Source: Altererythrobacter epoxidivorans (GTDB lineage: Bacteria; Pseudomonadota; Alphaproteobacteria; Sphingomonadales; Sphingomonadaceae). Taken from it: a stretch of DNA of 64,000 nt. Under the pieces are notes generated by a model. It was not told where the DNA came from. It saw only the letters and a program-made list of their open reading frames with translations, and searched no databases. Location: NCBI RefSeq assembly GCF_001281485.1, contig NZ_CP012669.1, positions 2,387,501 through 2,451,500 of the forward strand. Reading direction: 5' to 3'. Below, one piece after another: positions 1-64,000 of this stretch. Made by a program: the position numbers and the translations under genes. The stretch's first letter is position 1. The number at the start of each line of letters is the position of its first letter.

Positions 1-469
1 CGAAGCCAAAGTTGGAGCACGAGAAAACCGCCATGCGGAAACTGGCAACGTCACCTTCGGGCAAGGTCCTCGTCCGCCCGATCTCTGACAGACCCCCGTC
101 TGGTGCGGTGAAGCGGTAGTAATACCAGCGACCGCCTCGCAGGCCGTCGGCCCAGCTTTTGGCACACCAGTCGTTTTCCGCCTTCGCCAGCGCGCTACCT
201 TCGGCAACGATTTCGGAAAAATCCTCGTTCTCGCTGACCTGCCAGAGCAGCGCCGTATCTTCCTCTGTAACATAGCGGGTCCAGAGCATGACCTTGTCCG
301 GGCCGGGCTCCCCGCTTGCCACACCATGCGTGAAGCCGCTTCCGAAACCGCGCGCTGCCTGGGGCGCCGCAGCCAGGGCCGCGCTGGCCGCGCCGAGCTG
401 GAACAAGCCCCTGCGGCTGAGAGGAAGGGATGGGCGAGCGTGCGTCTGCGGCGGGTCGTTCTTGATCAT
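1..469 (-). CDS. PhoD-like alkaline phosphatase, partial (3' end outside window)
   Basis: Reading the minus strand from the ATG at 469 gives an open frame of 156 codons that runs off the left edge. The N-terminus has a twin-arginine signal (SRRGLFQLGAASAALAAA), followed by FTHGVASGEPGPDKVMLWTR, which matches the start of the PhoD/PhoX-like phosphodiesterase family, and then a fibronectin-like N-terminal domain (RGGRWYYYRF). PhoD enzymes are Tat-exported, metal-dependent phosphomonoesterases/diesterases of the cell envelope that free phosphate from organic esters. The metal-binding catalytic domain is missing because the window ends. The gene is transcribed divergently from the hydrolase that starts at 577. 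No Pho box was identified in the 107-base gap. The family call rests on the N-terminal third only. Confidence 0.85.
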   Translation of the reverse strand, partial: MIKNDPPQTHARPSLPLSRRGLFQLGAASAALAAAPQAARGFGSGFTHGVASGEPGPDKVMLWTRYVTEEDTALLWQVSENEDFSEIVAEGSALAKAENDWCAKSWADGLRGGRWYYYRFTAPDGGLSEIGRTRTLPEGDVASFRMAVFSCSNFGF

Positions 470-576
470 AGGACGCCGAATAAGCTGCTCTTGTGCAAGC
501 AAAATGACAAGCGGATAAACCCCGACCTGCGTCCGCACCCCTTGCCCCGCCCTGCGCGAGACCGCATGTAGCGGGA

Positions 577-1308
577 ATGCAGGATCACAGTTTCCACACA
601 ATGCCAGACGGGCGCCGGATCGCCTATCGGTATGCGAGCGGCGAAGGTCCGGCGATCGTCTTCCTGCCCGGTTACATGTCGGACATGGCGGGCGGCAAGG
701 CGACCGCACTGATGGATTGGGCCCAGGCGAACGGCCGTTCCTGCCTGCTCCTCGATTATTCCGGCTGCGGTGAAAGCGATGGCGATTTTGCAGACGGCAC
801 GCTCAGCCGCTGGCGCGAAGAGGCGATCGCGCTGATCGACCAATTCGTCACCGTTCCCGTCATCATCGTCGGATCTTCCATGGGGGGTTGGCTCAACCTC
901 CTCGTCGCCGAAACGCTGGGGCTCAGGCTCGCCGGGCTGGTCGGTATTGCATCGGCGCCCGATTTCACCGACTGGGGCAGGTCTGAAGCGGACAAGGCGG
1001 CGCTTGTTGCCGGAAAAACGGTTTACGACGAAAACCCCTATGGCCCCGAACCAACGCCCATGCATCCGGGCTTTTTCGCGGACGGGCAGGCCAATCGGCG
1101 GCTTACGTCGACCATTGCGATCGACGCACCGGTCCGCCTCCTGCACGGACAAAAAGACGCCGATGTCCCATGGCAAGTCAGCCTGCAGCTGGCAGAGGCC
1201 TTGCGTTCGGACGATGTACAGGTGACCCTCGTCAAGGATGGCGACCATCGCCTTTCGCGGCACCAGGACATCGCCCTGTTGCTGCGCCTGATAGAGACGA
1301 TCGCCTGA
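577..1308 (+). CDS. alpha/beta hydrolase (serine hydrolase-like)
   Basis: A 243-residue single-domain protein with no signal peptide, so probably cytoplasmic. It shows an alpha/beta hydrolase core: the strand IVFLPGYMSDM (oxyanion region), the nucleophile elbow GSSMGG near residue 95 with Ser as nucleophile, an acidic residue in LLHGQKDADVPW near residue 190, and a His in DGDHRLSRHQD close to the C-terminus. Substrate cannot be told; proteins of this size and type are usually annotated as carboxylesterase or alpha/beta fold hydrolase. It is the first gene of a compact plus-strand unit; the TPR protein starts 23 bases downstream. Confidence 0.85.
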   Translation: MQDHSFHTMPDGRRIAYRYASGEGPAIVFLPGYMSDMAGGKATALMDWAQANGRSCLLLDYSGCGESDGDFADGTLSRWREEAIALIDQFVTVPVIIVGSSMGGWLNLLVAETLGLRLAGLVGIASAPDFTDWGRSEADKAALVAGKTVYDENPYGPEPTPMHPGFFADGQANRRLTSTIAIDAPVRLLHGQKDADVPWQVSLQLAEALRSDDVQVTLVKDGDHRLSRHQDIALLLRLIETIA

Positions 1309-1331
1309 AGGCAGGAAAGACCGGAATACCT

Positions 1332-2183
1332 ATGTCGATAAACCTCCTATCGCTCGCGCTCCCGCTGTTGATGCAGGTTGGCCCCGATCCATCTGCAGGC
1401 GCCATTCCAGGGGTGCCCGACGAACTGGCGAACCGGCCGGCTCGTTCGGTGACTCCCGCTGCGGACATCGATCTTTCGCCATGGCTGACCGAATGCCTTT
1501 TGATCATCGACGAAGATCCTGCGCGGGCTCACAGCCGCGCTCAGATCCGCCGTACGCAGACATCGGGCACCGATCGCGTGCTCGCCAATCACTGCCTCGG
1601 CCTCGCATCGACAAGGCTGGAATTATGGAGCGACGCACAGACGGCATTCGTCGCTGCGCGTGACGAGACGCCAGCAAGCGAGCACGCGATGCGCGCGCGG
1701 TTCGGCGCGATGGCAGCCAATTCCGCCTTGGGCGGAGGCGACGCGGCTGCGGCTATCGCCCTGCTGGACAGGGCTGGCAAAGATGCCGAGGCGTCTGCCT
1801 CGCAAGAACTCATCGCCTTCGTCGCGCTTGATCGTGGCCGGGCGCTCGTCGCACTGGACAGGTTGGAGGAGGCCGGTGCCCAGCTGATCGCGGCACGCGA
1901 CGCGCGGCCTGACGATCCGGAGATTCGCTTGCTGCTGGCTACGCTTCTACGCCGCTTGGGCGAACTCGACCCGGCCCAGACGGAAATAGAGGCAGCAGCT
2001 ACGCTCGCCCCGACCGACCCGGCAATCGCATTGGAAGGGGGCGTGATCGCTATACTTTCCGGCCGCGAGGAAGCGGCGCGGAAAAGCTGGAATTCGGTCA
2101 TCGCGCTGGCCCCCGATTCGGTCGAAGCAGGCCGCGCACGAGAATATCTCGCCCAACTCGAAGAAGGACCCGAAGCCCCTTGA
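1332..2183 (+). CDS. tetratricopeptide repeat protein
   Basis: A 283-residue protein. I take the ATG at 1332, which gives the hydrophobic N-terminus MSINLLSLALPLLMQVG, rather than a start inside the upstream hydrolase. From about residue 90 onward it is Ala/Leu-rich helical sequence with TPR-like periodicity (for example DRLEEAGAQLIAARDARPDD and GELDPAQTEIEAAATLAPTD). TPR proteins are scaffolds; no enzymatic motif is present. The N-terminal hydrophobic stretch suggests export or membrane anchoring. Its stop overlaps the TTG start of the next gene, so the two are likely translationally coupled. Specific function unknown. Confidence 0.75.
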   Translation: MSINLLSLALPLLMQVGPDPSAGAIPGVPDELANRPARSVTPAADIDLSPWLTECLLIIDEDPARAHSRAQIRRTQTSGTDRVLANHCLGLASTRLELWSDAQTAFVAARDETPASEHAMRARFGAMAANSALGGGDAAAAIALLDRAGKDAEASASQELIAFVALDRGRALVALDRLEEAGAQLIAARDARPDDPEIRLLLATLLRRLGELDPAQTEIEAAATLAPTDPAIALEGGVIAILSGREEAARKSWNSVIALAPDSVEAGRAREYLAQLEEGPEAP

Positions 2184-3172
2184 CCAAAAAGCCCGAGCTT
2201 TCCGTTCTCGACCTCGTGCCCGTGCGCGAAGGTGGGTCGGTGCCACAGGCTCTCGCTGCCGCGACCGATCTTGCGCAGTCGGCGGACCGCTTCGGCTACA
2301 AGCGTTTCTGGGTTGCCGAGCATCACGCGATGGAAGGTATCGCAGGTGGCGCGACCTCGGTCGTGCTGGCGCATATCGGCAATGCTACCTCGAGGATCCG
2401 GATTGGATCGGGCGGGATCATGCTGCCCAATCACACGCCGTTCCAGATTGCCGAACAGTTCGGAACGCTCGACGCGCTTTTCCCGGGCCGCGTCGATCTC
2501 GGCCTTGGCCGGGCTCCGGGCGCCGGGCCGGAATTGCAGCGCGCGCTGCGCAAGAACCTGCACCAGGCATCCGAATATTTCCCGCAGGACGTGGTCGAAC
2601 TGCGCGCGCTCATGCGTGGCGATCCGTCCCTGCCGATCAAGGCGACACCCGGTTTCGGGGCAGAGGTCGAATTCTGGATGCTGGGGTCGAGCCTCTTTGG
2701 TGCTCAGCTCGCGGCAAAGCTCGGCATGCCCTATGCCTTTGCCGCGCATTTTGCGCCCGATCATCTCGATCAGGCGCTCGAAATCTACAGGAGGGATTTC
2801 GAACCGTCGGAAGACCTCGACCGCCCGCATGTCATGGTCGCCATGAACGTGTTTGCGGCAGATACCGACGAGGACGCGCGCCTGCTCGCTTCCAGCCAGC
2901 AACAGAGCTTCGTCAGGTTGCGCACCGGGCAACCGGGCAAGCTGCCGCCGCCGATCCCGGCCTATACCGACAGCTTACCGGTTCAAGCGAGAGCCATGCT
3001 CGAACATATCGGCCAGGCTGCTGCGGTCGGTTCGCCTGAGACAGTTCGCAATGCCATTTCCGCTTTTGTTGAAAGGACCGGCGCAGACGAGATCATGTGT
3101 TCCGGCGCGACCTTCGATCCCGATGCCCGGGTCCGATCGCTCGAACTGACGATGCAGGCGATCGCCGGTTGA
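2180..3172 (+). CDS. LLM class flavin-dependent oxidoreductase (bacterial luciferase-like)
   Basis: A 330-residue protein of the luciferase-like monooxygenase family: N-terminal LSVLDLVPVREGG, then YKRFWVAEHHAMEGIAG, IRIGSGGIMLPNHTPF and the FPGRVDLGLGRAPG segment, which are typical of the single-component YvbT/MsnO8-like branch. The family uses FMNH2 and oxygen to oxidise small organic substrates; substrate here is unknown. The start is a TTG at 2180 that overlaps the TGA of the TPR gene (TTGA). It is preferred because the family-conserved N-terminus begins directly after it and no ATG is available before residue 50. Last gene of the 577-3172 unit. Confidence 0.88.
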   Translation: MTKKPELSVLDLVPVREGGSVPQALAAATDLAQSADRFGYKRFWVAEHHAMEGIAGGATSVVLAHIGNATSRIRIGSGGIMLPNHTPFQIAEQFGTLDALFPGRVDLGLGRAPGAGPELQRALRKNLHQASEYFPQDVVELRALMRGDPSLPIKATPGFGAEVEFWMLGSSLFGAQLAAKLGMPYAFAAHFAPDHLDQALEIYRRDFEPSEDLDRPHVMVAMNVFAADTDEDARLLASSQQQSFVRLRTGQPGKLPPPIPAYTDSLPVQARAMLEHIGQAAAVGSPETVRNAISAFVERTGADEIMCSGATFDPDARVRSLELTMQAIAG

Positions 3173-3356
3173 ACGACCGAACCCGGACGGGCAGGGTCAC
3201 GAGTCCCAAGGGACGACATGGCAGCAGTATGACCGGAAGGGTTTGGCCAGCCGCTGCCATTGTCATGTTATAGAGAGACGCCGCGCGATGCGGGCGGCAA
3301 GGGTGAAAATCGGCGCTTGCGGAGCGCGCAGCGCAGTCCTATCGACGAAACCTTGC

Positions 3357-3383
3357 TGCGTAAGAGAACAATAATATTACGCA
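3357..3383 (+). promoter_or_regulatory. inverted repeat upstream of glutamate dehydrogenase
   Basis: TGCGTAA (3357-3363) and TTACGCA (3377-3383) form a perfect 7-bp inverted repeat with a 13-base A/T-rich spacer, about 20 bases before the ATG of the glutamate dehydrogenase gene. It could be an operator for a repressor or a leader hairpin. No regulator can be assigned from sequence alone. Confidence 0.35.
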
Positions 3384-3402
3384 CGCGGAATGGAGCAGGA
3401 CG

Positions 3403-6400
3403 ATGGTTTCGAAGTCCAAGCAGACATCGCAGGAACAGATGCTGAAGCAATTGGCGCAACTGATGCGCAAATCGATCCTTCCGGGCGACACCCCGCTCGG
3501 CGGAAAGGCCCTCGAAGACGCGGCGGCATTCTTGCTCGATACCGCAATGGAACGCGAGCCGGAGCGTTCGGCGATGGCCGTCACCAGCGTCGGCGAAGAT
3601 CGGCGCGTGGTCCGGATCGCCGTCGTCAATGATGACATGCCGTTCCTGGTCGACTCGCTCGCTGCGACGATTGCCGCACAAGGCCTTGCCATCGACCTCC
3701 TGCTGCACCCCATCGTTCCCGTCCGGCGTGACGACAAGGGCCGGCTGACGTCGCTCAATGAAAAGACGGCCGACGGCGACAGCCGCGAATCGATGATCTA
3801 CATCGAGACCGAGCGCGTCGATGCACGCCAGCGCCGCCTCCTGGAGCAGTCCTTGCGCCAGACCCTTGGCGATGTGCGCGCTGCGGTGCGCGACTGGCCC
3901 CGCCTGCAGAAGCAGATGGCCGAGGACATGGCGCTGCTGCGGAAGGAAGAAAACGTCCAGCTTCTCGAATGGCTCAATTCGGGAATGCTGACCCAGCTTG
4001 GCCATATTACCCGCCACCGCGACGGCAGCCATTCCGACCTTCTGGGCATTGCTCGCAAGAGCGCCAAGAAATTGCTGGCTGACAGTTCCTATGACCGCGC
4101 GTTCAACTGGTTTGACCAGCGCGGCGTGCGCGGAGAACGTCACGACCTCCTGATCGTGAAGGCCAACCGGGTTTCCAACGTTCATCGCCGCGTGCCGCTC
4201 GACCTGTTCATCATTCCCGTCCGGAAAGACGGCGCGAAGGATGGCAAGGTCGAAGCGCTCTCGATCCATGCGGGCGTCTGGACCAGCGCGGCTCTCGCTA
4301 CCCCGCCGCACAAGGTGCCTCGCCTGCGCACCGCATTGGGCAGGCTCGCTGAAAAACTGGGCTTCGACCCGTCGAGCCACGATGGCAAATCGCTCGTCCA
4401 TGCATTGACGGCCCTGCCGCACGACCTGCTGATCGGTTTCGCGCCCGAGGACATCGAGCGCGTAGCAACCGCCATGATGAGCCTGACCGATCGGCCGCGC
4501 CCTCGCCTCGCACTGATCGAAGCGCCTCTCGCCCGCCACCTGTTCGCCTTCGTGTGGTTGCCGCGTGACATGGTCTCGACGCAGCTGCGTCACCAGATCA
4601 GGGACGTGCTGACTGCATCACATGGATGCGAACTGCTCGACTGGAGCCTCGAGGTCGAAGGCGGCAATCTCGCCCTCCTTCGCTTCGTCCTGGACATCCG
4701 CGAAGCGCAAGCCTTGCCCGACGAGATCGCTCTTGAAACGCAGCTGCAGGACCTGCTGCGCGGTTGGGGCGAAGCGGTCGAACGCCACCTTGCCGAACAC
4801 GAGGACCCGGCGCGCGCCGCAGCGATCGCCGCCCGCTATGCCCCTTCTTTCCCTCAGGGATATCGTTCCGATTACGGCGCTGCGGAAGCAGCCGTCGACA
4901 TCCAGCGCCTGCGGTCGCTCGGTGCCGAAAGCGGGATCGAACGCGATGCGCGGCTCTACCACCTCGAAGGCGACAAGCCCGACCAGCTGCGCCTCAAGAT
5001 TTACCAGCACGAAGGTTCACTGCCTTTGTCGGATGCCGTACCGGCGCTTGAAAACTTCGGGTTCCGGGTCATGTCCGAAATCCCGACGCCCCTTGATGGC
5101 GGGGCAATGGGCACGATCCACGACTTCGTCGTTGCACTCGCGGAAGGTGACAGCGCGAGCGCGCTGCTGGAACGTTCCGGAGAAATCGAGACCGCGCTTT
5201 CGGCAGTTCTCAACGGCCAGGCCGAAAGCGATGCCTTCAACCGCCTCGTCGTCGGTGCAGGCCTGAGCGCAGGCGAAGCCAACTGGATGCGCGCGTTCTA
5301 TCGCTATCTGCGCCAAGCCGGGATGAGTTTCACCATCTATACGGTCGTCGACGCGCTGAGCGCAGCGCCGCAGGTGACCCGCCCGCTTATCGATCTCTTC
5401 TACGCCAAGCACGATCCTTCCTTTGGCGGAGACCGCACCGACGCCGCCAAGGCGGCACGCGATGCCGTTCGCAAGGGCCTCGCCAAGGTGCAGGCAATCA
5501 ACGACGACAGGCTGCTGCGTCTGTATCAATCGGTGGTGGGCGCCATCCTGCGCACCAATGCCTTTGCCCCGGCAGCCGAGGAAGCGCTGGCGTTCAAGAT
5601 CGATTCCAGTCGCATCCCGATCCTTCCGAAACCGATCCCATGGCGCGAGATATTCGTCTATTCCCGCAGGGTCGAAGGCATCCATCTGCGTGCCGGTCCG
5701 GTTGCACGCGGCGGCCTTCGCTGGTCGGACAGGCGCGACGACTTCCGCACCGAAATCCTCGGCCTGATGAAGGCGCAGCGCGTGAAGAACGCCGTCATCG
5801 TCCCGACCGGGGCCAAGGGCGGTTTCTATCCCAAGCTGCTGCCCAACCCGGCGCGCGACCGCGATGGCTGGGCCGCCGAAGGACAGGCGAGCTACGAGAT
5901 CTTCATCCGTTCGCTCTTGTCGGTCACCGACAACATCGTGGAAGGTGAAGTCGTCCACCCCGAATACGTGGTGACGCATGATGGCGAAGACCCGTATTTC
6001 GTGGTCGCCGCCGACAAGGGCACTGCGCGCTTTTCCGACGTGGCCAACGCCATCGCCGAAAGCCGGGACTTCTGGCTCGACGATGCCTTCGCCAGCGGCG
6101 GCTCCAATGGCTACGACCACAAGGCGATGGGCATCACTGCCCGGGGTGCGTGGGTATCGGTCCAGCGGCACTTCCTCGAAATGGGAATCGACGTCCAGAA
6201 GGATACTGTTCGCGTGGTCGGTTGCGGCGACATGTCGGGCGACGTGTTCGGCAATGGCATGCTGCTGTCCAAGGCGATCAAGCTGGTCGCAGCCTTCGAC
6301 CACCGCCACATCTTCATCGATCCCAATCCCGACCCGGCGGCAAGCTGGAAGGAGCGTAAGCGCCTTTACGACCTGCCGCGGTCGAGCTGGGAAGACTATG

Positions 6401-8100
6401 ACGCTTCGCTGATCAGCAAGGGTGGCGGCGTGTTCCCGCGCGATGCAAAGCAGATCAAGCTGACAAAGCAGATGCAGGACGCTCTTGGCATCGAAGCCAA
6501 GACGATCGAACCCGATGCGCTGATTTCTGCGATCCTGCGCAGCCCCGTCGACCTGATCTGGTTCGGCGGCATCGGCACCTACATCAAGGACGAGAGCGAG
6601 AATAACGTCCAGGTCGGCGACCCTGCCAATGATCCGCTCCGCGTGAATGCGAGCGAATTGCGCGCAAAGGTTATCGGCGAAGGTGCCAACCTCGGCGTGA
6701 CGCAGGCCGGGCGCATTGCTTTCTCGCTGAAGGGCGGACGCATCAACACCGACTTCATCGACAATTCGGCTGGCGTCGATTGCTCGGACAACGAGGTCAA
6801 CATCAAGATTGCGCTGGCTGCTGCGCGGCGCGCCGGAAAGATATCCGAAAAGAGCCGCAATACGCTGCTCGAAAGCATGACCGACGAAGTCGCCGACATC
6901 GTGCTCGAGGACAACCGGCTGCAGGCACTCGCCCTCTCGATTGCAGAGGCTGGCGGCCCCGATGCGCTGGCATCGCAGCTGCGCCTGATCGAGCGGCTCG
7001 AGGAAATGAACGCGCTCGACCGGCGGACCGAAGGCCTCGCCGATCACGAAACGTTGATGCGCCGGGTCGGCGATGGCCGAGGGCTGACACGCCCCGAACT
7101 CGCCGTGCTGCTGTCTTCGACCAAGCTGGTGCTGCAGGATGCAATCGAGAACTGCGCGCTGCCGGAAGATCCGCTGATGGAGAAGGTTCTCATCGAAGCC
7201 TTCCCCGAGCCGATGCAGAAGAAATTCGCGCCGCAGATTCGCGAGCATCGCCTGCGCCGCGAACTGATCGCGACCGAGCTGGCCAACCGCATCGTCAACC
7301 GGCTGGGCATCATCCATCCCTTCGAACTGGTCGAGGAAGAAGGCGTCGAACTGGCCCAGGTCGCTGCCGCATTCGTCTCCGCTGATCGCCTGTTCGATCT
7401 CGAATCGCTGTGGAGCCAGCTCGAAACCGCAGACATGCCGGAAACCGCCAGGATCCTCCTGTTCGACCGTGTGTCCGCCGCAGTCGGCAACCTGATGTCG
7501 GATATCCTGCGATCGTCGGCAGGCAATGTCCGGCCGTCCGAACTGGTCGAGGAACTTGGCAAGACGGTCGCGAAACTTTCCGATGCGGTCCCCGAACTGC
7601 TGGCAGGACAGTCGCGCAAGCAGTCGGCCAATCTGAAGGACGGCTTCGTGGACGCCGGCGCGAACGACAAGCTTGCTGCAAGGGTCGTCCACCTGTTCGA
7701 TCTGGACGGTTCGGTCGGTATCGCCAGCCTTGCACGCGAAAGCGGCATGGACCCACTGGAACTGACACGCGCGTTCACGAATATCGGCGACAAGCTGGGC
7801 CTCGACTGGGCGCAGGGAACTGCCGCGCTGATGAACCCCTCGGACGTCTGGGAACGTCTGCTGATCGACGGCCTCGCCAGGGATTTCCAGCACATGCGGC
7901 TCGAATTCCTGCGCCGCCTGCTCAGGCGCAAGGAAAGCCGGGAAGACCCGGAAAATGCCGTCTGCAACTGGGCCGAAGCCAACGCGGTTGCCGTACGCCA
8001 ATTCCGTTCGATGATCGCGCGCGCGCAGGCCCACACCCCGGTCGCACCGGCCATGCTGGCACAGATTGCAAGCCAGGCGCGCAACTTGCTGGAACGCTGA
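3403..8100 (+). CDS. gdhZ: NAD-specific glutamate dehydrogenase, large (180 kDa) class
   Basis: A 1565-residue protein, the usual length for the alphaproteobacterial 180-kDa NAD-dependent glutamate dehydrogenase. It oxidises glutamate to 2-oxoglutarate and ammonium, feeding carbon into the TCA cycle during amino acid catabolism. The N-terminal half holds regulatory ACT/PAS-like regions (for example RRVPLDLFIIPVRK). The catalytic core carries RGGLRWSDRRDDFRTEILGL and NAVIVPTGAKGGF near residues 770-815, and the dinucleotide-binding segment VGCGDMSGDVFGNGML near residue 942. Ends with a conserved helical C-terminal domain. The start ATG follows AGCAGGACG. It appears monocistronic. The symbol follows Caulobacter/Brucella usage; family assignment is firm, regulation is not visible beyond the upstream inverted repeat. 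Confidence 0.96.
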   Translation: MVSKSKQTSQEQMLKQLAQLMRKSILPGDTPLGGKALEDAAAFLLDTAMEREPERSAMAVTSVGEDRRVVRIAVVNDDMPFLVDSLAATIAAQGLAIDLLLHPIVPVRRDDKGRLTSLNEKTADGDSRESMIYIETERVDARQRRLLEQSLRQTLGDVRAAVRDWPRLQKQMAEDMALLRKEENVQLLEWLNSGMLTQLGHITRHRDGSHSDLLGIARKSAKKLLADSSYDRAFNWFDQRGVRGERHDLLIVKANRVSNVHRRVPLDLFIIPVRKDGAKDGKVEALSIHAGVWTSAALATPPHKVPRLRTALGRLAEKLGFDPSSHDGKSLVHALTALPHDLLIGFAPEDIERVATAMMSLTDRPRPRLALIEAPLARHLFAFVWLPRDMVSTQLRHQIRDVLTASHGCELLDWSLEVEGGNLALLRFVLDIREAQALPDEIALETQLQDLLRGWGEAVERHLAEHEDPARAAAIAARYAPSFPQGYRSDYGAAEAAVDIQRLRSLGAESGIERDARLYHLEGDKPDQLRLKIYQHEGSLPLSDAVPALENFGFRVMSEIPTPLDGGAMGTIHDFVVALAEGDSASALLERSGEIETALSAVLNGQAESDAFNRLVVGAGLSAGEANWMRAFYRYLRQAGMSFTIYTVVDALSAAPQVTRPLIDLFYAKHDPSFGGDRTDAAKAARDAVRKGLAKVQAINDDRLLRLYQSVVGAILRTNAFAPAAEEALAFKIDSSRIPILPKPIPWREIFVYSRRVEGIHLRAGPVARGGLRWSDRRDDFRTEILGLMKAQRVKNAVIVPTGAKGGFYPKLLPNPARDRDGWAAEGQASYEIFIRSLLSVTDNIVEGEVVHPEYVVTHDGEDPYFVVAADKGTARFSDVANAIAESRDFWLDDAFASGGSNGYDHKAMGITARGAWVSVQRHFLEMGIDVQKDTVRVVGCGDMSGDVFGNGMLLSKAIKLVAAFDHRHIFIDPNPDPAASWKERKRLYDLPRSSWEDYDASLISKGGGVFPRDAKQIKLTKQMQDALGIEAKTIEPDALISAILRSPVDLIWFGGIGTYIKDESENNVQVGDPANDPLRVNASELRAKVIGEGANLGVTQAGRIAFSLKGGRINTDFIDNSAGVDCSDNEVNIKIALAAARRAGKISEKSRNTLLESMTDEVADIVLEDNRLQALALSIAEAGGPDALASQLRLIERLEEMNALDRRTEGLADHETLMRRVGDGRGLTRPELAVLLSSTKLVLQDAIENCALPEDPLMEKVLIEAFPEPMQKKFAPQIREHRLRRELIATELANRIVNRLGIIHPFELVEEEGVELAQVAAAFVSADRLFDLESLWSQLETADMPETARILLFDRVSAAVGNLMSDILRSSAGNVRPSELVEELGKTVAKLSDAVPELLAGQSRKQSANLKDGFVDAGANDKLAARVVHLFDLDGSVGIASLARESGMDPLELTRAFTNIGDKLGLDWAQGTAALMNPSDVWERLLIDGLARDFQHMRLEFLRRLLRRKESREDPENAVCNWAEANAVAVRQFRSMIARAQAHTPVAPAMLAQIASQARNLLER

Positions 8101-8153
8101 GGTCGGGCGCCTGAAAGCTTGACCTCGCCGCGTTTTGCGGCAACCCACGCGGC

Positions 8154-9383
8154 ATGAAACAGGCAGATGTCGTCATCGTGGGTACGGGCCACGGCGGGGC
8201 GCAGGCAGCGATTGCGCTGCGGCAACAGGGGCACGAGGATTCGATCCTCATGATCGGTCGCGACCGTGAGCTTCCCTACGAACGCCCGCCGCTGTCGAAG
8301 GAATATCTCGCCGGCGACAAGCCGTTCGAGCGGATCATGATCCGTCCGGAAAAGTTCTGGACCGAAAAGAACGTCGAGTTCCGCCAGGGCGAAGCCGTGA
8401 CCGAAGTGGACTGGATGGCGCACGAGGTCGTGCTGTCGGGCGGCGACCGGGTCGGATACCGCAAGCTGATCTGGAGTGGCGGCGGCGACCCGCGCCGGCT
8501 TTCTTGCGCCGGGGCGAATCTCAAGGGCGTTCATTGCGTGCGCGACAAGAGCGACGTCGATGCCGTGATGGCCCAGCTGGAAAATGGTGCAAATCGCGCC
8601 GTCGTCATCGGCGGCGGCTATATCGGGCTCGAAGCGGCTGCTGTCCTTCGCAAGCTCGGCTGCGACGTCGTCCTGCTCGAAGCGCTCCCGCGCGTTCTTG
8701 CGCGCGTTGCAGGCGAAGACCTTTCCACATTCTATCAGGAAGAACACCGGCGCCAGGGCGTCGACCTGCGGCTCGAGACCACGGTGGAAGCCATCGAGGG
8801 ATCCGACGGCCAGGTCACGGGTGTCCGCGTGGCTGGCGGGGAAGTGGTCCCTTGCGACATGGTCATCGTCGGGATCGGGATCGTTCCTTCGGTGGCGCCG
8901 CTGATTGCAGCAGGGGCGGCAGGATCGAACGGCGTCGATGTGGATGTCTATTGCCGCACTACCCTCGACGACATCTACGCCATCGGCGACTGCGCTGCGC
9001 ACGCCAATCCCTTTGCCGACCAGGCCGTCATCCGTCTGGAATCGGTCCAGAACGCCAACGACATGGCCAACACGGTTGCCCGCGCGATCATGGGGGACAA
9101 GCAGCCATATCACGCGCTGCCGTGGTTCTGGTCGAACCAGTACGATCTCAAGCTGCAGACGGCGGGGCTCAACCTCGATTACGACGACGCGGTCCTGCGG
9201 GGCGATCCTGCCGAACGGAAGTTCACGGTCGTTTATCTGAAGGAAGGACGACCGATCGCCTTCGACTGCGTCAATTCGGTGAAGGATTACGTCCAGGGCC
9301 GCAAGCTGCTCGAAAACGGTGTCGGCGTGGTCGATCGGGAAACGCTCGCCAATCCCGATATTCCCTTGAAAGAACTTTTGTAA
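8154..9383 (+). CDS. ferredoxin/rubredoxin reductase-type FAD-dependent oxidoreductase
   Basis: A 409-residue flavoprotein. The N-terminal FAD-binding motif is [14 protein letters not shown], followed by [16 protein letters not shown], which is diagnostic for the reductase family that serves class I P450s and Rieske oxygenases (CamA, ThcD, AlkT-like). A second Rossmann motif for NAD(P)[16 protein letters not shown], lies near residue 149, and the FAD-contacting [10 protein letters not shown] near residue 275. It should pass electrons from NAD(P)H to a small [2Fe-2S] ferredoxin. A CYP153-like P450 lies 4.6 kb downstream, but no ferredoxin gene is present in the window. The CoA-transferase follows within 40 bases, so the two may be cotranscribed. 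Confidence 0.9.
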
Positions 9384-9419
9384 GGAGCGCCTGTGATCGG
9401 GGGAGGAGACGGCAAGCCC

Positions 9420-10553
9420 ATGCTCGAAGGGCTCAAGGTTATCGACCTCACATCGGTCGTCTTCGGCCCCTACGCTACGCAGATCCTTGCCGATTTCGGC
9501 GCCGAAGTGATCAAGGTCGAAGGTCCGACCGGGGATGCCTATCGCTACGGCGCGAAGGCGGCGAATACGCTTGGCATGGGACCCGGTTTCATCGCCCTCA
9601 ATCGCGGCAAGAAATCGCTCAGGCTCGACCTGAAGGATGAAGGCGATCTGGCGGTGATGCGCGACCTGCTGCGCGATGCGGACGTCTTCATCCACAACGT
9701 GCGAGAAGCTGCCATCGACAGGCTGGGCCTGGGATACGAGGCTGTCCGCACGCTCAACCCGAACATCATCTACGTCCACTGCGTCGGTTTCGGATCGGGC
9801 GGTCCCTATGCCGGGCTCCAGGCTTATGACGACGTGATCCAGGCAGCGACCGGCACCACTACGCTGCTCTCGCGTGTCGATGGCAATGAACGCCCGCGTT
9901 ACCTTCCGTCGCTGATTGCGGACAAGGTCGCGGGCCTGCACGCCGCCTATGCGACCCAGGCGGCGATCATCCACCGGCTGCGCACCGGCGAAGGGCAGTT
10001 CGTCGAGGTGCCGATGCTGGAGGCCTTTGCCAGCTTCATGCTCAAGGAGCATCTCGACGGAAAGACGTTCGATCCTCCCAACAACACCGCCGCCTACGCC
10101 CGCCAGATCGACCCCGACCGGCAGCCATTCCCGACCAGCGACGGATGGATCAGCATCGTGCCTTATACGCTCGCGCAGTTCCCGCAGGTCGTCCGGCTGC
10201 TGGGGGATGAAGAGCTCGCGAACGAAGAGCGGTTCAAGGATGTGCAGGGGATCATTCCCGCCACGGCCGAACTCTATCGCCGGATGGCTGAACTGACGCC
10301 TGCGAAGACGACGGCCGAATGGCTCGAAATCCTGCGCCCGCACCAGGTTCCGTGCATGGCGGTGACTGACCTCGAAGACGTCATCGACGATCCGCATTTG
10401 CGCGAGGTGGGGTTCTTCGAAAGATCGGAGCACCCGAGCGAGGGCGGGCTATATCAGACCCGCGAACCTTCGAGTTTCAGCGGCTGGAAGCCGGCGCCGC
10501 TTGGCCATGTGCCGATGCTCGGCGAGAACAACGCCGAATTCAAGAAGTCCTGA
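9420..10553 (+). CDS. family III CoA-transferase (CaiB/BaiF type)
   Basis: A 377-residue CoA-transferase of the CaiB/BaiF fold: [20 protein letters not shown] at the N-terminus, the [13 protein letters not shown] motif with [17 protein letters not shown], and [20 protein letters not shown], where the Asp is the expected active-site residue of the family (near residue 141). These enzymes move CoA between organic acids without releasing it. I prefer the ATG at 9420, preceded by GGGAGGAGA; an in-frame GTG at 9393, right behind AAGGAG, would add nine residues. The 3' end overlaps the convergent queG gene by 14 bases. The neighbouring ferredoxin reductase and P450 hint at hydrocarbon or carboxylate catabolism, but the substrate is not predictable. 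Confidence 0.9.
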
Positions 10554-11598
10554 GGCGATCTGCCGCCCACGCTGCCGCATCGGCAACGACAGGGTCGGGA
10601 TCGGCTCTCAGCAAATCGACCTGATCGAGTAGCCTGACATCGCCGCTGTTCCCGGCTGCATAAAGGCAATTGCGCACGAACCTGTCACGCCCGATCCGCT
10701 TTATCGGCGAACCGGAAAAGAACTGGCGAAAGCCGGCATCGTCTAGCGCAAGCAATTCCGCAAGGCGCGGGGCGGTCAATTCGGCGCGTGGGATGAAGTC
10801 ACGGTGGCGATGCGCAGTTTCGGCAAACTTGTTCCACGGGCAGACCGCAAGGCAATCGTCGCAGCCATAGATGCGGTTGCCCAGACCCGCGCGAAATTCC
10901 TCCGGCACTGGCCCCTTGTGCTCGATCGTGAGGTAGGAAATGCAGCGCCTCGCATCGAGCTGGTAGGGCCGGGGGAAGGCATCGGTCGGGCAGGCGCGCT
11001 GGCAGGCATCGCAGCTGCCGCACAGGTCGCGATGCGGCCGCGCCGGTTCGAGGTCCAGTGTGGTGTAGATCGCGCCGAGGAACAGCCAACTGCCATGTTC
11101 GCGGCTGACCAGGTTGGTATGTTTTCCCTGCCAGCCGAGCCCTGACGCCTCGCCCAGCGGTTTTTCCATAACAGGCGCCGTGTCGACGAAAACCTTGAGC
11201 TCGCTTTCGGGCCACTCCGCAACCATCCAGCGAGCGAGCGCCTTGAGCCGCTTCTTCACCGTGTCGTGATAGTCCTTGCCTTGCGCATAGACCGAGATCC
11301 GAGCGCGGTCGGCCGCGTCTGCCAGGGCTAGCGGATCCTGCGCAGGGGCGTAGCTCATGCCGAGCGCTATTACGCTGCGCGCATCAGGCCAGAGCGTTTG
11401 CGGGGAGGCGCGCTGATCCTTGCGGTTCTCCATCCATTCCATGCTGGCGTGGCGACCTTCGTCCAACCACTCCTCGAGCCGCTGCGAGCGCACGGGATCT
11501 TCGCTGGCGGACGTCACGCCGAAAGAAACGAAGCCCAGGCGCCTCGCCTCTTCCTCGATCCGGCCTGCGAGGGATAATTTTGTCGCGGTGTTAACCAC
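10540..11598 (-). CDS. queG: epoxyqueuosine reductase QueG
   Basis: A 352-residue protein that reduces epoxyqueuosine to queuosine in tRNA wobble position 34, the last step of the queuosine pathway, using cobalamin and two [4Fe-4S] clusters. The clusters are visible as [12 protein letters not shown] followed by the second set in [13 protein letters not shown]. The N-terminal DUF1730 part carries [10 protein letters not shown] and [25 protein letters not shown], all typical of QueG. A C-terminal HEAT-like segment ([13 protein letters not shown]) is present. Length matches the family. It sits alone on the minus strand, convergent with and overlapping the CoA-transferase by 14 bases, and divergent from the ABC transporter genes. 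Confidence 0.96.
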
Positions 11599-11642
11599 GC
11601 TTGGGGTTGCTCCCGTTTAGCCCTCAAAGTTAATTGGGCGGA

Positions 11643-12638
11643 ATGGATATGGCGGTAGGCGATCACATCGAAGCGGGCAATCTCGCGCAGAAGGGCGGCA
11701 AGCCGCTGGCAATCGAGGCCCATGGCCTGATCAAGCGGTTCGACGGGACCCTTGCGGTCGACGGCGTCGACATCGAGGTTCCGGAAGGTGCCATCTACGG
11801 CATCCTTGGCCCCAATGGCGCGGGTAAGACGACCACGCTGCGCATGCTACTTGGCATTATCGACCCGGACGAAGGCGTGCGGCGCGTGTTCGGTCACGAT
11901 CGCCCTCACGATATCGCCCGCCTGATCGGCTACCTTCCCGAAGAGCGCGGGCTTTATCCCGCCATGAAGGCAATCGAAGCGATCGCTTTCATGGGCGCAC
12001 TGCGCGGACTGCCTCTGCCAGAAGGGCGCAAGCGCGGCCTCGAACTGCTCGAACATCACGGCCTGTCGCATGCTGCAGACCGCACCATTCGCCAGCTGTC
12101 GAAGGGCATGGCGCAGACCGTCCAGCTGCTCGGCACGCTGGTTCACCGGCCCCGCCTCGTGGTGCTCGACGAACCTTTCAGCGGCCTCGATGCAATCAAC
12201 CAGGGCAAGCTCGAACGGATGATCCGCCAGCTCGCCGATGATGGCACGACGGTTATCTTCTCGACCCACGTCATCCATCATGCCGAGCGGTTGTGCGAAG
12301 GGGTCGCCATCATCGCCGGGGGGAAGGTCCCTTACGCAGGTTCGGTCGAAGCTGCGCGCGATCGCATTCCGGCACAGGTCCGGCTCGAGACGCGGGCACG
12401 CGAAGGGGCATGGACCGCCGCACTACCCGACGACGCGCGGCGAGAAGGCGACTTTTTCTACTTCTCGCTGCCAGAAACAGGCATCGAGCCGCTGCTGCGG
12501 CAATTGATCGAAGGGAATGCCGGTATCCTGTCGCTCTCCATCGAAAGAGCTGGCCTGCATGATGCTTTCGTTCATATCGCCGGTGAAGCTGCGGCGCGTG
12601 CGCTCGATGCGGACGGACAGGCGGAGATGGACCGATGA
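11643..12638 (+). CDS. ABC transporter ATP-binding protein (NatA-like)
   Basis: The ATPase subunit of an ABC-2 type exporter, about 331 residues from the ATG at 11643 (a TTG at 11634 and an ATG at 11649 are alternatives). Walker A is GPNGAGKTTTLRM, the signature LSKGMAQ, Walker B LVVLDEPFSGLD, and the switch His lies in FSTHVIHHAE. A C-terminal extension of about 100 residues beyond the nucleotide-binding domain resembles that of NatA-type proteins. Its stop overlaps the permease start (ATGA), so the pair is translationally coupled. NatAB exports sodium in Bacillus; the substrate of this homologue cannot be read from sequence. Confidence 0.9.
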   Translation: MDMAVGDHIEAGNLAQKGGKPLAIEAHGLIKRFDGTLAVDGVDIEVPEGAIYGILGPNGAGKTTTLRMLLGIIDPDEGVRRVFGHDRPHDIARLIGYLPEERGLYPAMKAIEAIAFMGALRGLPLPEGRKRGLELLEHHGLSHAADRTIRQLSKGMAQTVQLLGTLVHRPRLVVLDEPFSGLDAINQGKLERMIRQLADDGTTVIFSTHVIHHAERLCEGVAIIAGGKVPYAGSVEAARDRIPAQVRLETRAREGAWTAALPDDARREGDFFYFSLPETGIEPLLRQLIEGNAGILSLSIERAGLHDAFVHIAGEAAARALDADGQAEMDR

Positions 12639-13924
12639 GCATGACCGGCAAGGCTGACAAATCGCGTCTTTCCACCCTGCAGGCCGCTTGGGTCGTGGCG
12701 CGCCGGGACTTCGTGGCGGTGCTGTTCAGCAGGGCGTTTTTCTTCTTCCTCCTGGGGCCCTTGTTCCCGGTCCTCGTCGGCGGTCTTGCCGGCGGTGTCG
12801 GTAGCCAGGTGCAACGCGAGGCGGTGTCGCATGAAATCGCCGTCGCCATGTCGGCAGCGGATGCCGATGCAATGATCGCAGCGAAAGAGGAACTGTCGGA
12901 CCAGCTTCGCGGCTTGCCCGACCTTGTTTCGGTATCCGAAGAGGCCGCAGCCCCCGATTTCGATCGGGCCGCTTTCTTGCAGGAGAAACGGCGCGGCTAT
13001 GCCGTCCTGATCAGCGGAACGCTTGGCGCGCCCGTCGTCACCGGGCCAGAAAGCCAAATCGCGCGGTGGGAAGGCCCGATCAGCCTGATCGCTGCCGCTG
13101 CAGAACGCGCGGCCCCGACGCGGTTCCCCGAGATAAAGCGCGAAGTGATCGTATCGAGCGCAGCGGCGGAGCGCGGCAATCGCATCCGAACCGCGCAGGC
13201 CGCGCAGATGATGCTTTTCCTGCTCACCATGCTGCTGGCCGGCATGGTGCTGTCCAACCTCGTCGAAGAAAAGGCCAACAAGATCATCGAAATCCTCGCC
13301 GCCGCGATTCCGATGGACGCGGTGTTCCTAGGCAAGCTGTTCGCCATGCTCGCCGTGTCAATCGTCGGCATCAGCGTATGGGGACTGCTCGCGTTCGGGA
13401 TGTGGACAATCGCAGGAGACGCGATCACCCAGGTCACCGGTTTCGACCCGGCGACGCTGCCGGCCCCAGCGGTTGGCTGGCCCGTATTCATGACGCTGGG
13501 TATCGTCTATTTCGCCATGGCCTATCTGCTCCTTGGCGCGCTCTTCCTCACCATCGGAGCAATGGCATCGACCGTGCGCGAGGTTCAGACGTTGTCCATG
13601 CCGGTCACGATGATGCAGCTGATGGTGTTCTTCCTCGCCGCCTATACGATCACGCAGCCCGGCTCCGCGCTCGAGATTGCCGCTATCGCATTTCCGCTGT
13701 CATCGCCCTTTGCAATGCTGGCGCGCGCCGCCTTGCAGGAGGAACTTTGGCTGCACGCCGTCGTGCTCCTGTGGCAGGCAGTGGCGGTTGGCCTGATCAT
13801 CAAGGGCGGATCGACGCTGTTCCGCCGCCGCGTCATGAAATCGGGCGGCGCCGGACGCGACAAATCGCGCCGCCGATGGTTTCGCCGGAGCGGCGCGAGC
13901 GCTGCGATCCAGCCGGCCGAATAG
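12635..13924 (+). CDS. ABC-2 type permease (NatB-like)
   Basis: A 429-residue membrane protein with one N-terminal transmembrane segment (AFFFFLLGPLFPVLVGG), a soluble loop of about 150 residues, and then a cluster of roughly five to six membrane helices (for example MMLFLLTMLLAGMVLSNLVEE, FAMLAVSIVGISVWGLLAFG, MMQLMVFFLAAYTIT). The motif EEKANKIIEILAAA is characteristic of ABC-2 permeases of the NatB/YhaP kind. It ends with a basic tail rich in Arg and Ser. Translation is coupled to the preceding ATPase by a four-base overlap. The two subunits together should form an exporter in the inner membrane. Confidence 0.9.
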   Translation: MSMTGKADKSRLSTLQAAWVVARRDFVAVLFSRAFFFFLLGPLFPVLVGGLAGGVGSQVQREAVSHEIAVAMSAADADAMIAAKEELSDQLRGLPDLVSVSEEAAAPDFDRAAFLQEKRRGYAVLISGTLGAPVVTGPESQIARWEGPISLIAAAAERAAPTRFPEIKREVIVSSAAAERGNRIRTAQAAQMMLFLLTMLLAGMVLSNLVEEKANKIIEILAAAIPMDAVFLGKLFAMLAVSIVGISVWGLLAFGMWTIAGDAITQVTGFDPATLPAPAVGWPVFMTLGIVYFAMAYLLLGALFLTIGAMASTVREVQTLSMPVTMMQLMVFFLAAYTITQPGSALEIAAIAFPLSSPFAMLARAALQEELWLHAVVLLWQAVAVGLIIKGGSTLFRRRVMKSGGAGRDKSRRRWFRRSGASAAIQPAE

Positions 13925-13939
13925 GTAGCGATAAAAAAC

Positions 13940-13960
13940 TGTCTATTGACATAGCTGTCA
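13940..13960. promoter_or_regulatory. candidate operator upstream of the P450 gene
   Basis: Three alternating half-sites are packed in 21 bases: TGTC-tatt-GACA-tagc-TGTC(A). The right part, TGACA-tagc-TGTCA (13947-13960), is an inverted repeat with 5-bp arms, and it overlaps TTGACA, a possible -35 hexamer. This type of site is often bound by TetR-family repressors. The position, about 70 bases before the P450 start, suggests control of that gene. No TetR gene is in the window. Confidence 0.4.
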
Positions 13961-14027
13961 GTAAGCGCAGGATACCAATGCACGAACAAGCGACCGCCAG
14001 AGTCGTTCTTTGGATTAGGAGAGAGGA

Positions 14028-15368
14028 ATGGCGACTGTCGCCCCGGAAAGACCGAAATGCCGCACCGAGCCAACCGCCTACAAGGCGCTGCAGCAGCATC
14101 TAGAGGAACACCCAGAGGACAAGCTCGACCATCCGCACAAGTGGGACGTCAGCCGTAGCGATATCTACGCAGAGAACACCTGGCATCCGATTTTCCGTGA
14201 AATGCGCGCCGCAGGGCCGCTGCATTACATTCCAGAAAGCCCGTTCGGCCCCTATTGGGCTGTGGTCGGCCACAAGGCCATCCAGCATATCGAGGCTTTG
14301 CCAGACATCTTCTCGTCGAGCTGGGAACACGGCGGGATCACCATTCTTGAGCGCCTCACCGACGAACAGCTCGCCGAGCGCGGCCTCGAGGAGCGCCGCG
14401 AGCTGCCCATGTTCATCGCGATGGACCGGCCGCAGCACACCGGCCAGCGCCGCACCGTTGCGCCCAAGTTCACACCCAGCGGCATGGCCGAAATGGAAGG
14501 CGAGATCCGCCAGCGCACCGGCGAACTGCTGGATACGCTTCCACGCGGCGAGGTATTCGACTGGGTCGACAAGGTCTCGATCGAACTGACCACGGGCATG
14601 CTCGCAATCCTCTTCGGCTTCCCGTGGGAAGACCGCCGGCTGCTGACCTACTGGTCCGACTGGTCGGGCGATACGGAACTCGCCACCGTGCGCGAGCTCG
14701 ACGACATGCGCTGGGGCATCCTCCAGGAAATGGCCGCCTATTTCCAGTCGCTGTGGATCGAGCGTACGCACGACAAGGAGCCGGGCGACGATCTCATCAG
14801 CATGATGATCCACTCCGAAGCGATGAACCAGATGAGCCCGCAGGAATTCATGGGTAACCTGATCCTGCTGATCGTCGGCGGCAACGACACCACCCGCAAT
14901 TCGATGAGCGGCTTCGTCTACCAGCTCGACAAGAACCCGGACCAGCGCAAGCTGTTCGAACAGGACCCTTCGGTCATTCCCAATGCCGTGCAGGAAATGC
15001 TGCGCATGCAGACCCCGCTCGCGCATATGCGCCGCACCTGTGTCGAGGATACCGAGGTCTTTGGCCAGACGATCAAGGCCGGCGACAAGGTCGTGCTGTG
15101 GTATCTTTCGGCCAATCGCGACGAGGAAGTGTTCGAGAACCCCGACAAGCTCGACCTCACGCGCGAGAATGCCCGCCGCCACATCGCCTTCGGCTATGGC
15201 ATCCACCGCTGCGTTGGCGCGCGTCTTGCCGAACTTCAGCTTCGCGTCCTGCTGGAAGAAATGCACAAGCGCCGGATGCGCGTGCACCTCGCCGGCGATG
15301 TCGAACGGGTGAAGGCGAACTTCGTGCACGGATTCCGCAAGCTCGAGGTCGAGATCACCAGCTTCTGA
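14028..15368 (+). CDS. cytochrome P450, CYP153-like
   Basis: A 446-residue soluble bacterial P450. The heme-binding loop is HIAFGYGIHRCVGARL with the thiolate Cys at residue 395. The oxygen-activating I helix reads LLIVGGNDTTRNSMSG with Asp287/Thr288, a sequence highly typical of CYP153, the class I P450 family that hydroxylates the terminal carbon of medium-chain alkanes and fatty acids. The ExxR motif is present in the K helix (EMLRM). The gene has a good ribosome site (AGGAGAGAGGA). Such enzymes need a ferredoxin and ferredoxin reductase; a matching reductase is at 8154-9383 but no ferredoxin is nearby. CYP153 assignment is from remembered motifs, not from an alignment. Confidence 0.92.
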   Translation: MATVAPERPKCRTEPTAYKALQQHLEEHPEDKLDHPHKWDVSRSDIYAENTWHPIFREMRAAGPLHYIPESPFGPYWAVVGHKAIQHIEALPDIFSSSWEHGGITILERLTDEQLAERGLEERRELPMFIAMDRPQHTGQRRTVAPKFTPSGMAEMEGEIRQRTGELLDTLPRGEVFDWVDKVSIELTTGMLAILFGFPWEDRRLLTYWSDWSGDTELATVRELDDMRWGILQEMAAYFQSLWIERTHDKEPGDDLISMMIHSEAMNQMSPQEFMGNLILLIVGGNDTTRNSMSGFVYQLDKNPDQRKLFEQDPSVIPNAVQEMLRMQTPLAHMRRTCVEDTEVFGQTIKAGDKVVLWYLSANRDEEVFENPDKLDLTRENARRHIAFGYGIHRCVGARLAELQLRVLLEEMHKRRMRVHLAGDVERVKANFVHGFRKLEVEITSF

Positions 15369-15412
15369 AGTGACCTTGCGGCACACATGCCGGTTTCAAG
15401 CGTAGGTTCAGG

Positions 15413-15439
15413 CATGAGGCGGCACGGTGCCGCCTCATG
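15413..15439 (+). promoter_or_regulatory. 12-bp perfect hairpin just before msrB
   Basis: CATGAGGCGGCA, a three-base loop (CGG), and TGCCGCCTCATG form a perfect 12-bp stem. It ends two bases before the AAGGA ribosome site of msrB and contains the upstream in-frame ATG at 15437. It lacks a T-run, so it is not a classical terminator for the P450 gene. It may limit read-through, protect mRNA or influence msrB translation. Confidence 0.5.
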
Positions 15440-15451
15440 AAAGGACGATCC

Positions 15452-15949
15452 ATGACCGACCACCAGACCAATCGCCGCGGAGTGCTGAACTGGATCGGCG
15501 CGTCGGCGAGCTTTGTTGCCCTGACCGCTTGCGGCTCAGGCCGTGCCGAGGCGAAAGATTTTCCGGTTTCTTTCAGCGAGGCCGAATGGCGCAAGCGCCT
15601 GACCGCTGGCGAGTTTCGCATTCTGCGTGAAGCTTCGACGGAGAAGCCGTACTCCTCGCCGCTCAACGACGAGAAGCGCAAGGGCACATTCGTCTGTGCC
15701 GGTTGCGGCAACGCGCTCTATTCCTCGCGCACCAAATATGACAGCGGCACGGGCTGGCCGAGTTTCTGGGCTGCCATCGACAAGGGCGCTGTCGGGACGT
15801 CGACCGACTACAAGATCGGATATCCTCGTACCGAAGTGCATTGCGCCGATTGCGGCGGGCACCTGGGTCACATTTTCAAGGATGGGCCGAAACCCACGGG
15901 CCAGCGCCATTGCATCAACGGCCTGGCGATGGATTTCAAGCCGGGCTGA
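15452..15949 (+). CDS. msrB: exported peptide-methionine (R)-S-oxide reductase MsrB
   Basis: A 165-residue MsrB that repairs methionine-R-sulfoxide in proteins. It begins with a signal containing a twin Arg (NRRGVLNWIG) and a lipobox-like LTAC, so it is probably a periplasmic lipoprotein. Structural zinc ligands are in CAGC and CADCGGHLGHIF; the substrate-binding GTGWPSFW is intact; the catalytic Cys is in RHCINGLAM, close to the C-terminus. The ATG at 15452 is chosen over the one at 15437 because AAGGA sits at the right distance and the 15437 codon lies in a hairpin. An exported MsrA is encoded elsewhere in the window (30966-31649). Confidence 0.93.
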   Translation: MTDHQTNRRGVLNWIGASASFVALTACGSGRAEAKDFPVSFSEAEWRKRLTAGEFRILREASTEKPYSSPLNDEKRKGTFVCAGCGNALYSSRTKYDSGTGWPSFWAAIDKGAVGTSTDYKIGYPRTEVHCADCGGHLGHIFKDGPKPTGQRHCINGLAMDFKPG

Positions 15950-17752
15950 TCAGCGCGCGGCGATCCGATAGAGTTTGAGGCCGGAAGCATCTTCCACCGC
16001 GACAGGCTCCAGCCATTCGGGGACATCATCGCTGACCAGCCGTGCTGCGAACCCTTGCGGGGCCTTCGCAGCATAGAGACCGGCCTCGAGCAGACCGGGA
16101 CAGAGCGCGACATAACGGGTACCACGTGCGGCCAGGGCAGCCTTTGCCGCTTCGCTGGAACCAAGCGCTGTCTCGATCACGAACTTCATGCCCTTCTGGC
16201 CGCGATGATGGCCTGTCGCGATGACGTCATGTCCGCTCCACAGCAGCAATTGCGGACCGATATCGAGCGGCGCGTAGATCTCGCCGCGCTCCAGTGACGC
16301 GAGCGCCGGTCGCGCCGCCGCGACGTCGCATTGGGATGAGCGGGACAATTGGGAAACCGCGGGCTGGCCGGTGACGGGTGCGTTGGACGCACTCACCGGC
16401 ATGGCAATCGTCATCAACATGATGGGAAGCGCGGGAAGGAGGGCACAGGCGACACCGGCGAGCGCGAGTACGCGCATTCCCGGTCGCCGCATGCCGCGGA
16501 TCGTGCGCAGCCAGTCGCGCAGCTGCCAGCCCAGCGGCACGGCAGCCAGCGTCGCAGCGAGCGCGCCTGCGCGGGCGACCATGACCGCGACCAGTATGGC
16601 GGCCGCGAGGATCAGCGAATATTCGGTCCACCAACGGCGGAGCCAGTCATGCGAGCGCAGCGCCAGCCGCGTCGATGCGAACAGCCCCAGCAGGGGCAGC
16701 GCGATGATCTGGAGCGCGGTGTCGAGATCCTGGCGCCACAGCGGCATTCCTTCGGCGATCTGCGAGTGCCAGTATTCGCGAAGAATCGGGTCGAGTTCCG
16801 CAAATCCGCCGCCTGCTGCGCATTGCGGGACGGAAAGAATATAGAATCCGACGGCTCCACCACCTGCAATCGCGAAACCTGCAAGCAGTCCGGCCTTTGG
16901 CATGGGTTCGGCAGCCGAGACCGCGCTCAGCACGAGTGCGCCCCAGCAGAACATGGCGATGTGCACCGGACCTATCGCGTCGCAATAGGTGGCAAGATCG
17001 CCGATTCCCCGGGTAAGGGCGAAGAAGAGGATCGACCCTGTCGCCAACGCCTGCATCGTGTGGATGAGCCATTTGCGGTCGTTGCGATTGCGCAGCCAGC
17101 GCAGAGCAGCGACACCGCAGATCGCAGCGGCGACGGGCAATCCCTCGATAGAAATCGACAGCCAGGCCGCAATGGACAGGCCTGCAATCCAGCCGCCGGT
17201 CCGCGCTTCGCGGGCCATCAGGCCGTTCATCGCGGAAAGCGCCAGCACGATCTGCCAGCCATGATGGTCGATCCGCAGCGGCGACATCTGGAACAACAAC
17301 GGCACCGACAGCGCCATGACCACCGCGGTCATGGTCGTTTCTTCCGCGCCGAGCAGGCGCCAAGCTATGCGTCCGGCGAGCAGCATGGCTGTGCCGAGAG
17401 TAATCAGGGGAACCGCTACCAATGCTGCGATCTCGGCATCTGCCGCGCCGAGAAATGGCGTCAGTACGGCGATCACTAGCGCGATCGGAATGTCCACGAG
17501 CCGCGACCAGTGCATCCCTACGCCGCCATTCACGGCGTCGACACGGTGCTGCGCGACATCGAACCATGCCTGCCCGCCGAGGAGGTCGCGCACTTGGACC
17601 AGCCGCATGACATCGTCGGGATCGGGGAAGCGAAGCCCCCTGATGTTGCCGAGATTGGTGAGCAGGAGGAGGGCGGAAACCGCAAGCCACGCCAGCGCCA
17701 CGCGGACCAGCAATTCGCCGGTGAATGCGGAACGGCGGCGTTCGACCAGCAC
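15950..17752 (-). CDS. polytopic membrane protein, GT-C glycosyltransferase-like
   Basis: A 600-residue protein with a dozen or so predicted membrane helices and a soluble C-terminal part of about 130 residues. Near the N-terminus the first periplasmic loop carries FPDPDDVMRLVQVRDLLGG, reminiscent of the acidic D-x-D type motif in the first loop of GT-C glycosyltransferases (STT3/PMT-like), followed by HWSRLVDIP. A HHGWQ segment lies in the second loop. I infer a polyprenyl-phosphate-sugar dependent glycosyltransferase, but cannot name donor or acceptor. It starts three bases after the GtrA gene stops, so the two form one transcription unit. Homologues are often annotated only as hypothetical. 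Confidence 0.65.
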   Translation of the reverse strand: MLVERRRSAFTGELLVRVALAWLAVSALLLLTNLGNIRGLRFPDPDDVMRLVQVRDLLGGQAWFDVAQHRVDAVNGGVGMHWSRLVDIPIALVIAVLTPFLGAADAEIAALVAVPLITLGTAMLLAGRIAWRLLGAEETTMTAVVMALSVPLLFQMSPLRIDHHGWQIVLALSAMNGLMAREARTGGWIAGLSIAAWLSISIEGLPVAAAICGVAALRWLRNRNDRKWLIHTMQALATGSILFFALTRGIGDLATYCDAIGPVHIAMFCWGALVLSAVSAAEPMPKAGLLAGFAIAGGGAVGFYILSVPQCAAGGGFAELDPILREYWHSQIAEGMPLWRQDLDTALQIIALPLLGLFASTRLALRSHDWLRRWWTEYSLILAAAILVAVMVARAGALAATLAAVPLGWQLRDWLRTIRGMRRPGMRVLALAGVACALLPALPIMLMTIAMPVSASNAPVTGQPAVSQLSRSSQCDVAAARPALASLERGEIYAPLDIGPQLLLWSGHDVIATGHHRGQKGMKFVIETALGSSEAAKAALAARGTRYVALCPGLLEAGLYAAKAPQGFAARLVSDDVPEWLEPVAVEDASGLKLYRIAAR

Positions 17753-17755
17753 GGC

Positions 17756-18172
17756 TCAGGCGCTCTCTTGTGTCCGGAAGATGAGGCGGCTGCGCAGCAA
17801 CCACGTCGCCATGAAGCTGGCGGCAATGGCGACAAGCTTCGCCAGCCGCGCATCCACGCCCAGTGCAACGCCGGCGGCCACAATAGCCGTCGTCAGGCCT
17901 AGGCCGACCAGCGCCGAAAGCACGAACATGGCTTTCTGGCGGTTACGCCCCTGCCCGCGTGCGGCAACCGTGTCCTGGAAGACGGTGCGACTTGAAAGGA
18001 GCCAGTGCGTCACGATACCGAGCGAATAGCCAGCGGCAGAAGCAGGCGCGGCAGCGATCCCCACGGCCATCAGCGCCAGGAACATACCGACGTCGACCGC
18101 CAGTGCGCCGACGCTCGCCAGAACATAGCGCAGGAAGCGTATGTCGCGCAGCCGTGCCAAGATCTGGATCAC
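17756..18172 (-). CDS. GtrA family membrane protein
   Basis: A 138-residue protein with four predicted membrane helices (FLRYVLASVGALAVDVGMFL, then AAGYSLGIVTHWLLSSRTVF, FVLSALVGLGLTTAIVAAG and LAKLVAIAASFMATWLLRS), the GtrA/DPMS topology. GtrA proteins are thought to help flip or pass polyprenyl-phosphate-linked sugars across the inner membrane. I prefer the GTG start at 18172, preceded by GGGGGAA at a good distance; an ATG at 18211 would add 13 residues ahead of the usual GtrA start. Tightly linked to the GT-C-like gene downstream, consistent with a joint role in glycosylating an envelope component. Confidence 0.85.
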   Translation of the reverse strand: MIQILARLRDIRFLRYVLASVGALAVDVGMFLALMAVGIAAAPASAAGYSLGIVTHWLLSSRTVFQDTVAARGQGRNRQKAMFVLSALVGLGLTTAIVAAGVALGVDARLAKLVAIAASFMATWLLRSRLIFRTQESA

Positions 18173-18271
18173 GTCAATTCCCCCAAAACCCAATCGGGCA
18201 AAGGACCGCATGCGGTCTGTCCCTTCATTCGCATATCCGGGTTAAGGACATGCTTACCAATGCTCGTCCGC

Positions 18272-19876
18272 TCAGGCCGAGCGCCTGACACGTTCCGGCA
18301 CTTCCCGAACGGATTCGAGCGCCGCTTTCTGATCCTGAGTCAGTGCACGGGGCTCTTCGGCGGCCGGAACAGCGCTTTCGCGCTGCGGCAGGCTCGCTTC
18401 TGCGCCTTCGTCGCCCGCTTCGTGATATTCTGCGTCCTCGTTGACGCACCAGGTGTCGTAGATCCGCTCTTCGGCAAGGATGTTCTCGACCGTCAGCATG
18501 GCCGTCATCATCGCGTGATCCTGATTGTTGTAGCGGTGCATGCCGTTGCGGCCGACGAGGTGCAGCGACGGATGCTTGGCTTCAAGCTCGCGGCGCATGG
18601 CATCGACATTGGCGGCATAATCTTCGTCATAGACCGGATAGGCCTTTTCCTGCCGCACGACGGCGCCCGACTTCACTTTCTTGCGGTCCACAAGGCCGAG
18701 GATTTCCATCTCGCCGGTGGCAAGGCTGACGAGATCGTCATCCGCCATCGACCACAGGCCATCGCCTTCGAAACAGAAATATTCGAGGCCGACGCAGGCC
18801 ATATCCTCGTCAGGGATCATCTCCGGCGACCAGCTGCGGAAGTTCTGGACGCGGCCGACCTTCACCTTGCTGTCGTGGATATAGATCCAGTTGTCGGGGA
18901 ACAGGTCTTCGCCTTCGACCATCAGGGCGACGGTCAGGAAGTCGCGATATTTGAGTTCATTGGCCTGCAGCGTGCTTTCGGGCAGCGGATGCAGCCGCTT
19001 CGACAGTTCGCGCATCGGCGCAGAGCTGATCGCGTGGCGCGCGCTGATCACCACATCGCCATCCGGACCGCTCGCGCTCATGCGCCAACCGCCCTGGCCA
19101 TCGCTGGCGAGCTGCTTGAGGCCGTGACCCATCAGGACCTGCCCTTTGCCGCTGGCAAGGATCTTGTCGCGCGCAGCTTCCCACATCATGCCCGGGCCAA
19201 GGCGCGGGTAGCGGAAGGTTTCGAGCAGTGTCTTCACCGCCTGCCCGTCGTTGGGCTTCTTGTTGAGGCCGAGGCTGCGCTTCAGGCCATCGACCACCGC
19301 ACCCCAGAGCGAAAGACCCTTGATGCGCTGGGCGGCCCAGTCGGCGCTCATCTCGTTGCAAGGCATGCCCCACACCTTCTCGGTATAGGTCTTGAAGAAG
19401 ATCGAATAGAGCTTGTGGCCGAACTGGTTGGTGGTCCAGTCCTCGAAGCTTTTCACGTCTTTCTTCGGGAACAGCTTGTACTGGAGGTAGCTCGCCATGC
19501 AGACGGTCGAGCGCAGGATGCCGAGGTTCCACAGGGCTTCGAAGGCGCGCAGCGGATAGCTGTAGAACTTGCCCTCGTAGTAGATGCGGCTCATGCGCGG
19601 GCGCTGGATGAAGTCGTCGGGCAGGATCTCGTTCCACAGGTCGACGACGGCTTGCGATTTCGAAAAGAAGCGGTGTCCGCCGATATCGAAGCGATAGCCT
19701 TCGTGTTCGACCGTGCGGCTGATGCCGCCGACATAGGTCGCATCCTTCTCGATAATCGCGACCGACTTGCCCTGCTTCGTCAGCAGATAGCCCGCGGTCA
19801 GCCCTGCCGGACCGGCCCCGATGATCGCCACGTCGACGTCGATGATACCCTGATTGTCGCTCGAACCCTGTGCCAT
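18272..19876 (-). CDS. FAD-dependent oxidoreductase, UDP-galactopyranose mutase/amine oxidase-like
   Basis: A 534-residue flavoprotein. The N-terminal FAD motif is VAIIGAGPAGLTAGYLL, followed by GGISRTVEHEGYRFDIGGHR, which marks the NAD(P)-binding Rossmann/amine oxidase superfamily that includes protoporphyrinogen oxidase and UDP-galactopyranose mutase. The C-terminal FAD contact is in GRNGMHRYNNQDHAM. An acidic tail of about 40 residues follows. A genuine UDP-galactofuranose role is plausible given that GtrA and a GT-C-like protein follow on the same strand about 100 bases downstream, but it is longer than classical Glf (about 380 residues) and the reaction is uncertain. Confidence 0.8.
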   Translation of the reverse strand: MAQGSSDNQGIIDVDVAIIGAGPAGLTAGYLLTKQGKSVAIIEKDATYVGGISRTVEHEGYRFDIGGHRFFSKSQAVVDLWNEILPDDFIQRPRMSRIYYEGKFYSYPLRAFEALWNLGILRSTVCMASYLQYKLFPKKDVKSFEDWTTNQFGHKLYSIFFKTYTEKVWGMPCNEMSADWAAQRIKGLSLWGAVVDGLKRSLGLNKKPNDGQAVKTLLETFRYPRLGPGMMWEAARDKILASGKGQVLMGHGLKQLASDGQGGWRMSASGPDGDVVISARHAISSAPMRELSKRLHPLPESTLQANELKYRDFLTVALMVEGEDLFPDNWIYIHDSKVKVGRVQNFRSWSPEMIPDEDMACVGLEYFCFEGDGLWSMADDDLVSLATGEMEILGLVDRKKVKSGAVVRQEKAYPVYDEDYAANVDAMRRELEAKHPSLHLVGRNGMHRYNNQDHAMMTAMLTVENILAEERIYDTWCVNEDAEYHEAGDEGAEASLPQRESAVPAAEEPRALTQDQKAALESVREVPERVRRSA

Positions 19877-19969
19877 TCGGCCCCCCGTCTGGATTTACCT
19901 TTCGGGGAGTGAAGGAAATTGGTTAGCGAAGCGTAAACAACTGCAATGAATCGCGTAAAATCACGCGCT

Positions 19970-20620
19970 TCAGCCCTGGCGCGCCTCGGGTTTCTCAGCG
20001 AGGAGCTCCGGCCTTTGCAGGCGGGCTGCCAGGCGTGCGAGGTCCGCGAGGGTAAAGGTATCGTCGAACACCAGTCCGTATTCGCCCATCCCGCGCCAGC
20101 GTACCTTGGCGCGCACTTCCGGAAGCTTGTCACCGCCGAGCCTTACGGTCTGGTCGATGGAAAACAGGCCATCGCAGGTAACCCGGGCGCCCTGTTGCGA
20201 GATATTCGATACCGTCCCGACCTGGCGCGTGAGGCCTGCGGTCAAGGTAACGGGAAATTCGATCGACAGCCTGATCGGGCGCTTAGGAAACTGGCCGACT
20301 TCCGAAACCAGCTTCTCGACATCGACAGTCTCGGTAAATTCGAAGCCCGCCTCGCGAACGCGCGACCAGACCTGCTTCATCGCATAGGTCTGACCGCACT
20401 GCAGTTCGAGCACGACCTCTTCGCCATCGGGCATGTCGTGGAACAGGCGCAGGCTCGCCCCGGTCGAAGAAACGTCGCGGATGACGCAGATGAATTCGCC
20501 CTGCGGGCACACCAGCTTCGCGGCCCGGATCAACAGCGTATAGCGCGGTGCGCCGCGCTCTTCGGCGGCTACGTTGTCGTCCTCTTCAGCCTCGACAGGC
20601 CTGGAAGCCGTAAAATCCAT
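19970..20620 (-). CDS. protein with two PilZ domains
   Basis: A 216-residue cytoplasmic protein with two tandem PilZ-like segments. The first spans roughly residues 20-105 (ERGAPRYTLLIRAAKLVC, then IRDVSSTGASLRLFHDM) and the second 115-200 (KRPIRLSIEFPVTL, then VSNISQQGARVTCDG). PilZ domains bind cyclic di-GMP through an RxxxR and a D/NxSxxG motif; here the first has DVSSTG and the second NISQQG, while the Arg motifs are imperfect, so nucleotide binding is not certain. No output domain is fused. It lies next to the FAD protein and downstream of the tRNA-Leu gene. Confidence 0.82.
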   Translation of the reverse strand: MDFTASRPVEAEEDDNVAAEERGAPRYTLLIRAAKLVCPQGEFICVIRDVSSTGASLRLFHDMPDGEEVVLELQCGQTYAMKQVWSRVREAGFEFTETVDVEKLVSEVGQFPKRPIRLSIEFPVTLTAGLTRQVGTVSNISQQGARVTCDGLFSIDQTVRLGGDKLPEVRAKVRWRGMGEYGLVFDDTFTLADLARLAARLQRPELLAEKPEARQG

Positions 20621-20754
20621 TCGCGCTGGTCCCCGTTAGCGCGGCCACAATCAGCCGACCCGAATTGCCCTAAGCTGGCTTTGCTTAAGTCGAGTTCACT
20701 AAGGGGCTAAGGGTTAAAACGGGCCTAATGGCGAAGCCAGAACCGTTATTAGCG

Positions 20755-20839
20755 TGGTGCGGGTGGTGGGACTCGAACCCACACGCCCAAAGGACAGGGG
20801 ATTTTAAGTCCCCGGCGTCTACCATTCCGCCACACCCGC
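20755..20839 (-). tRNA. tRNA-Leu (anticodon UAA)
   Basis: On the minus strand the sequence begins GCGGGTGTGGCGGAATGG and ends in CACCCGC plus discriminator A and an encoded CCA. The acceptor arms pair fully. The anticodon stem-loop GGGGACTTAAAATCCCC gives anticodon TAA, and the long variable arm and 85-base length fit a class II leucine tRNA. It reads UUA codons, which are rare in this G+C-rich genome. Confidence 0.97.
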
Positions 20840-20918
20840 ACACGCGATAGCGCCAATAGCTGCGCGCTACGGGCGGGGCAATCTCGGCAATGAAAGAAGT
20901 CGGTTCGGGAAGGCGCAA

Positions 20919-21200
20919 TCAGTCGTTGTTGAGACGATGACGCATTTCCTTGCCGGCCTTGAAATAGGGCACCCGCTTCGAAGGCACTTCGACAGTTTCG
21001 CCGGTCCGCGGGTTGCGGCCCGTGCGCGCTTCACGCTCGCGGGTCGAAAACGCGCCGAAGCCGCGCAGCTCGACACGGCCGCCCTCTTCCAGCCGCTGCG
21101 ATATTTCCTCGAAGAAAATATCGACAACCTGCTCGATCTCTTCGGAACGAAGTTCGGGATTATCCTTGTGCAGCGCTTGCAGCAATTCGGATCTGATCAT
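20919..21200 (-). CDS. ihfB: integration host factor subunit beta
   Basis: A 93-residue HU/IHF-family DNA-bending protein: MIRSELLQALHKDNPELRS, VDIFFEEISQRLEEGGRVE, and the DNA-contacting beta arm FGAFSTREREARTGRNPRTG with the intercalating Pro in NPRTGE. The MIRSELL start and the sequence fit the beta subunit rather than HU or IHF-alpha. IHF bends DNA at specific sites in transcription, replication and recombination. The ATG at 21200 follows GGGAGAGTG; a longer reading frame upstream is not supported. Located between a GntR gene and tRNA-Leu. Confidence 0.95.
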   Translation of the reverse strand: MIRSELLQALHKDNPELRSEEIEQVVDIFFEEISQRLEEGGRVELRGFGAFSTREREARTGRNPRTGETVEVPSKRVPYFKAGKEMRHRLNND

Positions 21201-21384
21201 GACACTCTCCCGACCGCAAAGACCCAATTGCGATCGCCACACCAAGATTTGCGCATGTTTATCAAGCCGCCAGATCCCGATGGTCGGCCTAAACGCGTGA
21301 ATGCATGGTGCCAGAGCCGACCGCTCTTCGCAACTGCGCGAGCGGAAAAAACGCAACTTTAATTATGAGGCTGTCAGTCGGCTA

Positions 21385-21720
21385 TTAGCCAGCGTTTTCA
21401 AGGAGATCGGCTGGATCGATGCCCAGCCGCTGCATCCGTTCCGCAATTTCCGGCCATTCTTCCATTAGAAATTGCTCACGTTCGCGCGCCCGCAGGCGTT
21501 CGGCAGCTCCTTTGACGACATACATGCCGACTCCGCGCTGCACCTCTACCAGGCCATCGTTTTGAAATTGCTGGTAAGCTTTGGCGACAGTCAGTGGATT
21601 GGCACCCTGTTCGGCGGCCAGCGCGCGGACAGAAGGCAGCATTGCCCCTTCGGGATAGACGCCTTCGATGATCGAGGCTGCGATCTGGTCGCGCAATTTC
21701 AGGTATACCGGTCTGCTCAT
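21385..21720 (-). CDS. GntR family regulator, YtrA subfamily
   Basis: A 111-residue repressor-like protein: the N-terminal winged helix PVYLKLRDQIAASIIEG, LPSVRALAAEQGANPLTVAKAYQ and the wing LVEVQRGVGMYVV, followed by only a short helical tail. This architecture without a large effector domain is the YtrA subfamily, which usually controls ABC transporter or membrane-stress genes located beside it. The start at 21720 is chosen because AGGGACAG sits just upstream and MSRPVYLKL is the family N-terminus. No ABC genes adjoin it here, so its targets lie elsewhere or it controls only itself. Confidence 0.9.
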   Translation of the reverse strand: MSRPVYLKLRDQIAASIIEGVYPEGAMLPSVRALAAEQGANPLTVAKAYQQFQNDGLVEVQRGVGMYVVKGAAERLRAREREQFLMEEWPEIAERMQRLGIDPADLLENAG

Positions 21721-21753
21721 GTCTGTCCCTAGTGTCTGGCCCCCGCCAAGGTG

Positions 21754-21778
21754 CATCAGTGCCATAATACACCAGTGC
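21754..21778 (-). promoter_or_regulatory. direct repeats upstream of the GntR gene
   Basis: On the minus strand GCACTGGTG and GCACTGATG occur 16 bases apart, 34-58 bases before the GntR start, flanking an A/T-rich TATTATG. They could be an autoregulatory operator. This is only a sequence observation. Confidence 0.3.
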
Positions 21779-21907
21779 GCGTCAAGTTCCCGTTAGCCGT
21801 CCCCCAGAACGGTTACGCCTGAAACTAAGGCTTCACACAGGCGAAACAGACGTTAGGTTGCGCCGCTTGAACGCCGTAAACCGGCCAGAACAACGGGATA
21901 GCATTGC

Positions 21908-23539
21908 ATGAAAGATATGGCTTTGTGGAACGAAGGGGATTGGATCGCCGCCATCGCGGTTGTCGTCCTCGGACTGTTCCTCGCAACCGGCGCCAAGATC
22001 GCCGTCCAGAAGGAACCTGAGTTCGCAGGCCACCCCAAGGGCCTCTACATGCTCTTCTTCGCCGAAATGTGGGAGCGTTTCTCATATTACGGCATGCGCG
22101 CACTGCTGATTTTCTACCTGACCCAGCACTGGCTTTTCAGCGACGGGCAGTCGACGCTGATCTACGGCGCCTACACCAGCCTTGTTTACATCACGCCGGT
22201 CCTCGGCGGATGGGCGGCCGACCGTTACCTCGGCCAGCGCAAGGCCGTGCTGTTCGGCGGCATCCTGCTGGCGCTCGGCCACGGCTTCATGGCCGTCGAA
22301 GGTGTCGGCGGGCAGAGCGACCCGACGATCAACGTCTTCTGGTTCGCGCTCGCGCTGATCATCGTCGGCTCCGGCTTCCTGAAGGCGAACATCTCGGTGA
22401 TGGTGGGTCAGCTCTACAGCCTGACCGACCTGCGCCGCGACGGTGCCTATACCATCTTCTACATGGGCATTAACGCAGGTGCCGCATTCGGCGTGATCCT
22501 CGCCGGTTATCTCGGCCAGACGCTGGGCTGGGCCTACGGCTTCGGCCTCGCCGGCATCGGCATGCTCGCCGGCCTCGTGGTTTTCGTGCTCGGCAAGAAG
22601 GTCCTGCTCGGCGCAGGCGAACCGCCCGCACCGCTCGCCCGTTCGAAGGAACTGGCAGTTTATGGCGCAGGCGTGGCATCGGTCGCGGTCATGTGGGCAC
22701 TGGTCCAGTATGTCGACGTCATCCAGTCGCTGCTGATCGTCTCGGGCCTTGCATTGCTGGGTTACGTGCTGTTCCAGGCATTCAAGCTGCCCAAGGAGCC
22801 GCGCGAGCGCATCTTCGCAATCCTGTTCCTCGTCGCCCTGAACCCGCTGTTCTGGGGCCTGTTCGAGCAGGCAGGCGGCAGCCTCAACCTCTACACCGAC
22901 CGTTACGTCTCCATCGGCGACGTCCCGGCATCGGTGTTCCAGTCGATCAACTCGATCTACATCATCCTGTTCGCACCGGTCTTCGCGGCGGTCTGGGCCT
23001 ATCTGGGCCGCAAGGGGCTGGAGCCTTCCGCGCCTGCCAAGTTCGCACTGGCGCTGTTCCAGGTCGGCCTCGGCTTCCTCATCTTCGTATGGGGCGCCAA
23101 TTCGGTCGGTCCGGAAGTGGCAACGCCGGTCCTGTTCGTATTCCTGATCTACCTGCTGCACACCACTGGCGAGCTCTGCCTCAGCCCGGTCGGCCTTTCG
23201 GCGATGAACCGCCTGGCACCGGGTTTCATGGCCTCGCTCATCATGGGCGCATGGTTCTACATGTCGGCAGTCGGCAACTTCGTCGCCGGCAAGATCGGTG
23301 AAGCAACCGGCGGCGAAAGCGGCGAGATGACCAAGGGCGCGGTGCTCGACATCTACAACCAGATCGGCTGGGTCGCGATCGGCGTCGGCGCGGTCGTGCT
23401 GGCACTGAGCCCGCTGGTAAAGAAGTGGATGCACCTCGACACGCTCAAGGACGACAGCGTCGGCGACGACCTGCTCGGCCAGACCGAAGGGCCCGGGGAA
23501 GCACAGGGCGCAGGCGTCCACCCGGCGACCAAGGGTTAA
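21908..23539 (+). CDS. POT family proton-coupled oligopeptide transporter
   Basis: A 543-residue inner-membrane transporter with about 14 hydrophobic helices. The POT signature EMWERFSYYGMRALL (ExxERFxYY) is near residue 50 and the PTR2 motif FYMGINAGAAFGV near residue 184. POT proteins import di- and tripeptides with protons. The ATG at 21908 gives an N-terminal hydrophobic helix before the signature. A strong terminator follows the stop. The two exported amidohydrolases downstream could act on peptides or related compounds, but they are separated from this gene by that terminator. Confidence 0.95.
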   Translation: MKDMALWNEGDWIAAIAVVVLGLFLATGAKIAVQKEPEFAGHPKGLYMLFFAEMWERFSYYGMRALLIFYLTQHWLFSDGQSTLIYGAYTSLVYITPVLGGWAADRYLGQRKAVLFGGILLALGHGFMAVEGVGGQSDPTINVFWFALALIIVGSGFLKANISVMVGQLYSLTDLRRDGAYTIFYMGINAGAAFGVILAGYLGQTLGWAYGFGLAGIGMLAGLVVFVLGKKVLLGAGEPPAPLARSKELAVYGAGVASVAVMWALVQYVDVIQSLLIVSGLALLGYVLFQAFKLPKEPRERIFAILFLVALNPLFWGLFEQAGGSLNLYTDRYVSIGDVPASVFQSINSIYIILFAPVFAAVWAYLGRKGLEPSAPAKFALALFQVGLGFLIFVWGANSVGPEVATPVLFVFLIYLLHTTGELCLSPVGLSAMNRLAPGFMASLIMGAWFYMSAVGNFVAGKIGEATGGESGEMTKGAVLDIYNQIGWVAIGVGAVVLALSPLVKKWMHLDTLKDDSVGDDLLGQTEGPGEAQGAGVHPATKG

Positions 23540-23553
23540 GCCCGATCACGAAG

Positions 23554-23588
23554 GGGCGCGGGGATCGATCCTCGCGCCCTTTTCTTTT
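23554..23588 (+). terminator. Rho-independent terminator after the POT transporter gene
   Basis: GGGCGCG pairs with CGCGCCC, with an inner GGATC/GATCC continuation separated by one G-T pair, and the hairpin is followed at once by TTTTCTTTT. It begins 14 bases after the transporter stop codon and ends 18 bases before the next gene. Confidence 0.9.
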
Positions 23589-23606
23589 GCACAAACGAAG
23601 GAACGG

Positions 23607-24995
23607 ATGGATTCGATGGGGGCATTGAAGAGTATAACCCTGGCGGCAGGGGCGGCATTCGTGCTGGCAGGTTGCGCGACCGACAGCAGCGCTTCGGGCG
23701 ACACGGTTGCCAGCGCTTCGACGGCAGCGACAGACACTGCGGCGCCTTTCCCATCGACCTACAAGCCCTATCCCTCGGTCGAGACCCTGATCATTCCCGT
23801 GACCGTCTATGACGGACGTGGCGGCGGCTGGGACAATGGCTGGGTCCACATGAAGGACGGCAAGATCGTCGAGGTAGGCGGTCCGACCTCCATGCCGCCC
23901 GATGTCGAACGCGTCGTCGATGGCACAGGAAAGGTGGTCACGCCGGGCATCATCGATATTCACTCGCACCTCGGCGATTACCCATCGCCCGGCGTGGCCG
24001 CACATTCCGACGGCAACGAAGCGACCAGCCCGACGACACCCGACGTCTGGGCCGAACATTCGGTCTGGCCGCAGGACCCAGGATTTACCCGCGCACTCGC
24101 CAATGGCGGTGTGACCGCGCTGCAGGTGCTCCCCGGTTCGGCAAACCTGATGGGCGGTCGTTCGGCGACGCTCAAGAACGTGCCCAGCCGCACGGTGCAG
24201 GGGATGAAGTTCCCGGGCGCCCCCTACGGTTTCAAGATGGCATGCGGCGAAAATCCCAAGCGGGTTTACGGTGGCAAGGGGCGCCAGCCTTCGACCCGCA
24301 TGGGCAACTTTGCGGTCAATCGCCAGACCTGGCTCGACGCAAAGAGCTATGACGGCAAGAAGCGCGACCTCGGCAAGGAGACGCTGAAAGGCGTGCTCGA
24401 CGGCGAAATCCTTGTTCACAACCACTGCTACCGCGCCGACGAGATGGCGCTGGTGATCGATATGGCCAAGGAAATGGGCTACAAGGTCACCGCCTTCCAC
24501 CATGCTGTCGAAAGCTACAAGATCGGCGACCTGCTGCGCGAAAACGACGTTTGCAGCGCAGTCTGGGCCGACTGGTACGGCTTCAAGATGGAAGCTTACG
24601 ACGGCATTCCCGAAAATGCGGCCCTGATCCACAACGCGGGCGCCTGCGTCGTCATCCATTCGGATGATGCGAACGGGATCCAGCGTCTCAACCAGGAAGC
24701 GGCGAAGGCCCAGGCCTCGGGTCGCCGCATGGGCATCGACATTCCCGATGCCGAGGTGATCTCCTGGATCACCTACAACCCTGCAAAGGCAATGGGCATC
24801 GAAGCGATGACCGGCAGCCTCGAACCCGGCAAGATGGCCGACGTCGTGCTGTGGAACGGCGATCCGTTGTCGGTCTATTCGCGGCCGGAGAAAGTCTGGG
24901 TCGACGGCGCGCTACTGTTCGATGCGATGGATCGGAAGCGCCGTCCGGTGAGCGATTTCGAGCTCGGCCAGCCCGGTGAAGGAGACGTGAAATGA
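23607..24995 (+). CDS. amidohydrolase family lipoprotein (metal site intact)
   Basis: A 462-residue exported amidohydrolase. The N-terminus is a lipoprotein signal (lipobox VLAGC). The TIM-barrel metal ligands are visible: H119 and H121 in IIDIHSHLG, His in LVHNHCYRADE, H298/H299 in TAFHHAVES, and the metal Asp region in VIHSDDANG (H351, D353). The C-terminal small beta domain ends with ADVVLWNGDPLSVYS. The family hydrolyses amide or related bonds, often imidazolone-propionase-like or peptide-type substrates; the substrate is unknown. The ATG at 23607 follows AAGGAA. Its stop overlaps the start of a second, degenerate amidohydrolase. Confidence 0.9.
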   Translation: MDSMGALKSITLAAGAAFVLAGCATDSSASGDTVASASTAATDTAAPFPSTYKPYPSVETLIIPVTVYDGRGGGWDNGWVHMKDGKIVEVGGPTSMPPDVERVVDGTGKVVTPGIIDIHSHLGDYPSPGVAAHSDGNEATSPTTPDVWAEHSVWPQDPGFTRALANGGVTALQVLPGSANLMGGRSATLKNVPSRTVQGMKFPGAPYGFKMACGENPKRVYGGKGRQPSTRMGNFAVNRQTWLDAKSYDGKKRDLGKETLKGVLDGEILVHNHCYRADEMALVIDMAKEMGYKVTAFHHAVESYKIGDLLRENDVCSAVWADWYGFKMEAYDGIPENAALIHNAGACVVIHSDDANGIQRLNQEAAKAQASGRRMGIDIPDAEVISWITYNPAKAMGIEAMTGSLEPGKMADVVLWNGDPLSVYSRPEKVWVDGALLFDAMDRKRRPVSDFELGQPGEGDVK

Positions 24996-26281
24996 AGCGC
25001 CTCCTGACACTCGCCGCCAGCGCACTGGCGCTCGCTGCAACGCCGCTCGCCGCGCAGGACGTCGCGATCAGCGGTGTCACCGTTGCCAAGGGTGACGGAT
25101 CGGAACCGATCGCCAACGGCGCGGTCGTCATCCGTTCGGGCAAGGTTGTTTACGCCGGACCGGCCGACCAGATGCCGGCAGTCCCGATGCAGCTAGTCCA
25201 GGCACCGCCTGATACATGGGTCACGCCCGGTCTCGTCGCGGCAGTCACCTCGCTCGGCCTGTGGGACGTCGGCGCAGTGACCGAGAGCAACGACACCTCT
25301 GCCGGTAAATCGCCGTTCAACGCCGCGCTCGACGTGACGCCGGCGATCAACCCGTCGTCGCAGCACATCGCGATCAGCCGGGCGGGCGGCATCACCCGCG
25401 CGCTCGTCCAGGGCGGTTCCGCCGGTGCGATCTTCGCAGGGCAGGGCGCGATCATCGACCTTGGTGCAGATACGGACGCGGTGCGCGTCCCCCGCGCGTT
25501 CCAGAAGGTCGTCCTCGGTGAAGCGGGCGCGCAGATTTCGGGCGGCAGCCGTACGGCGACCCATGTCGCTCTGCGCAATGCCATGATCGAGGCGCAGGCC
25601 TATGCCAATGGCCGCTGGGACGGTGCCGATGCCCTGCTGACGCGGGCCGATGCCGAGGCGCTGGGCAAGGTCATCAGCGGCAGGCAGAAACTGCTGGTGG
25701 CGGCCGATCGCGCATCCGACATCCGCGAAGTCATCGCGCTGAAGCGCGAGTTTCCGAAGCTCGACATCGTGCTCCTCGGCGCGAACGAAGGCTGGCTGGT
25801 AGCGCGCGAGATCGCCGCATCGGGCATCCCCGTGATCGCCAATGCCCTAGTCGATCTGCCGTCGAGTTTCGACCAGCTGGCCGCAACGCAGAGCAATATC
25901 GGGCGCATGGCTGCGGCAGGCGTCAAGCTGGCGATCAACGCCGATGCGATGGAACAACCGCGCTATCTCGCGCAGTTCGCCGGCAATCTGGTGGGCCTGC
26001 AGAAGATACCCGGTGCCGCCGGCCTGAGCTGGGGAGAGGCGCTGGCGGCGATCACGTCGAAACCGGCAGAGATCATCGGCCTGAATGATGCGGGCGTGCT
26101 GCGCCCCGGTGCGGTGGGCGACCTGGTGATCTGGGACGGCGATCCGCTGGAAGTGTCGAGCGCGCCGGTGCAGGTCTATATCGACGGGGTCAGGCAACCG
26201 CTCGACAACCACCAGACGCGCCTGCGCGAGCGTTACCGCGATCTCGACGAGAGCGACCTGCCCAAGGCTTACGACTGGTAA
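24992..26281 (+). CDS. exported amidohydrolase-like protein lacking the metal-binding His pair
   Basis: A 429-residue protein with a Sec signal (MKRLLTLAASALALAATPLAAQ). It has the amidohydrolase frame: N-terminal beta strands, WVTPGLVAAVTSLGL where the HxH motif should be, KPAEIIGLNDAGVLRPGAVGDLVIWDGDP at the end. The two His of the HxH motif are replaced (Val and Ser), and no other His-rich barrel motifs are seen, so the usual binuclear metal site is absent. I infer a non-catalytic partner of the preceding lipoprotein amidohydrolase, with which it shares a 4-base ATGA overlap. Possibly the two form a heterodimer in the periplasm. Confidence 0.85.
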   Translation: MKRLLTLAASALALAATPLAAQDVAISGVTVAKGDGSEPIANGAVVIRSGKVVYAGPADQMPAVPMQLVQAPPDTWVTPGLVAAVTSLGLWDVGAVTESNDTSAGKSPFNAALDVTPAINPSSQHIAISRAGGITRALVQGGSAGAIFAGQGAIIDLGADTDAVRVPRAFQKVVLGEAGAQISGGSRTATHVALRNAMIEAQAYANGRWDGADALLTRADAEALGKVISGRQKLLVAADRASDIREVIALKREFPKLDIVLLGANEGWLVAREIAASGIPVIANALVDLPSSFDQLAATQSNIGRMAAAGVKLAINADAMEQPRYLAQFAGNLVGLQKIPGAAGLSWGEALAAITSKPAEIIGLNDAGVLRPGAVGDLVIWDGDPLEVSSAPVQVYIDGVRQPLDNHQTRLRERYRDLDESDLPKAYDW

Positions 26282-26346
26282 CCGCCTCCATTTGTCGTGC
26301 AAATCGCGGCGTGCTGTGCTCTCTTCTTTGCTGAGGGAGGATAGTG

Positions 26347-27027
26347 ATGGACGATACACTGGTTGAACTGGTCGCGGCGAATGTGACCTTTGTCGGCATG
26401 CATTTCGTCATGTCGCATCCCCTGCGGGCGACAATGGTGCGCATTTTCGGCGAGAAGCTGTTTCCGGCCGTCTATTCGCTCGTCAGCTTCGCGACGCTGG
26501 CCTGGGTCTATTTCGCGTTCACGGCGACGCCATCGTTCGACCTGCCGGGCAGCGGCGAGATCGGCTGGATCGTCGCCACGGTGATCATGCTTCCGGCGAT
26601 GGTGCTGTTTGCAGGCTCTTTCGCGGGCAATCCGGCGCTCCCCGCCCCGGGGGCCGAGAAGCTGGCGTCGAAGGAACCGAACGGCGTATTCAAGGTCACA
26701 CGGCACCCCATGATGTGGGCGTTCGGCCTGTGGGCGCTGTCGCACATCGTCCTGTTCTGGAGCTGGCGCACCATGATCACCGCGATTGCGATGGGCTTTC
26801 TCGCGCTAGTCGGTGCGCATATGCAGGACCGCAAGAAAGAGGTCCTGATGGGCGAGGCGTGGGGACAGTGGGAGGCGAAGACCAGCTACTGGCCGCGCTG
26901 GGGCAAGCTGTTTGGCGTCGGCGCGATCTGGTGGATTGCCGGAACGGTGCTGTGGCTCGGCTTCACCTATGGCCACATCCATGCAGGCGGCATTCCGGCA
27001 GGCATCTGGCGCTGGGTCGGGGTCTGA
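26347..27027 (+). CDS. NnrU family membrane protein
   Basis: A 226-residue polytopic protein with about six helices. The conserved NnrU features are present: N-terminal FVGMHFVMSHPLRATMVRIF and central VFKVTRHPMMWAFGLWALSH. NnrU was first named in denitrification clusters, but the family is related to membrane methyltransferase/15-cis-zeta-carotene isomerase-like proteins and has no settled role. No denitrification genes are nearby. The ATG at 26347 follows GAGGGAGGA; a GTG three bases earlier is less likely. It is 65 bases after the amidohydrolase pair. Confidence 0.88.
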   Translation: MDDTLVELVAANVTFVGMHFVMSHPLRATMVRIFGEKLFPAVYSLVSFATLAWVYFAFTATPSFDLPGSGEIGWIVATVIMLPAMVLFAGSFAGNPALPAPGAEKLASKEPNGVFKVTRHPMMWAFGLWALSHIVLFWSWRTMITAIAMGFLALVGAHMQDRKKEVLMGEAWGQWEAKTSYWPRWGKLFGVGAIWWIAGTVLWLGFTYGHIHAGGIPAGIWRWVGV

Positions 27028-27223
27028 CCGCCCTAAGGTAGCGACGCGGTAGGGTAACCAAATCCTACGCGATGGAACACATGGAACACAGTCCATGCGG
27101 CCAAAAACGCCTGCTTTCCGCGGATCCCGACGGTTTGAAAGAGCGGCAGCCAATCTAGCCCGACGCCGCGCTGTAGGACAGACCCGCCCTCAAGCAGCTT
27201 AGCGGTAGGGCGACAAGAACGTC

Positions 27224-28021
27224 CTATTCGCCCCTGAACTGCGGTGCGCGCTTTTCGAGCAGCGCATCGATCCCTTCCATGTGGTCGTTGGTCAGGTGCA
27301 TCAGCGCCTGCGTATTCGCAGCCAGTTCGAGCGCGCCGTCATAGGACATGGAGCGTCCCTGCCGCATCAGGTTCTTCGCGTGGCGAAGTGCATGCGGCGG
27401 CATGGCGGCGATCTTGGTGGCGAGCGCCTGAGCCTCCGCCATCAGCGCGTCGCCATCGACGACCCGGCTGACGAGCCCCCAGTCCTGCGCGGTCGCGGCG
27501 TCGATCACGTCGCCGGTGTAGAACAGCTCTGCAGCGCGCGCCTCGCCGATGATGCGCGGCAGGATCCATGTGCCGCCGTCGCCGGGAATGATACCGAGCT
27601 TGAGGAAGGTGACGCCGAACTTGGCTTTCTCGCTGGCGATGCGCATGTCGGCAAGGCAGGCTAGGTCGCAGCCCAGCCCGATCGCCGGCCCGTTGACCGC
27701 CGCGATCAGCGGCACGCGCAGGCCATAGAGCGCGCGCAGCACCTTGTGGATGTTGTTGCGGTATCCATCGGAGATTTCGGGCGCGGTCCCGCCGAAGGTG
27801 CCGGTCCGCTCCTTCATTGCCTTGATATCGCCGCCTGCGCTGAAGGCCCGCCCCGCCCCGGTCAGGATCACGCAGCGTACATCCATGTCTGCGTTGATCG
27901 CATCGCACGCCGCCGCAAAGGCATCGCCGTCACCCTTGGCCCCCAGGGGATTCATCGTGTCGGGTCGGTTGAGCGTCAGCGTTGTGACGTGTTCGGCAGT
28001 GTCGATCTGGAGGAGGTTCAA
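27224..28021 (-). CDS. crotonase/enoyl-CoA hydratase family protein
   Basis: A 265-residue member of the crotonase superfamily: LTLNRPDTMNPLG, the oxyanion-hole GAGRAFSAGGDIKAM, and GPAIGLGCDLACLADMRIAS followed by LGIIPGDGGTWILPR. At the two positions that carry the catalytic glutamates in classical enoyl-CoA hydratase I read Asp (GCDLA) and Thr-Phe (GVTFLKLG), so the reaction may differ (isomerase or other CoA-thioester chemistry). I set the start at TTG 28021, preceded by GGGAG; a longer frame from 28105 would run into the upstream gene and adds residues not typical of the family. Confidence 0.88.
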   Translation of the reverse strand: MNLLQIDTAEHVTTLTLNRPDTMNPLGAKGDGDAFAAACDAINADMDVRCVILTGAGRAFSAGGDIKAMKERTGTFGGTAPEISDGYRNNIHKVLRALYGLRVPLIAAVNGPAIGLGCDLACLADMRIASEKAKFGVTFLKLGIIPGDGGTWILPRIIGEARAAELFYTGDVIDAATAQDWGLVSRVVDGDALMAEAQALATKIAAMPPHALRHAKNLMRQGRSMSYDGALELAANTQALMHLTNDHMEGIDALLEKRAPQFRGE

Positions 28022-28052
28022 ATCTAGGCTCCCAGTCGGTTGAGGAGAATCT

Positions 28053-28436
28053 TCAATCGCAATCGTAGCCGGCACTGTCCAGTGGACGACAGACGAAATA
28101 GTCACCCTCGCCGGTCGGACGGAGATGAAACCGGAAGTTCACGTCGTCACGCAAATAGGTGTGCCCGAAGTATCGAACCCGAACCGTCCCTTTGGGGATG
28201 TCCCCAACTTCGATTTTTCTGATGATGAAGTCGGCGAAGAACCAGCCGTGGCCTAGCAGGTCGCCAGAGTCTAAATCAGGCGGTTCGGCGGATTGATGCG
28301 CGAGACGCCCTACAACAATCAAATCTTGCGAGGAAATAGGTGCGCCAATTTCGGGGCCGCGATCCACTATCGAACCGCAAGCACTCAGGCCAAAAACGAC
28401 TGTGCCGTACGCTGCTGCTCGCAGTGTCGAAAGCAA
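28053..28436 (-). CDS. small putative lipoprotein of unknown function
   Basis: A protein of about 127 residues if it begins at the TTG at 28436, directly behind the dxs stop codon. It then opens with LLSTLRAAAYGTVVFGLSACGS, a lipoprotein signal with lipobox LSAC. The mature part has a beta-rich pattern (LIVVGRLAHQ, VRVRYFGHTYLRDDVNFRFHL) and ends in FVCRPLDSAGYDCD with two Cys. The frame continues further upstream into dxs, but a start there would give a 95-base overlap and an arginine-rich leader without a signal. I do not recognise the family. It may be cotranscribed with dxs. Confidence 0.6.
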   Translation of the reverse strand: MLSTLRAAAYGTVVFGLSACGSIVDRGPEIGAPISSQDLIVVGRLAHQSAEPPDLDSGDLLGHGWFFADFIIRKIEVGDIPKGTVRVRYFGHTYLRDDVNFRFHLRPTGEGDYFVCRPLDSAGYDCD

Positions 28437-28437
28437 C

Positions 28438-30360
28438 TTAGGCCCGCGCCTCTTCGACGCCTGCCGAATTGTGCCGCAATGCCTTGAGCACCGTATCGAC
28501 GATATGCGGCGCGTTGAGGCCCGCCTCGTCATACTGCTTCATCGGATCGTCCTGGTCCTGGTAGATATCGGGCAGGCGCATGGTGCGCACTTTCAGCCCG
28601 GCATCGGTCAGGCCGGTATCGCTGGCAAAGGTCAGCACATGCGCGCCGAGGCCGCCAACGGCGCCTTCCTCGACCGTCACCACCACTTCGTGGCTGCGCA
28701 TCAGTTTCTCGATCAGTTCGGTGTCGAGCGGCTTGGCAAAGCGCATGTCGGCGACCGTGGTCGAAAGCCCCTTGGCCTCCAGCTGGTCGGCAGCCTTCTT
28801 CGCTTCTTCAAGCCGCGTACCGAGCGACAGGATGGCGACCTTCGTGCCTTCACGGATCACGCGGCCTTTGCCGATCTCGAGCTTCTCCAGCTTTTCCGGA
28901 ATTGCGACGCCGACGCCGCTGCCGCGCGGATAGCGGAAGGCGATGGGGCCATCGTCATACTCTGCCGCGGTGTAGGTCATATGCGCCAGCTCCGCCTCGT
29001 CGGCGGCGGCCATCACGACCATGTTGGGCAGGGTGGCGAGATAGGTGATGTCGAAAGACCCTGCATGGGTGCAGCCGTCGGCGCCCACCAGACCGGCGCG
29101 GTCGATGGCGAAGCGGACGGGCAGGTTCTGGATCGCCACGTCGTGCACCACCTGGTCATAGGCGCGCTGGAGGAAAGTCGAATAGATCGCGGCGAAGGGA
29201 CGCATGCCCTCTGCTGCCAGGCCGGCGGCAAAAGTAACGCCGTGCTGTTCGGCAATGCCGACGTCGAAACTGCGATCCGGATGCGCCTTGGCAAACTTGT
29301 CGACGCCAGTACCGCTCGGCATGGCGGCGGTGATGGCGCAGATGCGCGGATCGCTGTCGGCCAGTTTCGCCAGCGTTTCGCCGAAGACGTTCTGGTAGGC
29401 GGGCGGGCCGCCCGACGATTTCTTCTGTTCGCCGGTGATGACGTCGAACTTGGCGACGCCGTGATACTTGTCGGCACTGTTTTCGGCCGGGGCATAGCCC
29501 TTGCCCTTCTGCGTTACGACATGGATCAGGACCGGGCCCTGTTCGCTGTCGCGGACGTTTTCCAGCACCGGGATCAGGTGGTCGAGATTGTGGCCGTCGA
29601 TCGGGCCGACGTAATAGAAGCCCAGCTCTTCGAACAGCGTGCCGCCGGTCGCCATGCCGCGGGCGTATTCCTCCGCCTTTTCCAGCCCGCCCCATACGCG
29701 GCGGCCGAGCTTTTTGGCGATCTTGGACGCCATCGACCTCAGGCCGAGGTATTCGCTGCTCGACACCATGCGCGCGAGATAGGCCGACAGGCCGCCCACC
29801 GGGGGCGCGATCGACATGTCGTTGTCGTTGAGGATCACGACCAGGCGATTACCCGCCTGTTCGGCATTGTTCATCGCCTCGTAGGCCATGCCGGCGCTCA
29901 TCGCGCCGTCGCCGATCACGGCGATGCCGCGACCCGGACGGTCCTGCATCTTGTTGGCCATGGCAAAGCCGAGCGCGGCGCTGATCGAGGTCGAGCTGTG
30001 CGCGGCACCGAAGGGATCGTATTCGCTCTCGCTGCGCTTGGTGAAGCCCGACAGGCCGCCGCCCTGGCGCAGGGTGCGGATGCGGTCGCGGCGCCCGGTG
30101 ATGATCTTGTGCGGATAGCACTGGTGCCCGACGTCCCACACCAGCTTGTCCTGCGGCGTGTTGAAGACATAGTGGATCGCGACCGTCAGTTCGACGACGC
30201 CGAGGCCGGAACCGAGATGCCCGCCCGAGGTGCTGACCGCGTCGATCATTTCGGCGCGAAGTTCGTCCGACAGCTGGCGCAGATCGCTCTTTTCGAGTTT
30301 GCGCAGGTCGTCGGGTGTCACCACCTTGTCGAGCATGGGTGTAAGGGGAGGATTACTCAT
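28438..30360 (-). CDS. dxs: 1-deoxy-D-xylulose-5-phosphate synthase
   Basis: A 640-residue thiamine diphosphate enzyme, the usual length. It condenses pyruvate and glyceraldehyde 3-phosphate to DXP, the first step of the MEP isoprenoid pathway, which also supplies carotenoids and quinones. Motifs: [37 protein letters not shown], the ThDP site [16 protein letters not shown], and the C-terminal transketolase domain with [15 protein letters not shown]. Single copy in the window, followed directly by a small lipoprotein gene and preceded by the Fur-type regulator. Confidence 0.98.
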
Positions 30361-30439
30361 GGGAAAAAGGCTCTACACACGAAATCTGTAACTGTCGATG
30401 AACGCTTCACCGACAGAAATGCACGGTCTGGCGCTGACA

Positions 30440-30922
30440 TCAACCCGCGCATGCCTTGCACAGGCCGCGGATCTCGATCACCGGGCGTTCCGGCTTGAAA
30501 CCGTGCTGCTGGGCGATGCCGCGCACCGTGCGGCTGACCTCGTCATCGTCGATATGGGTCGCCTCGCCACATTCGTCGCAAACCAGGAAGATGCAATCGT
30601 GCTCGCAGCCCGGATGAGTGTTGGCGAGATAGGCGTTGGCGCTTTCGACGCGCAGGGCGAGGTTGTTCGCCACGAACAGGTCGAGGATGCGGTAGACGCT
30701 GTTGGGCGCGACCCGCTTGCCCCGGCTGCGCGACAAATTGTCGGCAATGTCATAGGCGGAGGTCGGGCGATCGTGCTTGGCCAGCTCGGCAAAGACGGAT
30801 TCGCGCATCGCGGTCCATTGTTCGCCGGATTTGACCAGCGATTCGCGTGCGGCGTCGATCAGCTTGCGGCCGGAATGTTCGTGGTGGGCGTGGTCGTGCG
30901 TGACTGCGTGTGCGTGGGCCAT
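30440..30922 (-). CDS. Fur family regulator, Zur-like, with His-rich N-terminus
   Basis: About 160 residues. After a histidine-rich leader (MAHAHAVTHDHAHHEHSGRK) comes the Fur winged helix (LAKHDRPTSAYDIADNL, APNSVYRILDLFVANNLA) and a dimerisation domain with structural zinc Cys in CDECGEA and CKAC at the C-terminus. The arrangement fits Zur, the zinc uptake regulator, better than Fur. The His-rich leader could be an additional metal sensor or buffer. The ATG at 30922 is used; an ATG at 30931 adds three residues and neither has an obvious ribosome site. No zinc transporter genes adjoin it. Confidence 0.85.
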   Translation of the reverse strand: MAHAHAVTHDHAHHEHSGRKLIDAARESLVKSGEQWTAMRESVFAELAKHDRPTSAYDIADNLSRSRGKRVAPNSVYRILDLFVANNLALRVESANAYLANTHPGCEHDCIFLVCDECGEATHIDDDEVSRTVRGIAQQHGFKPERPVIEIRGLCKACAG

Positions 30923-30965
30923 CGGCACCATATAGGCCGACTGCGCAAGATACGCTACTCGCGCG

Positions 30966-31649
30966 TTACTTCGCGTCGCGCAGGTAGGTGGCGCGGTAAT
31001 TGTCGGGGTAGAGCTTCTTCAGCCCGACGACCTTCGGCGCGTCCCAGCGCAGGATGTATCCGTGGCGCGGGTTCTTCGCCATGAAGTCCTGGTGATACCG
31101 CTCTGCCGGATAGAATTTGCGGTACTTCTCTATCCCGGTGACGATGGGTTTGTCCCACACGCCGGAAACCTGCATCTGCTTGAGGTAGGCTGTAGCGACC
31201 GCGCGCTGTTCCGCGTTCATCGGCACCAGCGCAGCACGGTATTGCGCGCCCACGTCTGGGCCTTGCCGGTTGCGGAGCGTCGGGTCGGCCACGACCGAGA
31301 AGAAGATGCGCAGCAATTCGTCATAGCGCACGACCATGGGGTCGTAGACGATCCGCACTGCCTCCGCATGCTCGGTCACGCCGCTGCTCGTCGCCTTGTA
31401 ATTGGCGGTCGCGGCATTGCCCCCGTGATAACCGGACATGGCCGCCTTCACGCCCTTCACATGGCTGAAGACACCCTCGACGCCCCAGAAGCATCCGCCG
31501 GCGAAAACCGCGGTCTTCAGGCCCGCCTCTTCATTGGCGATCCGCTTGGCTGCTGGCGCACGAACGATCTCTTCTGCCGAAGCGGCAGATCCCTGGCACC
31601 CGGCCAGGGCAAGACCCAATGCTGCGAGGATAGGCAGGACGCGCATCAT
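30966..31649 (-). CDS. msrA: exported peptide-methionine (S)-S-oxide reductase MsrA
   Basis: A 227-residue MsrA with a lipoprotein signal (lipobox LALAGC), so it is predicted in the periplasm. The catalytic motif GGCFWGVEGVFSHVKGV is intact, with YHGG and the substrate-pocket residues of GVTEHAEAVRIVYDP and YHQDFMAKNP. It reduces methionine-S-sulfoxide in proteins. Together with the exported MsrB at 15452-15949 the cell appears to repair both stereoisomers in the envelope. Start ATG 31649 overlaps the stop of the upstream 51-codon gene (ATGA), indicating coupled translation. Confidence 0.94.
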   Translation of the reverse strand: MMRVLPILAALGLALAGCQGSAASAEEIVRAPAAKRIANEEAGLKTAVFAGGCFWGVEGVFSHVKGVKAAMSGYHGGNAATANYKATSSGVTEHAEAVRIVYDPMVVRYDELLRIFFSVVADPTLRNRQGPDVGAQYRAALVPMNAEQRAVATAYLKQMQVSGVWDKPIVTGIEKYRKFYPAERYHQDFMAKNPRHGYILRWDAPKVVGLKKLYPDNYRATYLRDAK

Positions 31650-31801
31650 TGCCCGATGCTAGCGGCCTCCGCCGTGGCGGCATAGGCCGGAGTTGCAATC
31701 TCGGCCTTCCACTCGTCGGCCGTCATTGCGCCCACCGCCGCAGCACCGATCGCGAAACCGATGGCGAAATTGCGATAAAGGTCGGCTTTGAACAGGCCCA
31801 T
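31646..31801 (-). CDS. 51-residue membrane protein coupled to msrA
   Basis: A short frame from ATG 31801 encodes 51 residues, starting MGLFKADLYRNFAIGFAIGA with a single hydrophobic segment (NFAIGFAIGAAAVGAM) and a short charged region (TADEWKAEIATP). The stop overlaps the msrA start by four bases. Its codon use is like that of the neighbours and the 52-codon frame fits exactly between the purH tail region and msrA. It may be a small membrane protein conserved in sphingomonads, but I recognise no family. Evidence is the coupling and the clean frame. Confidence 0.6.
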   Translation of the reverse strand: MGLFKADLYRNFAIGFAIGAAAVGAMTADEWKAEIATPAYAATAEAASIGQ

Positions 31802-31937
31802 GGCGGATTCTCTTGTCTCTGCTTCGTTCGTTAGCCGGGGTTATAGGCGCCCGCGCTTAGCATTTGGTGAACGCAGCTGTTGTGCCGCGTTCAGCCAGCG
31901 ATGGCCGACGCGTTGGGGTTGTCCGGCTGACGTGGGA

Positions 31938-33527
<1,590 letters not shown>

Positions 33528-33535
33528 CGGAAAAA

Positions 33536-35407
33536 TTATCCCATCTTCTTGAGCAGCCAGGAGAATTGTCCCCCGCTGCGCTGTGTCATTCCCTGCACCA
33601 CGAGCTGCTGGATCGGGTGGGGCCGCCCTTCGCCGTCGACCCACAGGCTTTCCTCGATCGCGACGCCGGCATTGCCATCGTCACCGCCGAGGCGGAATTG
33701 CCAGAGGCTGCCGCTCGGCAGCAGCAAGCTGGCACCGCGGCGATCCTCGGACAGGCGAACCTCGACCTGATGGCCGAGGTGGAACCTGATGGCGAAGTCG
33801 ATCTTGCCGCGCTTGCCCTTCTGGTTCTTGGGCAGGAGGATATCCTCGCCGCGCAATTCCTGGCCATCGCCGCGCAGCATCAGAATGCGCTGGTGAACCA
33901 GCCCGAAACGCGTCGCATAGCCATCGTGGCTGGCCTCGATGCGCATCGCCTCTTCACCGCCGCGGCGCATGGTGCGGCTTTCGACTTCGACCTGTTCGAC
34001 GCCCTTGCCGAGCTGGCCGTGCATCATCACCGCGGTCGAATTGACATCGTCGAGCACCAGCGCCGAATGCGCTGCCGTGGCGCGTAGGCCCTGCTCGATC
34101 CGGGCCGGTACCTGGCCCCCGGCTAGCGCGGCCCCGCCGCAATTGACGATCAAGCGGTGCGGCCCTTCGGACATTTCGAAGGCAAGGGTGGAGGCACACC
34201 CCCAGCGCGCATGGCGCGGCTTGGGCGGGGGTGCGGCATCGAACAGGACCGTGGTCTGGCCGCCCGAAAGCCGGTGATAGCCCCACTGACGAACCTCTTT
34301 CAGCGGACGGGTGCGAACCCCGCTCGCCTCGATCAAGGCGGAAAGCCGGTTGGCGGAAAACGCGCTGCCACCCTGCCAGCTGCCCAACCCGCCGTCGCCA
34401 TGGCGCAGGGCCAGCAGCGGCGGGACGAGCAGTTCGAGCATCACGCCCAGCGAAGACGGCATCTCGCGATCGGCCGCGACATAACAGGCACGCAGGTCCA
34501 CCAGCAGCCCGATCGCATCCATCTGCGCCAGGGGGCTGCGTGACAGCACGCCGCCATCCTCTGCGACGAGTTCGCCCAGCGCCTTTACCAGACCAGCTTC
34601 GCCGAACAGGCGGCGCGGCTTGCCATCGGGCAGAAGGAGCCCGGCAGCGGTAATGGCGGTCCAGCCTGCCACCTGGCCGAGCTGGTCGGTCGAACGGGCA
34701 GCGTTACGGTCGAGCCAGCGGGCAGTGCGCTCGATCGCCGCGAGCATGCGCGGACGCAGCTTGGCATCCTGTCCCGACAGGACCAGCGGCGCGTTGACCA
34801 GCCATGCGAGCAGGCGCTGCCCGGCATGTTCCGCCGTCCATGCCGAACCCTTGGCCGGTTTCTCATTGGCATCGAGCCATGCCCCGCAGATCCGCTCGGC
34901 AGTGGAGATGCACTGTTCGCGCGGGGCGGAGGCGGACAGGTCGCGCAGCCACGAAAAACCGTGAACGACACGCTCGAACGGCGGCGTCAGACGCGAAGAG
35001 GATGCAAACTCCATCTGCCCGATCGGAGCCTTCACCCCGTGGACGAGGAAATGCCCGGCGCGCAAGGCCATCCCTGCAGCGCGGTCGCCCGGCAGCGGGC
35101 TTTCAACGGTGGCGAGCAGCCGCGTCCTCGAAGGCTTGCGAAACGGCGATGCCAGCGTCGAACCCGAAACGCCCATGCGATAGGCAAGCCGGATCAGCCG
35201 CTCGCCCGGTCCGGCGGAAGGCGGCACGAAATCGCTCAGCGCCAATGCCCGTGACGGAGCAAGCGGAGCCGTTTCCTCGGGATCGTTCAGGACAGGCTGG
35301 CTGTCCTCGCGCTTCATCGGGATGGCCCTGCTTTCGGCGGCCTCCGACGGCTCGCTCGCTTCGAACAGGTCGCGTTCGTCGTCGGTCTTGGAAAACAGCG
35401 TGTCCAT
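33536..35407 (-). CDS. heparinase II/III family protein
   Basis: A 623-residue protein with an alpha-helical toroid in the N-terminal two thirds (for example [58 protein letters not shown]) and a C-terminal beta-rich heparinase II/III-like domain ([49 protein letters not shown]). No signal peptide is visible, and the first 50 residues are acidic and low in complexity. It shares one base with the rpe stop (TGATG) and lies in the rpe-purH operon. The classical lyases cleave uronic-acid polysaccharides; cytoplasmic members next to purH are common in alphaproteobacteria, and their substrate is not known to me. Confidence 0.85.
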
Positions 35408-36069
35408 CAGCCGGCTCCCTTCAGCGCAGCGATATTGGCTGCATAGCAATCGGGACCGCCCTTGAAGGTGGCAGAGCCTGCAACCAGCACATCGGCACCA
35501 GCCTCGACGCAGAGCTTGGCCGTTTCGGGATTTACACCGCCATCGACTTCGAGATGGATCGGCCGACCGGTCGCTTCGATCATGGCGCGGATTCGCCGGA
35601 CCTTGTCGAGCTGCGAATGGATGAAGCTCTGCCCGCCGAAACCGGGATTGACGCTCATCACCAGCACGAGGTCGACGAGGTCGATCAGATTGTCGAGCAC
35701 TTCGACCGGCGTGCCGGGATTGAGCACGACGCCCGGCTTCTTGCCCAGCGAACGGATCGCCTGCAGCGTGCGGTGGATATGCGGACCCGCTTCCGGATGG
35801 ACGGTGATGATATCCGCGCCCGCCTCGGCAAAGGCTTCGAGATAGGGGTCGATCGGCGCGATCATCAGGTGGACGTCGAAGGTCTTGTCGCTATGCGGGC
35901 GAAGCGCCTTCACCACGTCGGGCCCGATCGTGATGTTCGGCACGTAATGCCCGTCCATCACGTCGATGTGGATCCAGTCCGCTCCGGCAGTGTCGACGGC
36001 GCGCACCTCTTCGCCAAGCCGGGCGAAATCGGCCGAGAGGATCGAGGGTGATATCAGCGGTGTCGCCAT
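35407..36069 (-). CDS. rpe: ribulose-phosphate 3-epimerase
   Basis: A 220-residue TIM-barrel enzyme interconverting ribulose 5-phosphate and xylulose 5-phosphate in the pentose phosphate pathway. Motifs: [58 protein letters not shown]. The ATG at 36069 gives [14 protein letters not shown], the standard start; the reading frame continues 43 codons further upstream but that part is not family-like. First gene of the rpe, heparinase-like, purH unit. Confidence 0.97.
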
Positions 36070-36241
36070 GTTAGGTCCACCAACCTTGCTGGAAATGCGG
36101 GGGCGCTCTGTCATCGCACTAGGATTCGCGCCGATGCGCCACAATCCCGCGCGCGCCCTTTTCCCCAGAGGACGGCGCTTCCTGCGGCGAATTTCCACAA
36201 TTGCGGCTTACTTCGGACCTGAACAGCGGCAATTGGACAAG

Positions 36242-36262
36242 TTCAGCGCCAATTCAGCGCCA
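36242..36262 (+). repeat. short tandem direct repeat, period 11
   Basis: TTCAGCGCCA is repeated twice with one base between (36242-36251 and 36253-36262), in the 273-base gap between rpe and the DUF2141 gene. One helical turn spacing could reflect a tandem activator site. Nothing else notable is seen in this gap. Confidence 0.3.
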
Positions 36263-36342
36263 TGCTGGCAAATAGTGCGCAAGACTACCGGGCCGTGCGT
36301 CTTGAAATTGCGCGCGGTATTTCCGAAACAACAGGGATGACG

Positions 36343-36846
36343 ATGAACGATATTGCAAAAACCGGCCTGATCATGGCGGCACTCGGCGCTGGCGCAATGG
36401 CGCTTGCCGTGCCGACGATCGCGCAACCGCAGTACCGGCAAAAAATCTCCAACGACATGCGATCCTGCGCCCCGGGCGCAGGTCCGGCGGTGCGCGTGAC
36501 GATCAATGGCGTCAAAAGCTCGCAGGGCAAGGTGCGCGTGCAGAGCTATTACGGCACGTCTTCGGACTGGCTTGAAAAGGGCCGCTGGCTGAGCCGCATC
36601 GAAACGCCGGCGCGTGCCGGTTCGATGACGGTCTGCGTGCCGGTGCCTTCGTCCGGCACCTATGGCATCGCGGTACGCCACGACATGAACGGCAATGGCA
36701 AGACCGATCTGTCGAGCGATGGCGGCGGGATGTCCAACAACCCGTCGATCAACATCCTCAACATGGGCAAGCCCAACTACAGGAAGACCGCATTCGAAGT
36801 TGGCAGCGGCGTGAAGTCGATCGCGATCACGATGAAATACATGTGA
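36343..36846 (+). CDS. exported DUF2141 family protein
   Basis: A 167-residue secreted protein with a signal segment (TGLIMAALGAGAMALAVPTIAQ). The mature domain follows the DUF2141 pattern: VRVTINGVKSSQGKVRVQSYY, VPVPSSGTYGIAVRHDMNGN with the DxNxNGKxD loop (DMNGNGKTDLSSDGGGMSNN), and a closing VKSIAITMKYM. The D-N-G-D loop resembles a calcium-binding site. Function of the family is unknown. The ATG at 36343 has AGGG at a better distance than the ATG at 36337. A second DUF2141 protein is at 56516-56962. Confidence 0.82.
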   Translation: MNDIAKTGLIMAALGAGAMALAVPTIAQPQYRQKISNDMRSCAPGAGPAVRVTINGVKSSQGKVRVQSYYGTSSDWLEKGRWLSRIETPARAGSMTVCVPVPSSGTYGIAVRHDMNGNGKTDLSSDGGGMSNNPSINILNMGKPNYRKTAFEVGSGVKSIAITMKYM

Positions 36847-36862
36847 TCGCCTGACGCGCGGG

Positions 36863-37762
36863 TTAGTCGCCGCGCTTCCTGCGTTCCCACCACACATTGA
36901 ACAACACGCCCGGTGCCGCAAGCACCGGGTGTTTTTCGCGCCACGGCGTCAGCTTGACCGGCACGCCGGTATGGCGTTCGACCTTCCATGCGGCATAGCG
37001 CGCCGCGCCGTCGAAAGTGGTGCTCGCCTTGACCAGCCGGATAACGTTCATCGGCTTGCCCATGCGGCGGCGCTTCGCCCACCATGCGCGAACCTGGCGG
37101 CGGAGCGGCTCCGCCATCTTGGGCTCGATCACATCTCCGGCACGGCCGAACTCGATGCCCTGCGCGGCCAGCGCCAGTGGCAGCAACCCGTCGAAATGCT
37201 GCGCATTGACCGACAGGATCGAATCTTCGCGCCCCGGTTTCTCGACCCGGAATTCTGCCTGGTATGTGGCGCGGAACAGCGCCCGCCAGTAATCCTCCGC
37301 CGTGCCCCGTTCGGGGCCGAGCGCAACCGCCAGCCGCGTCGCAGTCTGCGCGGCAGAGGCAATGGCCGATCGCATTTGTGCCGCAGCCGCCTCGTCACGC
37401 GCCCACACCAGCGCGCTCGGCTGGACGAAGCGTGCCCAGATCGTGGTATCGAGCAATTCGCCCCGCGATGCCTCGGCAAAGGTTTTGAGCGACATTGTGG
37501 CGATCTTGGCGCGCAGCGTTTCGCCGTTGTGGTCCCATTCGCGGTAGCTGACCCGCGGCCAGATGCGCTCCGCCTGTTCGCCGGGCAGCAGGACGTAATA
37601 GTCGAGCACACCGTCGAGCGATCCGGTGCGCAGGTTGGAGCCATAGAACAGCACGGCCAGCGCACCGCATTCCTGCGCCAGCCGGCTTGCGAACGACGCG
37701 ACCGCATCGTTGACCGGTGCGGACAGGGTCTTGCCGATGCGCTCTTCGAGCGCCTCCATCAC
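36863..37762 (-). CDS. nucleotidyltransferase-like protein coupled to a lipid kinase
   Basis: A 299-residue protein of unknown function. Its N-terminal third contains VLFYGSNLRTGSLDGVLDYY, which looks like the G-S-x10-D-x-D active-site loop of the nucleotidyltransferase superfamily, except that the second acidic residue appears to be Tyr. The rest is mostly helical (DYWRALFRATYQAEFRVEKPG) with a basic C-terminus (LFNVWWERRKRGD). The ATG overlaps the stop of the lipid kinase gene by four bases, so expression is coupled. I suggest a role in phospholipid metabolism by association only. Confidence 0.6.
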   Translation of the reverse strand: MMEALEERIGKTLSAPVNDAVASFASRLAQECGALAVLFYGSNLRTGSLDGVLDYYVLLPGEQAERIWPRVSYREWDHNGETLRAKIATMSLKTFAEASRGELLDTTIWARFVQPSALVWARDEAAAAQMRSAIASAAQTATRLAVALGPERGTAEDYWRALFRATYQAEFRVEKPGREDSILSVNAQHFDGLLPLALAAQGIEFGRAGDVIEPKMAEPLRRQVRAWWAKRRRMGKPMNVIRLVKASTTFDGAARYAAWKVERHTGVPVKLTPWREKHPVLAAPGVLFNVWWERRKRGD

Positions 37763-38784
37763 GGCGCGACGAATTCGAGTTCGGGGCCCTGATCGACGCG
37801 GTAGCGTCCGGCAGGAAAGGCCTCGCCATCGAGGATGAAGCTGTCTTCAAGCTCCATTTCGAACGAGCTGGCGGTCAACTGGTGGATGCCGCGCTTGCGT
37901 AGGTTCCTGTTCATCCGGCCCATCAGGATTGCGGGAATGAAGGCCATGGTGCGGCGGGTAACCTGGTCCAGCACGGCAATTTTCAGGCCGTTTCGGAGCG
38001 CGCCGAAGGGCTTCAGTCCAGCGGGAAAGCGTTCCAGCGTCGAAGCGAACAAGATCTGACGATTGGCAGGATCGCCCCTGCCGCTATGCTCCATCGGCAC
38101 GCGATTTGAGCCAAGCAACAGCTGCATCTTCACACCCTTGCGCCAGCGGTTGCTGCTACGCCCGAAAAGCTGGAGCATGGTCCAGCCGGTGGTGACTGCG
38201 ACAGCAAGGCTGTTGAAAGCGCCGAGCTTGTGCGCCCCCTGCCCGGCTTCCGTCGCAAGGGTGAAAACGCCCGCGCCGAGGATGAAGCCGAAGACAGGCA
38301 CGCCTTCTTCGTCGAGCCGCGTCACGACCAGCGGGCGGCGACGGATCCTGCGGCCGTTGTCATAGGCATCGACTGCCTCCTGCAACGACCAGTCGGCCGG
38401 TCCATCAAGATCGACGGCGAGCGCATTGGTCTTGCCCTTGGGCAGGACGGCCAGCGTCGGCCAGTTGTCCTTGAACACGGCAGCGCCAAAGGTCAGCACG
38501 TCGCGCACCGTTCCATCCCCGCCATTGATGACGAGCAATTCGACCCCGCGATCGGCGAGCCGCTGAAGCGCCTGCGGCAATTGCGAACGGTCGCCCGGCT
38601 GCACGACCTGCACATGCGGCGTGTGGTCGCAATTGAGATCGCGGCCCTTGTTGCGGTGGCTGCGCGGATTGTAGATGACGCCAACGGTCGGGTGCTCCGC
38701 GCCCACGGCGGTCCCGGCGCTTTCGCTGCCGCCATCCGATGGATGCGACGAGCCTTGCGCAAAATCGTAGATCGACTTGGCCAT
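37759..38784 (-). CDS. diacylglycerol/lipid kinase family protein
   Basis: A 341-residue protein of the DAGK catalytic superfamily: VGVIYNPRSHRNKG, the nucleotide-binding VINGGDGTVRDVLTFG near residue 90, LPKGKTNALAVDL, and a C-terminal beta domain ending in LDGEAFPAGRYRVDQGPELEF. Such enzymes phosphorylate diacylglycerol, sphingosine-like or undecaprenol lipids on the cytoplasmic face of the membrane. The ATG at 38784 gives MAKSIYDFAQG. It is coupled to the nucleotidyltransferase-like gene. In a sphingomonad, sphingoid bases are a conceivable substrate, but nothing in the sequence proves it. Confidence 0.85.
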   Translation of the reverse strand: MAKSIYDFAQGSSHPSDGGSESAGTAVGAEHPTVGVIYNPRSHRNKGRDLNCDHTPHVQVVQPGDRSQLPQALQRLADRGVELLVINGGDGTVRDVLTFGAAVFKDNWPTLAVLPKGKTNALAVDLDGPADWSLQEAVDAYDNGRRIRRRPLVVTRLDEEGVPVFGFILGAGVFTLATEAGQGAHKLGAFNSLAVAVTTGWTMLQLFGRSSNRWRKGVKMQLLLGSNRVPMEHSGRGDPANRQILFASTLERFPAGLKPFGALRNGLKIAVLDQVTRRTMAFIPAILMGRMNRNLRKRGIHQLTASSFEMELEDSFILDGEAFPAGRYRVDQGPELEFVAP

Positions 38785-38900
38785 GGGGACAGCATCTACC
38801 CCCAAACCGCGACTCGGGGCTATAATTTTCTCCGTTCCGTAACAATTCGGCCAAGGAGGGTGACGAAATTACGGCGACGTCGCGGCAAGCTTGGGTTACG

Positions 38901-40118
38901 ATGCCCGCCATGCTGACCAAGGACCTCCTCGAACGCGCTTCCGGCCTGTCCGAAAGCATCGTCTCGCTGCGCCGCGCCATTCACCGCGAACCCGAACTGG
39001 GGCTGGAAACGCCCAAGACGCTCGCCAAAGTGCGAGAGGCGCTTGGCGACCTGCCGCTGACATGGCGCGAAGGCACCTCGTGCACCGGTGCTGTGGCAAC
39101 TCTGGAAGGGACTGGAGCGGCTGCGGGCGAGAAGCGCCGCGTTCTCCTGCGCGGCGACATGGACGCGCTGCCGATGGACGAGAAGACCGATCTCGATTTC
39201 GCCTCGACCATCCCCGGCCGCATGCACGCCTGCGGACACGACACGCATACGGCGATGCTGGCAGGTGCAGCGCGGTTGCTGAGCGACCGGCGCGACAGTT
39301 TTTCCGGCACGGTCGATTTCATGTTCCAGCCGGGCGAAGAGGGGTATCATGGCGCCCGCTTCATGATCGACGACGGTCTGCTCGACCCGCTGCCCGATGC
39401 CGCCTTCGCGCTCCATATCATGCCCAATGCGCGTTTCGGCACGCTGGCCGGGCGCGCCGGTCCACTGATGGCTGCGGCGGACGAATTTTCCATCACCGTA
39501 AAAGGCCGGGGCGGTCACGCCTCCATGCCGCATGATTGTGCCGATCCGGTTCCGGCGGCTGCCGCCATCGTCGGCGCGATCCAGGCGATGGTCACTCGCC
39601 GCTTCAACGCCGGAAGCGCGGTTGTCGTGACGGTGACGAAGATCCACGCCGGGACCGCCCACAACGTGATCGCCGACGATGTCGAACTGGGCGGCACGAT
39701 GCGCACGCTCACGCCGAAGCACCGCGAGAAGGTGCATCGCCTGATCGAGGAAGTGGCGGTGCAGACCGCGGCCGCTTACGGGGTCGAGGCGATCTGCACG
39801 ATCCGCCACGGTTTCCCTGTCACCATCTGCGACGAACGGGCTGTGACCCTGGGTCAGGGCGTTGCCACCGAACTCGGCGGAGTGGAAGGCTGGCGCACGC
39901 TCGGCGAGCCGATCATGGGCGCAGAAGACTTCTCCTACGTCCTGGAGAAGGTGCCGGGGGCGATGTTCTTCCTCGGCGTGGCGCGCGAAGGTGACGACTG
40001 GCGTTCGTGCTGCGCGATCCATTCGCCGCGGATGCATGTCGATGAAGCCGCCCTGCCGCGCGGCACGGCCATGCTGGCCGGATGTGCGCTGAAATTCCTC
40101 GAGCACGGCTGGGACTGA
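38901..40118 (+). CDS. M20 family metallopeptidase (amidohydrolase/aminoacylase)
   Basis: A 405-residue M20D-type enzyme, the hippuricase/N-acyl-amino-acid amidohydrolase branch. Metal and catalytic motifs: LRGDMDALPMDEKT, MHACGHDTHTAML, FMFQPGEEGYHGARFMI, HIMPN, and IMGAEDFSYVLEKVPG near the C-terminus. It hydrolyses N-acyl amino acids or similar amides in the cytoplasm. An in-frame ATG at 38910 is a possible alternative start. Monocistronic, divergent from the lipid kinase. Confidence 0.93.
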   Translation: MPAMLTKDLLERASGLSESIVSLRRAIHREPELGLETPKTLAKVREALGDLPLTWREGTSCTGAVATLEGTGAAAGEKRRVLLRGDMDALPMDEKTDLDFASTIPGRMHACGHDTHTAMLAGAARLLSDRRDSFSGTVDFMFQPGEEGYHGARFMIDDGLLDPLPDAAFALHIMPNARFGTLAGRAGPLMAAADEFSITVKGRGGHASMPHDCADPVPAAAAIVGAIQAMVTRRFNAGSAVVVTVTKIHAGTAHNVIADDVELGGTMRTLTPKHREKVHRLIEEVAVQTAAAYGVEAICTIRHGFPVTICDERAVTLGQGVATELGGVEGWRTLGEPIMGAEDFSYVLEKVPGAMFFLGVAREGDDWRSCCAIHSPRMHVDEAALPRGTAMLAGCALKFLEHGWD

Positions 40119-40157
40119 CCCCGCCGCGCCCGAGTAGTTTCAGGGAGAGTTCCCCGG

Positions 40158-41453
40158 TCAGGCCGGCTTGCGGGCGAAAATCCCGAAGCCGGCGATGATG
40201 GCGTAACAGATCGCAGGAATGGCGAGCGCCAGCGCCAGATTGCCGCCGGTCGCGTCGGCCACCGCGCCGAACACCAGCGGCACGATCGCGCCGCCGCAGA
40301 TCGCCACGTTGATGATCCCCGAACCGTCGGCAGCGCGCGGGCCCAGCTTTTCGCAGGCGAGGCTGAAGATGGTCGGGAACATGATCGAGTTCATCAGGCC
40401 GACTGCGAGCAGGCTGTAGGCCGCCAGTTCACCCGACGTGTTCGCGCTGATCAGGATCAGCAGGATCGAACCGGTCGCGTTGAAGGCGAGGATCTTGCCC
40501 GGCGAGAAGATGCGGAGGAAGGCCGAGCCGATGAAGCGGCCAACCATGGCGCCGCCCCAATAGAGGCCGATCATCCAGCCGATCACGCTTTCGGGCTGGC
40601 CCAGCACGCGCTCCTCGGCGAGGTAGTTGATGATGATCGAACCGATCGAGACCTCTGCCCCCACGTAAAGGAAGATGCACAGCGCACCGAAACCGAAGCG
40701 GGTGCGTTTCAGCAGGTCGAGGCCTGCCAGCCCTGCCGATGCTTCGTGCCGTTCGCCTTGCAGCCGGTTGCGGAACATCCACACGGCGAGCGCGACCAGC
40801 GCAATCAGGACGGCGACACCGAGATAGCCCTGCCAGATCGCTTCGCTTTCGGCCTGGCGGTAGGCGGTCAGTTCCGCGCCGCTCAGCTGATCGGCGGTGA
40901 CGTTGGCGAGGCTGCCCAGGATGACCGCCGCGCCGACGATCGGGAAAACCGTCGTGCCGAGCGAATTGAAAGCCTGCGCGAAGGTAAGGCGGCTGTGCGC
41001 GGTCTTTTGCGGTCCGAGCAGCGAGATCAGGGGGTTGGCGACGACCTGCACGATCACCACGCCGCTTGCGAGAACGAAGAACGCACCGAGGAACAGCGGG
41101 TAGGCAACGATCTGGCTCGCCGGAATGAACAGCAGGCAGCCGACAATCATGGTGACGAGGCCTGCGACCGCGCCGCGCATGTATCCGATCTTCTTGACCA
41201 GCTTCGCGCCGGGGATGCCGACGAGGGCGTATGCGGCGAAGAAGCAGAACTGGATCAGCATCGCTTCGGTGTAATTGAGCGTGAAAAGCTCTTTCAGCTT
41301 CGGGATGATCACATCGTTAAGCGACGTGATCCCGCCAAAGATGAAGAACAGGCCGAAGACGAAGTAATTGAGGCCGGGGGCGTGGATGCCGTTGCCCTCT
41401 TCCTCGATCGGCGACGGATCCGTGCTCGACGAAACATCGGGTGCGAGTGCCAT
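40158..41453 (-). CDS. FucP-type sugar MFS transporter
   Basis: A 431-residue, 12-helix major facilitator of the FHS (fucose-galactose-glucose:H+ symporter) group: YFVFGLFFIFGGITSLNDVIIPKLKE, FFAAYALVGIPGAKLVKKIG, LLGPQKTAHSRLTFAQAFNSLGT, and GGAIVPLVFGAVAD. Members carry L-fucose, glucose or galactose; alongside a GH3 beta-glucosidase, glucose import is the most natural guess. The start MALAPDVSSST at 41453 fits better than a longer N-terminus. It is last in the receptor-halogenase-GH3 run, and its upstream gap carries two palindromic elements, so it may have its own promoter. Confidence 0.9.
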   Translation of the reverse strand: MALAPDVSSSTDPSPIEEEGNGIHAPGLNYFVFGLFFIFGGITSLNDVIIPKLKELFTLNYTEAMLIQFCFFAAYALVGIPGAKLVKKIGYMRGAVAGLVTMIVGCLLFIPASQIVAYPLFLGAFFVLASGVVIVQVVANPLISLLGPQKTAHSRLTFAQAFNSLGTTVFPIVGAAVILGSLANVTADQLSGAELTAYRQAESEAIWQGYLGVAVLIALVALAVWMFRNRLQGERHEASAGLAGLDLLKRTRFGFGALCIFLYVGAEVSIGSIIINYLAEERVLGQPESVIGWMIGLYWGGAMVGRFIGSAFLRIFSPGKILAFNATGSILLILISANTSGELAAYSLLAVGLMNSIMFPTIFSLACEKLGPRAADGSGIINVAICGGAIVPLVFGAVADATGGNLALALAIPAICYAIIAGFGIFARKPA

Positions 41454-41488
41454 TATTTTCTCTCCCAGGTTCCCGCTTGATGCGGAAT

Positions 41489-41536
41489 GCATGGACTAAC
41501 GCATACCCTCGGCGCGTCCATGCGTATTCGAATACG
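41489..41536. promoter_or_regulatory. palindromic elements upstream of the FucP-type gene
   Basis: Two perfect inverted repeats lie between the GH3 stop and the symporter start: GCATGGAC (41489-41496) with GTCCATGC (41516-41523), spacer 19; and the 14-bp palindrome CGTATTCGAATACG (41523-41536). The latter differs from the AACGTT-centred sites of the locus, so a different regulator may act here. Confidence 0.45.
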
Positions 41537-41541
41537 TCCGA

Positions 41542-43929
41542 TCAGAACGAACAGTCCGTGCCTTCGGGCAAATCGACCCGCGCAATGCCCGAAATGCTGA
41601 ACTTGAGCGGACCCTGCGACGTGATCGTGATGGCGTTTCCGCCAGCGATGCAGCTTTCCGTCAGGATCATCTGGCGCCAGTCCTTGCCGCCCGCGACCGC
41701 AAGGTCTGCGGTGACGTCGAGGACCTTGTCGCCCACCTTGACCGTCACCGGCGCCGTCGGGCTGGCTGCAACCGAATAATCGATCACGAAATCGCCGCCC
41801 TTGCTGCCGTCGCCGGTGATAGTGAGCGAGGAACCGGGCTCGAAAGTGACTTCGCGCGCATCTTCCTGTCGCAGGCGATCGATGCCGCGTGCAGTAATGC
41901 CCGCCGCTTCGCCGCGCAGGTCTGGCAGCGCCTTGCCGCCGGCAGAAGCGGTAACGCCCTGCGACAGGCGGCCGTTTTCGTACCACGCGTTGGACGGTGC
42001 GTCGGACAGGAACCCGCATTCTTCGCTCAGCACATCGGGACCACCGGTCTGGCCGGTCGCGAGGCCATAGCCGCGCTTGAACAGGGCGCCTTCGGGTCCA
42101 TTGACGGGCTTGCCATTGCATTCGACCGGCCAGCTGAACGATAGCCGCCCGCTTGCCTCGCGCTTGCCGAACAGGATGTCGGACACGCCTGCCCCCTCAC
42201 CGCCGGGCAGCCAGCTTGCCACGAAGGCATCGGCCGCGTTGAGCTCGCGATTGACCCACATTGGACGCCCCGAAAGGAAGACTGCGACCACCGGGATGTT
42301 CGCCTTCTTGAGCTTGCGGATGAGCGCCAGCCCCTCTTCGTCGGAGAAGGCGAGATTCTTACGGTCGCCATAGAATTCGGCATAAGGCTGTTCGCCGAAT
42401 ACGACGATTGCCGCATCGACCACGCCGCGCGGCAGGTCGCCATCCTTCGACAGGATGACATTGCCGCCAGCCGCAGCCACTTCGTCGGCAATGCCCTTGT
42501 AGATCGAGGTCGCGCCGGGAAAGTAATCGTTGGTCAGCTCGCTGCCACCCTGCCATGTCAGGGTCCAGCCACCGGCCGCCTGCTGGATGCTGTCCGCAGC
42601 GCTTCCGGCGACGAGGAACCTAGCGCCCGGTTTCAGCGGCAGGACGCCGTTGTTCTTCAGGATGACCTGCGATTTTGCCACCGCCTCGCGTGCGAGCGCC
42701 CGGTGTTCGGGCGAGCCGACGATATCGAGTTGGCCGCCTACGCCGCGTTCGGATGGACGCTTTGCATCGGGGCCGATTATCCCGGCGCGCAGCTTGACCT
42801 TCAGGATGCGTGCAACCGCACGGTCGAGGGTCGCCATCGGGATGGTGCCATCCTCGACCTGCGCGACGAGATTTTCGAGCAGCGGCTTCCAGTCGTCGGG
42901 CACCATGTAGATGTCGAGGCCGGCCTTCAGAGCCTGAGCGCAATCCGTCACGGTGCAACCCTTGACCTGGCCGTGGCCGTTCCAGTCGCCGACCACCAGC
43001 CCGTCAAAGCCCATTTCGTCACGCAGCACGCCGGTCAGCAAGGCTTCGTTGCCATGCATCTTCTTGCCGTTGATCGAATTGAAGCTGGCCATCACCGCCT
43101 GCACGCCAGCGTCGATCGCGACGGGGTAGGGCACTGCGTGGATTTTCTTCAGTTCCTCGATGTCGCCATGGACGTCACCGGTGTCGATGCCCTGCGCCGT
43201 GCCGCCATCGCCGAAGAAGTGCTTGGCCGTGGCGATAACCCGGCGATCGCCGAGATAATCATCGGTACCCGGCGCACCTTGCAAGCCTTCGACCAGCGCC
43301 GCGCCCAGTTCGGCGACGAGTTGCGGGTCTTCGGAATAGCTTTCGTAGGCCCGACCCCAGCGGTCGTCCTGCGCAACGGCAACCGTCGGCGAGAAGTTCC
43401 AGTCGATGCCGGTCGCCTCGATTTCTGCCGCAGTGGCCGCGCCGATCCGGCGGACGAGATCGGGATCATGCGTCGCGCCCAGGCCAACGTTGTGCGGGAA
43501 GATGGTCGCGCCGGTGACATTGGTATGCCCGTGCACGGCATCGGTGCCCCACATGGTGGGGATTGCCGGCTCGCCATTGGGCAGCGGCTTGACCGAAGCA
43601 TCGTACATTTCATCTGCGAGGCGCAGCCATTCGCCGGCACTGGCGAATTCGTCGCCATAGGGGCCACCGTTTCCGCCGTTGAGGTAACTGCCGAAGCGAT
43701 AACGCTCCATGTCCTGCGCGGTGAACGAATTGATCTGCGGCTGGATCAGCTGGGCAACCTTGCGCTCCAGGCTCATCTTCGAAAGCAGGGCGGCAACCTG
43801 CTCGTCTTCGCTCGCAGCGGGAGCGGCTGCGGATTCAACGGGCTCAACAGGCGTGGTGGCACATGCGCCGAGGCCGGCCGCAAGCGCAATCGCCGCAGTA
43901 AAATGAAGTGCACGAAAAGCGGTATTCAC
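41542..43929 (-). CDS. glycoside hydrolase family 3, exo-beta-glucosidase (ExoP-like) lipoprotein
   Basis: A 795-residue GH3 enzyme with a lipoprotein-type signal (lipobox GLGAC), so it acts in the periplasm or at the outer membrane. The GH3 N-terminal barrel shows PTMWGTDAVHGHTNV, RVIATAKHFFGDGGT and the nucleophile Asp in GLVVGDWNGH; the second domain has KNNGVLPLKPGARFLVAG; an additional C-terminal carbohydrate-binding-like domain of about 150 residues is typical of the exo-1,3/1,4-beta-glucan glucohydrolase group. It should release glucose from beta-glucans or cello-oligosaccharides. A perfect AACGTT-centred palindrome lies upstream, consistent with control by the LacI protein of the locus. 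Confidence 0.95.
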   Translation of the reverse strand: MNTAFRALHFTAAIALAAGLGACATTPVEPVESAAAPAASEDEQVAALLSKMSLERKVAQLIQPQINSFTAQDMERYRFGSYLNGGNGGPYGDEFASAGEWLRLADEMYDASVKPLPNGEPAIPTMWGTDAVHGHTNVTGATIFPHNVGLGATHDPDLVRRIGAATAAEIEATGIDWNFSPTVAVAQDDRWGRAYESYSEDPQLVAELGAALVEGLQGAPGTDDYLGDRRVIATAKHFFGDGGTAQGIDTGDVHGDIEELKKIHAVPYPVAIDAGVQAVMASFNSINGKKMHGNEALLTGVLRDEMGFDGLVVGDWNGHGQVKGCTVTDCAQALKAGLDIYMVPDDWKPLLENLVAQVEDGTIPMATLDRAVARILKVKLRAGIIGPDAKRPSERGVGGQLDIVGSPEHRALAREAVAKSQVILKNNGVLPLKPGARFLVAGSAADSIQQAAGGWTLTWQGGSELTNDYFPGATSIYKGIADEVAAAGGNVILSKDGDLPRGVVDAAIVVFGEQPYAEFYGDRKNLAFSDEEGLALIRKLKKANIPVVAVFLSGRPMWVNRELNAADAFVASWLPGGEGAGVSDILFGKREASGRLSFSWPVECNGKPVNGPEGALFKRGYGLATGQTGGPDVLSEECGFLSDAPSNAWYENGRLSQGVTASAGGKALPDLRGEAAGITARGIDRLRQEDAREVTFEPGSSLTITGDGSKGGDFVIDYSVAASPTAPVTVKVGDKVLDVTADLAVAGGKDWRQMILTESCIAGGNAITITSQGPLKFSISGIARVDLPEGTDCSF

Positions 43930-43953
43930 GAATTATCCCTCCCAAACGCCCTT

Positions 43954-43969
43954 TTGAGAACGTTCTCAA
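43954..43969. promoter_or_regulatory. LacI-type operator upstream of the GH3 gene
   Basis: TTGAGAACGTTCTCAA is a perfect 16-bp palindrome with a central CG, 25 bases before the GH3 start. This is the classical shape of a LacI/GalR-family operator. A related AACGTT-centred element precedes the TonB receptor, and a LacI gene lies between the two. Confidence 0.75.
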
Positions 43970-44007
43970 TTCGAGGGATTACACGCTGGGAAGTGAAAAT
44001 CAAGCGC

Positions 44008-45210
44008 CTATCTGGCGCGGGCAAGGAAGAGGATCAGCAGGCAGGCGACCGCCGCCAGCGCAGCAAGCAGCACGAACAGCGCGCTGAATCCGGCGACGGG
44101 CACCAGTGCAAGCGTCAGGCCAGGGATGATCAAAGAAGGAACCGTATTGGTGAGATTGAAGAAGCCGAGATCGCGCGCCCGATGCTGCGGACGCGGCAAT
44201 ACCCGGAGCGTCTGGCTCGAATGGAGCGACAGGAACGTCATCGAACTGATGCCGAACAGGACATAGCCGGCAAGGGCCGAATTCTCCGTCGTTGCAAGCG
44301 CCATCGCGATAAGGCCGAGGGAGGACAGCGCCGCGCAGATAGCCAGCGGCACCATCGGGCGGCCATGGCGGTCCGACCAGCGCCCCGCGACCAGCGCTAT
44401 CGGCACTGCCACGACCAGCACGACGCTGAAGATATTCGCTGCCCGGTTCTCACCGAAATCGGGCGTGATCGAGCGCATCCAGAACAGCAGGAATGCGAAC
44501 AACGCGGCTTCGGATACCTGCACGAGCAGCCTCGCGGTCCACATCCCGACGATGGCCTTGCGCTGGCGCTTGCCCGCCTCTGCCCGCTGAGAGAGCTTGT
44601 CCGCAGGCTCCATCAGGCGGGGCATGCGCCGTCCGCCACCGAATACGAGGGCCGGCGCGATCATCACGCCGACGATCGCGGCGACCAGCACGAGGCGCGT
44701 CTGGCCGTCGGCAAGCCCGGGGAATGTGACGAAGGCGCCCGACAGTGCGCCCAGTGCCGGGGCGAGCGCAAAGAGTCCGCCGAGCAGGCCCTTCTGTTCG
44801 TCCGGCACGCAGTCTCCCGCCCAAGCGAGCAATGGCGACAGCATCATGTTGAGCGACATCTGCCAGACCATGACGATGGCGATGATCTGCGAGAGAGAGG
44901 TGGCATAGCCGACGCAGACGAGCAGCGCACCCGAGGCGATCATTCCGGCGAGGATCCAGCCGCGCCTCGTGCCGCTGCGATCGCTGAGCCAGCCGAAACC
45001 GATATTGGCGAGACTGGCGATCACGGCGCCTGCAAATGTCGAATAGGATAGCGCTGCAACGTCCTCGCCGCCCATCAACTCGCTGATGCGGACCGGCAGA
45101 AGGACGGTGAGGAAGGGGACATAGGCAACCGCGCCGCCTGCCACGGCCAGTGTCAGCAGAAGCAGGAACCAGAGCGGCTGGCGCTCTTGCGAAGGGGTGT
45201 CAGCCGCCAT
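44008..45210 (-). CDS. MFS transporter
   Basis: A 400-residue, 12-helix MFS permease: FLLLLTLAVAGGAVAYVPFL, IGFGWLSDRSGTRRGWILAG (the loop 2-3 motif), AGDCVPDEQKGLLGG, and VAGRWSDRHGRPMVPLAICA (the repeated motif in the second half). It resembles oligosaccharide/melibiose-type or SLC45-like carriers found with TonB receptors in sphingomonads. The ATG at 45210 gives MAADTPSQERQPLW and overlaps the LacI stop by eleven bases. A disaccharide or glucoside substrate is inferred from the neighbours. Confidence 0.88.
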   Translation of the reverse strand: MAADTPSQERQPLWFLLLLTLAVAGGAVAYVPFLTVLLPVRISELMGGEDVAALSYSTFAGAVIASLANIGFGWLSDRSGTRRGWILAGMIASGALLVCVGYATSLSQIIAIVMVWQMSLNMMLSPLLAWAGDCVPDEQKGLLGGLFALAPALGALSGAFVTFPGLADGQTRLVLVAAIVGVMIAPALVFGGGRRMPRLMEPADKLSQRAEAGKRQRKAIVGMWTARLLVQVSEAALFAFLLFWMRSITPDFGENRAANIFSVVLVVAVPIALVAGRWSDRHGRPMVPLAICAALSSLGLIAMALATTENSALAGYVLFGISSMTFLSLHSSQTLRVLPRPQHRARDLGFFNLTNTVPSLIIPGLTLALVPVAGFSALFVLLAALAAVACLLILFLARAR

Positions 45211-46261
45211 TTGCAGCCGGCACAGGCCCGGTCGAGGCACGCTCTACCAGCGAACCTTCGACGTTGATCGGCTCTGTCGGCATGGCGATCTTGTCCTGAT
45301 TGATGAGCAGTTCGACAGCCCGGGAAATCGTCTCGGCGATCGGCTGATCGACCGCTGTCAGTGCAGGCTGCGTGAATTTGACGATGGGCGTGTTGTCGAA
45401 ACTGACGAGCGACAGGTCGCGCGGGATCTCGAGCTCAAGGTCGCGAGCCACCTCGAGCGTCGCCAGCGACATCTGGTCACTCGAAGCGATGATCGCGGTC
45501 GGACGGTCAGGGGAATCGAGCAGGCGGCGTGCTGCCTTGAGACCGGATTCGAAACTGAAGTCGCCGCGTTCGCACAAGCCATCGGTAGCAAGGCCAGCGT
45601 CCTGCATGGCGCGCAGCCAGCCGTCGATGCGCCATCCGCTGAGGCTGTATTCCTCAGGCCCGGCGATCAGCGCAATCCGGGTGTGGCCGAGGCCGATCAG
45701 GTGTTCGGTCGCCTTTCGAGCAGAGCCATCATCATCCAGCGTCAGGCGGATGCCCGGCCCCGGCTCGAGCGAGCTGATCCGTGCGAAAGAGATCTGGCGC
45801 TTGGCCAGCAGCCCGGTGATGAGCGGGTTTTCCGAGTGCGGCGGTGTCAGGATCACCCCGTCCGGCTGGAGCGCTGCGATCATCGCCGACAGTTCGCGTT
45901 CGACATGGTCGTTATGCGTGTCGACCAGTTCGACCATCATGCGATAGCCGTGTTCGGCACAGGTCAGCATCCCGCCGAGCAGCATCTGGTCGACCCAGTC
46001 GGTACCGATGCGCTCGCGCCAGTCGGCAATCGTGCGTTCGCGATCGTTGATGGCAAGGATGAGATAGGACCTCGAACCGCTCATCCGCTGGGCCGCGATC
46101 GAGGGGACATAGCCCAGCCTGTCGATCGACGCCTGCACCCGCTCCTTCATTTCCGGGCGAACATTGGGTTCATTGTTGATGACGCGGCTGACCGTTTGCA
46201 GCGACACCCCTGCGTCCGCTGCAACATGCTTGATAGTCACTGCCTGGCGACGCCTAGCCAC
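45200..46261 (-). CDS. LacI family transcriptional regulator
   Basis: A 353-residue repressor: HTH TIKHVAADAGVSLQTVSRVI with the hinge region RLGYVPSIAAQRMSG, then a periplasmic-binding-protein-like sensor domain (SYLILAINDRER, GVILTPPHSENPL, RIALIAGPEEYSLSGW, TAIIASSDQMSLATLEVARD). The probable start is GTG 46261. LacI proteins bind sugar ligands and release CG-centred palindromes. The likely targets are the TTGAGAACGTTCTCAA site before the GH3 gene and the GTGAACGTT/AACGTTCAC pair before the TonB receptor. Confidence 0.95.
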   Translation of the reverse strand: MARRRQAVTIKHVAADAGVSLQTVSRVINNEPNVRPEMKERVQASIDRLGYVPSIAAQRMSGSRSYLILAINDRERTIADWRERIGTDWVDQMLLGGMLTCAEHGYRMMVELVDTHNDHVERELSAMIAALQPDGVILTPPHSENPLITGLLAKRQISFARISSLEPGPGIRLTLDDDGSARKATEHLIGLGHTRIALIAGPEEYSLSGWRIDGWLRAMQDAGLATDGLCERGDFSFESGLKAARRLLDSPDRPTAIIASSDQMSLATLEVARDLELEIPRDLSLVSFDNTPIVKFTQPALTAVDQPIAETISRAVELLINQDKIAMPTEPINVEGSLVERASTGPVPAANGG

Positions 46262-46349
46262 CTGCCGTTACCCCCTTCGATCCCTTGGCGGGCGGACTTA
46301 TCCCAACACCCGCGCCAGTTCCAGCCATGTCATGCAATTGTTGCGGCAA

Positions 46350-47864
46350 TCAGGCAGCCGCCTTTGTATTGGCGCCGCAGAATTGCGAAACATAGGCGTG
46401 GTGCGCGGGCAGCCCGGCAACCGTTTTTTCTACAGATTCGCGTATATTCGTGAGCAGGTTGTCCAGTTCACTGTCCGAAAGCTTGGTGGCAATCGGGTGA
46501 TAGGATTCAGGGACAATACCCTGGCCCATCATTACTTGGATCCAGCTGTTCTCGACGAAAAGTTCGTCGTTCTTGCGGAACACCAGACCTGTCTGGCGGA
46601 ACAGGTCGATCTTGTGCTGCAGGCTGTCGGGAATATCCATGTCGCGGCACTGGCGCCAGAACGGGGAATCGCCACGCTCGGTCGCCTTGTAATGCAGGAT
46701 CAGGAAGTCGCGGATCTGGACCATGTCGGTCAGCTGCTGGTCGTTGAATTCGTCGATGTCGCTCTGGTCGATCGTCCCGGCGGGCAACATGCGGATCAGG
46801 CGGACGACGGCGCGCTGGATCAAATGGATGCTGGTCGATTCCAGCGGCTCCATGAACCCGCCCGAAAGACCCACCGCCACGCAATTGCGGTGCCATTGCT
46901 TGCGCCGGGCGCCGGTCTGGAACCTGATGAAGTTCGGATCCGTCAGCGTCTTGCCCTCGACGCTCGACAGCAGACGCTCGGCAGCTGCATCCTTGTCGAG
47001 ATAGCGGCTGCAATAGACGATGCCGTTGCCCTGGCGGTGCTGCAGCGGGATGCGCCATTGCCAGCCCGCGTCATGCGCGATCGCGCGTGTGTAGGGGATC
47101 GGTTCGCGCACGCTTTCCGTCTGGACCGCGACCGCGGCATCGCAGGGCAGCCAGTGGGTCCAGTCGTCATAGCCGACATGCAGGGCGCCGCCGATCAGCA
47201 GCGCTCGAAAGCCGGTGCAATCGACGAACAGGTCGCCTTCGATCCGCTTGCCGGAATCGAGCCTCAGCGCGGCAATATCGCCGCTTTCGCTGTCCAGTTC
47301 GACCTCGGCGATCTTGCCCTCGACCCGGGTCGCGCCCTCGCTCTCCGCGATCTTGCGCAGGAACGCGGCATAGCGCGAGGAATCGAGGTGGTAGGCATAG
47401 TTCAGCCGGTTGTCGGGCAATTGCGCGAACTTGTGCGCATAGGCGGCCTTCAGTTCCAGGCAGTAATCGTCGAAGCTCGCCGTGTGCCCCCTGGTCTTCC
47501 CGTGCATCCAGAAGTGCAGGAAATTGGCGGCCCAGTGATCGCGCCCGGTCGTGCCGAAGGAGTGGAAGTATTTTTCGCCATCGACCTTCCAGTTCTCGAA
47601 CTCGATCCCGAGTTTGAAGGTCGCCTGCGTTTCCCGCATGAATTCGGCTTCATTGATGTTCAGCAGGCGGTTGTAGCCGACCAGCGGCGGGATCGTCGCT
47701 TCGCCAACTCCGACGGTCCCGATTGCTTCGGATTCCACCAGCGTCAGATCAATCACGTTTCCGAAAGCGCGGGCAAGGGCGGCCGCCGCCATCCAGCCTG
47801 CCGTGCCGCCACCTGCGACCACGACCCGCTTGATCGGTTTCGCCATGGGTTTGCTGTCGTTCAT
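46350..47864 (-). CDS. flavin-dependent tryptophan halogenase family protein (halogenase-like 1)
   Basis: A 504-residue flavoprotein of the tryptophan halogenase family. The FADH2-binding GGGTAGW is at residues 18-24 and GVGEATIPPL at 52-61. The Lys expected to form the chloramine/hypohalous relay is K84 (ATFK), the halogenase fingerprint W-x-W-x-I-P is intact (W268, W270, P273), and the second catalytic acid is E342 in EPLESTS. By sequence it could be catalytically competent. The substrate is unknown; members within TonB/SapC loci do not sit in antibiotic clusters. ATG 47864 overlaps the stop of the JmjC gene (ATGA). Confidence 0.93.
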   Translation of the reverse strand: MNDSKPMAKPIKRVVVAGGGTAGWMAAAALARAFGNVIDLTLVESEAIGTVGVGEATIPPLVGYNRLLNINEAEFMRETQATFKLGIEFENWKVDGEKYFHSFGTTGRDHWAANFLHFWMHGKTRGHTASFDDYCLELKAAYAHKFAQLPDNRLNYAYHLDSSRYAAFLRKIAESEGATRVEGKIAEVELDSESGDIAALRLDSGKRIEGDLFVDCTGFRALLIGGALHVGYDDWTHWLPCDAAVAVQTESVREPIPYTRAIAHDAGWQWRIPLQHRQGNGIVYCSRYLDKDAAAERLLSSVEGKTLTDPNFIRFQTGARRKQWHRNCVAVGLSGGFMEPLESTSIHLIQRAVVRLIRMLPAGTIDQSDIDEFNDQQLTDMVQIRDFLILHYKATERGDSPFWRQCRDMDIPDSLQHKIDLFRQTGLVFRKNDELFVENSWIQVMMGQGIVPESYHPIATKLSDSELDNLLTNIRESVEKTVAGLPAHHAYVSQFCGANTKAAA

Positions 47865-48892
47865 TGGTTGATCGTCCTCATCAGGAAAGCGCGTATCCGG
47901 CCTGCCGTTTCGGCCGTCAGCGGATCGAGAATGCCCCGTTTGCCTTCGGGAATATGCGCTGCGACCTCGGGCCCGTTTTCGAATACGTAGTAATCGAAGA
48001 GCTGTCGCCAGATCGCCTTTTCGTCTTCCGGCAAATCGCGCACGGCCAGGATCGCGTGATTGAGCGCGTCCTGCGGCTGGCCCAGCCAGCGCGGGGTCTC
48101 GCGCCACCAGTAATTGATCATGGCGTTGAAGCCGTCGCGCCCCTCGACATGGTGCCACCACAGGCTGGGTACGAAGACCGCGTCGCCCGGCTCGAGATCA
48201 GCGACGAGCCCATGCTTCACCGCCTCGGCAAAGCGTGGATGCGCATCCCAGTCGGGATCGTGGAAATCGACCATGCTGACGGCACGGCCGGCCGGCGTAT
48301 TATCGATCGGGCCGAGATAGAGATTGGGGAACTGGTCCGGCGGAAAGACCGTGAAGCGGCGGCGCCCGACCGCGCAGCAGGCGAGGTTGTCGGGAAAATC
48401 ATTATGCGCCGCCACCACCGTCCTGGTTCCGATCCAGATGCTGGTGATGGGCTGGCGATTGCCCAGATCGACATGGTTCGCCTCGTGCAGCCCGTCGAAG
48501 AAATCATGCACGTCGACCGAAGTGAGATAGATCGTCGGCGGGTTCGCCCTGCCCTCGTTATCGTCGATCCCCTTGAAGATCGCTGCGAGGTCGCCGCGCG
48601 CGGTCTGGAAATTCATCTCCATATCGCTGTCGTAGAACAAGCGGCCATCATGCCCCGGGGGGCCGAGAGATACGGTGAAGGGGCGCTTGCGGGCGTGATC
48701 GACCAGATAGTCGCGGGCTTCCTTCGCCGACCGCTTGCCCGCCTGGACAAGCGGCCATTCGGCCACGAGACCGCGGATGACGAATGGCCTGTCGGCAGAA
48801 CAGATCAGCGCATCGAGCGCGGCGGCATCACCTGCCTCGCGCTCTTCCATGCGCGGCATGGAATCAAGGACAGAGGCGCACGCCTCAGCCAA
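47861..48892 (-). CDS. cupin-like (JmjC/cupin-8) domain protein
   Basis: About 343 residues with the cupin-8/JmjC fold of Fe(II)/2-oxoglutarate dioxygenases: RPFVIRGLVAEWPLV, DGRLFYDSDMEM, IWIGTRTVVAAHNDFPDNLAC with the HxD metal motif, RRRFTVFPPDQFPNLYLGP, and DAVFVPSLWWHHVEG with the distal His. Such proteins can hydroxylate proteins or small molecules. The start is uncertain: TTG 48892 overlaps the SapC stop by eight bases; ATG 48859 or 48850 would be shorter and fit the family start about as well. Tightly packed between sapC and halogenase-like 1. Confidence 0.88.
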   Translation of the reverse strand: MAEACASVLDSMPRMEEREAGDAAALDALICSADRPFVIRGLVAEWPLVQAGKRSAKEARDYLVDHARKRPFTVSLGPPGHDGRLFYDSDMEMNFQTARGDLAAIFKGIDDNEGRANPPTIYLTSVDVHDFFDGLHEANHVDLGNRQPITSIWIGTRTVVAAHNDFPDNLACCAVGRRRFTVFPPDQFPNLYLGPIDNTPAGRAVSMVDFHDPDWDAHPRFAEAVKHGLVADLEPGDAVFVPSLWWHHVEGRDGFNAMINYWWRETPRWLGQPQDALNHAILAVRDLPEDEKAIWRQLFDYYVFENGPEVAAHIPEGKRGILDPLTAETAGRIRAFLMRTINQ

Positions 48893-49604
48893 TGTCGATC
48901 CGTGCGTTCTTGCGCGCGATCAGGTCGGTAAAGTGGCTCATCGAAGCCAGCACCATGAAGACCGGCATCAGGTGACCGTCCTTGTGCAGATCGGCCAGTT
49001 CGTCCCCGGTCAGCGCCTGCAGCTTCTCTTCGTGGATGGTGGCAAATCCGACGAGCGAGTGTTTCGAGCCGTCTTTCAGCGGCACTTCAAGGGTGAAGGG
49101 TTCGATCAAGTCATAGCGCTTCATCGCTTCGTAGAATGCGCCGCTCGCCTGGTAGCTGTCGTGCAACATGCCGAGCTTGTTGACGATGTTTTCGAGATAG
49201 GGCGTCATCGAGCCGTCATCGTCGAAAACGCGCATCCCCTCGCCATCGGTTGAAATCCGTGGGTGATCCATGTCCACATGGACCTGGCTTTCCCCGCTTT
49301 CCTGCGATGGGCGTCCGATCAGGAACGGCTGGATCGAATGGGCGAGCGGCTGGTAGCGCGTGTCCCATTTGCCGTCGTTGACGAACAGGTTCTCGCCCTC
49401 GGTAAAGCCGAACAGCGCCAGGGCGACATAACTACCCGTTTCGGCATCGCGGCGAAACACGATGGGATAGTGCGCCTGGACCTGGCGAAATTCATGCGGA
49501 ACGGTCATCGCTGCCATGACCCCGTCGCCGAGCTCGGCAGAGGCCCCGGTGTTGATGCGCAGGTCGCGATGTTCTTCGCTGCTGAGGAAACGGTGATCGG
49601 TCAT
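48885..49604 (-). CDS. SapC family protein
   Basis: A 239-residue protein of the SapC family (named after a Campylobacter S-layer-associated gene): HEFRQVQAHYPIVFRRDAET, ALFGFTEGENLFVNDGKWD, RYQPLAHSIQPFLIG, and the C-terminal LHKDGHLMPVFMVLASMSHF. The family function is not established. It starts two bases after the halogenase-like 2 stop codon. In sphingomonads and caulobacters it travels with TonB receptors, tryptophan halogenase-like proteins and cupin-8 proteins, as here. Confidence 0.92.
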   Translation of the reverse strand: MTDHRFLSSEEHRDLRINTGASAELGDGVMAAMTVPHEFRQVQAHYPIVFRRDAETGSYVALALFGFTEGENLFVNDGKWDTRYQPLAHSIQPFLIGRPSQESGESQVHVDMDHPRISTDGEGMRVFDDDGSMTPYLENIVNKLGMLHDSYQASGAFYEAMKRYDLIEPFTLEVPLKDGSKHSLVGFATIHEEKLQALTGDELADLHKDGHLMPVFMVLASMSHFTDLIARKNARIDIG

Positions 49605-49605
49605 G

Positions 49606-51168
49606 TCAGGCAGTCTGTTCCTTTTGCATCGCTGCATCCGTCCGGGATGCGGCGACTTTGTCGAGATAGGCGCGGTTGGTCGGTAGCGCCGCGCTGAGCG
49701 CGCGTGTCTGGTCGCGCACTTCTGCGATCCGCGCAAGCGCAGCCTCCGGCGCAGGGTTCGTGGCTGAGGGCGGAACGGGGAAGCCCATTCCGTAAAGGAC
49801 GAACTGCTGGCTCGCGGCGGAGAAGATCTCGTCCACCTGCGGGAAGTCCCATGACGACGGCGGCTGGTCGCGCCACAGCTCGATCTGTTCGGCAAGGCGC
49901 GGAGGGATGCTTTCGGCGCTGCGTTGCGCCTGCCAGTAAGGTTCTTCGCGGCGGCTGAGGACGTAATGAAGTTTCAGGAAGTCGACGATCCGGTCCCAGC
50001 GATATCGGAACAGGTCGTTGAATCGACCGGCATGTATGTCCATCGCCCGGCGTGAGGCCGGAAAATTGTCCGCCAGAGCGCGCACGGAGAGCTCGATGAG
50101 GACGATCGCCGAAGCTTCGAGTGGTTCGATGAAGCCTGCCGACAGCCCGATGGCGACGCAGTTCCGGCGCCAGAAGTCGCGGCGATGGCCTGTCCTGAAG
50201 GATAGTTTGCGCGGCTGCAGCCCTTCCACGTCGATATGTGGCACATGCGCCGCGACATATCGCCGCAGAATGGCATCGGCCCGGTCGTCATCGATGAAGC
50301 GCGAGCTATAGACGCACCCGATCCCGCGCCGCGTCGGCAAGGCGATATCCCACAGCCAGCCCGCCTCGTGCGCCGTGCCGACGGTCTGCGAAGCGACTGC
50401 ACTTCCCGGCGCTACGGGCACTTGCACGGCGAGCGCGCGGTCGTTGAAAGAAACGTCGGACCGGTCGACCCATTCGGAGCCGAGCGCACCGCCGATCAGG
50501 ACACCGGCATGCCCGCTGCAATCGATGAAGAAGTCGCCTTCTATCCTTTCACCATCGCTTGTCACAACGGCGGCGATGTCGCCGCCGGCCGCACGTTCGA
50601 TCTCATCCACCCGGGCGGCAATCCGCCTGATGCCGAGGCGTTGTTCGCCATGCTCTGCAAGCAGGGCAGCGAACTTTCCTGCATCGAGGTGATAGCCGTA
50701 ATTGGCAGCCGCGGCGTAGCCAGGCATCCCGGTCTGGCGCGGCGCGAGATCGCGGTCGCATAGCTGCGCCTGCGGCGTCATCGCATGGGCAAAGGACCGG
50801 TCCTGAGCGGCTTGCTGCCATGCCGCGACCAGGCCGTGCATGTCACCGGGTGGCGGCGCGCTGAAGGGATGGTAGTATCTGTCGTCCGGTTCGCCATCGA
50901 CCCATCCGTCGAAGCGCGAGCCCTGCTTGAAGCTGGCATCGCAGCGGGCAAGGAATTCGCTTTCCTCGATCCCTATCGCCTCGAGCGTGCCGCGCATGGT
51001 GGGCCAGGTCCCCTCGCCGACGCCGATGGTCGGAATGTCGGGTGCCTCCACCAGTGTGATCGAAAGCTCGGGCCTTCGGACAGCGAGGAAACAGGCCGCA
51101 AGCCAGCCGGCCGTTCCCCCGCCGAGGATCACGGTTCTGGCAACGCTAGCTGACATTGTACCGCTCAT
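49606..51168 (-). CDS. flavin-dependent tryptophan halogenase family protein (halogenase-like 2)
   Basis: A 520-residue paralogue of the protein at 46350-47864, but clearly diverged. FAD motif GGGTAGW at 16-22, [10 protein letters not shown] at 49-58 (Ala-Thr-Ile of the usual motif changed to Gly-Thr-Trp), catalytic Lys K81 in ASFK retained, but the W-x-W-x-I-P fingerprint reads WLWDIA (271-276) and the EPLES(T/S)G motif reads EPLEASA (E351 kept, following residues changed). Catalysis may be altered. It follows the TonB receptor with an intervening terminator-like hairpin. An ATG at 51156 is an alternative start. Confidence 0.92.
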
Positions 51169-51216
51169 TTTTCTTTCCGAAGCCCGGGGTCCGGACCTGC
51201 TTTAGCGCAAGGCCCA

Positions 51217-51256
51217 AACGAAAGAGAGTCGCCCTGCCGAGGCAGCGCGACTCTCT
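51217..51256 (-). terminator. intercistronic terminator/attenuator between TonB receptor and halogenase-like 2
   Basis: AGAGAGTCGC (51223-51232) pairs perfectly with GCGACTCTCT (51247-51256); an inner CTGCC/GGCAG extends the stem. Read on the minus strand the hairpin is followed by TTTCGTTT. It lies 33 bases after the receptor stop and should lower read-through into the halogenase-SapC-JmjC genes. Confidence 0.75.
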
Positions 51257-51288
51257 GTCATCATCGGGGCCTGTTCAAGCCCGACGAC

Positions 51289-54200
51289 TTACCAGGTGAA
51301 GCGCACACCTGCCGCGTAACGGGCATAACCCGGTGCCGCGAAGAAGACGGTCTGGTCGTTGCGCATGTGGCCACGACGGTCTTCATTGGTGATGTTGATG
51401 CCTTCGACAAAGACCGTCAGGCCGTTGTTGAATTCATAACTCGCGCTGGCGTCGAACTGGCCGTAGCTTTCGACATAGTACGGGTCGAGGCCGTAACCCG
51501 ACAGGAATTCGTCGCGCCAGTTGTAGGCGATACGGGCCTGCAGGCCATTCTTGTCGTAGTAGACCACGGCGTTGGCGCTGTCGCTGACGCCCGTTACGGC
51601 AAACTGCGTTTCGGTATAGCGCAGGCTGTTGTCGTAAGACGTGTCGCTGTTCACGATCGTGTAGTTCAGGATCGTGCCGAAGCCGGTTTCGCCGAAGCTG
51701 TGCTGAAGGGCGAATTCCCAGCCCGTCAGGTTCGCGGTCTGGTCGCTATTGCCCGGCTGACCCAGGGTGAAGATCACTTCAGGGTCGGTCGACTGGCCGA
51801 GAATACCGATCGGATCGCCGCTGCCATTGTATTCCACCGCATCGGGGTAGTTCGCAATGACGTATTCGATTATCGATTCGCCCGGACGGCTGGCGTCAGG
51901 CGCGAAAGGCGCATTGCTGGGCTGGTTCGCGACGGCTTCCTGGAAGATCGCGCCCTGGCCCGGGTTGGTCAGGCCAAAGGCAGCCGACTGTGTCGTCGTG
52001 GTGCCGATGAAGTTGCTGACATTCTTGGCGAAGAAGCCGACCGAAATGTAGCTCGCCGGGGCGTAGTACCACTCTGCCGAAAGATCGATGTTCTTCGACT
52101 TGTAGGGCAGCAGGCCGGGGTTACCCGCGCCGCCGGTGCTGCCGCCGCCCGGACGAATGGGCGAAGCAACGGTCAGGCCGCCATCGAGATTGTTGTATGC
52201 CGGACGGGTGATCGTGTGGCTGTACGAAGCGCGCAGCTTGACGTCTTGGAACGGCTCCATGCTGAAATCGATCGCCGGCAACCAGTTGTCATACTTGCCG
52301 GTCAGCGTCGTGAAGTCTGCCGCCGAATTGTCGTAGATGATCGCGATTTCATTGTACGAAATCTGCGACGTACCGATAGGGATCGGAACCAGTGCCGAGG
52401 ACTTCACCTTGGTTTCTTCATAGCGAAGGCCAAGGCGCAGGTCGGCAGGGGTTTCGCCGCCGAGCGTGAACGAATGGGTCGTCTGGATGAACGGCGAAAC
52501 GGTGCGCTCGCGCAGGCGACGGTCGACGGTGAATTCGGCAAGGCAGCCGACACCCGAGGGCGTGCCGGACCACGGAGCGCTACAGATCGAAACTTCGTCG
52601 TCGAGGAACTCGATGAGGCCTTCGGTATCGATGTCGAAATAGCTCGGGATGATGCCTTCGGCCTGCGAACCGGACATTCCGGCAAGGTTCGAGGGTAGGT
52701 CGGTCAGCGTGAAGAAATCATCCGGAAGCTCGTCGGCTGCGAGCGTACCGCCCCAGGAGTCGGTCTGGAGGAAGCCGTATGCCGAACGAACCTTGTTTTC
52801 GGTGTAGGTCGCGCCGAAGTCGAGGCTGTCGATGAAGCTGGAGTCGAAATCGTAACCGGCCTTGAGCGACAGCTCGTTGATCGTGTCCTTCATGTAGGCA
52901 TTGCGGAATGCGTTGCCCGAGGGACGGATGTTCGAAGCGTCGATTTCCGAACCCGGATACATGTTGACCGAGATGACCGGCATGTCGGTCGTGAAGTCGA
53001 CCACCTGGTTCTGGACACCGAAGATCGCGTTGCCGACAGCGATGTTGCTGCCATAGGGCGAGGTCGGCTTGCTTTCCGAAGTCGAGTGGTGACCGTCGAG
53101 CTTCACGCGAAGACCGCCGAGACCTTCCCACTCGAGGGTGCCGCCAATCGACTGAAGGATCGTGCGATTCGCCGCGACTGCGCCGGTGACCGCGAGATCC
53201 TTACCCGGGCCGAATGCTTCTGCGTAGAAGTTCGGGCCTGCCGCCGGGCCATCGGTCCAGCTGCTCGAGGTATTTTCGTGATTGAACCATACGCCGATGC
53301 TGTTGGTGCGGGCATCGATGGTGTTCTGCGCGTAGGTGTAGTCGATGCTGGCCGACAGATTGTCGGTCGGCTGGAACTGCAGCACGGCCTGGCCATTGAT
53401 GCGCTCGCGCTTGATATCGGTGAAGTCGTAGCCGGCGTTCTGGGTGACCTGGTAGATGTCCGTCGGATCCGGACGATTCTCGATCTGGTTGAGAAGGTTC
53501 GGATTGACGTAAAGGACACGCCAGTCGTTTTCCGGCGGCGGAATCGTCAGGCCGTCAGCTGGCTGTGTACCGGGAAGTGAGCCCCAGTTGTTTTCGTTGC
53601 CGAGGTAACCTTCGCGCCAGCCGGCGTTGAACTGCGCCAGGCTTGCGCGGCGCTTCTGGTACGAACCGCTGATGAGGATGCCGAAGCGGTCGTCGCCGAA
53701 GGTGTTCGAGATGATGCCCGAGATTTCCGGGGTGATTTCGGTGCCGTCGAAGGTGTGGTCGAGCACGCCCTTCGCACCGATGCTGCCCTGGAAGCCCGGA
53801 CGATCGAGCGGCTTGGGCGTCTTGATGTTGATTACCGAACCGATACCGCCGGTCGGCAGGCTCGCACGGCCGGACTTGTAGACTTCTACGCCTGCAATGC
53901 CTTCGGAAGCGAGGTTGGCGAAGTCGAAGCTGCGCGATGCCGGAGCTTCACAGCAGCTGCCGAGGCCCGACGCAGGCATCTGGCGACCGTTGAGGAGGAC
54001 GAGGTTGAATTCGGGGCCGAAGCCGCGAACCGTGACGGTCGAGCCTTCACCGCTGTTGCGGTCAATCGAAACGCCGGTGATGCGCTGCAGCGATTCGGCG
54101 AGGTTCGTATCGGGGAACTTGCCGATGTCTTCGGCCGAGATGGCATCGACGACGCCCTGCGCGTCGCGCTTGATGTCCATGGCGCGCTGCAGCGAGGCAC

Positions 54201-54354
54201 GGATGCCCGAAACGACGATGACGTTGTCGTAATCTTCCGCTGCTGCCGCTTCTTCGGTGTCCTGCGCGAAGGCAGTTTGTGCCGTCATGCCGAGCGCGAC
54301 GACAGAAGCCCCCGCCAACAGCTTCGCACCAGCGTTTTCACGCTTCCAGACCAT
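51289..54354 (-). CDS. TonB-dependent receptor (Xanthomonas/Caulobacter carbohydrate type)
   Basis: A 1021-residue outer-membrane receptor. Signal peptide LLAGASVVALGMTAQTAFAQ, then a short N-terminal region with VIVVSGIRASLQRAMDIKRD acting as the TonB-box region, a plug domain (ISAEDIGKFPDTNLAESLQR, ITGVSIDRNSGEGSTVTVRG, LVLLNGRQMP), and a large beta barrel ending in an aromatic residue (RYAAGVRFTW). This is the subfamily that imports oligosaccharides in Caulobacter and Xanthomonas. The ATG at 54354 is preceded by GGAGGAGA. The upstream inverted repeat GTGAACGTT/AACGTTCAC suggests LacI control. It is the first gene of the locus. Confidence 0.96.
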   Translation of the reverse strand: MVWKRENAGAKLLAGASVVALGMTAQTAFAQDTEEAAAAEDYDNVIVVSGIRASLQRAMDIKRDAQGVVDAISAEDIGKFPDTNLAESLQRITGVSIDRNSGEGSTVTVRGFGPEFNLVLLNGRQMPASGLGSCCEAPASRSFDFANLASEGIAGVEVYKSGRASLPTGGIGSVINIKTPKPLDRPGFQGSIGAKGVLDHTFDGTEITPEISGIISNTFGDDRFGILISGSYQKRRASLAQFNAGWREGYLGNENNWGSLPGTQPADGLTIPPPENDWRVLYVNPNLLNQIENRPDPTDIYQVTQNAGYDFTDIKRERINGQAVLQFQPTDNLSASIDYTYAQNTIDARTNSIGVWFNHENTSSSWTDGPAAGPNFYAEAFGPGKDLAVTGAVAANRTILQSIGGTLEWEGLGGLRVKLDGHHSTSESKPTSPYGSNIAVGNAIFGVQNQVVDFTTDMPVISVNMYPGSEIDASNIRPSGNAFRNAYMKDTINELSLKAGYDFDSSFIDSLDFGATYTENKVRSAYGFLQTDSWGGTLAADELPDDFFTLTDLPSNLAGMSGSQAEGIIPSYFDIDTEGLIEFLDDEVSICSAPWSGTPSGVGCLAEFTVDRRLRERTVSPFIQTTHSFTLGGETPADLRLGLRYEETKVKSSALVPIPIGTSQISYNEIAIIYDNSAADFTTLTGKYDNWLPAIDFSMEPFQDVKLRASYSHTITRPAYNNLDGGLTVASPIRPGGGSTGGAGNPGLLPYKSKNIDLSAEWYYAPASYISVGFFAKNVSNFIGTTTTQSAAFGLTNPGQGAIFQEAVANQPSNAPFAPDASRPGESIIEYVIANYPDAVEYNGSGDPIGILGQSTDPEVIFTLGQPGNSDQTANLTGWEFALQHSFGETGFGTILNYTIVNSDTSYDNSLRYTETQFAVTGVSDSANAVVYYDKNGLQARIAYNWRDEFLSGYGLDPYYVESYGQFDASASYEFNNGLTVFVEGINITNEDRRGHMRNDQTVFFAAPGYARYAAGVRFTW

Positions 54355-54404
54355 CAAGTTTCTCCTCCCAGAGCCATGCACAAAAGGCGCATGATGTTCA
54401 AATT

Positions 54405-54433
54405 GTGAACGTTCCCTATTTGATAACGTTCAC
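54405..54433. promoter_or_regulatory. double AACGTT operator upstream of the TonB receptor
   Basis: GTGAACGTT (54405-54413) and AACGTTCAC (54425-54433) form a perfect 9-bp inverted repeat with an 11-base spacer; each half contains an AACGTT core with a central CG. The site lies 51-79 bases before the receptor start and shares its core with the palindrome before the GH3 gene. Confidence 0.65.
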
Positions 54434-54529
54434 TTGGTCAAGCATGCGCATACGTTTGAACGGCGCTGTGGCTTTCCTGCACGTCCTGCATACGCCCGGT
54501 GGCGCATGCGATTATCGATCTTCAGGAAG

Positions 54530-54606
<77 letters not shown>

Positions 54607-54756
54607 ATGCCGTCGCAGATGCGAGCCGGGCGCGCTTAGCAAAGCGGCGCGGCAGGGGCCACATCAAAATGCAGCCGCCTGAACCTTGGCTGTGGCTTTA
54701 TCCTTTCCGGGTCCTTTAGGATTTTCTCAAGGAAGTCGTCCCTAGACCCTGACACC

Positions 54757-55167
54757 ATGTCAGCAATGGAACAGCCAGAGCAGATTCGCGCCATGCGCGA
54801 AAGCTTCGCACGGGGCGAGAATTCCGTCTCACCGCTCGCCCTTCGCTGGCAGGCACTGCATGAAACGGCCCAGGAAATCGCGGCAATGGCGGCGCTGGCC
54901 CGAGAACCCTTCACCAAGGAACTGGCCGGCTTTCCCGCACGCGTGGCGGATTGCGGGGAAAACCGCGCCTATTTCGTCGAGCGCGGCCTGAACGATATCG
55001 ATGCCATGCTGCAACCGGGCCTGACAGCCTTGCGCCTGATCGCGTCGCGCGGCTCGGACACGACCGCTCCGGCGCTGGCCCTGTGGCGCGAATTCTATTT
55101 CGCTCGCGCGGGCCTCCTCGCCATGTGCCCCGCCAGCGGCGCAGTAACGCTCGCGGCCGCCGACTGA
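54757..55167 (+). CDS. conserved-looking hypothetical protein
   Basis: A 136-residue helical protein without signal peptide or membrane segment: ALRWQALHETAQEIAAMAAL, FFV-like central part with ENRAYFVERGLNDIDAMLQPG, and LALWREFYFARAGLLAMCPA near the end. I recognise no domain. A second ATG at 54766 is possible. Coding use matches the genome and the gene lies between the tRNA-Arg and mmcB on the plus strand, so it is likely real, but no function can be proposed. Confidence 0.65.
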   Translation: MSAMEQPEQIRAMRESFARGENSVSPLALRWQALHETAQEIAAMAALAREPFTKELAGFPARVADCGENRAYFVERGLNDIDAMLQPGLTALRLIASRGSDTTAPALALWREFYFARAGLLAMCPASGAVTLAAAD

Positions 55168-55202
55168 CATTTCAAGCCGGAAGGCTTGACCGCGTTCGTG
55201 CT

Positions 55203-55733
55203 ATGTTCCAACTTCGGAGCATGATTCAATCGTCGCCCGGAATTAGTGATTCGGCAGAACTGCCGCAGGCCGAGGCCTTCGATGCCGCTGCGGTGGTGCG
55301 CGGGATAGGCCGTCTGTTCGCTCGCAACGATATCTGGTGCATCCCGGAAATGCCGCTGCGCAACGGGCGCAGGGCCGATCTTATGGGCATCGATCCCAAG
55401 GGGCGGATCGTCATCGTAGAGATCAAGGTTGCCCGTGCCGACCTGCTTGGCGACGGCAAATGGCCTGACTATCTCGATTTCTGCGATCGGTTCTTCTGGG
55501 GCATGCCGCCTGCGCTCGATCGGGCTCCGCTGGAAGGCCCCGATTTCAAACCGGACTGCTGCGGCATAATCGTGGCCGATGGCTATGATGCGGAAATCCT
55601 GCGCCCTGCCCCGCTGCGGCCGCTCAACGCGGCGCGCCGCAAGACCGAGGTCGAACGGCTCGCCCGTGCGGCACTGCGACGCCAGACGGCCTTGCTCGAT
55701 CCTGCCTGCGTCGAGCATCTGCGCGGCGCATAA
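55203..55733 (+). CDS. mmcB: MmcB family DNA repair protein
   Basis: A protein of about 176 residues with the MmcB core: an AAVVRGIGRLFARNDIWCIPE helix-strand region and the nuclease-like PLRNGRRADLMGIDPKGRIV, IVEIKVARADLLGDGKW, PDYLDFCDRFFWGMPP. The D(x)n-ExK arrangement (RADL ... EIK) is that of the PD-(D/E)XK superfamily. MmcB is an SOS-associated factor for mitomycin C damage tolerance known from Caulobacter. The start may instead be ATG 55221. No LexA box was found immediately upstream by eye. Confidence 0.9.
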   Translation: MFQLRSMIQSSPGISDSAELPQAEAFDAAAVVRGIGRLFARNDIWCIPEMPLRNGRRADLMGIDPKGRIVIVEIKVARADLLGDGKWPDYLDFCDRFFWGMPPALDRAPLEGPDFKPDCCGIIVADGYDAEILRPAPLRPLNAARRKTEVERLARAALRRQTALLDPACVEHLRGA

Positions 55734-55784
55734 TCCGCAAATCCGGACTGGGCGCAGCCCGATGACTGGGGCATAGGTGGCGCC

Positions 55785-56519
55785 ATGCTGACAGCCGCAC
55801 TCGTCTCCATGATTGCCATGACCGTGATCGTCGCGGTGCGATACCTGCTGTCGAGCGGCCTGTTCGCCTGGGCGACGAGGCGGGTGAGACCAGGGCTTTA
55901 CGACGGGCTTGACCGCCAGATCCGGTCCGAAATCGGCTGGTCGCTATTATCCGCTGCCATCTACGGCTTCCCCGCAGGCCTCGTCGCCTGGGGTTGGCAG
56001 AACCATGGCTGGACGCAAATCTACACCGATTTCCAGGCTTATCCGCTGTGGTACCTGCCGGTGTCACTGTTCATATACCTGTTTGCCCACGATACCTGGT
56101 TCTACTGGACCCACCGGTTGATGCACCGGCCGCGCTGGTTTCGCATCGCCCATGCGGTCCACCACGCCAGCCGCCCGCCGACGGCATGGACCGCGATGAG
56201 CTTCCACCCTGTCGAAGCCGTCACCGGCGCCATTGTCATCCCGCTGCTGGTGTTCATCGTGCCGATCCATATCGCCATGCTCGGGACCGTCCTGACCATC
56301 ATGACCGTGATGGGCGTGACCAATCACATGGGATGGGAGATGTTTCCCCGCCGGCTCGTTCATTCCCGGTTGGGCGGATGGTTGATAACTGCCAGCCATC
56401 ACGAGCGACATCACGAAGAGTATCGATGCAATTACGGCCTCTATTTCCGGTTCTGGGATCGCCTGTGCGGGACCGATCGCGGCCTTTCGCAAAAACTGGG
56501 CGGAGCTATGCAATCATGA
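55785..56519 (+). CDS. fatty acid hydroxylase/sterol desaturase family protein
   Basis: A 244-residue membrane protein with four to five hydrophobic helices and the diiron histidine clusters of the family: HDTWFYWTHRLMH, HAVHHASRPP, NHMGWEMFP and HHERHHEEYRCNYG. It should introduce hydroxyl groups into a lipid (fatty acyl chain, sphingoid base or carotenoid ring are the usual substrates in this order). The stop overlaps the DUF2141 gene start by four bases (ATGA), so the two are coupled. Confidence 0.9.
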   Translation: MLTAALVSMIAMTVIVAVRYLLSSGLFAWATRRVRPGLYDGLDRQIRSEIGWSLLSAAIYGFPAGLVAWGWQNHGWTQIYTDFQAYPLWYLPVSLFIYLFAHDTWFYWTHRLMHRPRWFRIAHAVHHASRPPTAWTAMSFHPVEAVTGAIVIPLLVFIVPIHIAMLGTVLTIMTVMGVTNHMGWEMFPRRLVHSRLGGWLITASHHERHHEEYRCNYGLYFRFWDRLCGTDRGLSQKLGGAMQS

Positions 56520-56962
56520 AGAAACCCGCTGCGCTGATCCTGGCCGCTGCAAGTGCAACCTTGCTGACGGGCGCCACACCGCCGACCAACGGGCAGGTGT
56601 CGATCACCATCACGAACCTGCGCTCGAGCGAGGGAGTCGTTCGCGCCTGCATGACGACGCAGCCCGATGTCTTCCCGAGATGCCGCAAGGATGCCGCATC
56701 CCATCGCACCGTCGTTCCGGCGGGGAAGGAGGTCCATCTGACCTTCGATAACGTCAAGCCGGGGCGCTATGCCGTCGCCCTGCTTCATGACGAGAACGAC
56801 AATGGCAAGGCCGACCGGGCGCTGGGCATGATGCCCAAGGAAGGGTTCGGCTTTTCCCGCGATGCGCCGGTGCGCATGGGTCCGCCAAAGTTCGACGAAG
56901 CCGCTTTCGACTATGCAGGTGACGCCAAGGTGCTGACCATCCGCATGCGCTACATGCTCTGA
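56516..56962 (+). CDS. exported DUF2141 family protein
   Basis: A 148-residue secreted protein with signal MKKPAALILAAASATLLTGA. The mature domain matches the first DUF2141 protein of the window: VSITITNLRSSEGVVRACM, KEVHLTFDNVKPGRYAVALL, HDENDNGKADRALGMMPKEG (the D-x-N-x-N-G-K-x-D loop) and the closing LTIRMRYML. Function is unknown. The start overlaps the hydroxylase stop, suggesting the two act together, perhaps on an envelope lipid. Confidence 0.85.
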   Translation: MKKPAALILAAASATLLTGATPPTNGQVSITITNLRSSEGVVRACMTTQPDVFPRCRKDAASHRTVVPAGKEVHLTFDNVKPGRYAVALLHDENDNGKADRALGMMPKEGFGFSRDAPVRMGPPKFDEAAFDYAGDAKVLTIRMRYML

Positions 56963-57031
56963 ATCAGGACATTTGCCTGCGTGACGTCACGAAGCTGCCG
57001 CGCCGCCGCGACTGCAAGAAAACGAAATCAT

Positions 57032-57047
57032 TTAACAGTATGTTTAC
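57032..57047 (+). promoter_or_regulatory. CtrA-like site upstream of the acidic PAS protein
   Basis: TTAA-CAGTATG-TTTAC differs by one base from the TTAA-N7-TTAAC consensus of CtrA, the alphaproteobacterial cell-cycle regulator, and lies about 55 bases before the ATG. A nearby GTGAC-tgtaacc-GTCAC inverted repeat (57064-57080) is also present. Both are suggestive only. Confidence 0.3.
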
Positions 57048-57100
57048 CATGTGCCGCCAGAACCGTGACTGTAACCGTCACTTAGGGGGCAAATTGGGTC

Positions 57101-59035
57101 ATGGATACGCTGCGCGGATCGTTCGAATCGTCTGATATTTCAGGCGATGCAGTCGATTACGATCTGACCGAGGATGAAAACGCGGGCGATATGCCGCCTG
57201 CATCCATCGGTCGTGACGAACGGCGCATGCAGGTGCGCGCCTATAACCATTGGGCCGGCCTGCTTGGCGACCACAATTTCCCGTCGATCGAGGATCTCGA
57301 CCCGTCGAGCCTGACCGACTTCGGGCCCTATAGCGTGCTGCTCGACTTCTCGACCGGCATCGAGGATCCCGCCGTCCAGTACCTTGGCGATATGCTCGCC
57401 GCCGAATGCGGTGCAACGGACGAAATCAACAAGCTTTCGGATGTGCCGCCGCGCTCGCTGCTGTCGCGCATCACCGATCACTATCTCCAGATCCTTGCCA
57501 ACCAGGCGCCGATCGGGTTCGAGGCCGAATTCGTCAACCAGCGCGGCTCGACCATCCTTTATCGCGGCATCCTGCTGCCCTTCTCCAGCGACGACGACAC
57601 CATCGATTTCATCTATGGCGTCATCAACTGGAAGGAAATGGCCGACGCCGCGACTGCCGACGAGCTGCTGCTCGAAATCGACCAGGCGATCGAACCTGCC
57701 GAAGCCGAAGTCGAGGAAGACGAGCCGGTCAAGCGCGGCGCCGAGCCGGTAACCGACTGGGCCGATGGCCCGGGCTTCGACGACGAGATCTCTTTTGCCG
57801 ACGACGCCGAAGACGACGCCGATGACATGAACGATGTCGCGCCGCTCGAACTTGGTGCCGAAGACGAAGTCGACTACGGCAGCGACCTGCCCGAACCGGC
57901 CTTCGGAAACTATTCGCTCGAAGACGAATATGACGAGGACGAAGAGGGCGAGGAAGAGGACGAGGCGAATTACGATTTCGCTTCGCTGACCGACCACATT
58001 CGCGCGCCCGTCAAGAAATCCGAAGCGATCGACCTGAACGGTGTCGAAGCCTTCACCGGTCCGCTCGGCGAAGACGGCGACTACGATTATTCGGCCGAAG
58101 TTTCGTGGGACGACGGCAATTACGGAAACGGTTTCGGGCATTCCGACGACGAAATTCCGGCAACTGCCGAAGTCGAGGACGAAGCCGAGGAAGTTGAGAC
58201 TTTCGACCTTGGTGCTTTCGCTCCCTCGGAAGACGAAACATCAGAGGATGAAAACGCATTCGCTTCCGATCTCACGGATGAGTTCGACGCTGCCGAACCA
58301 GCCATTCCGAGCGCTTACGAGCCTGCTCAGCAAGCTGTGGTTCCGGCCGAAGCCGAACCCGCAATGGAAATTCCCGCTGCAGAAGAAGTCACGGACTTCG
58401 ACGAGCCGGTTACCGACGAACTCGATGGCGAAGCCGGCCTCTATGACTATCTCGCATCGGCCCGCGAACTCGCACAGACGGCGCGCAGCTGCGAAGATCG
58501 CAGCCGCACCGCCCTTTATGCTGCGGTCGGCCGCGCCTACGACTTCTCGCTGGCAGCACAGAATGAACCCGCCGCCTATGAAGAGCTCGTCGCAGAAAGC
58601 GGCCTGACCAGCCAGGAACGCGCGCCGATGACCCCGGTCGTCAAGCTCGTGTTCGGCGCCGACTACGACAAGACACGCCTGACCGAATATGCAGCGGTAC
58701 TGAGCCACGCACACCGCGTCGGCATCGAACGCGGCAAGCTCGCAGGCTTCCTTTCCGAAGCAGATGGCGGCCTGAAGGGCGTCGTCAATGCCGAACGCCG
58801 TATGCGCAAGGAAGAACAGGGCAAGCCTGTCGATCCGACCGACGAACCGCGCGCGGCGCTGGCCAGGAAACTGCGCAAGCTCGACCACTTCGGCCTCGAA
58901 GACCTGTCAGCCGAAGGTCCGGAATTCGCCGTCGTGATGATCCGCCGCACCGAAAGCGGCGAGATCGCGGTTCTCGGCGAAATCGACGACGATATTGCCC
59001 TGATCGAACGTGTCGGACGCAAGCTCGTAGGCTAA
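57101..59035 (+). CDS. acidic PAS domain protein of unknown function
   Basis: A 644-residue cytoplasmic-looking protein. Residues about 40-190 form a PAS_5-like domain (RRMQVRAYNHWAGLLGDHNF, FGPYSVLLDFSTGIEDPAVQ, GVINWKEMADA). Residues about 195-460 are an extremely Asp/Glu-rich, low-complexity linker (EDEYDEDEEGEEEDEANYDF and many similar runs). Residues about 460-644 are a helical and then mixed domain (LYDYLASARELAQTARSCED, VVKLVFGADYDKTRLTEYAA, VVMIRRTESGEIAVLGEIDD). No kinase, cyclase or DNA-binding motif is seen. It resembles sphingomonad PAS-domain hypotheticals. Confidence 0.8.
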   Translation: MDTLRGSFESSDISGDAVDYDLTEDENAGDMPPASIGRDERRMQVRAYNHWAGLLGDHNFPSIEDLDPSSLTDFGPYSVLLDFSTGIEDPAVQYLGDMLAAECGATDEINKLSDVPPRSLLSRITDHYLQILANQAPIGFEAEFVNQRGSTILYRGILLPFSSDDDTIDFIYGVINWKEMADAATADELLLEIDQAIEPAEAEVEEDEPVKRGAEPVTDWADGPGFDDEISFADDAEDDADDMNDVAPLELGAEDEVDYGSDLPEPAFGNYSLEDEYDEDEEGEEEDEANYDFASLTDHIRAPVKKSEAIDLNGVEAFTGPLGEDGDYDYSAEVSWDDGNYGNGFGHSDDEIPATAEVEDEAEEVETFDLGAFAPSEDETSEDENAFASDLTDEFDAAEPAIPSAYEPAQQAVVPAEAEPAMEIPAAEEVTDFDEPVTDELDGEAGLYDYLASARELAQTARSCEDRSRTALYAAVGRAYDFSLAAQNEPAAYEELVAESGLTSQERAPMTPVVKLVFGADYDKTRLTEYAAVLSHAHRVGIERGKLAGFLSEADGGLKGVVNAERRMRKEEQGKPVDPTDEPRAALARKLRKLDHFGLEDLSAEGPEFAVVMIRRTESGEIAVLGEIDDDIALIERVGRKLVG

Positions 59036-59108
59036 CAGTTCGCCAACGAAAAACTTCGGGGGGGTGGGGCCTATGCTCCGCCCCCTCGCTGCGTTAGGAC
59101 CATGCGCC

Positions 59109-60203
59109 ATGGTCCTCCCCACCCGTCCGGTTCGCATCCAGCCCTATTACGGTTATCGCAACGAAGATCGCCTTCGCATTTCGGCCCGTGCCCTGCGCGC
59201 AGACCACCATCGGTATGACCGAAGGGGGCGGATCCAGGCGTTCCGGACGATGCTGGCGCACTTTGTCTCGCACGAGGTCGCCGGGCTGGCAGTCAAGCTG
59301 GTGGTCGAGCGTAATGACGGGTTGCGATCCGACCATCACGCTCAAACCGATGCTGAAGGGTTCGTGCATTTCGATGTCGAACTGAACGGCAAATGGCTCC
59401 ATGCGAAGCACACCCGTTGGGAAGTGGTCGAGCTGCACTGGACCAATCGCAATGGCGATCAATGCGTCGAAGGGCATGTCCTCTCACCGGGCGATCACGC
59501 CGATCTCGCGGTCATTTCGGACATAGACGACACCATCATAGAGACAGGCATCACCGGCGGGGTCAGGTCGCTGCTGCGCAACTGGCGCCGCGTTCTTGCC
59601 GAATTGCCGGACGACAGGATCGCCGTGCCGGGGGCGGACGCGTTTTACGGCGCGCTTGGCGGCGGTGCGCTGCTCGATCCCGACATGGCCCAGGCGGGCA
59701 AGGGTGTTCCGGCCACCCACCGCCCATTCTTCTATGTTTCGTCGAGCCCATGGAATCTGTTCTCCTATCTCGTGGCGTTCAAGCAGGCCCGCGGCCTGCC
59801 GCTGGGGCCCATCATGCTGCGCGACTGGGGCATGAATAGCGAGACATTCGGTTCATCGAGCCATGGCGCCCACAAGACCGAAGCGATCGGCGATATCCTC
59901 GCCCATTATCCGCACCTGCGCTTCGCCCTGATCGGCGACGACACCCAGGGCGATCTGCCCGCCTATGCCGAATTGGTCGAACGCTTCCCCACGCGCATCG
60001 CGGCGATTTTCATTCGCACCGCGGCGGGCGAGCCCTTGTCAGCCGAGGAAATCGCGGGGAAGGCGACGATCGAAGCGCACAGCGTGCCCTTATGGCTGGG
60101 TGACGATTATTCGACCGGGCAAAATTTCCTGCGGGCTGCCGGGCTTTCATCCGACCGGGATGCGGAAAAGATTGTCGAAACGGTCGAACAGGAAGCAAAG
60201 TAG
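59109..60203 (+). CDS. App1-like phosphatidate phosphatase (DUF2183) family protein
   Basis: A 364-residue protein with the App1 catalytic domain: VISDIDDTIIETGITGGVRS (the DxDxT motif of HAD-type phosphatases), HRPFFYVSSSPWNLF, GSSSHGAHKTEAIGDILAHYP and LIGDDTQGDLPAYAELVERF. Yeast App1 dephosphorylates phosphatidate. The start ATG 59109 gives MVLPTRPVRIQPYYGYR, the usual family N-terminus; the longer frame upstream is less likely. The next gene begins within 15 bases. Confidence 0.87.
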   Translation: MVLPTRPVRIQPYYGYRNEDRLRISARALRADHHRYDRRGRIQAFRTMLAHFVSHEVAGLAVKLVVERNDGLRSDHHAQTDAEGFVHFDVELNGKWLHAKHTRWEVVELHWTNRNGDQCVEGHVLSPGDHADLAVISDIDDTIIETGITGGVRSLLRNWRRVLAELPDDRIAVPGADAFYGALGGGALLDPDMAQAGKGVPATHRPFFYVSSSPWNLFSYLVAFKQARGLPLGPIMLRDWGMNSETFGSSSHGAHKTEAIGDILAHYPHLRFALIGDDTQGDLPAYAELVERFPTRIAAIFIRTAAGEPLSAEEIAGKATIEAHSVPLWLGDDYSTGQNFLRAAGLSSDRDAEKIVETVEQEAK

Positions 60204-60215
60204 GTGAGTTTGGGG

Positions 60216-61151
60216 ATGAAGGGACGTCGCATGATCTTCTGGGCGCTTGGAATTGTCCTCGCCATTGCAATCATCGCCGGCATTGCGCTGCAGATCGCAA
60301 TCCAGCGCAACGGCCCCGCCGTGCTCAATGCCTTCGACAAGGTCACGGGCGGCGATGCCGGGGTCACGCGCAGCGAGGCGATCTCATACGGTCCGGACCC
60401 GCAGCAGCGCCTGTTCGTCCTGCGCCAGGACGCGACGCCTGCAGATAGCAAGCTCCCCGTCATTGTCTTCGTCCACGGCGGCAGCTGGCGCAGCGGCGAC
60501 CCTGACGACTACGACTTCACCGGCCGCACGCTTGCGCCCAGTGGCTACATCGTCGTCAATGCCGGCTACCGGCTGGGTGCAAAGGGTGCCTATCCCGCCA
60601 TGCTGGAGGATGGTGCGGCATCTGTGCGGTGGGTGCGAGAGAACATCGCCGAATACGGGGGAGACCCGGACCACATCATCCTGGTTGGCCATTCGGCAGG
60701 CGCCTACAACGTCGCAATGCTCGCCCTCGACCCCAGGTGGCTGGCAAGTGAAGGTGTCCCCGCAAGTTCTATCGCAGGTGTGGTGGGGCTGTCCGGACCC
60801 TATGACTTTTTTCCGTTCGACACGGATTCGACCCGCGATGCATTCGGCAATGCCACCGATCCGGAAGGCACCCAGCCGGTCAATCTCGTTCGCAAGGGCG
60901 CCCCACCCTTCCTGTTGATCCATGGGCTGCAGGACACATTGGTGAAGCCGCGCAACAGCCAGGCTCTGGCACGCAAGCTGGAAGGCGCCGGAGTAGAAGT
61001 GAAACTCGAAGAGTATCCGGCCATGGACCACAACGATCCCCTTCTCGCGCTCGCATCCCCATGGCGGGGGCGCCGCGACGTCCTGGCCGAAATCCTGCAG
61101 TTTGCTGCCGAGGTGCGCTCTTCAGTTCCGGTTCAGGGCGAAACACGGTAG
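60216..61151 (+). CDS. membrane-anchored alpha/beta hydrolase (BD-FAE/lipase-like)
   Basis: A 311-residue hydrolase with an N-terminal membrane anchor or uncleaved signal (MIFWALGIVLAIAIIAGIAL). The catalytic domain has the oxyanion loop VIVFVHGGSWRSGD, nucleophile elbow VGHSAGAYNV, acidic residue in LLIHGLQDTLVKP and His in YPAMDHNDP. The HGGSW loop places it in the esterase/BD-FAE-like group. Possible starts are GTG 60204, ATG 60216 and ATG 60231; the last has AAGGGA upstream. The substrate is unknown. It faces the periplasm if the anchor is N-terminal. Confidence 0.85.
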   Translation: MKGRRMIFWALGIVLAIAIIAGIALQIAIQRNGPAVLNAFDKVTGGDAGVTRSEAISYGPDPQQRLFVLRQDATPADSKLPVIVFVHGGSWRSGDPDDYDFTGRTLAPSGYIVVNAGYRLGAKGAYPAMLEDGAASVRWVRENIAEYGGDPDHIILVGHSAGAYNVAMLALDPRWLASEGVPASSIAGVVGLSGPYDFFPFDTDSTRDAFGNATDPEGTQPVNLVRKGAPPFLLIHGLQDTLVKPRNSQALARKLEGAGVEVKLEEYPAMDHNDPLLALASPWRGRRDVLAEILQFAAEVRSSVPVQGETR

Positions 61152-61161
61152 AACCGACCCA

Positions 61162-62517
61162 ATGCGCCTGTTGTCCAAGCTTTTAGCCCTCGTGCTCGCC
61201 CTGTCGTTGAGCGCGCAGCCCGCAATGGCGCAATCCGTCCTGCGCGATGCAGAGACCGAGGCGCTCCTGCAGGATCTCGCCGATCCGCTGGTCGAGGCCG
61301 CGGGCCTTGCGCCAGGCAATGTCGACATAGTCCTGCTCAACGATCCGTCGATCAACGCCTTCGTGGCGGGTGGTCAGGCGATCTACATCCATAGCGGCCT
61401 GATCCATGCGGCCGATAATGCCAACCAGGTGCAAGGCGTGATCGCGCATGAACTTGGGCACATCACCGGCGGACATATCGTGCGCTATGGCGAAGGTATT
61501 TCGGACGCCAGCAACATTTCGATCCTGAGCCTGCTGCTCGGTGTCGGAGCTGCCGTGGCCGGGGCTGGCGATGCCGCAATGGGCGTGATGATGGCGGGGC
61601 AGCGCGCTGCACTGGGCAAGTTCCTTGCCTTCAGCCGCGTGCAGGAATCCTCTGCCGATGCCGCCGGTGCGCAATATCTTTCGACCGCGGGCATTTCCGG
61701 CAAGGGTTCGCTCGAATTCTTCGGCAAACTGCAGAACCAAGCCCAGCGCTATGGCCGCGACCAGAGCGAGGAAGCATCGTTCAACCAGACGCACCCTCTT
61801 TCTGCCGAACGCATCACCCGCCTGCGCGAGGATTACGTTCGCGACCCTGCGTGGGAGCGCGAAACAGACCCCGCGCTGGAGGCAAGGTTCCAGCGCGTGA
61901 AGGCGAAACTTTACGGCTTCCTCACGCCGCCCGACCGCACGCTCGTCTATTATCCGGAGAGCGACCAGCGGGTCGAAGCGCACTATGCCCGCGCCTACGC
62001 CTATCACAAGGAAGCGTTGATCGCTGATGCTCTTTCGGAAACGGATGCGCTGCTCGCGAAGGACCCCAACGACCCTTATTTTCTCGAATTGAAGGGGCAG
62101 GTCCTGCTGGAATCGGGGCGCCCCGACGAAGCTCTCCCGGCGCTGCGCAAGGCAACCGAGCTGTCGAAGAACGAGCCGCTGATCGCCTCGATCCTTGGCC
62201 ACGCGCTCATCGCGACAGAGGACCAGTCTAACTTCGAAGAAGCCGAGCAAGTGTTGCGCGCAGCTGTGGCTCGCGACCGGCTGAACCCCTTCGCCTGGTA
62301 CCAGCTGGGCGTCGTCTATGCGGCGCGGGGTGATATGCCACGTGCGCGGCTCGCCAGTGCAGAACAACAGGTCATGAACCGGCGCTATGCCGAGGCATTG
62401 CGCAGCGCGCAGGTCGCAGAGGAGGGCCTGCCGGTCGGTTCGCCGGACTGGATCAGGGCACAGGATATATCCTTCCAGGCGCGCGCCGAACTGGAACGGA
62501 TACGCGACAGGAAATAG
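61162..62517 (+). CDS. M48 family metalloprotease with TPR repeats (BepA-like)
   Basis: A 451-residue exported protein with a Sec signal (LLALVLALSLSAQPAMAQ). The protease domain has NDPSINAFVAGGQAIYI, the zinc motif GVIAHELGHITGGHI (HExxH) and the third ligand in VQESSADAAGAQYL. The C-terminal half is TPR repeats (DPNDPYFLELKGQVLLESGR, NPFAWYQLGVVYAARGDMPR). This is the architecture of BepA/YfgC, a periplasmic protease and chaperone that handles outer membrane protein and LPS-assembly quality control. A DsbA-like protein and another M48 protein follow directly. Confidence 0.93.
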   Translation: MRLLSKLLALVLALSLSAQPAMAQSVLRDAETEALLQDLADPLVEAAGLAPGNVDIVLLNDPSINAFVAGGQAIYIHSGLIHAADNANQVQGVIAHELGHITGGHIVRYGEGISDASNISILSLLLGVGAAVAGAGDAAMGVMMAGQRAALGKFLAFSRVQESSADAAGAQYLSTAGISGKGSLEFFGKLQNQAQRYGRDQSEEASFNQTHPLSAERITRLREDYVRDPAWERETDPALEARFQRVKAKLYGFLTPPDRTLVYYPESDQRVEAHYARAYAYHKEALIADALSETDALLAKDPNDPYFLELKGQVLLESGRPDEALPALRKATELSKNEPLIASILGHALIATEDQSNFEEAEQVLRAAVARDRLNPFAWYQLGVVYAARGDMPRARLASAEQQVMNRRYAEALRSAQVAEEGLPVGSPDWIRAQDISFQARAELERIRDRK

Positions 62518-62534
62518 GTGGGGGCAACCAGGAA

Positions 62535-63227
62535 ATGCTAAGACAATCACTGCTGACGGCAGCGCTCGCGCTGGTTTTCGGTTTTCTCGGCGCAGGCCTG
62601 TTCAGCTGGACCGGCATGGCCAACAGCCAGACGCGTGCCTATCTCCTCGAAAACCCCGAAATCCTGCCGGAAATGGCAGATGCGTGGCAGCGACAAGAAG
62701 GCGAGCGCAAGCTGGCCAGCGTGACCGACACGGTCAGCGAGCCCTTCCCGGGCGCAGTGCTCGGCAACCCCAATGGCAGCAAGGTTCTGGTCGAGTTCGC
62801 CGATTACAATTGCGGCTATTGCAAGCAGAGCCAGGAGGATGTGGCGCGGCTGCTCGATTCCGATCCCGAGTTGAAGATCGTCATTCGCGAATGGCCTATC
62901 TTCCAGGGCAGCGAGATGGCCTCGCGCATGGCCCTCGCCGCCGCGAAACAGGGCAAATACGCCGAATTCCACGAGGTGATGTACCGCCTCGCACCCGCAA
63001 CGCCCGAAACCATCAACCAGGCTGCGCGTGAAGTCGGACTGGACATGGAACAGGCGCAGGTGGACGGCGCAGCGCCAGATGTCGACCGTGAGCTAGCGAG
63101 CAATTACGCCCTCGCCCAGCAACTCGGCTTTTCGGGGACCCCAAGTTGGGTGACGTCGAACAAGGTGTTCGAAGGTGCAGTCGGTTTCGGAGCTCTCAGG
63201 AAAGCGATCGACAGCGCCGGCGAGTGA
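62535..63227 (+). CDS. DsbA family thioredoxin-like protein
   Basis: A 230-residue periplasmic thiol oxidoreductase: N-terminal membrane anchor or signal (LLTAALALVFGFLGAGLFSW), a spacer, then the thioredoxin fold with VEFADYNCGYCKQSQED (C-G-Y-C active site) and the cis-Pro loop GFSGTPSWV, typical of the ScsC/Com1-like DsbA group. It may introduce or shuffle disulfides in envelope proteins. Coupled to the next gene by a TGATG overlap. Confidence 0.93.
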   Translation: MLRQSLLTAALALVFGFLGAGLFSWTGMANSQTRAYLLENPEILPEMADAWQRQEGERKLASVTDTVSEPFPGAVLGNPNGSKVLVEFADYNCGYCKQSQEDVARLLDSDPELKIVIREWPIFQGSEMASRMALAAAKQGKYAEFHEVMYRLAPATPETINQAAREVGLDMEQAQVDGAAPDVDRELASNYALAQQLGFSGTPSWVTSNKVFEGAVGFGALRKAIDSAGE

Positions 63228-64000
63228 TGTTCGGCCGCCTGCTCATTGCCGGACTGCTGTTCGCCAGCGTCCCTCACGGCGCGGCTCTGGCGAGTGACGA
63301 TGGTACGACTGCCGGATTGCGAAATACCCTGCGCGACTTCCAGGCGAAGGAAGCGCGCCTGTTCGAAGCCGGCTGGCGGCTTGCGCGGGGAAATGCGGCC
63401 TATTGCGAGGACAAGGAGCTTTCGCTCGGCTGGCTGCTCCACGATGCCGCTGCTTACGGCGATGCGGCTGCGGTGCGTGATGCACTCGGCCTGCAGGGCG
63501 ACATCGCAGTCCAGGCAGTCGCTTCCGGGTCGCCGGCAGCGCTCGCAGGAATAACGGCAGACGCCGCGCTCATCTCGGTCAACGAGGTGCAGATCGCCGA
63601 ACAGTTTCCAGCAATGGTCCCGGCCTGGCAGAGGATCCTAGAGGTCAATCGGGCGGTGGCTTTCGAACTCAGTCCCGATTCCCGTGTCGTGGTCGCCTGG
63701 GCTTTGCCTACAGGAGACGTGTCGGCAGAGGAAATCCTGCCGGTCGAAACCTGCGCCACGCGGTTCGAGCTGACCCCGAAAGGCGATCAGGCTCTTGCAG
63801 ATGGCAAACGGGTTCAATTCGGGGCGGAATTTGTCGGGATGGACTACCCGGATGACGAGTTCGCAGCGGCGGTTGCGCACGAGCTGGCGCATAACCTCCT
63901 CCGCCATCGCGCATGGCTCGACACCGAGGGCCGCAAGCGCAGGAACTTGCGACTGACCGAGCGCGAGTCGGACCGCCTGATGCCCTGGCTACTCGCCAAT
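63227..64000 (+). CDS. M48-like peptidase with PDZ segment, partial (3' end outside window)
   Basis: The frame from ATG 63227 is open to the end of the window (258 codons). It begins with a signal (LLIAGLLFASVPHGAALAS), continues with a PDZ-like segment (VASGSPAALAGITADAALIS) and reaches an M48-type zinc motif AVAHELAHNLLRHR, with a downstream Glu in TERESDRLMPWLLAN as a likely third ligand. A periplasmic metalloprotease is inferred; the C-terminus is missing. It shares a base with the stop of the DsbA-like gene. Confidence 0.85.
   Translation, partial: MFGRLLIAGLLFASVPHGAALASDDGTTAGLRNTLRDFQAKEARLFEAGWRLARGNAAYCEDKELSLGWLLHDAAAYGDAAAVRDALGLQGDIAVQAVASGSPAALAGITADAALISVNEVQIAEQFPAMVPAWQRILEVNRAVAFELSPDSRVVVAWALPTGDVSAEEILPVETCATRFELTPKGDQALADGKRVQFGAEFVGMDYPDDEFAAAVAHELAHNLLRHRAWLDTEGRKRRNLRLTERESDRLMPWLLAN

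What the first reader, a model, noticed from the sequence alone, without database searches (positions are those of the whole stretch)
40158..54433. Nine-gene TonB receptor-halogenase-SapC-JmjC locus with a LacI regulator and beta-glucan genes
Nine consecutive minus-strand genes combine sugar scavenging (TonB receptor, MFS, GH3, FucP, LacI) with two flavin halogenase homologues, SapC and a JmjC/cupin-8 protein. The second group has no evident place in sugar catabolism. Several of the genes touch or overlap (halogenase 2/SapC/JmjC/halogenase 1), which argues for a single functional unit. An attractive but unproven idea is that the four proteins modify a surface or secreted component, or the receptor, in step with glucan supply. 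The co-occurrence itself is known in related genomes as far as I recall; the function is not.
Basis: partly seen in the sequence, partly recalled or inferred. Interest (0 to 1): 0.75.

Follow-up and report, generated by a model that had tools for sequence, protein, structure and literature searches.

The report
Sugar-receptor operon with halogenase-SapC-JmjC enzymes
A bacterial operon for eating beta-glucans also carries two halogenases, a SapC protein and a JmjC-type oxygenase that accompany one kind of outer-membrane receptor in many species, so they may modify that receptor, an idea that can be tested directly.

Summary
The nine minus-strand genes are real: a CUT-type beta-glucan locus (TonB-dependent receptor, LacI, MFS, ExoP-like GH3, FucP/GluP) with four extra genes (hal2, SapC, JmjC/Cupin_8, hal1) packed behind the receptor gene. 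The block is conserved: receptor, SapC, JmjC and both halogenases occur together in 65 of 74 assessable close relatives, and in the same order in 9 of 40 sampled SapC loci from other classes of the phylum. In 30 Sphingomonadales genomes 50 of 56 halogenases lie within 10 kb of a receptor of this family; none was found in the 12 genomes without one. The block goes with receptor type more than with sugar. SapC also occurs fused to a hal2-type halogenase. Catalytic residues are kept in nearly all copies. An operator of a pattern found once in the genome precedes the receptor gene, and a conserved hairpin separates it from the enzymes. Best reading: co-regulated enzymes that modify the receptor chain before export. 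The substrate is inferred, not shown; a residue-level test found no position tracking halogenase linkage beyond ancestry. The arrangement is widespread; no paper in the held library holds both 'halogenase' and 'SapC'.

The parts
40158..41492 (-). FucP/GluP-type inner-membrane sugar MFS symporter
   Evidence: Pfam MFS_1; NCBIfam gluP over its cut-off (274.2 vs 202.55 bits)
41542..43929 (-). GH3 exo-beta-glucanase, ExoP-type, with a signal-peptide-like N-terminus (by eye)
   Evidence: Pfam GH3 N and C domains; closest PDB 3usz exo-1,3/1,4-beta-glucanase, 655 bits
44008..45210 (-). second MFS transporter
   Evidence: Pfam MFS_1; LacI/MFS gap at most 30 bp in 54 of 55 relatives
45200..46261 (-). 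LacI-family regulator, GTG start
   Evidence: Pfam LacI + Peripla_BP_3; on the same strand in 71 of 75 assessable related loci
46350..47864 (-). hal1: BrvH/Xcc4156-type flavin-dependent halogenase
   Evidence: PF04820 634.6 bits; closest PDB 6y1w Xcc4156 660 bits, 9luq 593, 6frl BrvH 446; K84, E339, WQWRIP
47861..48859 (-). JmjC/Cupin_8 oxygenase, FIH-like
   Evidence: PF13621 226 bits; closest PDB FIH; H152, D154 and H236 each at least 95% conserved in 109 sequences
48885..49604 (-). SapC family protein
   Evidence: PF07277 225.5 bits; no PDB sequence relative; model pLDDT 89.6 without a PDB fold match
49606..51168 (-). hal2: second flavin-dependent halogenase, another subfamily
   Evidence: PF04820 407 bits; closest PDB 9ltb 752 bits, 2pyx 455 bits; K81, E348, WLWDIA
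51223..51256 (-). hairpin with T-rich tail between TBDT and hal2 (terminator-like, attenuator candidate)
   Evidence: 10-bp stem, then TTCGTTTG; a stem of at least 8 bp (G-T allowed) at this place in 86 of 91 loci, 23.2 expected from mononucleotide shuffles
51289..54354 (-). TonB-dependent receptor, TonB-Xanth-Caul family, 1021 aa from ATG
   Evidence: TIGR01782 607.7 bits vs cut-off 310; Plug + barrel; model resembles solved TBDTs
53287..53289 (-). codon of TBDT Trp356 (candidate target, or a sugar-contact residue)
   Evidence: W in 97% of 36 core-clade receptors, 7% of 29 unlinked ones outside it; end of barrel strand 333-356 in the model
51517..51519 (-). codon of TBDT Trp946 (candidate, same caveat)
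   Evidence: W in all 36 core-clade receptors, 14% of 29 unlinked ones outside it; near the end of strand 938-947
54408..54430 (.). operator-like AACGTT-N11-AACGTT upstream of TBDT; LacI as its reader is inferred
   Evidence: only exact match in the genome; TGAACGTT upstream of TBDT in 67 of 69 sequences, the window and 68 related loci

Best explanation
This is a CUT-type beta-glucan locus with a receptor-dedicated modification module. LacI represses the promoter in front of the TBDT gene (inferred from the motif), and glucan-derived sugar lifts the repression (inferred). A hairpin after the TBDT gene lets much receptor and little enzyme be made (inferred from its position). In the cytoplasm SapC, working with hal2 (the two occur fused elsewhere), presents the still unfolded receptor precursor. 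The two FADH2-dependent halogenases modify aromatic residues on it, most likely Trp, and the FIH-like JmjC oxygenase hydroxylates another side chain. The modified receptor is exported and assembled in the outer membrane, where it takes up the oligosaccharides that the GH3 and the inner-membrane transporters handle. Shown here: gene content, recurrence, order, fusion, near-universal catalytic residues, motif, hairpin, and linkage to receptor type more than to sugar. Inferred: that the receptor is the substrate, that Trp is the residue, the order of events, and the benefit.
For: Recurring unit: TBDT 78 of 78, JmjC 77 of 77, hal1 75 of 76, hal2 71 of 80; TBDT, SapC and the three enzymes together in 65 of 74 assessable loci (the best 80 of 279 relatives, so near orthologues). 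Order T-H-S-J-h in 9 of 40 SapC loci from other classes of the phylum and T-S-J-h in 2 more. Receptor link: 50 of 56 halogenases (E at most 1e-40) within 10 kb of a TIGR01782 TBDT; 14 of 18 genomes with such TBDTs have a halogenase, 0 of 12 without (kinship not corrected). In a tree of 86 receptors, 42 SapC-linked ones form one clade, support 0.997 (see evidence against for the larger tree). Not the sugar: window-type LacI-MFS-GH3 genes (with FucP in L248) sit beside another receptor type with one halogenase and no SapC or JmjC (L243, L248); on plasmids the halogenase-TBDT pair goes with genes that I read from their annotation as agar, xylan, arabinan, fucose, starch and galactoside use. Partnership: hal2-type halogenase fused to a SapC-like C-terminus in L303 (right behind a TBDT) and L304 (641-652 bits to the hal2 profile). 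Activity: catalytic Lys in 127 of 131 hal1-type and 97 of 97 hal2-type; Glu in 129 of 131 and 96 of 97. BrvH does not accept free Trp, and its K83 is essential; a peptide substrate was suggested for BrvH and Xcc4156. No room for a separate precursor gene: the largest gap from TBDT to hal1 is 120 bp.
Against: No alignment column tracks halogenase linkage beyond ancestry: of 13 independent contrasts W946 favours linkage in 1; W356 in 4 and goes against in 1; the best column of any residue scores 6 to 0 and is an Ile. W946 also occurs in 5 of 30 unlinked receptors, and 9 of 25 halogenase-only receptors have Tyr there. In the larger tree of 100 the linkage is less clean: the window's clade also holds L282 (unlinked) and L291 (halogenase, no SapC found), and a T-H-SapC group branches among unlinked receptors. 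L282 has no halogenase or SapC within about 3 kb. 22 of 40 SapC-unlinked receptors have no halogenase within 6.5 kb, and 4 of 18 receptor-bearing genomes have none at all. Six of 56 halogenases are further than 10 kb from any such TBDT. Two of 18 plasmid halogenases have no neighbouring TBDT. hal2 is missing in 9 of 80 loci. Distance correlations do not single out the block from LacI or MFS. No complex, no mass spectrum, no mutant.
Confidence: 0.45

Rival explanations
1. The enzymes make a small halogenated aromatic compound (signal or antibacterial) when glucan is available; the receptor link reflects co-regulation only.
For: BrvH brominates free indole; the catalytic Lys and Glu of free-substrate halogenases are kept; the receptor promoter carries the repeated motif.
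Against: No aromatic precursor, tailoring or export gene in the block; BrvH is slow on indole and its authors doubt that indole is natural; the halogenase-receptor pairing persists with unrelated sugar genes.
Confidence: 0.2
2. The enzymes modify another envelope or secreted protein, or SapC itself is the substrate, and the receptor only marks the growth condition.
For: SapC is fused to a halogenase and is named after a protein of an S-layer locus (recalled); one transposon insertion in a tryptophan halogenase gene is listed in a colony-morphology screen of Sphingomonas (PMC11340318, one passage).
Against: 18 of 40 SapC-unlinked receptors have a halogenase within 6.5 kb, none of them with SapC there; the other genes in the loci vary.
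Confidence: 0.15
3. The enzymes act on the cargo: aromatic groups linked to plant or algal glycans that enter through the receptor.
For: The annotated plasmid loci handle complex glycans.
Against: Laminarin, starch and galactosides carry no aromatic groups (established knowledge); the enzymes show no signal peptide by eye, so cargo would have to reach the cytoplasm with its aromatic part (inference).
Confidence: 0.08
4. The neighbourhood is inherited baggage without joint function.
For: Distance matrices of all eight genes correlate (0.48-0.88), the block no more than LacI or MFS; MFS, GH3 and FucP come and go.
Against: Same order in other classes, JmjC/hal1 at most 30 bp apart in 73 of 73 (median -4), natural fusion, 0 of 12 TBDT-less genomes with a halogenase.
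Confidence: 0.04

Closest known systems
CUT locus (sux locus of Xanthomonas campestris; PMC1790865, passages read)
   Same: TBDT + inner-membrane MFS transporter + sugar-active enzyme + LacI-family repressor in one locus
   Different: 'halogen' and 'pass1' do not occur in its main text; the four-gene enzyme block is extra
BrvH / Xcc4156 flavin-dependent halogenases (PMC5945002, section 23 and passages; PMC7336383, passages)
   Same: hal1 is their relative (446 and 660 bits); brvH also has a second halogenase gene upstream, 42.7% identical; native substrates unknown, peptide suggested
   Different: 'receptor' does not occur in PMC5945002, and no held paper has both 'halogenase' and 'SapC'; here the genomic unit points to a candidate substrate
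MibH, a peptide halogenase (PDB 5uao)
   Same: PF04820-type halogenase acting on a peptide (as stated in PMC7336383); hal1 matches at 198 bits, hal2 at 197
   Different: Belongs to a lantibiotic cluster with a small precursor peptide (recalled); no such gene here
QhpG flavin monooxygenase (NCBIfam NF049967)
   Same: Related fold, acting on Trp of a protein before export (recalled)
   Different: Only weak matches, 32 and 36 bits vs cut-off 240
FIH (factor inhibiting HIF), JmjC protein hydroxylase
   Same: JmjC protein is closest to it in PDB, with the HxD...H residues
   Different: 70 bits over 118 residues only; substrate unknown here

Membership tests
CUT locus | TBDT, inner-membrane transporter, degradative enzyme and regulator gene together | tested here: met
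CUT locus | induced by the cognate sugar and needed for its uptake | not testable with these tools
   only an operator-like motif in front of the TBDT was found
Flavin-dependent halogenase, variant A (hal1) | GxGxxG, conserved Lys, WxWxIP | tested here: met
   GGGTAGW, K84, WQWRIP
Flavin-dependent halogenase, variant A (hal2) | GxGxxG, conserved Lys, WxWxIP | tested here: inconclusive
   GxGxxG and K81 met; the third motif is WLWDIA, and mostly WxWxIG or WxWxIA in its 97 relatives
Flavin-dependent halogenase | halogenates a substrate with FADH2, O2 and halide | not testable with these tools
   no assay
Peptide halogenase of a RiPP cluster (MibH-like) | small precursor-peptide gene in the cluster | tested here: not met
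   gaps from TBDT to hal1 are 120 bp or less; a peptide under 40 residues cannot be excluded
SapC (PF07277) | Pfam gathering score | tested here: met
   225.5 bits vs 28.9
JmjC 2-oxoglutarate oxygenase | Fe(II) residues HxD...H | tested here: met
   H152, D154, H236 each at least 95% conserved in 109 sequences; the role of the motif is recalled
TonB-Xanth-Caul receptor (TIGR01782) | curated cut-off 310 bits | tested here: met
   607.7 bits

The most novel reading that the evidence does not exclude
An outer-membrane transporter is halogenated on Trp (W356 and/or W946) and hydroxylated by dedicated, SapC-assisted cytoplasmic enzymes before export: a post-translational modification system for TonB-dependent sugar receptors, spread over several classes of Pseudomonadota, and the native role of BrvH-type halogenases.
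Probability: 0.3. Interest if true: 0.88.

Novelty: new variant of a known kind. Interest (0 to 1): 0.62.

Why it matters
BrvH-type halogenases are characterised enzymes whose native substrates remain unknown in the papers read. Their link to one family of sugar receptors names a concrete, testable one. If true, it would be a new kind of outer-membrane protein modification, present in marine, freshwater and plant-associated bacteria, that could set sugar affinity, stability or recognition of these receptors. It would also give SapC and these JmjC proteins a role.

Tried and rejected
Residue-level coevolution. A first scan made W946 and W356 look like linkage markers. With 100 thinned receptors and 13 independent contrasts the signal did not exceed ancestry, so the sites are kept only as clade-specific candidates. 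A third Trp column (664; 92% of the core clade) is Gln in the window.

Mirror-tree distances over 47 loci: all eight genes correlate (0.48-0.88), LacI and MFS as strongly as the block; not informative.

Sigma-70 promoter and generic terminator scans gave numbers at chance level. The operator-like motif and the hairpin came from comparison instead.

Literature: zero papers for three-term combinations of halogenase, SapC, TonB or polysaccharide utilization and for SapC + halogenase; 14 papers for halogenase + TonB, listing read, none on point by title; 23 papers for BrvH, 20 listed; PDB codes 9LTB/9LUQ/9LU2 in no held paper; two papers for tryptophan halogenase + polysaccharide + glycoside hydrolase; of 87 and 47 papers I saw 25 and 20 titles, none on the block. 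PMC8269204: passages only, nothing on neighbours of this kind. Subscription journals are not held. I recall, with no source read here, that Xanthomonas N-acetylglucosamine and xylan loci list Trp-halogenase, SapC and Pass1 (cupin) genes.

Full report
WHAT IS THERE. The window lies in a single-contig genome of 2,786,256 bases, by its nearest named SapC proteins and loci a relative of Altererythrobacter, Croceibacterium and Erythrobacter. Nine genes run on the minus strand between 40158 and 54354. From the promoter end: TBDT, hal2, SapC, JmjC/Cupin_8, hal1, LacI, MFS, GH3, FucP/GluP. hal2 stops 1 base before SapC starts; JmjC and hal1 overlap by 4 bases; LacI and MFS overlap by 11. A tRNA-Arg gene lies upstream (54530-54606). 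TBDT and GH3 begin with signal-peptide-like stretches; the four enzyme-block proteins do not (by eye).

BETA-GLUCAN. The GH3 is closest in PDB to the exo-1,3/1,4-beta-glucanase 3usz (655 bits). In 31 of 71 related loci with hal1 and LacI a GH16-like gene lies between them (one checked with Pfam). The window lacks it; the genome has one GH16 gene elsewhere. So laminarin or a similar glucan is the likely substrate (inference).

RECURRENCE IN KIN. SapC relatives in genome contigs: 279 confirmed, the best 80 kept with flanks, so this set leans to near orthologues. Counting same-strand matches where the contig was long enough or the gene was found: TBDT 78 of 78, hal2 71 of 80, JmjC 77 of 77, hal1 75 of 76, LacI 71 of 75, MFS 56 of 73, GH3 59 of 73, FucP 36 of 71. 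TBDT, SapC and the three enzymes are all present in 65 of 74, all nine genes in 35 of 71. TBDT, JmjC and hal1 are thus steadier than the sugar genes; hal2 is the dispensable member of the block.

WIDER SAMPLE. SapC occurs in 84 of 118 genomes of the order and 139 of 397 of the phylum. I fetched 80 SapC places before knowing their context: 40 from other classes of the phylum, 20 from other alphaproteobacterial orders, 20 from the order. They were picked by hand for contig length and, in the last set, for genomes with several copies. With a 6.5-kb limit, TBDT plus halogenase was found beside 19, 2 and 16 of them, JmjC too in 12, 2 and 14; 21, 10 and 3 stand alone, and in 0, 7 and 1 my profile did not refind SapC. 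The full same-strand order T-H-S-J-h is in 9 of 40, 0 of 20 and 2 of 20; T-S-J-h in 2, 2 and 10. In a SapC tree, 121 of 122 members of the operon clade (support 0.998) have a halogenase neighbour; a further 15 with one fall in the other half, with the 35 orphans. The window's genome has a second SapC gene without such neighbours.

RECEPTOR LINK WITHOUT SapC BIAS. I searched the same 30 genomes of the order for TIGR01782 receptors and PF04820 halogenases at E 1e-40 or better. 18 genomes have a receptor over the cut-off, 14 have a halogenase, and all 14 are among the 18 (Fisher p 2e-5, not corrected for kinship). Of 56 halogenases 26 are within 1 kb and 50 within 10 kb of such a receptor (0.39 expected within 1 kb). 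Of 61 receptors 31 have a halogenase within 10 kb.

THE BLOCK GOES WITH THE RECEPTOR TYPE. From I fetched 40 of the 52 receptors not beside SapC. 18 have a halogenase within 6.5 kb, six of them two to four, three also JmjC, none SapC. In a tree of 86 thinned receptors 42 SapC-linked ones form one clade (0.997) and 11 halogenase-only ones another, with smaller groups elsewhere. With 100 receptors the picture is less clean: the window's clade also takes in one unlinked (L282) and one halogenase-only receptor (L291), and a T-H-SapC group branches among unlinked ones. In L243 and L248 window-type LacI, MFS and GH3 genes (FucP in L248) sit beside a halogenase-only receptor. On plasmids, tblastn with hal2 hit 91 records, 40 listed. 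I read 18 chosen regions: 16 have a TBDT beside or one gene away from the halogenase, 6 have SapC. By my reading of the annotations the sugar genes include agar, xylan, arabinan, fucose, starch, galactoside, beta-glucoside, GH68 and GH9/GH1 types. Three named gammaproteobacterial plasmid loci carry TBDT, halogenase and SapC. One region has DUF6445 between TBDT and halogenase.

FUSION. In L303, directly behind a TBDT, and in L304, one frame holds a halogenase and a partial SapC domain. The halogenase part is hal2-type, 641 and 652 bits against 259 and 264 for hal1. This is separate evidence that SapC works with the halogenase.

ENZYMES LOOK ACTIVE. Catalytic Lys: 127 of 131 hal1-type, 97 of 97 hal2-type; Glu: 129 of 131 and 96 of 97; JmjC H152, D154, H236 at least 95% in 109. 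In BrvH the Lys is essential, free Trp is not accepted and indole is a poor substrate (PMC5945002, section 23). Xcc4156, hal1's nearest solved relative, has an open site that its authors say might take peptides (PMC7336383, passages). That the Glu is catalytic is recalled.

CONTROL. AACGTT-N11-AACGTT lies 54 bases upstream of the TBDT start and is the only exact match in the genome. TGAACGTT is found upstream of the TBDT in 67 of 69 related sequences. That LacI reads it is inferred. A hairpin stands between TBDT and hal2: a stem of at least 8 bp (G-T allowed) in 86 of 91 related loci against 23.2 expected from mononucleotide shuffles; 4 or more T in the 8 bases from its last stem base in 43; median folding z -3.8. 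More receptor than enzyme is the simple reading.

CANDIDATE SITES AND THE NEGATIVE TEST. In the core receptor clade (36 tips, 34 of them SapC-linked) three Trp columns are at least 90% conserved: 356, 664, 946. They hold Trp in 7%, 0% and 14% of 29 unlinked receptors outside it; the window has W356 and W946 but Gln at 664. In the model (pLDDT 84) both lie toward the ends of barrel strands that follow short turns, so probably toward the cell surface (inference). They may equally be sugar contacts. In 13 independent linked/unlinked contrasts no column separates the states convincingly, and W946 does so in only one. The residue evidence does not support Trp modification; it only lists places to look.

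VERDICT. A real and widespread unit; function unproven. Receptor modification is the best-supported mechanism (0.45). Small-molecule halogenation (0.2) and another envelope target (0.15) remain.

Noticed in passing
G000:C1:1410707-1411369 (L008:9654-10439): A second SapC gene between unrelated genes (after a D-2-hydroxyglutarate-dehydrogenase-like frame, by eye); SapC genes standing alone are common in the sample.
   Followed up: partly
L303:4754-6739 and L304:2080-4083: Natural fusions of a hal2-type halogenase with a shortened SapC domain.
   Followed up: yes
L257, L258, L260, L271, L298: Receptors with about four halogenase homologues or pieces in a row; why so many is unclear.
   Followed up: no
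L286:9306-10001: DUF6445 (PF20043) protein between a TBDT and a halogenase where SapC might be expected: possible functional replacement.
   Followed up: no
L282:3040-6015: Core-clade receptor beside a GH16 gene without halogenase or SapC within about 3 kb; does it work unmodified, or are enzymes supplied from elsewhere?
   Followed up: partly
PMC11340318, table passage: One transposon insertion in a 'Tryptophan halogenase' gene is listed among genes affecting colony morphology of a Sphingomonas isolate.
   Followed up: no
window 54530-54606: tRNA-Arg (CCG) upstream of the TBDT promoter, same strand.
   Followed up: no
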